A program made the translations under genes and the position numbers. A stretch of 41,552 nucleotides of DNA, from NCBI GenBank assembly GCA_029212785.1, contig JARGOG010000017.1, positions 27,962-69,513 of the forward strand, in the 5' to 3' direction. The notes beneath the pieces were generated by a model. That model did not search any database, was not told where the DNA came from, and was given only the letters and a program-made list of their open reading frames with translations. The stretch comes from Thalassobaculaceae bacterium (lineage in GTDB: Bacteria > Pseudomonadota > Alphaproteobacteria > Thalassobaculales > Thalassobaculaceae). Positions 1 through 41,552 of this stretch are shown here, one piece after another. The stretch's first letter is position 1. Each line of letters starts with the position of its first letter.

Positions 1-5
1 CCCGG

Positions 6-3000
6 TTACTTGTTCAGCAGCCCTTTCAGCAGGCCCTTGGCCGCATCCTCGAGCTGCTTCTTCGGCTCCTGGGAAGGGGTGCCGGCACCGCCGCTCGTGC
101 CGCTGTCGGTGCCGCCGCCGCCGGTGAGCAGGTTGTCCAGCTTTTCGACGGTGCCGCTCTTGTCGAGCTGCTTGAGGGTGCGGGTTCCGACCTGGCGGAC
201 CACATAGCGCTGCATCTCATCCACATCGAGGATCTGACGCGGGTTGTCGAACGGTCCGACAAGGCGCACGCCGACCGGCGGCGCGTTCGGGTGGTCGGTC
301 AGGTTGGCCGTGGCGTTGACGTCCATCTGCCGCGGCGGCAGATCGGCCACGGCCGTCGCCGATCCCTGGGCCGCGTCGGCGTCGAGCGCGATGTCGTTCG
401 AGCGCAGCACGCCCTGCTTCACCACGTAGGTGCCGGTCAGCGAGCGGAATGCCGTTTCGCCGCCCGAGAACGCACGCTGGGTCAGGTCGAGGAAATCGGT
501 GGCGCCGTTGAGCTCCTTCAACCGGTTGGAGAAGGCCTTCAGGTCGAAGCCCTTGACCGTGCCGTCGCGCACCTGGAACGATCCGTTGCCGTTCAGGTTC
601 GACACTAGGTCGTACTCGGAGCCGCCCTTGGCGGTCAGGTCGGTGTCGTAGGTCAGGATGCCGCTGACCATGTCGGTCTCGGCGGTGGTCTGTGCCGCCT
701 GGCGCACGTCGGCGTCGCGTACCTTGACCGTCACCGCCGCCTCGGGCGTCGGCTTGTCCGCCAGCATCGCCGTCAGGTCAAAGGTACCGCCGAACATGCC
801 ACCGGCGAGCTTGGAGACGTTCAGGACGCCGTCCTTGAGCACGGCGGCGAGTTGGGCGTTGTCGACGATGTAGCTGCCGTACTCGATCGCCTCGATGCCC
901 ATGGTGACGTCGGCATCGACCGCCGACAGACCGGAAGTGTCGATCTTCTCTCGCGACCAGCCGCCCCCCGGTGCGGTACCGCCGGTCGGGGCCGCGGCCG
1001 GAGCCGCGCCCTGCGGCGTCGGCGCCTCCGGCGGCAGCCAGGGGTCGACGGCGATCCGGTTGGAGGTCAGCGCCAGTTTGACGTGCGGGCGTGCGCCGGT
1101 GTTGGAAATCGAGCCGTCGCCGGTGATTCGGATCGGTCCGGCGGTCACCGAGGTCTCGCTCAGGGTCAGCCCGTCCACCGGACCCTTGAACAGGGTAGAG
1201 GCCTCGAACGGGCCGAGATTGCCGCCGCGCGCCCGGTAGTCGGGAGACGCCAGCCGGATCGCGTCGGTCGCGTTCGGATGCGACACGACGATCTTCATGT
1301 TCACGTCGGGCGTGGCGGCGAAGGGATCGATGTTGCCGACCAGATCCAGGCGTCCGCCACCGGTATAGGCGGCGACCTTGTTGGCGTAGCGGCCGTCGTC
1401 ACGGGTGCGCAGCTCGCCGTCGATCTGCAGCTTGCCGAGCGCGCCGAAGCCGTCCAACGCCCCCGGAGACAGGGTGGAGACCAGCCGATTTGCGTCCGGG
1501 TGCTGCCCCTTGTAGGTGACGTTGATCGTCGGCGGCGAGGTCAGGGGCTGGGCGGTGCCCTTCAGGTCCAGGGTTCCGCCCGCCACGGTCAGGCGCACAT
1601 CGAGGGCGACGTCGCTCATGTCGCCGGCCGCGGTTCCCTTCAGCGCGACGGCGCCGAGCTGTTTGCCCGGGACCGGGCTGTCGGTGGAGAGCAGGCGGGA
1701 GAACCGGTCGGCGTCCTTCACCGACACATCGAAGGACATGTCGACCGACGGCCCGCTGGCGGCGTTCTTGAGCACACCGGAGATCTTGCCGGTCGCGCCC
1801 GCCACGTCGCCGACCGCGGCGTTGCGCAGGGTCAGCGTGCCGTTCTGTAGCAGAGCGTCGACGCGGGCATCCGATACGGTGATCCCGGTCACGGTCGCCT
1901 CGCCGACGCGGAGGTCGATATTGGCGTCGAAGCTATCGAGCGCGGCCAGCGTTTCGGCCGCGCCGCCGTCGTCGCCCGAAGCCGGAGTGCCGCCGGAATT
2001 GCCGTCGGCGTTACCACCCGATGCGGCCGCCGGCGTGCTGCCCTGCGGCAGATAGGCATCGACGTTGATACGGTCGACCGAAAGGCTGAGGCCGAAAGCT
2101 GGACGGTCGCGCAGCGCCAGCGTCAGGCCGCCCTGCGCTTTGGTCGCATCGAGTTCCATGGTCCAGTCGGAGACCTGGATCTCCTGTGCCGAGGCGCGGA
2201 TGGCGGCGCTCACCACTGCCTTGCGCAGCCGGTCGGCGGGCACGCCGGACAGATCCACCGTCAACCAGTCGAGGGTGGCCCGCAGATTGTCGGACGCGGC
2301 TTCGAGACGACCGACGAACGTCGGGCCGCTTTCAAGGCCGCCGATGACCGTGACGTCGGTTCCCCCGGGAAGCTGGGCGGTGGCGAGACGCAGATCGCCG
2401 ACTCCGTCGCGCAGGGAGGCGTCGACCTGCACATTACGGATGGCGGCACCGTTGTACTGGACCGCGTCGATCTTCAGGTCGATCCGGGCGTCGATGTCGC
2501 TCGGCAGCGCGGCGGCTTCGGCGGCTGCCCGGGTGGCTGTTGCTGCTGTCGGGGGTTGGGTCGAACCGCCGGAACCGTTGGACGCACTGTCGCCGACGGA
2601 AGCCGCCGACTTCGGCAGCAAGGCGTCGAGGTCGAGGCGGTTGCCGGAGAGCGTCGCCTCGATGGAGATCTTCGGATCGAGGGCGGCGGTGAGGTCGCCC
2701 TGGAACCGGGATTCACCGAGAGAGACCACGAGGTCGGTCGCCTTGACCGCGCTCGGAGACCCGTCGATGTCGGCCGTCACCGATGCGGCATTCGCCGGAA
2801 TACCGGCAGGGGGCTCGACACCGAAGGCCCGGGCGATCTCGACGGCCTTCGCCAGATCCGGGGCGGAGGCCTCGACCCGGCCCTTGAAGCTTGGGCCCGA
2901 ATCCATGTCGAGGGCGCCGTTGAGTGACAGTCCGACTGCGCCATCGCTACCGGTGGCCGACAGCTTGACGGTCGTGGCCCGCCCGGAATCCAGCGCGCCG

Positions 3001-3632
3001 ATGGCGGCAGTGAGGGCGAGGGGAACGTTCTGATAGCCGACTGTGCCTTCGACCTCGAAGGGACCCTGCAGGCCGCCGGCGGAGACCGCCAGATTGATGT
3101 CGGACAGGGTATGCTCGGCGCCGGTGGTGGCGTCGCGGTAGATGAGATTGCCGTCTTCTATGACGGCTTCGTCAATTGCCAGGGCCGGGGCACCGCCACC
3201 CCCGCCGGCCGCCGTGTCACCGGCATTGGCCGATCCGGTCTGGTCGCTGCCGAAGGCCCAGTTGACCCGTCCGTCCGCCAGTTTCTCCAGTACGATGGTC
3301 GGTTTCACCAGGGTGACCGAGGTGACGCGGATCTCGCCGGAGAGCAGCGGGATCAGGGCGACCGCGACATCGAGGGACTCGAGGCTCGCCATTTCGGGCG
3401 CCGATCCGCCGTCGATATTGGCAAGGCTGACATTGGCGACGGAGAGGGTGGGCGAGGGCAAGACCGACAGCGACAGGTCGCCGTCGATCTTGAGTTCCCG
3501 CCCGGTGGCATCGCGCGCGGCGGCCTGGATTTCCGGCTTGTAGCCGTTCCAGTCGATCAGGCTCGGTACCACCAGAATCGCGGCCACCAGAACGATGACC
3601 ACACCGACGATGGCGATAAGGACCTTGCGCAC
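6..3632 (-). CDS. AsmA family protein (large, envelope-associated)
   Basis: Encodes 1208 residues from a GTG start with GGAGAG six bases upstream. Residues 1-25 form one N-terminal membrane segment, followed by the AsmA pattern (SLIDWNGYKPEI, then a Leu/Val-rich beta repeat region) and a C-terminal AsmA-like domain around residues 970-1120. Low-complexity Ala/Gly/Thr linkers near residues 350, 535 and 880 separate repeat blocks, and the tail is Gly/Ser-rich. Family knowledge: AsmA/TamB-like proteins are inner-membrane-anchored periplasmic proteins linked to outer-membrane and phospholipid homeostasis; that role is inferred here. It is about twice the length of E. coli AsmA but normal for alphaproteobacterial members. 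It stands alone, with the next minus-strand gene 115 bases upstream. Confidence 0.88.
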   Translation of the reverse strand: MRKVLIAIVGVVIVLVAAILVVPSLIDWNGYKPEIQAAARDATGRELKIDGDLSLSVLPSPTLSVANVSLANIDGGSAPEMASLESLDVAVALIPLLSGEIRVTSVTLVKPTIVLEKLADGRVNWAFGSDQTGSANAGDTAAGGGGGAPALAIDEAVIEDGNLIYRDATTGAEHTLSDINLAVSAGGLQGPFEVEGTVGYQNVPLALTAAIGALDSGRATTVKLSATGSDGAVGLSLNGALDMDSGPSFKGRVEASAPDLAKAVEIARAFGVEPPAGIPANAASVTADIDGSPSAVKATDLVVSLGESRFQGDLTAALDPKISIEATLSGNRLDLDALLPKSAASVGDSASNGSGGSTQPPTAATATRAAAEAAALPSDIDARIDLKIDAVQYNGAAIRNVQVDASLRDGVGDLRLATAQLPGGTDVTVIGGLESGPTFVGRLEAASDNLRATLDWLTVDLSGVPADRLRKAVVSAAIRASAQEIQVSDWTMELDATKAQGGLTLALRDRPAFGLSLSVDRINVDAYLPQGSTPAAASGGNADGNSGGTPASGDDGGAAETLAALDSFDANIDLRVGEATVTGITVSDARVDALLQNGTLTLRNAAVGDVAGATGKISGVLKNAASGPSVDMSFDVSVKDADRFSRLLSTDSPVPGKQLGAVALKGTAAGDMSDVALDVRLTVAGGTLDLKGTAQPLTSPPTINVTYKGQHPDANRLVSTLSPGALDGFGALGKLQIDGELRTRDDGRYANKVAAYTGGGRLDLVGNIDPFAATPDVNMKIVVSHPNATDAIRLASPDYRARGGNLGPFEASTLFKGPVDGLTLSETSVTAGPIRITGDGSISNTGARPHVKLALTSNRIAVDPWLPPEAPTPQGAAPAAAPTGGTAPGGGWSREKIDTSGLSAVDADVTMGIEAIEYGSYIVDNAQLAAVLKDGVLNVSKLAGGMFGGTFDLTAMLADKPTPEAAVTVKVRDADVRQAAQTTAETDMVSGILTYDTDLTAKGGSEYDLVSNLNGNGSFQVRDGTVKGFDLKAFSNRLKELNGATDFLDLTQRAFSGGETAFRSLTGTYVVKQGVLRSNDIALDADAAQGSATAVADLPPRQMDVNATANLTDHPNAPPVGVRLVGPFDNPRQILDVDEMQRYVVRQVGTRTLKQLDKSGTVEKLDNLLTGGGGTDSGTSGGAGTPSQEPKKQLEDAAKGLLKGLLNK

Positions 3633-3747
3633 GATAACTCTCCAATATTTGCCCGCCCGGCGGGCTGGTCGCTGCGGTGAAAGGAGTCAACGCATGACGG
3701 CGTTGTCGGCTCCCGACCCGAATATGCAGGCGCGGGTCAATGCGCGG

Positions 3748-4392
3748 CTACACGATGGTGCAAACGTCATCGAATTCAAAGCGCGGCAGGCGCTGGAAGA
3801 CGCTTTCCGGGGTCCCGTAGCCTAAATTACACAGGAAATTGGACTTGATTGTGGTGCCGGCAAAGAACTCGGCGTCGACCTTGCCTTGGTCGAAGCCGGA
3901 CATCGGCCCGCAGTCGAGACCGAGGGCGCGGGCGGCGATCATCAGATAGGCGCCCTGGAGCGTGCCGTTTCGGAAGCCGCCGCTCTCGGCCGCTTCCGGC
4001 TTGTCCTTGAAGGAGCCGGACATGTCGCGATGCGGGAACAGACGCGGGAAGTGCTGCCAGAACGCCACGTCGTAACCGACGATGGCGCAGGCCGGCGCCG
4101 CCATGGTCTTGTCCAGGTTGCCCCCCGACAGGGCCGGCTTCAGACGCTCCTTGCCGTCGGCGGAGGTCACGAACACCACCCGCATCGGCGAGCCGTTGGC
4201 CGCGGTCGGACCCATCCTGCTCAGGTCGAACAATGCGCGGAGAAGATCCTCGGGAACCTCGCGGTCCTGCCATCCGTTGAACGTTCGCGCCTCGCGGAAG
4301 ATCAGGTCCAGGCCGTTGTCGTCGAGGGTCTGGATGCGCCCTTTGAGCGCCCGGACGGCCTCCTGTGCGGCTGCGACTGCGGCGTCGGTCAT
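3748..4392 (-). CDS. malonic semialdehyde reductase-like nitroreductase (RutE/HadB type)
   Basis: A 214-residue flavoprotein of the nitroreductase superfamily. It follows E. coli RutE along its length: ARTFNGW, a GPTAANGSP stretch (FMN-binding region), LKPALSGGNLDKT, LFPHRDMSGSF, LGLDCGPMSGFD and a C-terminal NLGYG...RLPRFEFDD. RutE reduces malonic semialdehyde to 3-hydroxypropionate in pyrimidine (Rut) degradation. No other rut gene is nearby, so the physiological substrate is uncertain. The ATG at 4392 was chosen because family homology begins just after it; the frame stays open further upstream but that part is not conserved. It is divergent from the exported protein at 4489. Confidence 0.85.
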   Translation of the reverse strand: MTDAAVAAAQEAVRALKGRIQTLDDNGLDLIFREARTFNGWQDREVPEDLLRALFDLSRMGPTAANGSPMRVVFVTSADGKERLKPALSGGNLDKTMAAPACAIVGYDVAFWQHFPRLFPHRDMSGSFKDKPEAAESGGFRNGTLQGAYLMIAARALGLDCGPMSGFDQGKVDAEFFAGTTIKSNFLCNLGYGTPESVFQRLPRFEFDDVCTIV

Positions 4393-4488
4393 GAATACTC
4401 CTCCGATGTGCCGGCCGTGCCGGCGGGTTGTTACGCAAAGGATATGCGTGTTTATTGCGCGTCTTAAAGGTCGTGGGAAAGAACTCAA

Positions 4489-4908
4489 ATGGGCAAGACC
4501 ATGCTTCGGCTCCTGTGCATTCTCCCTGTCGTTGCAATCCTCTCCTGGAGCACCATGGCCTCGGCGGAGGACAAAGCCCCCCTGAACGAGCGGGAACACC
4601 AGCTCATGGGGATCGCTGCGTCCTGCGTCGCATTCTACCAATCTGCGATGGCGGAGCTGGAGTTGCCGATCGAGGGCAACGAGGCCAAGCGTCAAGCCTA
4701 TCTCGCGGTGTTCGAGGCGCTTGGCAAGCGCGGCCGCTCCCACAAGGAATACGAAGCGGCGTTCCAGCGCGACGTGGTGATGCGGACCATCGAGGTGACG
4801 ACCATCATCGAGAACGATCCAACGGCCGCCCGTCACCAGGTGCTCGGCAACCTGCCGAAATGCGACGCCTATCTCGAGGAGATGAAGACCGCCGCCGGTC
4901 TGAGCTGA
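4489..4908 (+). CDS. small exported protein of unknown function
   Basis: A 139-residue protein with a clear Sec signal peptide: Met-Gly-Lys, a hydrophobic core (LLCILPVVAILSW) and a probable cleavage after ASA near residue 26. The mature part is mostly helical, about 110 residues, with two cysteines (in AASCVAFY and PKCDAYL) that could form a disulfide. I do not recognise a family. It ends 15 bases before the TauE/SafE-type permease and may be cotranscribed with it. It is divergent from the RutE-like gene, sharing a 96-base intergenic region. Confidence 0.72.
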   Translation: MGKTMLRLLCILPVVAILSWSTMASAEDKAPLNEREHQLMGIAASCVAFYQSAMAELELPIEGNEAKRQAYLAVFEALGKRGRSHKEYEAAFQRDVVMRTIEVTTIIENDPTAARHQVLGNLPKCDAYLEEMKTAAGLS

Positions 4909-4923
4909 CGCCCGGTTCCCCCC

Positions 4924-5688
4924 GTGGACGCGCTCCTCTCCCTGATCCTTCCGGCGCCGCTCGGCGAGGTCGCCGCATTCTCCCTGATCGCACTGAGCTT
5001 CGTGACGTCGCTGATGACGGCGGCGCTCGGCCTCGGCGGCGGTATTCTGATGGTCGCGGCGATGGCGAGCGTGGTACCGCCGGCCGCCCTGATCCCGGTG
5101 CACGGGTTGGTGCAACTCGGCTCCAACAGCGGCCGGGCGTTGCTGTTCCACCGTTACATTCGCCGCTCCATCGTGATCTGGTTTCTGCTCGGAGCCGCGG
5201 TCGGCGTGACGGTCGGCGCCCAGGTCGCGGTGCGCCTGCCGCGCGAGGTGCTGCTGGTCGTGGTCGGCGGCTTCGTCCTGGTGACCACCTGGATGCCCTC
5301 GCTCGGCCGATATCAAGTTCCGGACCGGGCGTTTACCGCGATCGGCGCGGTCACCGCATTCATTACCATGTTTGCCGGCGCGACCGGGCCGTTTCTTGCC
5401 CCGTTCCTGTCGCCGGAGCGGCTTGGCGACCGCTATGCCACGATCGGGACCTTCGCCGCCTGCATGACGCTGAAGCATGCGCTCAAGGTGACGGCTTTCG
5501 CCGCCGTCGGCTTTGCCTACCTGCCCTGGCTGCCGCTGATCGGGCTGATGATCGTCAGCGGCTTTCTGGGTACCCTGGTCGGCCGGCAGATCGTCACCCG
5601 CATGCCGGAGGCTGGATTCCGCACCGGATTCAAGGTCCTGCTGACCGTGCTGGCGCTTCGCCTCCTCTATCAGGGCCTGATCGGCTAA
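4924..5688 (+). CDS. sulfite exporter TauE/SafE family permease
   Basis: A 254-residue integral membrane protein with about eight hydrophobic segments. It has the TauE/SafE half-repeat pattern: LGLGGGILMVAAMASVVPP near residues 37-55, and a second copy-like region FAGATGPFLAPFL near residues 150-165, followed by LKHALKVTAFA. The family carries sulfite, sulfoacetate or other small organic anions across the inner membrane; the substrate cannot be told from sequence. The start is GTG with only a weak ribosome site, 15 bases after the exported protein, so translation may be coupled. Confidence 0.85.
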   Translation: MDALLSLILPAPLGEVAAFSLIALSFVTSLMTAALGLGGGILMVAAMASVVPPAALIPVHGLVQLGSNSGRALLFHRYIRRSIVIWFLLGAAVGVTVGAQVAVRLPREVLLVVVGGFVLVTTWMPSLGRYQVPDRAFTAIGAVTAFITMFAGATGPFLAPFLSPERLGDRYATIGTFAACMTLKHALKVTAFAAVGFAYLPWLPLIGLMIVSGFLGTLVGRQIVTRMPEAGFRTGFKVLLTVLALRLLYQGLIG

Positions 5689-5797
5689 AGGCGCTTGTCG
5701 TCGTCGAGGCCGCGCGCCACCATGCGCCGCCCGCCGCAGGGGCCGCCAAGACCCGTCGCACGGGTCACAAAAAAATTGCACCGGGAGGACGCCTGTC

Positions 5798-6931
5798 ATG
5801 AGTACGAATACCGCCTTCGAGATCGCTGTCTTCCCGGGCGACGGCATTGGGCCGGAAGTGATCGACCCGACCGTGGCGATCCTGCAGAGCCTGAGGGATC
5901 GGATCGGTGGATTTGACCTCAGCTTCCGGTCGGAGGCGGCGGGCGCGGCACATTACCGGGAGACCGGCACGGCTTTGCCCGAGGAGGCGCTGGCGCGAGC
6001 CGACAAGGCCGATGCGATTCTGCTCGGGGCGATGGGCATGCCGGACATCCGCTATCCCGACGGCCGCGAGATCGCGCCGCAGCTCGACCTGCGCGAGACC
6101 TTCGATCTGTTTGCCGGGGTACGGCCGGTGCGCACGCTGCCCGGCGCGCCGGTGCCGCTCGGCGATCCACGAGCGCAGAACTTGGATTTCGTGCTCATCC
6201 GTGAGAGCACCGAGGGCTTTTTCGCCGGACGCGGCAAGACGGTCTATGATGGCCCGGCCGACCGGCCGACCGCCGCCCACGACACCCAGACCATCACCCG
6301 CGCCGGCTCCGAACGGCTGTTCGATTTCGCCTTCAGCCTCGGCGCCAAGCGCCGGGAGCGGGGCTTTTCCGGTCAGGTGACCTGTATCGATAAGGCCAAC
6401 GTGATCGGCGGCTTCTACTATTTCCGCCAGATCTTCGACGAGGTCGCCGAGCGTCACGGTGCCAGCGATCGCACACATATGTATGTCGATGCCTGTGCGC
6501 TCAACATGGTGCGCCGACCGTGGATGTTCGACGTGATGGTCACCGAGAACATGTTCGGCGATATCCTGTCCGACCTCGGCGCCGGGCTGATGGGTGGTAT
6601 GGGAATGGCGCCGTCGGCCGATATCGGTCCGCGCCACGCGGTGTTTCAGCCCTGCCACGGCAGCGCGCCGGACATTGCCGGTCAGGGGCTGGCGAACCCG
6701 ACGGCGACCTTGCTCTCGGCGGCGATGATGCTGGACTGGCTGGGCGACACCCACGGCGTGGCCGATTGCGGTCGGGCGGCGCGGGTCCTCGACAAGGCAG
6801 TGGAGATCGCGTTCGACGACAACGGCCTGGTGCCGACCGAGTATGGCGGGTCGTCGGGCACGCGCGAGATCGTCAATGCAGTGGCGGCGGCGATTGCCGA
6901 CGGCCGGGCCGAGGCGCGTTTGGATCTCTGA
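5798..6931 (+). CDS. isocitrate/isopropylmalate dehydrogenase family protein
   Basis: A 377-residue beta-decarboxylating dehydrogenase. Visible family motifs: FPGDGIGPEV at the N terminus, LRETFDLFAGVRPVR (substrate-binding arginines), ESTEGFFAGRG, the catalytic lysine in CIDKANVIGG, the metal-binding aspartates in ENMFGDILSDLGAGL, and HGSAPDIAGQGLANPTA (cofactor region). The family oxidises and decarboxylates 2-hydroxyacids such as 3-isopropylmalate or tartrate. No leucine genes (leuC/D) are adjacent, so this may be a LeuB paralogue rather than LeuB itself. The ATG has GGGAGGA 10 bases upstream. Substrate assignment is open. Confidence 0.85.
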   Translation: MSTNTAFEIAVFPGDGIGPEVIDPTVAILQSLRDRIGGFDLSFRSEAAGAAHYRETGTALPEEALARADKADAILLGAMGMPDIRYPDGREIAPQLDLRETFDLFAGVRPVRTLPGAPVPLGDPRAQNLDFVLIRESTEGFFAGRGKTVYDGPADRPTAAHDTQTITRAGSERLFDFAFSLGAKRRERGFSGQVTCIDKANVIGGFYYFRQIFDEVAERHGASDRTHMYVDACALNMVRRPWMFDVMVTENMFGDILSDLGAGLMGGMGMAPSADIGPRHAVFQPCHGSAPDIAGQGLANPTATLLSAAMMLDWLGDTHGVADCGRAARVLDKAVEIAFDDNGLVPTEYGGSSGTREIVNAVAAAIADGRAEARLDL

Positions 6932-7025
6932 CCTCCGACCGGTGGCAGAGCCCGGAGTCGCGCACGTAGCGATCCCGGGAGGCTGATGTTAGGCTCCGAC
7001 ATCGACAACCGATTGGCGACGGGCG

Positions 7026-7532
7026 ATGTCCCTGGGCGATACCGACGCTTATCCCAGTGGATCCTCCTTCCTGGAAGGTGTTTCTGCCGGGCCCGAGCGG
7101 CGGATGCAGGATCGCTACATTGCCCAGAGGATCGGCATCAATGTCGACCGGCAGCGCTGTCACGTGCTCGATATCTCGACCGGCGGCGTGCGCATGCAGG
7201 CCCCGCCGGACTCGCGCTCGCTCGGGGCGGAATTCAAAGGACTTCTGGTCTGCAAAGCGGGCGGCGCCGATATCCGCGTGATCGTGCGGGGGCGCATCGT
7301 GCGGGTTGAGGGTGACGGCCAGACGGTCGGAGTCCAGTTCGCCCCGATGCCGCCGTCGCATCAGGCTGCGGTGAACGCCATCATCCAGATGCTCGAGCGG
7401 TTGGAAATCGAGGCGGCGTTCGAGCAGGCGCGGCAACCGAAGAAGAGCCCGCCAATCCTGCGGTTCGCCGTCGCCACGGCGGTCTTCGGGGCGACATTCG
7501 GCATTGCCGCCCTGTACCTTACGATCCGATAG
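7026..7532 (+). CDS. PilZ domain protein with C-terminal membrane anchor
   Basis: A 168-residue protein. The PilZ domain covers roughly residues 25-115 and keeps both c-di-GMP-binding signatures: RMQDR (RxxxR) and DISTGG (DxSxxG). After a helical, partly charged linker (EAAFEQARQPKKS), residues 145-165 form one hydrophobic segment (FAVATAVFGATFGIAALYL), which should anchor the domain on the cytoplasmic face of the inner membrane. Binding of c-di-GMP is inferred from the motifs. The start is uncertain: the strongest Shine-Dalgarno nearby (GGGAGG, 6977-6982) precedes an ATG at 6986 in another frame. First gene of the 7.0-12.1 kb cluster. Confidence 0.8.
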   Translation: MSLGDTDAYPSGSSFLEGVSAGPERRMQDRYIAQRIGINVDRQRCHVLDISTGGVRMQAPPDSRSLGAEFKGLLVCKAGGADIRVIVRGRIVRVEGDGQTVGVQFAPMPPSHQAAVNAIIQMLERLEIEAAFEQARQPKKSPPILRFAVATAVFGATFGIAALYLTIR

Positions 7533-7573
7533 CTCTTCGCCCGTCCACCGACATCTCCGACCCGAGGCCTCCG

Positions 7574-7987
7574 ATGCAAGCTGTGATCGACTCCCTTCTG
7601 TCCGGTCTCCCGTATCTTGTGCTCCATATGGCGGTCACCCTGGCGATGCTGGGGATCGGAGCCTGGCTCTATGAGAAGATCACGCCGATCCGCGAACTCG
7701 AGATGATCAAGGCCGGCAATGTCGCGGCGGCGGTGTCCTATTCCGGCGCACTCCTCGGGTTGGCGATCCCGCTCGCCGTCTGCATGGCGGCGAGCGTGAG
7801 TGTCCTCGACATCGTGGTGTGGGGCGTGGTGGCGCTGGCGCTCCAGCTCGCGGTCGTGCGGCTGGTCGAGGCCATTCTCGGTGGTCTGTGGCATCGCATC
7901 GAAGGCAATGAGGTCGGTCCCGCCATTCTGGTCGCCGCGGTCAAGCTCTCGGTCGCGGCGATCAACGCGGCGGCCGTGTCCGGCTGA
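7574..7987 (+). CDS. DUF350 family membrane protein
   Basis: A 137-residue integral membrane protein with four predicted hydrophobic helices. The DUF350 pattern is visible: an initial LVLHMAVTLAMLGIGAWLYEKITP segment with a following conserved NVAAAVSYSGALLGLAIPLA, then a second pair of helices and a short charged linker (HRIEGNEVGPAI). The biochemical function of the family is not established; members often accompany envelope-stress or membrane-remodelling genes. It lies 41 bases after the PilZ protein and 3 bases before the protease, so the three are very probably one transcript. Confidence 0.85.
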   Translation: MQAVIDSLLSGLPYLVLHMAVTLAMLGIGAWLYEKITPIRELEMIKAGNVAAAVSYSGALLGLAIPLAVCMAASVSVLDIVVWGVVALALQLAVVRLVEAILGGLWHRIEGNEVGPAILVAAVKLSVAAINAAAVSG

Positions 7988-7990
7988 GCC

Positions 7991-8827
7991 ATGTTCCGTC
8001 TCGACAACAGCAGGCTCGGGCTCCTCAGTGTGCTCGGTGTGGTTCTCGTCGCGCTGGTCTCTTCCCTGCTCGACGCTCCTCCGCCGGTGCGCCAAGTCGG
8101 TGACGTTTCCGTGCGCCGTCCGCCGCCGGCGGCCGCTCCCCCGGTCGCCGACCTCGAAGGCGTTCCGGAGTTCTCCGTCGAGGTCGGTGCCAAGCGGGAC
8201 AGCAGCGGCACCGCCTTCGCCATCGGGGACGGTGTCTGGATGACGGCCCGTCACGTGGTCGATGGCTGCGATGCCGTCGGGGTTCTCGAGAAACCGGGCC
8301 GTGCCATTCGGGCGAAGGGGGTGGCGATCCACCGGAATGCCGATGTCGCGGTCATGCGGGTCGCGCGCTCCGGTCCGCCGGTCCGTTTCAGCGACGAAGT
8401 GCCCCGGCCGGGCGACATCGCCTATCACGTCGGCTTCCCACGCGGAGAGCCGGGGGAGATGCGGTCGCGGATGCTGGGGGTGCGGGTGATGAACGTGCAT
8501 GGTCGCTACAGCACGCGGGAACCGGTGATCGCCTGGGCCGAGCTGGAGCGTCATCCGGAAGAGTCGCGGCCGCTTTCCGGCTTGAGCGGCGGAGCGGTCT
8601 TCGACGGACTGGGGCGGATCATCGGCGTGCATGTGGCCGGATCGAAACGCCGAGGCCGGTCCTTCACCGCGCACCCGGCCTCGATCCATGACATGGTCGA
8701 GCGGTCCGGCGTGTCGGCGTCCGAAAGCGGACCTCTGCACCCTTTCACGCCCGAGACCTTTGTCGACGTCGCCGATGGGCTTCGGCGGTGGGGAACGGTG
8801 GTCAAGGCGCTCTGCGACGTCAGGTAG
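7991..8827 (+). CDS. membrane-anchored trypsin-like serine protease
   Basis: A 278-residue protein. Residues 10-27 form an N-terminal hydrophobic anchor (or uncleaved signal), followed by a Pro/Ala-rich linker and an S1-type protease domain from about residue 55 to 240. The catalytic triad is visible: His88 in TARHVVDGC, Asp118 in NADVAV and Ser199 in GLSGGAVF. The domain should face the periplasm. There is no PDZ domain, unlike DegP or DegS. The gene begins 3 bases after the DUF350 gene, indicating translational coupling. The substrate is unknown; the downstream kinase and DUF350 partner suggest an envelope-sensing role, which is inference. Confidence 0.83.
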
Positions 8828-8892
8828 CAGCCCACCTTTCATCGGACATTATCTGCGGCTACGGTTGTCGGTGGACGCTCGGGAGCACCGAA

Positions 8893-11661
8893 GTGGTTTT
8901 TCATACAGAGATCCGCGACGCGATTGACCGTCTGGTCGACAACCGGACGATCCGCGGGCTGTTCCGGGAATGGACCGATCTGGCGACGTCGGAAGGTTTG
9001 CCGCCTTATTCCGCCTTCGATCCGGCGAGTCGCCCGCTCCTTGCGTCCAATCTGATGGTGCTGGTGCCGGAGGATGGCGGCTACCGTTACCGGCATTACG
9101 GCGTCGGAATTGCCCGCGTGTCCGGTTTTGATATGACCGGACGGACGACCGCGGATTTCGATAGCGATGTCGGCCGCTTCTTTGCCGAGAAATACGCGCA
9201 GACCCTGGAGGCGCTACAGCCGCTCTACACGTTGCATCGGGCCAGTCATGCCCGTGGCGTGCTGCTGTGGGAGCGCCTGATCCTGCCGGTGGACGAGGAC
9301 GGAAGCACCGTGCTGGTCTGCTACAACACGCCGGCCGACAACAAGGCGGATGCGTTCGATGCGCTGATGGAGACCAGCACCGAAGGCCTGCTGCTCATGC
9401 GCCCGTCCCAAGACAAGGCCGGGACGGTGACCGACTTCGTGGTCGCGGTCGCCAACCGACGCGTTCAGCAGATATTCGGGGCGACGGGTTTGCTGGACGG
9501 GCAGCGGCTGAGCCAGGTGTCACCGACCTTTAACGAGCAGATCTTCGACGCCTGCGTCCGGGTCTTCGCCACTGGTCGAACGGAGCGGCTCCAGGTGGTG
9601 GAGCGGAGTGCCGCGGCGGCGGGCACCACCGATGGGATCGGGAGGCTGATCTATCAGGTCGGCCTGTCCCGGGCGGAGGAACGGGTGATCGTGGCGCTCA
9701 GCGACGTGACCGAGGTCACCCGCGCCAAGGAGGAGGCGGAACTGGCCAATGAGGGCAAGTCGCGCTTCCTCGCCATGATGAGCCATGAGATCCGCACCCC
9801 GATGAACGGGCTGATCGGCATGCTCGGCCTTGTACTGCGCTCGGAGATGACCGAGGAGCAGCGTTCGATGGTGTCGCTCGCCAAGCAGTCGGCCGACAAT
9901 CTCCTGGTCATCCTCAACGATATTCTGGATTTCTCGAAGATCGAATTCGACAAACTCGAACTCGACCACGCGCCGATGGATTTGAGCGAGATCGTCGCCA
10001 GCGTCGCCGACCTGTTCTATCCGGAGGCGGCGACCAAAGAGGTGGAGGTGGCGACCTATGTCGACACATCCATGCCGCTGCGGCGGCTGGGCGACGCCAG
10101 CCGGCTGCGCCAGATTCTGATGAATCTGGTCGGCAATGCGGTGAAGTTCACGAAGGCCGGCGGGGTTTCGGTCACGGTGACGGCCGATGTGGAGGATGGC
10201 GTACGAATCGACGTGAAGGACAGCGGCGTCGGAATTCCGGCCGACCGCCTGCATATTCTGTTTCGGGAGTTTTCCCAGGCCGATCAGAGTATTTCGCGCC
10301 GCTTCGGGGGAACCGGTCTCGGTCTCGCGATCAGTCAACGGCTGGCGAATCTCATGGGGGGGCAGATCACCGCCGATTCCACCGTCGGGTCCGGCAGCGT
10401 CTTCAGCCTGAAGATACCCATGCCGGTCGTGGCCGACCAGACGCCTCGCAGCGGGACGCCGGCCGATTTGCGGGGCAAGCGCTGTCTGATTGTCGATGAC
10501 GTCGCGTTGAACATAGATATCTTCCGGCGACAGATCGCGCTCTGGGGCGTGGACGGCGACGGGGAGATGGATCCCGAACGCGCCGTCGCCCGTCTGCGGC
10601 AGGCGATGCGGGACGGCCGGCCCTACGATATCGCGATCCTGGATCACAACATGCCGCATCTATCCGGCCCCGACGTCGCTTACAAGCTGCGCGGTGATCC
10701 GGAACTGGGCGGCATTCGACTGATCTTGGCCTCGTCCGCTGATCTGAATTATTCCAACGACAGCAAAGCATTAGATCTGTTTGACCGTGTGCTTCGCAAG
10801 CCCGTTCGGCCGTTCGATCTGATGTCGGCCCTGAGCGAGGATTCGACCAGGCCATTGACCACAACCCCGGCTGAGGAACAGCTAGTGACGGATCATCCCT
10901 TGCGGCTGCTCGTAGCCGAGGACAACAACATCAACCGCATCCTCATGCAGACCGCCCTGTCCCGGATCGGACACACGGTCGATCTCGCAGAGAACGGCGT
11001 CGAGGCGGTTGATGCCGTAGCCCGGCAGACTTTCGACGTGATTCTGATGGATATCGAAATGCCGGAGATGGACGGTGAGGAGGCTGCCCGGCGCATCCGT
11101 GCCGCCCACGGACCGAAGCCGGCGATGGTTGCCCTGACCGCCCATGCGGGTGATGCGCACCGCGATCATTTCCTCAGCATCGGCTTCGACGGCTATCTGG
11201 CCAAACCGGTCGACTTCGAGGTTCTCGAGGCGCTGCTGGGCGACCTCGCTCGTCAGAACGGGTCCGCGGCGCCGGCCGACGCCGAAGCGTGGTCCGCTCG
11301 TTTGATCGACAAGGCCCGCATCGATGTTCTGACTCAGGCCCTCGATTCTTCGATCGTATCGACGATGCTGGACAAGTTTGCCGAGGGGTTGCGGGAGGCC
11401 CGGCCGAAACTGATGGCTATGGCGGATACAGGCGACCTGAAGAAGGCGTCCGAGCAAGTCCATACTCTGAAAGGCATGTGCCTGAATTTCGGGGCGGACG
11501 ATCTGGCGGAGGCCGCTCTCTCAGCAGAACAGAAGCTCGCTGCCGGCACGGCCCTCAATGCCGAAGAAATACGAAAATTTGCCGAATTGATTGACCACAC
11601 TTATAATGAGGTATTGAATTTGTCGCACCAACTTCGTGAAAATAACGATGGTATCGTATAG
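8893..11661 (+). CDS. hybrid sensor histidine kinase (PAS_5-like, PAS, HisKA, HATPase, two REC, Hpt)
   Basis: A 922-residue phosphorelay kinase. I chose the GTG at 8893, preceded by GGGAG at 8881; an ATG at 8788 in frame would overlap the protease and adds nothing conserved. Domains: PAS_5-like sensor about 20-155; a second PAS about 155-275; HisKA with His298 in MMSHEIRTP; HATPase with N box (NLVGNAVKF) and G boxes ([14 protein letters not shown]); receiver 1 about 530-650 with Asp584 in ILDHNMP; receiver 2 about 669-785 with Asp720 in [11 protein letters not shown]; Hpt about 810-900 with His857 in VHTLKGM. No transmembrane segment, so it is cytoplasmic. All phosphotransfer residues are intact. 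The output regulator is not nearby, but PilZ genes flank it. Confidence 0.9.
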
Positions 11662-11751
11662 TGCCTCCGGTGAGGTGATGACGGCATCGGGTCGTTCAGC
11701 GCCACAGCCTCGGTGAACATGCCTGGCGAAATGAGTGCGGTGGAGTCTGCG

Positions 11752-12096
11752 ATGAGCGAGGAGCGTCGGAATTTCTCGCGCCGGAGAACGGAAACGTTGG
11801 CGGCGATCAGCACGGTTGAAGGACAGGATCTCGATACCCAGGCGCGTGTTGTCGATCTGTCGGTCAATGGGGTCAGGCTCGCAACTTCAGCGGTGCTGCA
11901 GGGAGAAACCCGGTATCGGGTGAAACTGGCCCAAACCAGCGTCTTGGTGGAGTTCGTGGTGCGTGAGCGGATCGGTGACGAGTACCGGTGCCAGTTCGAA
12001 ACGCCCTGGGAGGATCTGCATGACGTGATCCGCCAGAGCGATGATCTGACGTTACTGGTCCTGGAAGCCTCTCACTCTGAGGAAGACACTCGATAG
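11752..12096 (+). CDS. stand-alone PilZ domain protein
   Basis: A 114-residue single-domain PilZ protein. It begins ERRNFSRRR, giving the RxxxR element, and has DLSVNG (DxSxxG) about 30 residues later, so the c-di-GMP-binding signature is complete. I prefer the ATG at 11752, which has GGAG six bases upstream and places the arginine motif right after the start; an upstream GTG at 11713 in the same frame would add 13 residues. It follows the hybrid kinase by about 90 bases, and is separated from arsR by a promoter-like region. It could be the effector end of the kinase cluster, which is inference. Confidence 0.8.
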   Translation: MSEERRNFSRRRTETLAAISTVEGQDLDTQARVVDLSVNGVRLATSAVLQGETRYRVKLAQTSVLVEFVVRERIGDEYRCQFETPWEDLHDVIRQSDDLTLLVLEASHSEEDTR

Positions 12097-12110
12097 CCGT
12101 TGCGATTTTC

Positions 12111-12138
12111 TCGACAGGTTTCACGCGTCTGTAACAAT
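12111..12138 (+). promoter_or_regulatory. putative arsR promoter with overlapping dyad
   Basis: TCGACA at 12111-12116 and AACAAT at 12133-12138, spaced by 16 bases, resemble a sigma-70 promoter. The -10 lies inside an imperfect inverted repeat (AACAATTCAATGTT, 12133-12146), where an ArsR dimer could bind and block transcription. This region is A/T-richer than its surroundings and lies directly before arsR. Autoregulation is inferred from the family. Confidence 0.4.
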
Positions 12139-12155
12139 TCAATGTTATTCGAAAG

Positions 12156-12548
12156 ATGAAAATGATAGAGGAACAGGCAATCGGGGCATTCGCTGCGCTG
12201 GCACATGAAAACAGGCTGACGATTTTCCGGGCGCTGATGCATGCCGGGCCATCGGGTATGGCGGCGGGTGACATTGCGACCGAGGCCGGTCTCGCCCCGT
12301 CGAACGTCTCCTTCCATGTTGCCCAGATGGAGCGGGCGGGTCTGCTGCGGTCGTGGCGGGTTCGCCGGAACATCTTCTATGCCGTCGAGATCGACGGTGT
12401 GCGCCGGCTGGTGACGTTCCTCGCGCAGGAGTGCTGCGCCGGCCATCCGGAGCTCTGCGGGTTGTTTCCGGGAGCTTCGGCCGACGCGAATGCCGCGGAC
12501 GTGTCGTCAGCTGACACAAAACTGGCTGAGGATGCGGCTGCCGATTGA
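12156..12548 (+). CDS. arsR: ArsR family metalloregulator
   Basis: A 130-residue winged-helix repressor. The ArsR fold spans residues 5-95: AFAALAHENRLTIFRAL, then the recognition helix region LAPSNVSFHVAQMERAGLL and the wing WRVRRNIFYAVE. The typical ELCVC-type arsenic site in the DNA-binding helix is absent. Instead Cys93, Cys94 and Cys101 form a cluster after the wing (ECCAGHPELC), resembling ArsR proteins that sense As(III) through C-terminal cysteines. The poorly conserved Ala/Asp-rich tail is probably disordered. It should repress its own operon until As(III) binds. Its stop overlaps the upstream part of the arsC frame. Confidence 0.9.
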   Translation: MKMIEEQAIGAFAALAHENRLTIFRALMHAGPSGMAAGDIATEAGLAPSNVSFHVAQMERAGLLRSWRVRRNIFYAVEIDGVRRLVTFLAQECCAGHPELCGLFPGASADANAADVSSADTKLAEDAAAD

Positions 12549-12574
12549 CCTTCTTCGGATCAGGGAGGCGGATT

Positions 12575-13087
12575 TTGGCTGACGAGAAAAACTACAACGT
12601 ACTGTTCCTGTGCACCGGCAATTCCGCGCGCAGCATTCTGGCGGAAGCCATTTTGAAGCGCGAAGGCCTCGGCCGGTTTCAGGCTTTCAGCGCGGGGAGC
12701 CATCCGAAAGGGCAGGTTCATCCCTTCGCGATCGATCTACTCAGGCTGCAGAACCACCCCGTCGACGGTCTGCGTTCCAAGGGCTGGGAAGAGTTCGCCG
12801 CACCGGGCGCGCCGGACATGCATTTTGTCTTTACCGTCTGTGACGACGCGGCGGCCGAGACCTGTCCGGTTTGGCCGGGACAGCCGATGACCGCCCATTG
12901 GGGCGTGCCGGATCCGACGGCGGCGGTCGGCACCGAGGCGGAACGCCGTCTAGCCTTCTTCGAGGCCTATCGGATGCTGACCAACCGCATCTCGGTCTTC
13001 GTCAATCTGCCGCTGCACGCCATTGACAAGCTCACCCTGCAGCGCCGCCTGACGGAAATGGGCCGGTCCTCCACCAGCGCCGCATGA
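12575..13087 (+). CDS. arsC: arsenate reductase, low-molecular-weight phosphatase type
   Basis: A 170-residue ArsC of the LMW protein tyrosine phosphatase fold. The catalytic P-loop is Cys13 in [10 protein letters not shown], and the redox pair is Cys89 and Cys97 in [15 protein letters not shown], followed by HWGVPDP. These are the three cysteines of thioredoxin-linked ArsC enzymes, which reduce arsenate to arsenite for export. I place the start at TTG 12575 because AGGGAGG lies six bases upstream and the conserved domain starts shortly after; a longer TTG start at 12545 would overlap the arsR stop codon. It sits between arsR and the arsenite exporter. Confidence 0.88.
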
Positions 13088-13112
13088 CGCGCATTCAACA
13101 GACGGAAACACC

Positions 13113-14183
13113 GTGACAGCAGAAAGCACACCGGCCGTGGCGCCGGCGGGAATCGGCTTCTTCGAGAAATGGCTTTCGGTCTGGGTCGCCCTGTGTATCG
13201 CGGCCGGGGTTGCGCTCGGCTCCGCGCTGCCGGAGGTGTTCGCGACCTTGGCGGCGGCCGAGTTCGCCAATGTGAACCTGATCGTCGCCGTGCTGATCTG
13301 GGCGATGGTCTATCCGATGATGGTGAATGTCGACTTCGCCAGCCTCGGTCATATCGCCGACAAGCCCAAGGGACTGGTGATCACCATCGTCGTGAACTGG
13401 CTGGTGAAACCGTTCACCATGGCCGGTCTCGGCGTGCTGTTTTTCGAGGTGTTCTTCGCCGACTACATCGCCCCGGCCGACGCGCAACAGTATATCGCCG
13501 GACTGATCCTGCTCGGAGCGGCTCCCTGCACCGCCATGGTATTCGTGTGGTCGCAACTCACCCGCGGCGACCCGAACTATACCCTGGTCCAGGTGTCGGT
13601 GAACGACATCATCATGGTCTTCGCCTTCGCACCGATCGTGGCTTTCCTGCTCGGCGTGACCGATATCGCCGTGCCGTGGGAGACGCTGCTGCTGTCGGTT
13701 GCCCTCTATGTCGTCATTCCGCTGGCGGCCGGTGCCGTCACCCGATGGCGCCTGACGGCCGGACGGGGCGGGGATGGCGAGGCCGTGGTCGCCCGCTTCA
13801 CCGGTGCGATCAAGCCGGTCTCCATCATCGGCCTGCTGGCCACCGTGGTTCTGCTGTTCGGCTTCCAGGGGCAGGTCCTTCTCGACCGCCCCGTGGTGAT
13901 CGCCATGATCGCCGCGCCGCTGCTGGTGCAATCCTACGGCATCTTCGCCATCGCCTATGCGGCGGCCTGGGCCTGGCGCATCCCGTTCAACATCGCCGCT
14001 CCTTGCGCGCTGATCGGTACCTCGAACTTCTTCGAACTGGCGGTCGCGGTGGCAATCAGTCTGTTCGGACTTGAGTCCGGTGCGGCGTTGACCACCGTGG
14101 TCGGTGTGCTTGTGGAAGTGCCGGTGATGCTGTCGCTCGTCGCCTTCGCCAACCGCACCCGAGGCGCGTTCCGCGACGGTTGA
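13113..14183 (+). CDS. acr3: ACR3 family arsenite efflux transporter
   Basis: A 356-residue inner-membrane protein with about ten hydrophobic segments. The diagnostic Acr3 motif [14 protein letters not shown] is present with its essential Cys139, as are the conserved [10 protein letters not shown] near residue 70 and [12 protein letters not shown] near residue 305. It exports arsenite produced by the adjacent arsenate reductase using the proton gradient. It starts at GTG 25 bases after arsC. There is no arsA ATPase, as is usual for Acr3 systems. Confidence 0.92.
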
Positions 14184-14253
14184 AAAGCCGGTCGGGCGGA
14201 TCGACGCGCCGGCTGCCAGCCGATAACCTCGGGCGCGCTGATCGGAGGCCCCC

Positions 14254-14892
14254 ATGACTGAATACGTCCCGCGCGAGACCGACTGTCTCGTCCTGATCGA
14301 CCTGCAATACGATTTCATGCCCGGCGGTACGCTCGCCGTGGCCGATGGCGACGCGGTGGTGCCGGTCGCCAACCGGCTCTGCGAGGCCTTCGCCCATGTG
14401 GTCGCCACCCAGGACTGGCACCCGGCGGGCCATAGCTCCTTCGCCTCGCAGCATCCGGGGCACGACGCGTTCACCACCGTGGAGATGCCTTATGGCCCTC
14501 AGACCCTATGGCCGGATCACTGCGTCCAGGGGGCGCCGGGCGCCGAGTTGCACCGGGACCTCGCCCTCGATCGGGTCGAGCTGATCCTGCGCAAGGGCTA
14601 CCGGCGCGCCATCGACAGCTATTCCGCCTTCATGGAGAACGACCGGACGACTCCCACCGGTCTCACCGGCTACCTGCGGGAGCGCGGATTCGAGCGGCTG
14701 TTCTTCGCCGGGCTGGCTACCGACTTCTGCGTCGCCTGGTCGGTCCTGGACGCCCGCAAGGCCGGGTTCGAGGCGGTGATCCTGACCGACGCCTGCCGGG
14801 CGATCGACCTGGGCGGGTCTCTGGATGCGGCGATGACGAACATGCGCGAGGCGGGCGCGGATATTACCGAGACGTCCTCGGTTCTCGACTGA
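14254..14892 (+). CDS. pncA: nicotinamidase
   Basis: A 212-residue cysteine hydrolase of the isochorismatase fold that deamidates nicotinamide to nicotinate for NAD salvage. The triad is visible: Asp16 in LIDLQYDFMPGG, Lys114 in LRKGYRR and Cys159 in ATDFCVAWS. The metal-binding DWHPAGH motif lies near residue 52. The start has GGAGG seven bases upstream. It follows acr3 by 70 bases in the same direction and could share the ars transcript, though no functional link is evident. Confidence 0.93.
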   Translation: MTEYVPRETDCLVLIDLQYDFMPGGTLAVADGDAVVPVANRLCEAFAHVVATQDWHPAGHSSFASQHPGHDAFTTVEMPYGPQTLWPDHCVQGAPGAELHRDLALDRVELILRKGYRRAIDSYSAFMENDRTTPTGLTGYLRERGFERLFFAGLATDFCVAWSVLDARKAGFEAVILTDACRAIDLGGSLDAAMTNMREAGADITETSSVLD

Positions 14893-14908
14893 TCCCCATC
14901 ATCCGACA

Positions 14909-14988
14909 TCCTGGACGCGCGGAGCGCGATCCAGGACCCATCGTCCCGACTGCATGGATTCTGGATCGTTCCTATGGCCGTCCAGGAA
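14909..14988. repeat. double palindrome in a convergent intergenic region
   Basis: TCCTGGA (14909-14915) pairs with TCCAGGA (14930-14936), and CGCGC (14916-14920) with GCGCG (14924-14928), giving a 12-base-pair stem with one bulged base and a GGA loop. A second, imperfect palindrome of the same type follows (TTCTGGA at 14959-14965 with TCCAGGAA at 14981-14988). This arrangement of ctggacgcgc / gcgatccagg arms is typical of dispersed extragenic palindromes in alphaproteobacteria. It separates the convergent pncA and antiporter genes and may also act as a bidirectional terminator. Confidence 0.65.
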
Positions 14989-15014
14989 GTCGGGGGGTGG
15001 GGATCGGAGTCGGT

Positions 15015-16271
15015 TTAGTAGCCCTGCTCGGTCTCGCTGTTCCGCATGTAGTGCCGTACCACCCGCCCGGTGGTCAGTCCCTGGACGATGATGGAGAAGA
15101 TCACCACCACATAGGTGACCGTCAGCAGTAGCGGCTTTTCCGGATGGTCCGGCAGCGACAGGACCAGGGCGACGGAGATCGCCCCCCGCAGCCCGCCCCA
15201 GGTCATGATCGGGATCACCCCGGGGGAGAAGGCGCGGCGCAGCTTGAGGGCGGTGATCGGGATTCCGACGGCGATGGCGCGGGCGCCGAGCACCAACGGG
15301 ATCGACGCCAAGCCGTAGAGCAGATAGCTCGCGTCAACCGCGACGGTCAGCACCTCGAGCCCGATCAGCAGGAACAGCACCGCGTTCAGGATCTCGTCGA
15401 TCAGCCGCCAGAACGCATCCACATGCTCTCGGGTGACGGCGCTCATGCCGTATTTGACGCCCTTGTGACCGATCAGCAGGCCGGCGACCACGACGGCGAT
15501 GGGGCCGCTCATGTGCAGCGCGTGCGCCAGCGAGTAGGTGCCCATGACCAGGGCGAGGGTCAGCAGCACCTCGATGGCGTAGTCGTCCATCCGACGCATG
15601 ATCCGGTAGACGATCCAGCCGATCACGCCGCCAAGAACGGCGCCGCCGACGGCCTCGACCAGGAACAGCTCGGCCATCTCCAGCATGGTGATCGGAGCGT
15701 CCGGAGCCTGGCGAAAGGCGGCCGCGGTGGCGATCAGGAAAACCACATAGGCCACGCCGTCGTTGAACAGGCTTTCGCCGGCGATCTTGGTCTCCAGCGC
15801 CTTTGGCACCTTGATCGACTTCAGCAGGCTCAGCACCGCGACCGGATCGGTCGGCGAGATCAGCGCGCCGAAGACGAAGGCGATCAGGATCGGCACGCCG
15901 GTGAGGAGGTGGAAGCCGAGGGCGACGAGCGCCGTCGAGATCACCACGCCGAGGGTCGCCATCAGGGCGACGGCCCATTTCTGCTCGTGCAGCGAGTCGA
16001 AATCGACATGCAGCGCGCCGGCGAACAGCAGGAAGCCAAGCATGCCCTTCAGCAGGGCATCGGCGAAATCGATCTCGAGGATCTGCTGGCGAACCACATC
16101 GTCGACCCTGAAGCCCGGGATCACCGCGTTCAGGCTGACCAGGATCAGCGACGCCGCCAGGCCGATAACCACCAGGCCGACCGTCGAGGGCAAGCGGATG
16201 ACGAAGTGGTTCAGGACGCCGCATGCCGCCGCAAGGCTGACCAGGATCGCGGCAATGTCGAAAGGCGTCAT
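15015..16271 (-). CDS. NhaP-type cation:proton antiporter (CPA1)
   Basis: A 418-residue membrane protein with about 12 hydrophobic segments. Family markers are the FALLISPTDPVAVLSLLK-like stretch (here FGALISPTDPVAV), SLFNDGVAYVVFL with the ND ion-binding pair, and the late segment TWGGLRGAISVALVLSLP. It should exchange Na+ or K+ for protons across the inner membrane. It lies 88 bases downstream of the RND pump on the same strand, so it may be the last gene of that operon. The ATG at 16271 is preceded by AGGGA. Confidence 0.9.
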   Translation of the reverse strand: MTPFDIAAILVSLAAACGVLNHFVIRLPSTVGLVVIGLAASLILVSLNAVIPGFRVDDVVRQQILEIDFADALLKGMLGFLLFAGALHVDFDSLHEQKWAVALMATLGVVISTALVALGFHLLTGVPILIAFVFGALISPTDPVAVLSLLKSIKVPKALETKIAGESLFNDGVAYVVFLIATAAAFRQAPDAPITMLEMAELFLVEAVGGAVLGGVIGWIVYRIMRRMDDYAIEVLLTLALVMGTYSLAHALHMSGPIAVVVAGLLIGHKGVKYGMSAVTREHVDAFWRLIDEILNAVLFLLIGLEVLTVAVDASYLLYGLASIPLVLGARAIAVGIPITALKLRRAFSPGVIPIMTWGGLRGAISVALVLSLPDHPEKPLLLTVTYVVVIFSIIVQGLTTGRVVRHYMRNSETEQGY

Positions 16272-16359
16272 GCTGGGTCCCTGCGATATCGCCGCCGGAA
16301 GACGGCCTTCCCGTGTCTACCACCAAAGCAGCGCGGGAGGCACGGTGTTGGCGGTGGCG

Positions 16360-19300
16360 TCAGTCGTCTCCCGCACCCAGTGGCTTCGGAGGCGGAGTCG
16401 CGTCGCCGCCTTCGGCCACGTCGGGCACAGTGTCCGCGTGCGCCATTTCGCGCTCAAGCTTGTCGGCGCCGCTGGCACGGGCCGGCGACAGGCGGGCGAG
16501 GCCCAGATACACGACCGGCGTCAGATACAGGGTGAAGACCGCGGCAAGACCGAGCCCGCCGAACACCACCCAGCCGATGGCCATGCGCGCCTCGGCCCCC
16601 GGGCCGTGGCTCAAGATCAGCGGCAGGCCGCCGAGAATGGTCGAGACCATGGTCATCACGATCGGGCGCAGGCGGACGATGGCCGCCCGCTCCGCCGCCT
16701 CGCGCACGGAGAAGCCACGGTCGCGGAGTTGGTCGGCGAATTCGACCACCAGGATACCGTTCTTCGCCATCAGGCCGATCATCATCACCAGGCCGATCTG
16801 GCTGTAGACGTTCATCGACGTGCCGGTCAGCAGCAGGGCGTAGATCGCCGCGGCGATGCCGAACGGCACGGTGATGATGACGATCGCCGCGCTGGTGATG
16901 CTCTCGAACTGGGCGACCAGCACCAGGAACACCACGATGATGGCGATGGCGTAGGTGATCATCACCTCGCGCTCCGCCTCCTCCAGCGCCTCCGCTTCGC
17001 CGAGCAGGATCATGTCGACGCCTTCCGGCAGCACCGCCTCGGCGATCTCGCGGATGTCGACCGCCGCCTGCTTCAGGGTGACGCTCGGCCGCACATCTGC
17101 GTCTATCTCCACCGCGCGGCGCTGCACGTGGCGGTCGAGCTCGTTGGCGACGCCTTCTTCGGTCAGGGTGACCAGGCTGGACAGCGGCACCAGCGACCCC
17201 CTGTCGGTGCGGATATACAGGTTCACCAGATCGCTCGGGTCGTCGATGGCGCCACTGCGCGCCTCCAGCATGATCGGGATGGATTCGTCGCGGACGTTGA
17301 GGTCGGCGATGTCCATGCCGTCGATCATCACACGGAGCGTGTCGGCCAGATCGTCGAGCGGAATGCCGAGATCGGACGCTCGGCGCCGGTCGATGCGCAC
17401 GGAAAGCTGCGGCTGGGTCGGCTGGTAGGAGATGCGGATGTCCGAGAGATAGGGCAGCCGCTTCTCGATCTCGGCGGTCATTCCCTTGGCCGCCTCGTAC
17501 AGATGCAGGTAGTCGTTTCCGATGAGAGCGACCTCAAGCCCGCCGGCATTGCTGCGCAGGTTCAGACTGTTCGAGCCGTAGACGCGGATCCGCATGCCGG
17601 GGATCGCATTCATCTGCGGTCGGATCTCGTTCATGATCTCCTGCTGCGAGCGGGCCCGTTCCTTCCACGGCGCGAGCGGGGCGGAGACGAACACCCGGTT
17701 CAGGTCGTAGCGGCCGACGATGGTGAACAGCGACTCGATCTCGCCGCTGTCGAGATAAGGCTGGAGCACCGCCTCCATCTTGTCCGATTGCCGGTCGCTG
17801 TAGGACAGGCCCGCACCGTCCGGGCCGGTGCCGAAGACGAAGATGATCCCCCGATCCTCAGTCGGCAGCAATTCCCGGTCCAGCCGCTCGTAGGCGAACC
17901 AGGATCCGGCGGCGAGGATGGTCGCGACCGCGACAACGATCAGAGGGGCCGCCAGCGCCGCCCGCAAGGTTACGGCGTAGAGATCGGCGAGGCGGGTTCC
18001 CAGCGACCCGAGGGCGCGGCGAATTCCGAAGCGGCTCGGGCCATCTTCGCCGAGACGGGCGGCCAGGGCCGGTACCAGCGTCAACGCGACGAAGGACGAG
18101 ATCACCATGGCGATCGCCAGGACGAAGCCGAACTCGCGGAACAGCCGGCCGGCGGTGCTGGGCAGAAAGGAGATCGGCACGAAGACCGACACCAGGGTGG
18201 CGGTGGTGGCGATGACGGCGAAGAACACCTGACGCGAGCCGAGCACGGCGGCGGCCCGGGCCCCGAGCGACTGGCCGCGGCGGCGCTGGATGTTCTCCAG
18301 CACCACGATGCTGTCGTCGACGATCATCCCGGTGGCGAGCACCAGGGCCAGAAGGGTGAGGATGTTGATCGAGAAGCCGAGCAGCCAGATCGCCGCCACC
18401 GAGCCGACCAGCGCGATCGGGATCGACACGCAGGGGATCAGAGTGGCGCTCGGCGAGCCCAGGAACAGCCAGAGCGTGGCGATAACGATCAGTACCGCCA
18501 GCACCAGGGTATAGAGCACCTCCTCGACCGATCCCTCGATGAACTGGGCGTCGTCGGAGGTCACGCGCACCTGGATGCGCTCGAAGCGGCCGTTGATCTC
18601 GGCGACCGTTTCGCGGACCCGCTCGGAGATCTGGATCGTGTTGGACTGGGCCTGGCGCACGATGCCGAGGCCGATCACATGGACGCCGTCGACCCGCACA
18701 AAGCTCTCTGCATCCTCCGGGCCGAAGAACACCTGGGCGACGTCTCCGACGCGAATGTTGTCGCGGATGACGATCGCCTCGACCTCGACGGCGTTCTCCA
18801 CCGTCGCATCCGCCCGCACGATCAGCTCCTGATCCTCGGACCCGAAGCTGCCGGCGGGGATGTCGAAGGGCGCGTTCTTCAGCACGTCGATCACATCGCT
18901 GACCGAGAGCTGGTAGGCGCTGAGGCGCAGCGGATCGAGGACCACCCGGAGCTGGCGCTGACGGTCGCCGAACAGGTTCACGTCGGCCACGCCGTCGACC
19001 GAGATCAGCTCTGGAATGATGTCGTTCTCGACGATGCGGGCCAGATCCTCCTCGCTGACTTCCTCACCGAGCACGGCGAGCCGCATGATCGGGGAGGCGT
19101 CGGCGTCGGCCTTGACCACCGCCAGTTGCTCCACATTGTCGGGCAGCTCGCGCTCCACCCGGCTCACGGCCTCGCGCACGTCGGCGGCGGCGAGATCGAG
19201 ATTGGCGCCGGGATCGAACTCGACCCGCATGCGGAAGTTGTTCTCCTCGCTCGACGAATGGATCTGGCGCACGCCGTTGACCCGAGCGACCGCGCCTTCG

Positions 19301-19536
19301 ACGATGCTGGTCACCTCGCGGTCCATGGTTTCCGGCGAGGCACCCTGGAGAATGCCGCGCACGCTGACGATCGGCCGGTCGACATTCGGCAGTTCACGGA
19401 CTTCGACGGCCAGGATCGCGGCGAACCCGGCAAGCGCGATCAGCAGATTGAAGACCAGCGCCAGCAGCGGCCGGCGCACGCTGAGCGACGGCAGGTCGCT
19501 GATGCCGGCCGACGGCTTCGGCGGGGTCGTGTTCAT
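16360..19536 (-). CDS. RND efflux permease (AcrB-like)
   Basis: A 1058-residue inner-membrane pump of the hydrophobe/amphiphile RND family. It has the first membrane helix at residues 25-45, a large periplasmic loop, a cluster of helices near 335-540 including the proton-relay pair in GMIVDDSIVVLENI, a second periplasmic loop and a final helix cluster near 865-1030. The internal duplication expected of the family is evident. Substrate cannot be deduced. Its ATG overlaps the stop of the membrane fusion protein (ATGA), indicating coupled translation. No TolC-like outer-membrane gene is in the window, so it must use one encoded elsewhere. Confidence 0.94.
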   Translation of the reverse strand: MNTTPPKPSAGISDLPSLSVRRPLLALVFNLLIALAGFAAILAVEVRELPNVDRPIVSVRGILQGASPETMDREVTSIVEGAVARVNGVRQIHSSSEENNFRMRVEFDPGANLDLAAADVREAVSRVERELPDNVEQLAVVKADADASPIMRLAVLGEEVSEEDLARIVENDIIPELISVDGVADVNLFGDRQRQLRVVLDPLRLSAYQLSVSDVIDVLKNAPFDIPAGSFGSEDQELIVRADATVENAVEVEAIVIRDNIRVGDVAQVFFGPEDAESFVRVDGVHVIGLGIVRQAQSNTIQISERVRETVAEINGRFERIQVRVTSDDAQFIEGSVEEVLYTLVLAVLIVIATLWLFLGSPSATLIPCVSIPIALVGSVAAIWLLGFSINILTLLALVLATGMIVDDSIVVLENIQRRRGQSLGARAAAVLGSRQVFFAVIATTATLVSVFVPISFLPSTAGRLFREFGFVLAIAMVISSFVALTLVPALAARLGEDGPSRFGIRRALGSLGTRLADLYAVTLRAALAAPLIVVAVATILAAGSWFAYERLDRELLPTEDRGIIFVFGTGPDGAGLSYSDRQSDKMEAVLQPYLDSGEIESLFTIVGRYDLNRVFVSAPLAPWKERARSQQEIMNEIRPQMNAIPGMRIRVYGSNSLNLRSNAGGLEVALIGNDYLHLYEAAKGMTAEIEKRLPYLSDIRISYQPTQPQLSVRIDRRRASDLGIPLDDLADTLRVMIDGMDIADLNVRDESIPIMLEARSGAIDDPSDLVNLYIRTDRGSLVPLSSLVTLTEEGVANELDRHVQRRAVEIDADVRPSVTLKQAAVDIREIAEAVLPEGVDMILLGEAEALEEAEREVMITYAIAIIVVFLVLVAQFESITSAAIVIITVPFGIAAAIYALLLTGTSMNVYSQIGLVMMIGLMAKNGILVVEFADQLRDRGFSVREAAERAAIVRLRPIVMTMVSTILGGLPLILSHGPGAEARMAIGWVVFGGLGLAAVFTLYLTPVVYLGLARLSPARASGADKLEREMAHADTVPDVAEGGDATPPPKPLGAGDD

Positions 19537-20648
19537 GATCCGGCGCCTTGCAGGCGGGCCGGGACCGGCTTCGGCGCGATCCTGTCCTCCGGCACGATCT
19601 CGACCGGTGAGCCGGGTCGCATGCGGTGTAGGCCCTCGACCACCACAAGATCGTCAGGGGCGAGCCCGCCATCGACCAGGACCATGGCTTCCTGACGTTG
19701 GACGATGGTCACCGGCACCCGTTTCGCCGTCCCGTCGCGGACGGCCCACACGAACGAGCCATCGCCGCCCCACTGGATCGCAACTTCGGGTACGCGCGGG
19801 TGATCGGCGCCGCGGATGTCGAGGCTCACGCGGAAGCTCATGCCCGGCCGCAGCAGGTCGTCACCGTTGGGGATGCGGGCGCGGACGGTGTAGGACCGGT
19901 TCTCCTCGTCGACCCGGCTGTCCACGTCAAAGACCGTACCCTCGGCGGAGATGTCGGCGCTCGCCCACGGCACGACCGAGGCCGTCTCACCGACTCGGAT
20001 CCGACCGAGTAGAGCTTCGGGTACCGCGAAACGCACCAGCAGGGTGGAGCGGTCGTCGAGGGAGGCGATGCGGGTGTCGGAAGAGACCCGGTCGCCGATA
20101 TCGAGATCGGTCAGACCGATCCGACCGGAGAACGGGGCGACCACGAAGCGGTCGGACAGTGCGACCTCGGATTGCTTCAGGGAAATCCGCGCCGCCTCGA
20201 GCGTGGTCAAGGCGTCGTCCAGGGTCGCCTGGGCGACGGCACCGGAACTGCTCAGGCTGCTGAGACGCTTGACGATCCGGTTGGCATCGGCAAGCCGGAC
20301 ACGGGCAAGTTGCACCGCCAGTTCCTCCGCCTCGCGGTCGAGTTCGAGCAGGACGTCGCCCTGCTTGACCACGCCGTCGCCGGTGAAGTTGATGGCTTCG
20401 ATTTCGCCGGCGGTGGGGGCGAACAGGATGGCGGAATGTTCGGCCCTTGCCGTGCCGACGGCTTCGACGCGGACGCGCTCGGCGGCGAAGGTCACCTCCG
20501 CCACCACGGCGGCGGCGGCCTTCGTCCCGCCGCGCGGCGGCTTGTTGCCGTCTCCCGCATCGGACAGCATCGGGCCGGCGAAGACCCAGCCGGCAGCCAC
20601 GAGGGCGGCCAGCAGTCCGACCACGAGAATCTGACGCAAGACAGTCAT
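19533..20648 (-). CDS. RND efflux membrane fusion protein (HlyD/AcrA-like)
   Basis: A 371-residue periplasmic adaptor. It has an N-terminal membrane anchor (residues 5-25), a lipoyl-like half-motif FTGDGVVKQGDVLLELD, a helical hairpin of about 60 residues (QLARVRLADANRI to ALSDRFVV), the second lipoyl half VVAPFSGRIGLTDLDIGDRV and C-terminal beta-barrel domains. I chose the ATG at 20648, which is preceded by GGAGGGG; the open frame continues upstream without conserved sequence. It joins the RND pump to an outer-membrane channel. First gene of the pump operon. Confidence 0.92.
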   Translation of the reverse strand: MTVLRQILVVGLLAALVAAGWVFAGPMLSDAGDGNKPPRGGTKAAAAVVAEVTFAAERVRVEAVGTARAEHSAILFAPTAGEIEAINFTGDGVVKQGDVLLELDREAEELAVQLARVRLADANRIVKRLSSLSSSGAVAQATLDDALTTLEAARISLKQSEVALSDRFVVAPFSGRIGLTDLDIGDRVSSDTRIASLDDRSTLLVRFAVPEALLGRIRVGETASVVPWASADISAEGTVFDVDSRVDEENRSYTVRARIPNGDDLLRPGMSFRVSLDIRGADHPRVPEVAIQWGGDGSFVWAVRDGTAKRVPVTIVQRQEAMVLVDGGLAPDDLVVVEGLHRMRPGSPVEIVPEDRIAPKPVPARLQGAGS

Positions 20649-20765
20649 GCAGCCCCTCCGCTGACGGCCCCGGGAGGAGACCTCCGGCGGGCACTCCGAA
20701 CTGTATACAAGTGAAGCCCTAACGTACCGCAAGCCGGAATCTGTCGCGGCGACGACGAAGCGGGC

Positions 20766-22079
20766 CTAAGCGGCGACTTTCTCGGCCAGATAGATGATGC
20801 CAGAGATCGGCTGCCCGCGCTCGTTTCGCAGTGCGGTGCGCAGCTTGTCGACGACCAGGAGGCCGTTCTCCTCCATCAGCGAGGAGATGTAGGCATCGCC
20901 ATGACCGAAACGCCCGGAAGGGCGCAGAATCCAGGATGCGGCCGGGACTTCCTCTTCGACCGAGAACGATAGCAGTGCTTTGGGATTCATATGCTCGGCG
21001 ATGGCCCGAATAGTGGCGTCGAGCGTCCCGATATAGATAAACACATCGCTGGCCAGCACCAGATCCACGGCCTCGTCGGACTGTTCCAGATAGCTCTCGA
21101 TATCGTTGGTGTGCAGAGCGTCGTAGACGCCTTTGACCTCGGCGTGGCGCAGCATCTTCTCCGACAGGTCGACGCCGATCAGATGGTCGACGAAGCCGCG
21201 GGCCGTGGCACCGGCGAGTCCTGTGCCGCATCCGAGGTCGAGGGCCCGGGCGAAACGCCGGGCGCCTCGGTGCTGATTGACCAGGCCGATCATGTCGAGA
21301 TGGATGCGGCATTGCAGGTCGCCGACCAGATGCGCCTCAAAGCTTGGCGCGTAGGCGTCGAACAGCTTGCGCACATATTCGGCGGGCGCCGCGCGGGTGG
21401 TCCGGCCTTCCAGGGCGGCGATCAGATGGCGGGCGTCCTCACGCGTCGGGTTGATCTCCAGCGCGCGGTGCAGATGGATCAGCGCGTCGACCGGCTGACC
21501 CTGGCGGTTCAGCAACAGGCCGACATTGAAATGGACGGTATCGCTGTCCGGCATGCGGTCCGACGCCTGCAGATAAGCTTCCACCGCCTCCTGCAGTTCG
21601 CCAATCTCCTGATAGGCATTGGCGAGATTGTTATAGGTTTCGCCGAGGGTCGGATCGATGTCGAGGGCGCGCCGGTAATGGTCGATCGCCCGCAGCAGAT
21701 GGCCCTCGGCTTTCAGGATCACGCCGAGATTGCTGTAGGCGTCGGCGAACCGATGATTGATCAGGATCGCCTTCTGATAGCAGCTTGCCGCCGCCGACGT
21801 CTGGCCGGCCTGCTTGAGAATCAGTCCGAGATTGTTGAGGGCGGATGCCGAGCGCGGGTCGACCAGAACGGCCTTGGCGGAGAACGGCACTGCGGCGGCC
21901 AGATCGCCGCGCTGGAGCATCAGCGTGCCCATCAGGTTCAGCGCATCCGCTTCGCCGGGGTCAATTCTCAGCGCACGGGTATAGAGGTCCGCAGCCGCGT
22001 CGAAGTGACCCAACTGATGTTCACGGATCGCCTGGACCACTAGGACCGGGGCCGGCAGTTCGATCGTCGCCGTCGCCAT
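20766..22079 (-). CDS. TPR repeat protein fused to a class I methyltransferase
   Basis: A 437-residue protein. Residues 10-230 contain about six tetratricopeptide repeats (for example AIDHYRRALDIDPTLGETYNNLANAYQEIGE). Residues 265-430 form a SAM-dependent methyltransferase domain with motif I LDLGCGTGLAG, GVDLSEKML as motif II and a DLVLASDVFIYIG motif. It is predicted soluble, with no signal peptide. Start chosen at ATG 22079, six bases after GGGGGAG. The TPR part would present a protein partner to the methyltransferase; the target is unknown. It lies downstream of rpsD, separated by an intrinsic terminator, so it probably has its own promoter. Confidence 0.87.
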   Translation of the reverse strand: MATATIELPAPVLVVQAIREHQLGHFDAAADLYTRALRIDPGEADALNLMGTLMLQRGDLAAAVPFSAKAVLVDPRSASALNNLGLILKQAGQTSAAASCYQKAILINHRFADAYSNLGVILKAEGHLLRAIDHYRRALDIDPTLGETYNNLANAYQEIGELQEAVEAYLQASDRMPDSDTVHFNVGLLLNRQGQPVDALIHLHRALEINPTREDARHLIAALEGRTTRAAPAEYVRKLFDAYAPSFEAHLVGDLQCRIHLDMIGLVNQHRGARRFARALDLGCGTGLAGATARGFVDHLIGVDLSEKMLRHAEVKGVYDALHTNDIESYLEQSDEAVDLVLASDVFIYIGTLDATIRAIAEHMNPKALLSFSVEEEVPAASWILRPSGRFGHGDAYISSLMEENGLLVVDKLRTALRNERGQPISGIIYLAEKVAA

Positions 22080-22183
22080 ATTCTGCTCCCCCAAGTCTTG
22101 AACCGTATATTCGTTGAACCGGTTGAACAAATAATTAACGGGCAGCCCGGTTGTGCTCACGGTTTCGTGGAGAAGCTCAATGC

Positions 22184-22210
22184 AAAAGGCCGGCCACAAG
22201 GGCCGGCCAA
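22184..22210 (-). terminator. intrinsic terminator downstream of rpsD
   Basis: Two GGCCGGCC arms (22188-22195 and 22201-22208) form an 8-base-pair G/C stem with a 5-base loop. On the minus strand the stem is followed by TTTTG. It starts 29 bases after the rpsD stop codon. Confidence 0.75.
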
Positions 22211-22238
22211 TTCGCTATTTGTCTTGGAAGGACGTCGA

Positions 22239-22853
22239 TTAGCGCGAGTAGAACTCGACCACGAGGTTCGGTTCCATCTGCACCGGATACGGCACGTCTT
22301 CGAGCTTCGGGATGCGCATGAACGTCCCGGACATCTTCGAGTGATCGACTTCCAGGTAGTCCGGCACGTCGCGCTCGTTCGACTGCGCGCCTTCCAGAAC
22401 CACCGGCAGCTCGCGGGACTTCTCCTTGACCTCGACGACGTCGCCTTCGCGGACCTTGAAGGACGGGATGTTGACGCGCTTGCCGTTGACCTTGACGTGG
22501 CCATGGTTGACCAGCTGGCGGGCAGCGAAGACGGTCGGCACAAATTTCATGCGGTAGACCACGGCGTCGAGACGGGTCTCGAGAATGCCGATCAGGTTCT
22601 CACCGGTGTCGCCCTTACGGCGCACGGCCTCGGCGTAGTACTTGCGGAACTGCTTCTCGCCGATGTTGCCGTAGTAGCCCTTCAGCTTCTGCTTCGCCAT
22701 GAGCTGCACGCCGAAATCGGTCGGCTTGCGGCGGCGCTGCCCGTGCTGGCCCGGGCCGTATTCGCGGTTGTTGAGCGGGGACTTGGGGCGACCCCAGAGG
22801 TTGACGCCGAGACGGCGGTCAATCTTATGCTTCGCGGCGACGCGCTTGGCCAT
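22239..22853 (-). CDS. rpsD: 30S ribosomal protein S4
   Basis: A 204-residue primary 16S rRNA-binding protein of the small subunit. It is recognisable by [40 protein letters not shown], the S4 domain [18 protein letters not shown] and the C-terminal [18 protein letters not shown]. Like many proteobacterial S4 proteins it has no zinc-binding cysteines. It is a single-gene unit here, away from the alpha operon where S4 sits in E. coli, with its own strong promoter and terminator. Confidence 0.98.
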
Positions 22854-23003
22854 CGCTGGACTCCTTATTCATTCGGTCCGATTTCGGTCACTGTCGACCG
22901 CCGGACAAGTTGTCCCGATAGGGCGATCCGGCGCGCCGCCGAAGCGGTGTCCGGGCCGGGAACATGCCGGTTGCGCATGCTCCACGTTCTCGGGAATGGG
23001 CGG

Positions 23004-23031
23004 GTTATACGGATCGACCTGAAAATGTCAA
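23004..23031 (-). promoter_or_regulatory. rpsD promoter (near consensus)
   Basis: On the minus strand, TTGACA (23026-23031) and TATAAC (23004-23009) are separated by 16 bases. This is a near-perfect sigma-70 match, about 150 bases before the rpsD start, leaving a long 5' leader that could carry translational control. Confidence 0.7.
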
Positions 23032-23048
23032 ACAGAGTGTCCTATACT
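23019..23048 (+). promoter_or_regulatory. putative divergent promoter for the PAS_5 gene
   Basis: On the plus strand CTGAAA (23019-23024) and TATACT (23043-23048) are separated by 18 bases, 67 bases before the ATG at 23116. It overlaps the rpsD promoter on the other strand, so the two may compete for RNA polymerase. Confidence 0.45.
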
Positions 23049-23115
23049 CACCTGATTCGAAGGGTTATTCCCGTGCGAGGCACGGACCCGGGATACTGGA
23101 TGATGTGGGGCCATC

Positions 23116-23655
23116 ATGGTCTGGTCGTTTCTGACAAGTTGGACAACCCATGAGGCCGCCGGTCCGGTCATACCGATCAGGGATCGGGAGGACTTGGCGT
23201 TGGCGCATCTGCGAGGGCTTCACGACTACTGGTCCGGCAAGCTCGACGGCCGGGCCTATCCGGACCGCGCCGATATCGACCCGGCGGAGATGGTTCCCTG
23301 GCTACCGCATCTGCTGCTCGTCGAGACGAATCCTGCCGTCAACGACGTCCGGTTCCGGCTGATCGGGACTTGGGTGGCGGCGCGGACCGGCCGGGACGAC
23401 TCCGGCAAGACGATGAGCCAGATCGGTATCAACGAAAGTCGGGCCGCCTTGCGCGACGCCTATCTGGAGGCCGCCCGTCTTGGTCAGCCATGCCGTCGCA
23501 TCGGGCCGTTCCATGACCGTACCGGCCCGCAGAAACACCTTTTGGCCGAGCGTCTGTTGCTGCCGTTGTCCCATGGCGGCGATGGTGTCGCGATGATCCT
23601 GGCGGCGATCTACTTCATTGATGTCAGATCGCAGAGTGGCGCGGCGGCACTCTAA
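23116..23655 (+). CDS. PAS_5 domain protein (stand-alone)
   Basis: A 179-residue soluble protein that is essentially one PAS_5 domain (residues 30-170). It shows the family opening LHDYWSGKL, the PDRADIDPAEMVPWLPHLLLVE motif, FRLIGTWVAARTGRD and the closing strands LLLPLSHGGDGVAMILAA. Such proteins are common in alphaproteobacteria and have no established function. A second family member lies at 37281-37886 and the N terminus of the hybrid kinase resembles them. Its stop overlaps the stop of trmJ by four bases, tail to tail. Confidence 0.82.
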   Translation: MVWSFLTSWTTHEAAGPVIPIRDREDLALAHLRGLHDYWSGKLDGRAYPDRADIDPAEMVPWLPHLLLVETNPAVNDVRFRLIGTWVAARTGRDDSGKTMSQIGINESRAALRDAYLEAARLGQPCRRIGPFHDRTGPQKHLLAERLLLPLSHGGDGVAMILAAIYFIDVRSQSGAAAL

Positions 23656-24416
23656 TGCTTGCGCCGCTTCTGTCCGGTCAGGGCCTTGATCACGCCATGC
23701 AGGCTCTGAACTTCCTGGTCGCTCATCCCGGCGCGGGTGAACAGGGTGCGCAAATTGCGCTTCATCGTCGGTTCCAGATGCTCGGGATAGAAGAACCCGG
23801 CATCGTCCAGCTCCGCCTCCAGGCGGGTGAAGAAGAACTCACGGGTCTCCACCGGGGCCGGTGGACTCTCCGACATCATCTGGACGTCGGGCGTCTCGTC
23901 GCCGCTCTGATACCACTCGTAGCCGACCAGCAGGACGGCCTGGGCCAGATTGAGAGACGAGAAGCCGGGGTTCAGCGGCACCGTGATCACCGCGTCCGCC
24001 AGGGTGACGTCCTCGTTTACCAGGCCGGCGCGTTCCGGGCCGAACAGCACGCCCGCCGGTTGCCCGGCATCGACCCGGCGACGCAGTTGGGCGGCGGCGG
24101 CGCGGGGCACGAGCGCCTCCTTGGTCACGCCGCGCGGCCGCGCGGTGGTCGCGAGCACATAGGTGAGATCGGCACAGGCCTCGGCTGTTGTCGAAAAGAC
24201 CCGGGCAAACTCCAGAACCTGGATGGCGCCGGCGGCCATTGCCTCGGCGGCCGGATTGGGCCAGCCGTCCCGCGGGTTCACCAGCCGCAGATCGGTCAGT
24301 CCACAATTCAGCATCGCCCGGGCGCAGGCACCGATATTCTCGCCGAGCTGCGGTTCCACCAGCACGATCGCCGGACCCGACCCGGCGACTGAACGGGCAT
24401 GATCCGTCCCCGCCAT
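23652..24416 (-). CDS. trmJ: tRNA (cytidine/uridine-32-2'-O)-methyltransferase TrmJ
   Basis: A 254-residue SPOUT-class (trefoil knot) RNA methyltransferase. Motifs include VLVEPQLGENIGACARAMLNCGL at the N terminus, LFGPERAGLVNED, and the knot segment VPLNPGFSSLNLAQAVLLVGYEW. Family members methylate the ribose at position 32 in the anticodon loop. I chose the ATG at 24416, four bases after the cimA stop; a more upstream ATG at 24449 would overlap cimA. It is cotranscribed with cimA by spacing. Confidence 0.88.
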   Translation of the reverse strand: MAGTDHARSVAGSGPAIVLVEPQLGENIGACARAMLNCGLTDLRLVNPRDGWPNPAAEAMAAGAIQVLEFARVFSTTAEACADLTYVLATTARPRGVTKEALVPRAAAAQLRRRVDAGQPAGVLFGPERAGLVNEDVTLADAVITVPLNPGFSSLNLAQAVLLVGYEWYQSGDETPDVQMMSESPPAPVETREFFFTRLEAELDDAGFFYPEHLEPTMKRNLRTLFTRAGMSDQEVQSLHGVIKALTGQKRRKH

Positions 24417-24420
24417 GGGC

Positions 24421-26064
24421 TCAGCCGTCCGCTTTCGGTGCCGCGGCACCGTCGCGCAGCAGCTTCCAGGTGATGGCGTCGGACAGGGCGGCGATCGAGG
24501 CGTCGATGATATTCGGGCTGACGCCGACCGTGCGCCAGGTGGTGCCGGTCTCGTCCTCGCTCTCGATCATCACCCGCGTGGTGGCGTCGGTGCCGTCGCC
24601 GTCCCGGGCGGGGGGGAGGATGCGGACCTTGTAGTCGATCAGGCGCATGGTCACGATGTTCGGGAGCTTCGGGGTCAGTGCCTTGCGGATCGCGGTATCG
24701 AGCGCATTGACCGGACCATTGCCGACCGCGACCTCGTGATGGGCGGTTCCGCCGACGGTCAGCGTTGCCGTCGCCTCGGACTCGATCACCAACTCGCCAC
24801 GGGCATTGAAGCGACGTTCGTCCATGACGCGCCAGCGCTCGATCGTGAAGAATTCCGGCACCCCCTGGATCAGACGGCGGGCCAGCAGCTCGAAGCTCGC
24901 CTCCGCGCTGTCATAGGAATAGCCGAGGAACTCCTTCTCCTTCACCTCGTCGACCAGCCGCTGCACCTTCGGGTGCTTGGGGTCGATCTCGACGCCGATC
25001 TCGGCGAAGCGGGCGAGGATGTTGGAGCGGCCGGCCTGATCGGACACCAGGATGTGGCGCTGGTTGCCGACGGTCGACGGTTCGATGTGCTCGTAGGTCT
25101 TCGGATCCTTCTGCACGGCGGAGACATGCAGGCCGCCCTTATGGGCGAAGGCGGCGGCACCGACGAAGGCGCGGTGCGGATCGCTCGGGCGGTTCAGGCG
25201 CTCGTCGAGCAGCCGGGAAACCGCCGTCAACTGCTTCAGCTTGCCGATGCCGACATTGGTCTCCAAGCCCATCTTGAGGACCAGATTCGGAATGATCGCC
25301 ATCATGTCGGCATTGCCGCAGCGCTCGCCGAGCCCGTTGATCGTGCCCTGAACCTGACGCGCGCCGGCGCGGATCGCGGCCAGCGAGTTGGCGACGGCGT
25401 TGCCGGTGTCGTTGTGGCAATGGATGCCGATATGGGTCCCCGGCACTGTCTCGACGACCTTGGCGACGATCTCCTCGATCTCGTGGGGCAGGGTGCCGCC
25501 ATTGGTGTCGCACAGCACGACCCAGCGCGCGCCGGCCTTGTAGGCGGCCTCGGCGCAGTCGAGCGCGTAGTCCGGATTGGCCTTGAAGCCGTCGAAGAAA
25601 TGCTCGCAGTCGAACATCGCCTCGCGGCCGACGGCGACCGCGCGGGCGATGCTGTCGCGGACCATCGCGATATTCTCGTCGCGGTCGATTTCCAGGGCGA
25701 CGTCGACATGGAAGTCCCAGGTCTTGCCGACGAGGCAGACCGCCGGAACCCGCGCGTCGAGGATGCCGGCGAGACCGGGATCGTTCTCGGCGCTGCGGCC
25801 GGGGCGGCGGGTCATGCCGAAGGCGACGATCCGCGCGTTCTCCAGCGCCGGCGGTTCGGCGAAGAAGCGATCGTCGGTCGGATTGGCGCCGGGCCAGCCA
25901 CCCTCGATGTAGTCAATCCCGAGCTGGTCGAGCGCGCGGGCAATCGCCGCCTTGTCGGCCACGGTGAAATCGACGCCGCGGGTCTGCTGACCGTCACGCA
26001 GGGTCGTGTCGAACAGATAGACGCGGTCGGCGCCCGATGCCTGGGCTGAGCTGTCGCTGGCCAT
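24421..26064 (-). CDS. cimA: citramalate synthase
   Basis: A 547-residue enzyme of the DRE-TIM metallolyase family that condenses pyruvate with acetyl-CoA to citramalate, opening a threonine-independent isoleucine route. Catalytic signatures: LFDTTLRDGQQTRGVDF at residues 18-34, CDTNGGTLPHEI, and the metal-binding HCHNDTGNAVANSLAA. The CimA-specific YIEGGWPGANPTD and a C-terminal LeuA dimer-type regulatory domain (about 390-540) are present, so isoleucine feedback is plausible. The start follows GGGAGAGG. Its leader carries a hairpin just upstream. Confidence 0.93.
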   Translation of the reverse strand: MASDSSAQASGADRVYLFDTTLRDGQQTRGVDFTVADKAAIARALDQLGIDYIEGGWPGANPTDDRFFAEPPALENARIVAFGMTRRPGRSAENDPGLAGILDARVPAVCLVGKTWDFHVDVALEIDRDENIAMVRDSIARAVAVGREAMFDCEHFFDGFKANPDYALDCAEAAYKAGARWVVLCDTNGGTLPHEIEEIVAKVVETVPGTHIGIHCHNDTGNAVANSLAAIRAGARQVQGTINGLGERCGNADMMAIIPNLVLKMGLETNVGIGKLKQLTAVSRLLDERLNRPSDPHRAFVGAAAFAHKGGLHVSAVQKDPKTYEHIEPSTVGNQRHILVSDQAGRSNILARFAEIGVEIDPKHPKVQRLVDEVKEKEFLGYSYDSAEASFELLARRLIQGVPEFFTIERWRVMDERRFNARGELVIESEATATLTVGGTAHHEVAVGNGPVNALDTAIRKALTPKLPNIVTMRLIDYKVRILPPARDGDGTDATTRVMIESEDETGTTWRTVGVSPNIIDASIAALSDAITWKLLRDGAAAPKADG

Positions 26065-26077
26065 GGAGCCTCTCCCG

Positions 26078-26109
26078 GCCCGCCTCGGGGCTGCATCAGG
26101 GAGGCGGGC
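26078..26109 (-). promoter_or_regulatory. hairpin beside the cimA ribosome-binding site
   Basis: GCCCGCCTC and GAGGCGGGC (26078-26086 and 26101-26109) form a 9-base-pair stem with a 14-base loop, immediately upstream of the GGGAGAGG ribosome site of cimA. It could modulate translation or be a remnant of attenuation; no leader peptide with isoleucine codons was seen. Confidence 0.35.
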
Positions 26110-26190
26110 GAATCGCTAATGGGACCGGGTCTCTACCAGCGCCGACGCCGGGCGGCAAGCGACGCGGTCGTCCCGGTGGCGCCCAGAGGG

Positions 26191-26234
26191 CGACGGCCGG
26201 GACCGGATCTCCGCGGTATGGGCCCCGGCCGTCG
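26191..26234 (-). terminator. GC-rich hairpin downstream of the dioxygenase gene
   Basis: CGACGGCCGGG at 26191-26201 pairs perfectly with CCCGGCCGTCG at 26224-26234 (11 base pairs, 22-base loop). It lies 49 bases after the dioxygenase stop. No T-tract follows on either strand, so if it terminates transcription it is not a classic intrinsic terminator. Confidence 0.35.
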
Positions 26235-26283
26235 CGTTGTTCAGTCGGGAAGTCGCGCTTGGAGAGGCGGCGCAATGTCGCCC

Positions 26284-27093
26284 CTAGCCCCGCAGGACCG
26301 GGAACTCCTCGCCGTGCAGCGGCTCGCCATGGCTCAGCCGGACATCGGGGAAGGGTGGCGAGACCTCGCCCTTGCGCTTCACATAGACCACGTCGTCGCC
26401 GCAGAACCGGGCGGCGAAGGCGCGCCGTCGGTTGCCGCCGTTCCCGGGATTGCCGGGGGCGCCGTGGACCGTCAGGAACGAGAAGGCGATGGCGTCGCCC
26501 GGCTCCATGTCCCAGCCGAGGATGGTGTGCTCGCCACGCTGCAGCTCGATGTCGGGCAGCGGCTCCAGCCCCTCGTCGCTGCGCTCATAGGCCTCGCCCT
26601 TGAACTTGGTCGGCAGAAAGCGCTTGCCCCAGGCATGGGAGCCGGCGACGAATTCGACGCAGACGTCCCGCGGCACCGGATCCAGCGGGATCCACAGCGA
26701 GCAGGTCTTGGTCCCTTCGACACAGTAGTACGGCTGATCGTGATGCCAGGGGGTGCGCTCCTCCGTGCCCGGTTCCTTGACCAGCACGTGCTCGTGGAAC
26801 AGCACGACGCGGCTCGATCCCATGAGCTGCCCGGCGAGGTCGGCGGCGGGGGAGTTCTTCAGGAAATCCTCGTATTCGGGGATACGCTGCCAGTTGCAGT
26901 AGTCGCCGAAGAAGTAACCGGGCTTGCCCTCGGGCGTGTATTCCTTCGCATAGGTGCCGGGCGCGCGCATGTTGCGGTCGATACCGTCGCGCAGCTCGGC
27001 GATCCACTCCTTGGAGAACACGCCGGGGAGCTTCACCGCGCCGTCTCGGCGGAAATGCTCGACCGTGTCGTTGGCCAGCTGCGTGTCGGTCAT
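26284..27093 (-). CDS. phytanoyl-CoA dioxygenase (PhyH) family protein
   Basis: A 269-residue Fe(II)/2-oxoglutarate-dependent oxygenase. The iron-binding facial triad is visible as His-x-Asp in WHHDQPYYC and a distal His in FLTVHGAPGN; the likely 2-oxoglutarate-binding Arg lies in NRRRAFAARF. The N-terminal FRRDGAVKLPGVFSKEWI is typical of the family. The substrate is unknown; PhyH relatives hydroxylate acyl-CoAs or small molecules. The ATG at 27093 has GGAGAGGA upstream. It does not appear to belong to the cimA unit. Confidence 0.87.
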   Translation of the reverse strand: MTDTQLANDTVEHFRRDGAVKLPGVFSKEWIAELRDGIDRNMRAPGTYAKEYTPEGKPGYFFGDYCNWQRIPEYEDFLKNSPAADLAGQLMGSSRVVLFHEHVLVKEPGTEERTPWHHDQPYYCVEGTKTCSLWIPLDPVPRDVCVEFVAGSHAWGKRFLPTKFKGEAYERSDEGLEPLPDIELQRGEHTILGWDMEPGDAIAFSFLTVHGAPGNPGNGGNRRRAFAARFCGDDVVYVKRKGEVSPPFPDVRLSHGEPLHGEEFPVLRG

Positions 27094-27183
27094 GGCGTCC
27101 TCTCCGGGCAGAATCAATCGTCGCCCGACAGCCTGCGAACTTGCCCGGCTTTCGTCAATGCACCCCGATCGGCCCGATATGCG

Positions 27184-27711
27184 TCAAAAGCGCGAGAGCT
27201 CGACCAGAAAGGCTCGGATGTTTTCCTGGATCGACTTCTCGTTGGCGAGGCGCAGACGCTCGACCGCGATGGGGGAGTCGCCGAAGGTCGCGCGGCCGCT
27301 GGCGGATATCGGGATGCTGCGGCGGTCGGCAGGTCCCTGAATCGCGTAGTCGACCGAAGAGGCAACCGTGAAGTTGAAGCCGAAAATCGGCTGGTCCAGC
27401 TGCTGCAGCTGGGCGTCGACCGTATAGCGTGCCTCCGCCGGTGACGGCGCCAGATAGCCGTGGATCCGCAGACTGTCCTCCAGCGCGGTACGGAAGGAGG
27501 CGTCATCGACCTGCGACGTCCACATCGGATTGGTCTCCGATCCGCCGGAGACGGTGCCGATCTGCATCGCGCCCTGGAGCGTCGGGTTGGTCGGCGCGCT
27601 GACGTTGGTCGTATGGGCGACCATCGCCTCAGGTTTGGCCCCGCTGGCACAGGCGCTGAGCAGGCCAAGTGCGGCGACCGCGAAGAGTAGGGCGCGAAGG
27701 CGAAGAAGCAT
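27184..27711 (-). CDS. predicted lipoprotein of unknown function
   Basis: A 175-residue protein with a lipoprotein signal: LFAVAALGLLSAC places the lipid-modified Cys at residue 21. The mature part is beta-rich and ends with a helix (KSIQENIRAFLVELSRF). Its length and layout recall small outer-membrane lipoproteins that bind an assembly partner, but I see no family signature and do not assign one. It is divergent from the penicillin-binding protein gene, so an envelope role is plausible by position only. Confidence 0.72.
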   Translation of the reverse strand: MLLRLRALLFAVAALGLLSACASGAKPEAMVAHTTNVSAPTNPTLQGAMQIGTVSGGSETNPMWTSQVDDASFRTALEDSLRIHGYLAPSPAEARYTVDAQLQQLDQPIFGFNFTVASSVDYAIQGPADRRSIPISASGRATFGDSPIAVERLRLANEKSIQENIRAFLVELSRF

Positions 27712-27917
27712 GGCGGATATCCCCCGGATCCGTGTGTTTGCGTGGACCCTTACACGGAGCGCGAGGGGTCTGCCAGTGTGTCTGAACCCACATCGCGCCG
27801 TGTTCGCGACATATTATGCGGATAGGGTCGGCAACCGGTCGGTCCTCACGGCGTTGGGAATGCGTGCGCCCAGCGCGTCTGGTAGGGTGGGGCTAGGTTT
27901 CGGAGGTACTTGAATTG

Positions 27918-30374
27918 ATGCGTTGGCTGCTCGGACTCTTCACGATGCTGCTGATCATGGCGATCGGTGCGGCGGGCGCGGTGCTATACGGATTTCACCA
28001 TTTCGGGCGCGGATTGCCGGACTATGAGTTCCTGGCCGATTACGAGCCGCCGGTGGTGACGCGGGTGCATGCGGGCGACGGCCGCCTGCTGGCCGAGTAT
28101 GCCCGTAACAAGCGCATCTTCGTGGCGATCGACGCGATTCCGAAGCGTGTGGTGAAAGCCTTCCTCGCCGCCGAGGACAAGAATTTCTACAACCATCCGG
28201 GCATCGACTTCATCAGCCTCGCCTCGGCCGTCGTCATCAACCTGAAGAATTACGGCACCGGCCGTCGGCCGGTCGGCGCGTCGACCATCACCCAGCAGGT
28301 GGCCAAGAACTTCCTGCTGACCAACGAGGTGTCGATCGACCGCAAAGCCAAGGAGGCGATCCTCTCCTTCCGCATCGAGCGGGTGTTGAGCAAGGACCGC
28401 ATCCTCGAGCTGTATCTGAACGAGATCTATCTCGGTTTCGGTTCCTACGGTGTGGCCGCGGCGGCACTGAACTATTTCGACAAGCCGCTGGCCGAACTGA
28501 CCGTCGCCGAGGCCGCCTATCTTGCCGCGCTGCCGAAAGCGCCGAACAACTATCACCCCACTCGCAAGCACGCGGCAGCGATCGCCCGCCGCAACTGGGT
28601 GATCGGGCAGATGGCGGAGAACGGCTTCATCACCCAGGCGGAAGCGGACGCCGCCCGGACCGAGCCGCTGGTCGTCGCCACCGCCACGACGACGGTTGAC
28701 GAGACCTCCGCCGATTACTTCGCCGAGGAGGTGCGCCGCGACCTGATCGACCGCTACGGCGATACCGGCCTCTACGAAGGCGGGCTGTCGGTCCGCACCA
28801 CCCTGGATCCGAAGATGCAGAGGATCGCCGACAGGGCGCTGCGCCAGGGGCTGGAGGAGTATGATCGCCGGCATGGCTGGCGCGGCCCGATCGCGAAGAT
28901 CGAGATCGTTGCCGGTTGGGGCGATGCGCTGGCCAAGGTCGAGCGCCCGGCGGGTCTCGGCGACTGGACCCTGGGCGCGGTGGTCAAGGCGGACGCCAAG
29001 GCGGCGACGATCGGCTTCCCCGACGGGTCGCTGGCGACGCTGCCCTACGACCAGATGGCATGGGCGCGGGAATGGCTGGAGGACCAGCGGTTCGGCAACA
29101 CGCCGAAATCGGTGACCGAGGTGCTGTCCGTCGGCGATGTGGTGCCGGTCGAGACCCTGACCGAGAACGAGAAGGGCGAGGCCTATGCCGAGGCCACGGT
29201 GGCGCTGCGCCAGATCCCGGATGTCGGGGGCGCCCTCGTCGCCATGGACCCGCATACCGGACGGGTACTGGCCATGTCCGGTGGCTATAGTGCCGATATG
29301 AGCGAGTTCAATCGGGCGACCCAGGCCAGGCGTCAGCCGGGTTCGGCGTTCAAGCCGATCGTCTATCTGGCCGGGCTCGACAGCGGCTACTCGCCGGCGA
29401 CCCGGATCCTCGACGCGCCCTTCGTGCTCGACCAGGGCCCCGGCCTGCCGAAGTGGAAGCCGTCGAACTACTCCAACGAATTCTACGGTCCGACGCCGAT
29501 GCGTATGGGCATCGAGAAGTCGCGCAACCTGATGACCGTACGCCTGGCCCAGACCATCGGCATGGAGAAGGTGGTCCAGTATGCCAAGCGCTTCGGCGTG
29601 GTCGACGAGATGCAGCCGCATCTGTCCTTCGCGCTCGGCGCGGCGGAGACGACGCTGCTGCGCATGACCACGGCCTATTCGATGCTGGTCAACGGCGGCA
29701 AGCGGATCACCCCGTCGCTGTTCGACCGGGTGGTCGACCGTCATGGCCGCACCGTCTACCGGCACGACGACCGGCCCTGCAACGGCTGTTCGTCCGCATC
29801 CTGGAACGGCGGACCGCCGCCGCGGATTCCGGACAACCGCGAACAGATCGTCGATCCGGCTTCGGCCTATCAGGTCGTGTCGATGCTGGAGGGCGTCGTA
29901 TTGCGCGGCACCGGCCGGCGCATCGCCGAGCTTGGCAAGACGCTGGGCGGCAAGACCGGTACGACCAACGAGAACATGGACACCTGGTTCGTCGGCTTCT
30001 CGCCCGATCTGGCGGTCGGCGTCTTCGTCGGTTTCGACCAGCCGCGCACGCTCGGCCGCCGAGACACCGGTTCCAGCGTGGCCGCCCCGATCTTCAAACT
30101 GTTCATGGCCGAGGCGCTGGATGGGGTCGTGACTCCCGATTTCCGCATCCCGCCGGGTGTCCGGATGGTGTGGATCGACCACGACACCGGGGCGCGTGCC
30201 GAGCCCGGCGCGCGCGGCGCCATCCTGGAGGCGTTCAAGCCGGGGACCGAGCCGACCGGCGAGAGCATGGTGATCGGCGGGGGCATGGGCCCGGCGCCGG
30301 ATGGCGGCTCGGCACCGGTTTCCGCACCGGCCTCCGCGGCGCCTGTTGCGACCAGCGGTTCCGGGCTCTATTAA
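27918..30374 (+). CDS. mrcA: class A penicillin-binding protein 1A (transglycosylase/transpeptidase)
   Basis: An 818-residue bifunctional peptidoglycan synthase. It has one N-terminal membrane helix (residues 2-25); a GT51 transglycosylase domain about 45-235 with the catalytic Glu in AAEDKNFYNHPGID and TITQQVAKN; an inserted OB-like domain about 310-420; and a transpeptidase domain with SAFK (active-site Ser), SRN (SxN) and KTGTT, all intact. The C terminus is Pro/Ala/Ser-rich. A TTG at 27915 precedes the ATG at 27918; GGAGG at 27902-27906 serves either. It makes and crosslinks glycan strands in the periplasm. Confidence 0.94.
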   Translation: MRWLLGLFTMLLIMAIGAAGAVLYGFHHFGRGLPDYEFLADYEPPVVTRVHAGDGRLLAEYARNKRIFVAIDAIPKRVVKAFLAAEDKNFYNHPGIDFISLASAVVINLKNYGTGRRPVGASTITQQVAKNFLLTNEVSIDRKAKEAILSFRIERVLSKDRILELYLNEIYLGFGSYGVAAAALNYFDKPLAELTVAEAAYLAALPKAPNNYHPTRKHAAAIARRNWVIGQMAENGFITQAEADAARTEPLVVATATTTVDETSADYFAEEVRRDLIDRYGDTGLYEGGLSVRTTLDPKMQRIADRALRQGLEEYDRRHGWRGPIAKIEIVAGWGDALAKVERPAGLGDWTLGAVVKADAKAATIGFPDGSLATLPYDQMAWAREWLEDQRFGNTPKSVTEVLSVGDVVPVETLTENEKGEAYAEATVALRQIPDVGGALVAMDPHTGRVLAMSGGYSADMSEFNRATQARRQPGSAFKPIVYLAGLDSGYSPATRILDAPFVLDQGPGLPKWKPSNYSNEFYGPTPMRMGIEKSRNLMTVRLAQTIGMEKVVQYAKRFGVVDEMQPHLSFALGAAETTLLRMTTAYSMLVNGGKRITPSLFDRVVDRHGRTVYRHDDRPCNGCSSASWNGGPPPRIPDNREQIVDPASAYQVVSMLEGVVLRGTGRRIAELGKTLGGKTGTTNENMDTWFVGFSPDLAVGVFVGFDQPRTLGRRDTGSSVAAPIFKLFMAEALDGVVTPDFRIPPGVRMVWIDHDTGARAEPGARGAILEAFKPGTEPTGESMVIGGGMGPAPDGGSAPVSAPASAAPVATSGSGLY

Positions 30375-30428
30375 GCGTCTGACCGTCTTCCCCGCGTTTC
30401 GACGGACGTCACCTGCACGGAGGGCGCA

Positions 30429-31560
30429 ATGCGCGCCGAGACCACCCAGACCCTCGATGAAATCAAGCAGTCGATCGAACTGCTGAGGAGGCATCTTTGA
30501 CTGGGATGTCGCACTGACACGGCTGTCCGAACTGGACGCCCTGACCCAGGACCAGAGCCTGTGGGACGACCCGGGCCGTGCGCAGACCCTGATGCAGGAG
30601 CGCACCCGGCTGGAGAAGCAGATCGAGGACGTGAGGGTGCTCGACCGGACGGTCGAGGATTCCGTCATGATGATCGAGCTCGGCGAGGCCGAAGGCGATG
30701 GCGATACCGTCGCTGAAGCCGAGAAGGAGCTGGAAGCGGTCCGCGTCAAAGCCGAAAAGATGCAGATCGAGAGCATGCTGTCCGGCGAGGCGGACGCGCT
30801 TGATGCCTATCTCGAGGTGCATGCCGGCGCCGGCGGTACCGAGGCCCAGGACTGGGCCGAGATGCTGCTGCGCATGTACACCCGCTGGGCTGAGCGTCAG
30901 GGCTACAAGGTGGAATGGCTGGAGGAGAGTTCGGGCGAAGAAGCCGGGCTCAAATCGGCGACCATCAAGATCTCGGGGCACAACGCCTATGGCTGGCTGA
31001 AGACGGAGAGCGGCGTGCATCGGCTGGTCCGCATTTCGCCCTATGACAGCCAGGCGCGGCGCCATACCAGTTTCTCCAGCGCCTGGGTCTATCCGGTGGT
31101 CGACGACTCGATCGATATCGTGATCGAGGACAAGGACCTGAAGGTCGACACCTACCGCGCCTCCGGCGCTGGCGGTCAGCACGTCAACCGGACGGATTCG
31201 GCGATCCGCATCACCCATCTTCCATCGGGCATCGTCGTGCAGTGCCAGAACGATCGCTCGCAGCACCGCAACCGGGCGACGGCCATGGACATGCTGCGGG
31301 CCCGGCTCTACGAGGCCGAATTGCAGCGCCGCGAGGAAGAGGCCACCGCCACCGAGGCGACCAAGGCCGATATCGGCTGGGGTCACCAGATCCGCTCCTA
31401 CGTCCTGCAGCCCTACCAGATGGTCAAGGACCTGCGCAGCGGGCATGAGAGCGGCAATCCGTCGGCCGTTCTGGACGGCGATATCGATGCGTTTCTGGAG
31501 GCCTCCCTGGCCGGCAAGGTCGGCATGAGCCGTGACGGCGACGACTCGGCGGGAGGCTAA
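30429..31560 (+). CDS. prfB: peptide chain release factor 2, expressed by programmed +1 frameshift
   Basis: RF2 releases nascent peptides at UGA and UAA codons. The gene starts at ATG 30429; 23 codons lead to CTT (30495-30497) followed by TGA (30498-30500) and C. Skipping T 30498 puts CTT GAC TGG in frame with the rest, giving 376 residues (E. coli RF2 has 365), so the coding sequence is 30429-30497 joined to 30499-31560. An internal Shine-Dalgarno AGGAGG (30486-30491) lies three bases before CTT, matching the E. coli signal. Downstream are SGAGGQHVNRTDSA (GGQ catalytic loop) and SPYD, where E. coli has SPF as the stop-codon-reading tripeptide. A gene call from 30592 would miss the N terminus. 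Confidence 0.95.
30486..30501 (+). promoter_or_regulatory. RF2 programmed frameshift site
   Basis: AGGAGG, CAT, then CTT TGA C. When RF2 is scarce the ribosome pauses at the UGA and slips +1 with help of the internal Shine-Dalgarno; when RF2 is abundant it terminates. Spacing and slip codon are the same as in E. coli prfB. Confidence 0.93.
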
Positions 31561-31629
31561 GCGCCGCCCGACGCGATGATGGATGTTGGGGTGGGCAAAG
31601 GAAGCCGGTTCTTGCGAATGGCGGTCATC

Positions 31630-31666
31630 CCGGCCGGTCGTCACGCCCCGGATCAGTACCGGCCGG
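31630..31666. terminator. hairpin downstream of prfB
   Basis: CCGGCCGGT (31630-31638) pairs with ACCGGCCGG (31658-31666), a 9-base-pair stem with a 19-base loop, 69 bases past the prfB stop. There is no T-tract, so termination here would need another factor. Confidence 0.3.
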
Positions 31667-31738
31667 ATCAGATCAGGGCCGCGCAGGGCGAGGTCCCAAC
31701 GCCCTAACGTCTCCGTCCCTGTCGACCTACCCCGAGCA

Positions 31739-31759
31739 GCCCTGAAGTGACTTCAGGGC
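31739..31759. repeat. perfect hairpin within an extragenic repeat-like element
   Basis: GCCCTGAAG and CTTCAGGGC surround a TGA loop, a perfect 9-base-pair stem. The flanks (CCCCGAGCAG on the left, CGTGTCGAAGGG on the right) are partly complementary and resemble the ends of the CCTTCGACACG... type of dispersed alphaproteobacterial repeat. It lies between the convergent prfB and amidase genes. Confidence 0.55.
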
Positions 31760-31782
31760 GTGTCGAAGGGCGGTCCAGGATT

Positions 31783-33168
31783 TTATGCCCGAAACCCGCT
31801 CATGTCCGGCGCCCTGCCGGCGCCCAGCACGGTTTCCAGCGCCATGGAGATCGACAGCAGGCGCGCGTCGTCGCCGCTCGGGCACATCAGTTGCAGACCG
31901 ACCGGCAGGGCGGCGCCGAACTGCTGGATCGGCAACGAGGCGGCGCAGAGCCGGAAGACGTTGCCCGGTTGGGTGTTGCGCGAGGAGAGCGTCGACCGCG
32001 CGGCCTCTTCGGGATGTTTCAGGTTGTCGACCGGCATCGGCACGAAGGGGCAGGTCGGGGAGATCCAGCCATCAAGACCGTCGAAGCGGCCGGCGGCGAT
32101 GCGCTCCAACTCCAGCCGGCGGTATTGTGCAGCCAGGTGTTCGACGGCGGAGACCTCGAGCCCGTGGGCCGCACGCTCCGCGGTGACCGGATCCATCTTC
32201 GCCCGCGCCTTCTGGAAACCCTCCGGGGTCAGGCGGGCGATCAGTTCGGGCGGAACGATGGCGGGGAACAGTCGGGCCCGCTCCGCCGCTTCGGGGATCT
32301 CGATATCGACGATCTCTACGCCGGCGGCGCTCAGCGCGACGATGGCCGCCTCGACCGTGCCGGCGACCTGATCATCCAGATCCTCGAAGAAGAAATTGGT
32401 CGGCCGGCCGAGGCGCAGTCCTTCCAGGCGGGCCGGCATCGGCACCTCGCCACCGGTCATCACCGCGTGGATCAGCGCGGCGTCGCCGGCATTGCGGGTG
32501 AGCGGACCTATGGAATCCAGGCTCGGGCTCAGCGGAAACACGCCGTCGGTCGGCCACAGGCCCACGGTGGTCTTGTGCCCGAACAGGCCGGTGAAGCAGG
32601 CCGGAATGCGCACCGACCCGCCGGTGTCGGTGCCGAGCGCGAAGCCGCAGAGGCCCGCCGCCGTCGCCACCGCCGATCCGCTCGATGATCCGCCCGGAAT
32701 GCGGTGGGTGGTGGCGTCCCAGGGGTTCCAGGGCGTGCCCCGCGCCGCGTTGACGCCGGTCGCCCCGAGCGCGAACTCGACGGTCTTGGTCTTGCCGATG
32801 GGAATGCACCCGGCGGCCTTCAGGCGATGCACGACCGTGCCTTCGGGGCCGGTCAGGTGATCGCTCTTCATCTTCGAGCCGTTGGTGGTCGGCAGGCCGT
32901 CGAGCGCGATGATGTCCTTGACGCCGATCGGCACGCCCATGAGCGGGCCGAGATCCACCCCGGACGCCAGCAGCGCGTCGATTGCCTTGGCCGCCTTCAG
33001 CGCCCGGTCGCCGTCGACCACCTGGAACGCGCCCAGCTTCTTGTCATAGGTCTCGATCCGGGCCAGGCAGGCTTTGACCGCCGCCGTCGCCGTTACCTTG
33101 CCCTCGCGCAGATCCTGGGCATAGGCCGCGATACCGTGCTCGAAATAGTCCTTCAGGGTCTTCGACAT
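31783..33168 (-). CDS. amidase signature family enzyme
   Basis: A 461-residue hydrolase with the Ser-cisSer-Lys triad of the family: Lys in PIGVKDIIALDG near residue 83 and the serines in PGGSSSGSAVATAAG and LGTDTGGSVRIPA. GatA-like sequences share this, but no gatB or gatC is near and no tRNA-related extension is seen, so it is more likely a catabolic or secondary-metabolite amidase (for example AtzF-like). The ATG follows GGGAGGA. A hydroxyisobutyrate-dehydrogenase-like gene lies 83 bases upstream on the same strand, so the two may be cotranscribed. Confidence 0.88.
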   Translation of the reverse strand: MSKTLKDYFEHGIAAYAQDLREGKVTATAAVKACLARIETYDKKLGAFQVVDGDRALKAAKAIDALLASGVDLGPLMGVPIGVKDIIALDGLPTTNGSKMKSDHLTGPEGTVVHRLKAAGCIPIGKTKTVEFALGATGVNAARGTPWNPWDATTHRIPGGSSSGSAVATAAGLCGFALGTDTGGSVRIPACFTGLFGHKTTVGLWPTDGVFPLSPSLDSIGPLTRNAGDAALIHAVMTGGEVPMPARLEGLRLGRPTNFFFEDLDDQVAGTVEAAIVALSAAGVEIVDIEIPEAAERARLFPAIVPPELIARLTPEGFQKARAKMDPVTAERAAHGLEVSAVEHLAAQYRRLELERIAAGRFDGLDGWISPTCPFVPMPVDNLKHPEEAARSTLSSRNTQPGNVFRLCAASLPIQQFGAALPVGLQLMCPSGDDARLLSISMALETVLGAGRAPDMSGFRA

Positions 33169-33251
33169 CTGGATCCTCCCGCCAAGTGTCTCACGGTTGC
33201 ACGCCGTCGCCCGGCAATCAAACCCGGTTCTGACGGAGCGGACGGGCTTCT

Positions 33252-34139
33252 TCAGGTCTTTTCAGGTGCGTAGAGGTCGATGGTCGCGGCGTTGTCGGCG
33301 TCGGCCAGCCCCTGCTTGGCCAGCAGCTTGTGGATCTCGGTCGCGAGCCCGGTCAGCGGCAGGGACGAGCCGAGCTGGCGGGCGGTGTCCATCACCGTGT
33401 TCAGGTCCTTGACCATGATTGCAATCCGGCCCTGCACGTCGCGGTCGCGGGCGGCCATGCGCGGCAGGAACTGCTGCAGGATCGGGGAATCCGCCCGGCC
33501 GCCGGCCAGCGCCTCGGGCAGCTTCGCGGGATCAATGCCGGCATCCTCGGCGAACTGGCAGCACTCGGCCATCAGGGCTAGTCCGGCGCCGACGATCATC
33601 TGGTTGATCAGCTTGGTCGACTGGCCGGTCCCGTTGGCGCCCATCAGGGTGAACCGGCCGGACATATGGGCGACGACGGAGCGGACGCGCTCGAAATCGG
33701 CTGCCTCGCCGCCGGCCATGACGGTCAGCGTGCCGTTTGTCGCCCCCGGTACGCCGCCCGAGACCGGAGCGTCGATCCAACCCATGCCGGTCTCGGCGCG
33801 CAGCCGTTTGGCGAAGTCGACGGCCCTATCGGGCCGCATGGAGGAGAAGTCGACCAGGATCTTGTCGGCCGATCCGGCTTCCGCAATACCGTCCGGGCCG
33901 AAGACCACCGCCTCGACCGCGTCGGTGTCGGTCAGGCAGGTGAAGACGATCTCGCTCGCCTCGGCGACGGCGCGCGGAGAGGCTGCCCTGATGGCGCCTG
34001 CGCCGGTCAGATCCGCCAGCTTGCCGGGTGACCGGTTCCAGACGTGGAGCGGCACGCCGGCGGCGACGAGGCGGTGCGCCATCGGTCCGCCCATGAGACC
34101 GAGGCCGATAAATCCGTGCTGTGTGGTTTGACTGCTCAC
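33252..34139 (-). CDS. 3-hydroxyisobutyrate dehydrogenase family oxidoreductase (copy 1)
   Basis: A 295-residue NAD(P)-dependent beta-hydroxyacid dehydrogenase. It has the Rossmann motif GLGLMGGPMAHRLV, DAPVSGGVPGATNGTL in the substrate-binding loop, and the catalytic Lys in GANGTGQSTKLINQM. The cofactor-selecting residues after the second strand (WNRSPGK) suggest NADP(H), which is inference. It starts at GTG with GGGAGGA ten bases upstream; an ATG closer to that site is in another frame. Substrate is uncertain; candidates include 3-hydroxyisobutyrate, tartronate semialdehyde and succinic semialdehyde. Confidence 0.89.
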   Translation of the reverse strand: MSSQTTQHGFIGLGLMGGPMAHRLVAAGVPLHVWNRSPGKLADLTGAGAIRAASPRAVAEASEIVFTCLTDTDAVEAVVFGPDGIAEAGSADKILVDFSSMRPDRAVDFAKRLRAETGMGWIDAPVSGGVPGATNGTLTVMAGGEAADFERVRSVVAHMSGRFTLMGANGTGQSTKLINQMIVGAGLALMAECCQFAEDAGIDPAKLPEALAGGRADSPILQQFLPRMAARDRDVQGRIAIMVKDLNTVMDTARQLGSSLPLTGLATEIHKLLAKQGLADADNAATIDLYAPEKT

Positions 34140-34403
34140 GAGACGTCATTCCTCCCAGGACCGCTTTGTGGCTTGGAGCCGCCCCCGGTCCTTCGGGCGT
34201 CCCTTCATTGTCCGATCCGGCGGACCACTCTATTTGGGAACGAACGCGACACGCGAACAACCCCCGCGTGATGGCAGGCGCAGTCGCTGCCCCACCGACG
34301 TATGTGCCCTTGGTTGTCGCGGCGGGTGGAGACCGGTATACCGATTGGGCACTTGGCCGGTGGCCACTCACGCATTCCAGTCAACGCATCCCAAGGGATT
34401 TCG

Positions 34404-34808
34404 ATGTTCAGTCACCACGCCGCCCTGATTTACGCCATGGTGCTCGGCGCCGCTGCCGACGGCTCGCTTGCCGACAGCGAGTTGGAGACGATCCGCGGCA
34501 TCGTTCATCACCTGCCGATATTCAGCGATTTCGAGCGGGGCAACCTACCGCAACTGGCGGCCGCGGCCACCGACATGCTGTCCGAGTCGGACGGTCTCGA
34601 TACTGCGATCGACCAGATTCGCACCAACCTGCCGGAGCGTCTCTGCCCGACCGCCTACGCGCTTGCCTGCGACGTGGTCGCTGCCGATGGCGAAGCGACC
34701 CAGGAGGAGCTGCGGTATCTCGAGATGTTGCGCCACGATCTGAACGTCGATCGGCTGACCGCCGCGGCGATCGAGCGCGGCGCCGGCGCCCGCTACGCGC
34801 GGCTCTGA
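34404..34808 (+). CDS. TerB-like tellurite-resistance family protein
   Basis: A 134-residue helical protein of the TerB/DjlA-N type. The paired acidic motifs are visible: AAADGSLADSELETI near residues 15-30 and VVAADGEATQEELRYLEML near residues 90-110; these bind metal in TerB. I chose the ATG at 34404, preceded by AAGGGA (34393-34398), because sequence upstream is not conserved in type. No other ter genes are present, so tellurite resistance is unlikely to be its actual role. It ends 18 bases before the second dehydrogenase and is probably cotranscribed with it. Confidence 0.8.
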   Translation: MFSHHAALIYAMVLGAAADGSLADSELETIRGIVHHLPIFSDFERGNLPQLAAAATDMLSESDGLDTAIDQIRTNLPERLCPTAYALACDVVAADGEATQEELRYLEMLRHDLNVDRLTAAAIERGAGARYARL

Positions 34809-34826
34809 GTCAGACGGGGCGACGTC

Positions 34827-35771
34827 GTGACCGAGCCCCATACGCCTTCCCAACCTCCGGCCCCGCCGCCGCTGCGGGGCTGGCGGATCGGCATTGTCGG
34901 CCTCGGCCTGATGGGCGAGCCGATGGCCCGCCGGTTGGCTGCCGCCGGCGCAGAACTCTCCGTGTGGAACCGCTCGATTGAGAAGGCCGAGGCGCTGGCC
35001 GCCGCGCTTTCCGGCGTCACTCCCCAACCGTCGCCGCGCCACGTGGCCGAGGCCGCGGAGATCGTCATCGTCATGGTGACCGATGCCGAGGCGGTCCGCG
35101 ACGTGGTCTTCGATCCGGTAGACGACAACTGGGGTGTCCATCACGGCCTGGGCGAGGATGCCGTCCTGATCGATATGGGAACGACCGGCCTGCCGGCGAC
35201 CCGCGACTTCGCCGGACGCCTGCGGATGACCGGCGCGCACTGGGTCGACGCGCCGGTTTCCGGCGGGACGACTGCGGCGGAGGATGGCAGCCTGACCATC
35301 ATGGTCGGCGCCTCGGACCCCGAATTTGCCCGGATCGAGCCGATGCTGAAGGTGCTCGGCCGGCGCATCACCCATGTGGGCGCCGTTGGTGCCGGTCAGG
35401 TGGCGAAGACCGCCAATCAGATGATCGTCGGCATGACCATCGGCGCCGTCGCCGAGGCGTTGGCGCTCGGAAAACGGGCCGGCGTCGAGCCCGCCGTGCT
35501 GCGCGAGGCGATCATGGGTGGCTTCGCCCACAGCCGGATCCTGGAGCTGCACGGCGATCGCATGGCGACTGGCGATTTCCGGGCGCGGGCAAAGGCGACG
35601 ATCCAGCGCAAGGACATGCGGGCGGCCGTGGCCCTGGCGGAAGAGGCCGGGATCGACCTGCCGGGCCTGATGACGAATGCCGCGCTCTGGGAGGCGATGG
35701 TCGATGGCGGGCTCGGCGAGCTCGACCATTCCGCCCTGATCCTGGCGATCGACCCGCCGGAAGAGGCCTGA
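34827..35771 (+). CDS. 3-hydroxyisobutyrate dehydrogenase family oxidoreductase (copy 2)
   Basis: A 314-residue paralogue of the enzyme at 33252-34139. It has GLGLMGEPMARRLA (Rossmann), WNRSIEKAEAL, DAPVSGGTTAAEDGSL and the catalytic Lys in GAVGAGQVAKTANQM. It is 19 residues longer, mainly through a Pro-rich N terminus (TEPHTPSQPPAPPPL). The substrate is unknown; the divergence from copy 1 outside the motifs suggests a different one. The start is GTG. It converges tail to tail with the methyltransferase, six bases apart. Confidence 0.89.
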   Translation: MTEPHTPSQPPAPPPLRGWRIGIVGLGLMGEPMARRLAAAGAELSVWNRSIEKAEALAAALSGVTPQPSPRHVAEAAEIVIVMVTDAEAVRDVVFDPVDDNWGVHHGLGEDAVLIDMGTTGLPATRDFAGRLRMTGAHWVDAPVSGGTTAAEDGSLTIMVGASDPEFARIEPMLKVLGRRITHVGAVGAGQVAKTANQMIVGMTIGAVAEALALGKRAGVEPAVLREAIMGGFAHSRILELHGDRMATGDFRARAKATIQRKDMRAAVALAEEAGIDLPGLMTNAALWEAMVDGGLGELDHSALILAIDPPEEA

Positions 35772-35777
35772 CCGCCG

Positions 35778-36488
35778 TCAGCCGGGCTTCTGCCACTCCA
35801 TGACATGGAAGAACGGGACGCGGCGGTTTCGGTCGGCCCAGGCCGCGTCGCCGCCGGTCGGCGCCGGCTCGTCGAAATGGCGCAGGATCAACCGGTTCGC
35901 GAGCAGCGCCGACATGTACCGGCTGAGCGGACGGTGCCAGTTCCTGATCCGGATGCCCTTCCACTCGGCCCACGCCACGCGCTCCTCCAGGTAATTGTCG
36001 ATCAGGAAGCGCGAATTGCCGTGGCCATCCGCCTGCCAACTACCACCCACCAGGGCCGAGGCGAAGCCGTTCAGGTTGGCGAGCAGCAGGCGACCACCCG
36101 GTTTCAGCACCCGCGTCATCTCGGCAATCGCCCGGTCGATATCCGGAATGTCGATCAGAGTGAGATAGCTGACCACCAGATCGAAGGAGGCGTCCGCGAA
36201 GGGCAGGTCCTCCGCCACCGCCGCGCGGTAGTCGCCGTCGGGGTCCAGCGCGCGGGCGCGGTCCAGCAGAGGTTCGGTCGGGTCGATGCCGATGGTGGTC
36301 AGGCCAAGATCGCGCATCACCCGGCAGAACCGGCCCTCGCCGCAGCCGATATCGAGGGCGTGACCCGGCGCCAGGACGCGCGCGCAGGCGACCATTCGGG
36401 CGTCGAGGATGAATTGCCGGGACCGGTCGCCGGTCTGGCCCTGCTCGGCGATCCAGGCGTCGGCGGATTCGGTCCAGCCATCCGACAT
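35778..36488 (-). CDS. class I SAM-dependent methyltransferase
   Basis: A 236-residue enzyme with motif I LDIGCGEGRFCRVM, motif II TIGIDPTEPLLDRAR, and motif IV FDLVVSYLTLIDIPD. The post-motif region MTRVLKPGGRLLLANLN is typical of UbiE/COQ5-like and Methyltransf_11 enzymes. The substrate cannot be deduced. Start chosen at ATG 36488, six bases after GGAG; an ATG at 36500 in frame lacks a ribosome site. It is divergent from the HAD hydrolase. Confidence 0.87.
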   Translation of the reverse strand: MSDGWTESADAWIAEQGQTGDRSRQFILDARMVACARVLAPGHALDIGCGEGRFCRVMRDLGLTTIGIDPTEPLLDRARALDPDGDYRAAVAEDLPFADASFDLVVSYLTLIDIPDIDRAIAEMTRVLKPGGRLLLANLNGFASALVGGSWQADGHGNSRFLIDNYLEERVAWAEWKGIRIRNWHRPLSRYMSALLANRLILRHFDEPAPTGGDAAWADRNRRVPFFHVMEWQKPG

Positions 36489-36638
36489 CGGTGTCTCCAT
36501 GGTGATGAGGGCGTCTGATATCCCGGCCGAGGTTCGCGGCCAAGCCGCGTTTGCGCCTTGCGCGCAGGCATGGAGCAGCCTAAGTCCGCGGAAGCTGGCG
36601 GTGCCGCCGCCCTTCGTTCTCGACAAAGGAAACAGGAT

Positions 36639-37274
36639 ATGGCCGTGACCCTGGATGCCGTGGTCTTCGATGTCGGCAATGTGCTGATCCATTGGGATCC
36701 GCGGCGGCTGTTCCGCAAGCTGTTCACCAATGTCGACATGACGGCGGATGACGATCGGGTCGACTGGTTCCTGGCCAACGTCTGCACCCCAGACTGGAAC
36801 GTCGAGCAGGATCGTGGCCGCCCCCTCTCGGAGGCCGTCGCCGAGGCGGTCGGTCGCCATCCGGACTATGCCCCGCAGATCCGTGCCTATTATGGCCGCT
36901 TCCAGGAGATGATCCCCGGTGTCATTCCGGAAAGCGTGGCCGCCCTGGGGCGAGCGAAAGCCGCAGGCATGCCGGTACATGGGTTGACCAACTTCGGCGC
37001 CGAGACCTTTCCGCCGACGGCGCAGCGCTTCGCCTTCCTGCGGGACTTCGACACGGTCGTGGTCTCCGGCGAGGAGGGGGTGATCAAGCCGGATCCGGCG
37101 ATCTTCGAGATCCTGATCGCGCGCGCCGGCCTCGACCCGAAGCGGACCGCCTTCATCGACGACAGTGCGGCGAACATCGAGACCGCGACGTCGTTGGGCT
37201 TCGTCACCCATCACTTCACCGGTCCGGCCCCGTTCACCGCGTGGTGGTCCGGCGCATCGCTGCCGACCGATTGA
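36639..37274 (+). CDS. HAD superfamily hydrolase (subfamily IA, YihX-like)
   Basis: A 211-residue phosphatase-type protein. Motif I is VVFDVGNVLIHWD, in which the general acid/base Asp two residues after the nucleophile is replaced by Gly, the same pattern as in YihX (glucose-1-phosphate phosphatase). Motif II is HGLTNFG, motif III contains GVIKPDP and motif IV is AFIDDSAANIETA. The substrate is probably a small phosphate ester. The ATG follows AAAGGA by eight bases. It converges with the PAS_5 gene, six bases apart. Confidence 0.87.
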   Translation: MAVTLDAVVFDVGNVLIHWDPRRLFRKLFTNVDMTADDDRVDWFLANVCTPDWNVEQDRGRPLSEAVAEAVGRHPDYAPQIRAYYGRFQEMIPGVIPESVAALGRAKAAGMPVHGLTNFGAETFPPTAQRFAFLRDFDTVVVSGEEGVIKPDPAIFEILIARAGLDPKRTAFIDDSAANIETATSLGFVTHHFTGPAPFTAWWSGASLPTD

Positions 37275-37280
37275 CAGCGG

Positions 37281-37886
37281 TCAGCCGGCCTGCACCGGCT
37301 TGCACAAGACTTCGTCGATCGAGGAGAGGAACACCGCCTGGAACGGCGCGTCCATGCGCAGGTGCATGACTGCTGTGGCCCGCTGGGGCAGGTTCGGCGC
37401 GATGAAGACATTGGCGAACAGCAGCATGTTCACGGGGGCGTCGGCGCGCTCCGCCAGGGGCAGGATCAGGCGCCGGATCGTCACGACCCGGTCGGTGCCG
37501 TAGTCGAAGATCGCCTCGCTCAGCATCGGGCGGCGCTGTTCGGTGGCGGCGTTGTACAGGTTCAGCAGAAAATCGCGGTACAAGCCATGCTTGGCCCGGT
37601 CGAGATACGTGCCCTGATAATTCTCGCCGAACATGGTGTTCATGTAGGAGCCGACCAGCCGGTACCGGTAGCGGCGCGGGGCGGCCTCGACGTCGATCAG
37701 GCCGATATGTGGAAGCAGGCCCGGAATGTCGACCGGATCGATGTCGGCGCGGGCTGGCAGGTCCCGTCCTCCGCGCCTGGTCGACCAATAGGCCAGCATC
37801 GGCCCGAGCACCGGCTGACCCGGGTCCGGGTCTCGGGGGACGGGTGGGGGCGGGAACCCCGGTTCACTCTGGATCGCAGCTGACAT
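37281..37886 (-). CDS. PAS_5 domain protein (second stand-alone copy)
   Basis: A 201-residue soluble protein. After a Pro-rich N terminus the PAS_5 domain spans about residues 28-190: LAYWSTRRGG, LPARADIDPVDIPGLLPHIGLID, YRLVGSYMNTMFGENYQG and the closing RRLILPLAERADAPVNMLLFANVF. It shares the ADIDP/LPH signature with the protein at 23116-23655. The domain may bind a small ligand; none is known. The 230-base region upstream is unusually A/T-rich and probably holds its promoter. Confidence 0.82.
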   Translation of the reverse strand: MSAAIQSEPGFPPPPVPRDPDPGQPVLGPMLAYWSTRRGGRDLPARADIDPVDIPGLLPHIGLIDVEAAPRRYRYRLVGSYMNTMFGENYQGTYLDRAKHGLYRDFLLNLYNAATEQRRPMLSEAIFDYGTDRVVTIRRLILPLAERADAPVNMLLFANVFIAPNLPQRATAVMHLRMDAPFQAVFLSSIDEVLCKPVQAG

Positions 37887-38059
37887 CGCACTTTCCTAAG
37901 CCGTCGTGACGGTATCGGAGGAAATGCAAATCGACCACTAGTTTCGAATTGGAATTAGGCGAACTTCATTTCAATCTTAAAGCAAAAAATCTATTTGGCC
38001 TTTAGTAATTGTGAGGTTTCGCACAAACTATCTCAAGACATCTCACGGCCATGGGGCGG

Positions 38060-38093
38060 AAAAAAAACGGGCCGAGGATTGCTCCCCGGCCCG
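38060..38093 (-). terminator. intrinsic terminator of the groESL operon
   Basis: A 10-base-pair stem (38068-38077 with 38084-38093, one G-U pair in the RNA) with a 6-base loop is followed on the minus strand by eight T residues (38060-38067). It begins 24 bases after the groEL stop. Confidence 0.9.
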
Positions 38094-38117
38094 CCGTCTT
38101 CCGATATGGGAGAGGGC

Positions 38118-39773
<1,656 letters not shown>

Positions 39774-39830
39774 TTAGCCCTTAGAATAAGCGGCTTCTTG
39801 CGAAGGCCCCTCGCTGAACGGGTCAGCCGA

Positions 39831-40148
39831 TTAGGCGGCCTTCTTCGACGACTTGGCGGTGCCTTCGAGCACGCCCATGATGTCGGATTCCTTCATGATC
39901 AACAGGTCTTCCCCATCGATCTTGACCTCGGTGCCCGACCACTTGCCGAACAGCACCCGGTCACCCGGCTTGACGTCCAGCGCGGCGATCTTGCCGGCCT
40001 CGTCACGGGCACCCGGACCCACGGCAAGGACTTCACCCTCCATCGGCTTTTCCTTCGCCGTGTCGGGGATGATGATGCCGCCAGCGGTCTTCTGATCGGC
40101 GTCGAGACGACGGACTACCACGCGGTCGTGGAGCGGCCGAAATTTCAT
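39831..40148 (-). CDS. groES: co-chaperonin GroES (10 kDa)
   Basis: A 105-residue subunit that caps the GroEL ring. It has [34 protein letters not shown] (mobile loop within it), [10 protein letters not shown] and [34 protein letters not shown]. It is about eight to ten residues longer than usual because of a Lys/Ala/Ser-rich tail ([11 protein letters not shown]). The ATG at 40148 has GGAGGAAGGG upstream; the open frame extends further but that part contains the operator and promoter. Confidence 0.97.
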
Positions 40149-40216
40149 GACCCTTCCTCCATATACACTCAGTTGAGACGTGCAGTGAGCAATGTCGCCG
40201 GGGTCGATTCTGGTTG

Positions 40217-40243
40217 TTAGCAGTCTCGCCCGGTGAGTGCCAG
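40217..40243 (-). promoter_or_regulatory. CIRCE element (HrcA operator) of groESL
   Basis: TTAGCAGTC, nine bases, GAGTGCCAG. Compared with the consensus TTAGCACTC-N9-GAGTGCTAA, the arms match at 8 of 9 and 7 of 9 positions. It sits directly after the -10 of the promoter, 69 bases before groES, where HrcA would block transcription until heat shock. Confidence 0.85.
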
Positions 40244-40244
40244 C

Positions 40245-40273
40245 GATGTAAGGAATCGACGGGGGACTGTCAA
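40245..40273 (-). promoter_or_regulatory. groESL promoter
   Basis: On the minus strand, a consensus TTGACA (40268-40273) is followed after 17 bases by TACATC (40245-40250). The -10 is weak, but the CIRCE begins one base later, which supports the assignment. Confidence 0.65.
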
Positions 40274-40416
40274 GTCGGTTGGAGGCGCGAGAGCGGAGGT
40301 TCCGCGGCTTTGAGCCGAATAGCCGCGGCTGTTCCAAGCGCGGTCTTCATATGAGTTGTGCTGTTCGTCGGGTCAACCATCGACCCGGTTGACCACAACC
40401 CGTCCCTCGATCTCGG

Positions 40417-40881
40417 TCAGTAGGTCCAGTTCGGATCGAAGGTCACGGCGATGTTGGTCGGTGAGGTTGGTTCGACCAGCGAATACATGAATTTCGTCGG
40501 GCCGGTATAGCCGCATTGGCCGATATCGGCGCCGGCGCGCTTGCGGAACCGCACTTCCAGGCGAAAATGCTGAACGAGAATGTCGATCTCCTTCTGGCGA
40601 TAGGCCTCGACGGCCACTTTCGGCAGATCGACGGAGCGCGGTGGATCGTAGATCCCTTCGACGCAGAGTTCATTGACGATACAGGCCGCGATCGCGCCGT
40701 CGCTGCCATCCTCCAGGCGCGGACAGGTACCGGTGCCGGCGGCGGCCGGCACGGCGACGAACGGAAGCAGAATTTGGCAGCAGACTCCCGAGACGGCTGC
40801 TAAAATATTGAAGATAAACGGATTTCCACTTGCCGGGGCAGGCTTTCTATCAGCAGAATTTTTTACGTCAACAGCGTTCAC
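40417..40881 (-). CDS. hypothetical exported protein
   Basis: About 154 residues from a GTG at 40881, or 179 from an ATG at 40956 that would overlap the divergent usg gene; the start is uncertain. A hydrophobic stretch (FIFNILAAVSGVCCQILLPFVAVPAAAG) looks like a signal peptide, with probable cleavage after AAA. The mature part has about four cysteines and ends in PTNIAVTFDPNWTY. Codon use (G/C third positions) supports it as coding. I do not recognise a family. A hairpin at 40371-40394 follows the stop. Confidence 0.6.
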   Translation of the reverse strand: MNAVDVKNSADRKPAPASGNPFIFNILAAVSGVCCQILLPFVAVPAAAGTGTCPRLEDGSDGAIAACIVNELCVEGIYDPPRSVDLPKVAVEAYRQKEIDILVQHFRLEVRFRKRAGADIGQCGYTGPTKFMYSLVEPTSPTNIAVTFDPNWTY

Positions 40882-40894
40882 ATGGAGGTTAGGC

Positions 40895-41176
40895 GTGATG
40901 CTGCGATCTGGCACCGTTCCAAGCGTCAATGACCTGTATCGATATCGGCTAACCACGGCGGAAATCCTCTATTGCCTCCCCGATTACCCCAAATTGCTCC
41001 AAAGCTACCTTTGGCAGGACATGGACATCGCGCCGGATTTTCCCCGCCTGACCAAGTTCCTGGACTATTGGGAGCGCCACCTCGACGGGCCGCTCCACAC
41101 GGTTCGGATCGCCAATGCCGAACTGGTCAGGCCCCAGGAAATCGCCTATGCGGCCCATGATTTCGGGCTGCACTGA
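40895..41176 (+). CDS. usg: Usg family protein
   Basis: About 93 residues. It matches the Usg family found almost only in alphaproteobacteria: LTTAEILYCLPDYPKLLQSYLWQD, then APDFPRLTKFLDYWERHLDGPLHTVRIANAELVRPQEI. Usg is named for its position upstream of a gene in some species; its function is not established. Either GTG 40895 or ATG 40898 may be the start, with GGAGG at 40884-40888. It converges with the ferredoxin. Confidence 0.85.
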   Translation: MMLRSGTVPSVNDLYRYRLTTAEILYCLPDYPKLLQSYLWQDMDIAPDFPRLTKFLDYWERHLDGPLHTVRIANAELVRPQEIAYAAHDFGLH

Positions 41177-41218
41177 TAGGCGGTAGGTGTGCGGCGGCAG
41201 GGTCAGGGCCCGCCGTCC

Positions 41219-41527
41219 TCACTCCGGCGCGAGGGTGACCTTAAGGCCGTCCAGATTCTCTTCGAACAGGATCTGGCAGGACAGGCGCGAGTTCTCCTGA
41301 ACCTCAAAGGCCAGGTCGAGCATGTCATTCTCTTCCTCGCCACGGGGCTCCAGCTTGTCCCACCAATCGGCGTCGACATAGACATGGCAGGTGGCGCAGG
41401 CGCAGGCGCCGCCGCATTCGGCGGTGATCGGCAGTCCGGCCTCGCGGATGATTTCCATCACCCGCCAGCCCTTGGTCGCCTCGACCTCGTGCTCGCCCCC
41501 GTCGCGATCGGTCACAGTGATCTTCAT
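41219..41527 (-). CDS. [2Fe-2S] ferredoxin (adrenodoxin type)
   Basis: A 102-residue electron carrier. The cluster ligands are visible as Cys-x5-Cys-x2-Cys in AECGGACACATCHVYV, with the fourth Cys in SRLSCQI about 35 residues later. The acidic EEENDMLDLA region is typical of the vertebrate/bacterial adrenodoxin class that serves P450s or iron-sulfur cluster assembly. The start has GAGGGA upstream. The gene is complete, 25 bases inside the window edge; its partner reductase is not in view. Confidence 0.93.
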   Translation of the reverse strand: MKITVTDRDGGEHEVEATKGWRVMEIIREAGLPITAECGGACACATCHVYVDADWWDKLEPRGEEENDMLDLAFEVQENSRLSCQILFEENLDGLKVTLAPE

Positions 41528-41552
41528 CGCCGTCCCTCGATTTGCATGGCTT

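Follow-up and report, generated by a model that had tools for sequence, protein, structure and literature searches.

A CTT frameshift cassette in the prfB gene of a Thalassobaculaceae bacterium, and a GTT variant of its shift codon in related lineages

The prfB locus

The window is the whole stretch of Thalassobaculaceae DNA that was analysed, 41,552 nucleotides long. On its plus strand, a PBP1A-type gene (27915-30374), whose TIGR02074 score is above the cut-off, is followed by prfB, the gene of release factor 2 (RF2). The prfB ATG at 30429 lies 54 bases 3' of the stop of the PBP1A-type gene. The N terminus of RF2 and the rest of the protein are encoded in two different frames, which meet at a compact cassette. 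The features of the gene are the following.

30419-30424, plus strand: GGAGGG, as read from the sequence, 4 bases 5' of the ATG; likely ribosome-binding site of the prfB zero frame
30429-30497, plus strand: zero-frame leader of 23 codons, MRAETTQTLDEIKQSIELLRRHL, with its start ATG at 30429-30431
30486-30491, plus strand: internal Shine-Dalgarno-like (SD) hexamer AGGAGG, read from the sequence
30492-30494, plus strand: spacer of three bases, codon CAT, read from the sequence
30495-30498, plus strand: shift site CTT_T, composed of the P-site codon CTT (30495-30497) and the first base of the stop codon, read from the sequence
30498-30500, plus strand: putative regulatory stop TGA, in the zero frame, read from the sequence
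30501, plus strand: C 3' of the stop (weak termination context), read from the sequence
30499-31560, plus strand: RF2 body in the +1 frame, 353 residues and a stop codon, with GGQ and SPY, assigned by profile score and homology

The RF2 frame opens with the codon GAC at 30499 and closes with the stop codon at 31558-31560. A +1 slip joins the 23 leader codons to the 353 codons of the body, giving 376 residues with HL and DWDV on the two sides of the junction. An earlier note on this DNA had placed the N terminus in another frame up to CTT TGA C, with a geometry like that of Escherichia coli (AGGAGG and a three-base spacer). Both statements hold: coordinates, geometry, and the length of 376 residues can be read directly, and all known elements of the cassette stand at their published spacing. 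Counting both strands, the window contains the strict motif [AC]GG[AG]GG-N3-CTTTGAC a single time, versus 0.0066 occurrences expected from its first-order Markov model, and this occurrence coincides with the point where RF2 homology begins.

Upstream of 30592, the RF2 frame is devoid of ATG, GTG, and TTG back to the in-frame stop at 30484. The ATG at 30592 is the first usual start for a plain ORF finder, and the ORF from there encodes 322 amino acids. It is thus true, as had been stated, that plain ORF finding starts the protein at 30592; the loss, given as 55 residues, amounts to 54 of the 376. Modern pipelines need not truncate prfB, since the survey PMC12421855, as described in its available text, took as input the prfB genes annotated by NCBI's pipeline.

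Two further long ORFs are found in the window. One, on the minus strand (27984-30776, 930 aa), lies opposite the PBP1A-type gene and prfB; the other, on the plus strand (15763-19695, 1,310 aa), is antisense to an ORF at 16360-19536 (a putative transporter, judged by eye). Both are probably shadow ORFs of a G+C-rich genome.

Identity of the product

The 376-residue product scores 507.9 bits against the NCBIfam model TIGR00020 (prfB), for which the curated cut-off is 370, whereas the RF1 models give 268.2 and 263.8, below their cut-offs of 400 and 423.25. Aligned to the solved E. coli RF2 (1gqe; E 3.3e-120), a comparison that the earlier note had proposed, it displays homology from the first shifted residue on. 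The partner of this residue is residue 26 of E. coli RF2, and the in-frame stop of E. coli prfB is reported as codon 26 (PMC12421855, in its available text). The translation possesses the GGQ motif and, at 31036-31044 of the window, the tripeptide SPY, where E. coli has SPF. Among the 109 loci with a CTT cassette described below, 61 carry SPF and 47 SPY, and neither was found in one.

Comparison with known prfB sites

The E. coli prfB site is given as AGGGGGUAUCUU UGA C in the accessible part of PMC8710568. The window shares with it the SD-like hexamer, the 3-base spacer, CTT, TGA, and C, as well as a body in the +1 frame and a junction at the equivalent residue. It differs in having AGGAGG instead of AGGGGG, CAT instead of TAT, and 23 codons before the stop instead of 25. 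In the survey PMC12421855, from the sections available, a premature in-frame stop in prfB is counted in 8,164 of 12,753 genomes (64%), and in about half of the alphaproteobacterial ones; compared with the CTT cassette of other Alphaproteobacteria covered there (Rhodospirillales, Caulobacterales), nothing notable differs in the window. The same sections report CTTTGA in nearly every prfB motif, the 21 exceptions being genomes with TTTTTGA at the same place and with SD and spacing kept, while the window has the usual CTT. RF2 autoregulation is also described in PMC5009743, whose available text finds UUU_U in a small minority of species and, among 32 variants measured next to UAG, places CUU_U far ahead in efficiency.

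The cassette among relatives

A set of 157 prfB loci was collected. It comprises 42 loci, including the window's own gene, among the matches listed (at most 30 loci per search), the 80 best of 586 candidates from named records, 5 from fetched stretches, 2 from the order of genomes G112 and G227, and 28 from the order of genome G032. Three RF1 loci (L002, L159, and L160) were left out before counting. One gene of G032 is counted twice (L127 and L157), the protein of L071 is identical to that of another row, apparently L030, and the named records may overlap further with the other genomes of the set.

The cassette is present in 142 of the 157 loci, window included, with CTT in 109 and GTT in 33 (one GTT gene twice). 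It is absent in 15, and the trait is therefore often lost. The stop is TGA at all 142 sites, though the search pattern also admitted TAA and TAG. Within the window's family, the site is readable in 32 of 36 genomes and carries CTT in 30 (window included) and GTT in 2; in the other four, the gene is cut off (G009, G043) or the match lies under the cut-off (G024, G051).

The nucleotide sequence of the cassette is tightly constrained. At all 109 CTT sites, the SD codons are AGG or CGG followed by AGG (107) or GGG (2), and AGG accounts for 113 of the 2,777 Arg codons downstream in the same genes. The CTT sites were first found without requiring an SD, so the SD is not built into the choice of loci. 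The spacer codon is CAT at 87 of these sites. The first shifted codon is GAC at all 109; two codons on, Asp is written GAT in 79 and GAC in 18. The leader peptide is identical in three loci of the same genus (L009, L014, and L018), which display 2, 1, and 1 synonymous codon differences, respectively, and no non-synonymous one. Thus, across the window and these three, the four members of the genus with large genomes, the leader peptide is unchanged and synonymous sites vary. A PBP1A-like match on the same strand is found in the fetched stretch of 132 of the 157 loci.

A looser scan of the class with YTNNTN-MGGRGG-N3-NTTTGA yields at least one match in 268 of 385 genomes, not all of these matches being confirmed as prfB, and a control with the reversed pattern gives mostly zero. 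The 16S search (RF00177), aimed at the anti-SD in the 3' end of the rRNA, returned no match in the window's genome; the same search recovered 16S in just 9 of 14 control genomes, and the missing 16S may therefore be a search miss. In the tree, the RF2 gene with a CTT cassette from a record titled Mycobacterium sp. KBS0706 (NZ_VCCH02000024.1) groups among Alphaproteobacteria, and the title of this record is probably wrong.

Interpretation of the window gene

Judged from the DNA and its relatives, the window prfB is almost certainly controlled by the canonical, autoregulatory +1 programmed ribosomal frameshift of RF2. This reading is favored because the cassette, its spacing, and its frames are exact, the product scores and aligns as RF2, the family shares the CTT cassette, and both the codons of the site and the leader peptide are conserved. 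By analogy with published work on E. coli and other bacteria, a shortage of RF2 would make the ribosome pause while UGA occupies the A site and peptidyl-tRNA-Leu sits on CUU. Pairing of the SD with the anti-SD would then promote slippage, and the tRNA would re-pair with UUU, leading to full RF2. When RF2 is plentiful, termination at UGA would release the 23-residue peptide alone. Since RF2 would in that state terminate at its own UGA, it is proposed to limit its own synthesis. The earlier view of the in-frame TGA as regulatory and not a disruption is supported by the cassette, by its conservation in the family, and by a leader whose peptide sequence is kept.

Two other explanations can be put forward for this arrangement. 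A single extra base, introduced by a sequencing or assembly error, might have interrupted an ordinary continuous prfB, and such uninterrupted genes do exist among relatives (the 15 loci without a cassette, e.g., L054). However, independent genomes share the cassette, namely those of L009, L014, and L018 in the same genus and, in total, the 109 CTT loci, window included; relatives already confirm the base, and this explanation is given next to no credence. Scarcely more credible is an RF2 whose translation begins internally, the short ORF before it encoding a separate leader peptide. It would agree with 30592 being the first usual start listed by a plain ORF finder, but the RF2 frame offers no ATG, GTG, or TTG before that position and homology to RF2 extends from the first shifted residue. 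Moreover, the leader resembles the N terminus of continuous-frame RF2 genes, again exemplified by L054.

With the programmed frameshift as the preferred reading, the window gene is an ordinary, textbook case of a phenomenon already known. It is a further clean instance of RF2 autoregulation, in which simple ORF finding truncates the protein. The benefit of this autoregulation is not obvious, because, according to the available text of the studies concerned, fitness did not change detectably upon its removal in Pseudomonas fluorescens (PMC13245932), and removal carried no obvious cost in Flavobacterium johnsoniae (PMC8710568). The P. fluorescens study also reports that mutations reducing frameshifting at the prfB site cost fitness (PMC13245932).

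A GTT shift codon in three lineages

The unexpected part lies outside the window, as a side observation to its ordinary gene. In G001 (L043) and G005 (L124), two reduced genomes of ~1.5 Mb placed in the window's genus, GTT replaces CTT, with AGGAGG, the spacing, and TGAC kept. The leader is also kept (...IKQSIKLLRR). Downstream in these two prfB genes, a single AGG occurs among 49 Arg codons in total, yet each gene has AGG at both SD positions. GTT, with TGAC, is also found in G112 and G227 (L129 and L130; family f78), which are both genomes examined of their order. The third lineage is the order of G032 (family f9, L131-L158), where all 28 prfB loci above the cut-off, from 32 genomes searched, carry GTT. 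These genomes are 0.9-2.0 Mb in size, and the loci have 25-31% G+C. Their SD is AGGGGG throughout, although further downstream GGG makes up 37 of the 471 Gly codons (the shared gene of L127 and L157 entering twice), and the base 3' of the stop is A (TGAA). The internal SD and the leader are retained at the GTT sites of all three lineages.

For 27 of the 28 f9 loci, the body of RF2 is encoded in the +1 frame. In the exception, L140 (genome G439), GTT TGA is present, but a run of A is one base shorter in the assembly, so that the body follows the TGA in the zero frame; this is taken as an assembly error or a recent loss. On a quick, midpoint-rooted RF2 tree, in which f9 forms a long branch of unusual composition and from which the L140 row dropped out, GTT needs 3 changes, and the starred branches force at least 2.

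The exact GTT pattern, CTNAGGRGGNNNGTTTGA, matches 11 of 385 genomes in the class sample, 6 of them in prfB. In the phylum sample, it matches 12 of 398 genomes, and an RF2 match was obtained at 0 of the 12 loci, L311, near a contig end, having been tested for it on only ~216 bases beyond the site. The exact pattern misses variants, as illustrated by G112, found solely by the looser YTNNTN-MGGRGG-N3-NTTTGA.

Readings of the GTT variant

We consider it fairly probable that CUU has become GUU in the window's genus and in two other alphaproteobacterial lineages, with RF2 still made by a +1 slip, here of tRNA-Val, whose pairing with UUU would include a C-U mismatch at the first position. The mismatch would follow from tRNA-Val(GAC) moving from GUU to UUU. 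This tRNA is found in G005, G032, and the CTT control G029; G112 shows only Val(TAC), in an incomplete set that also lacks tRNA-Phe. In these searches, ARAGORN was run on the stretches around tRNA matches and gave 41 tRNAs in G005, 30 in G032, 31 in G112, and 40 in G029.

Alternatively, the C-to-G change could serve to provide the RF2 frame with a start codon, ATG or TTG followed by TTT GAC or TTT GAA, which is conceivable for G001, G005, G112, G227, and most f9 loci. The new codon, an ATG in L043 and L124, would however stand just 1 base 3' of the SD. Nor is this explanation general, as 7 of the 28 f9 loci (L148, L150, and L152-L156) read TCG over the site in the RF2 frame, and their next ATG, GTG, or TTG is 27-31 codons further on. 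Consequently, no usual internal start (ATG, GTG, or TTG) can replace the slip in these seven. In L145, the base deciding the start codon over the site is an N.

Two other candidates were not borne out. Loss of the CUU-reading tRNA-Leu(GAG) does not account for the change, this tRNA being present in the GTT genomes G005, G032, and G112 and in the CTT control G029. Nor is there support for a reassigned TGA in G032, where the sole tRNA-Trp found has the anticodon CCA (30 tRNAs, in a genome 93% complete).

No natural GUU shift codon for RF2 was found in the literature searched, of which parts were available; the comparative papers Baranov 2002 and Bekaert 2006 could report one. The GTTTGA mentioned in PMC9426450 belongs, in its available text, to unrelated ORFs. 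If the slip on GUU is true, there would be natural RF2 switches whose shift codon lacks good re-pairing, in contrast with the top efficiency of CUU_U. A natural GUU site spread over a whole order would make slippage without good P-site re-pairing directly testable, and would also allow asking whether these genomes compensate for a weaker RF2 switch.
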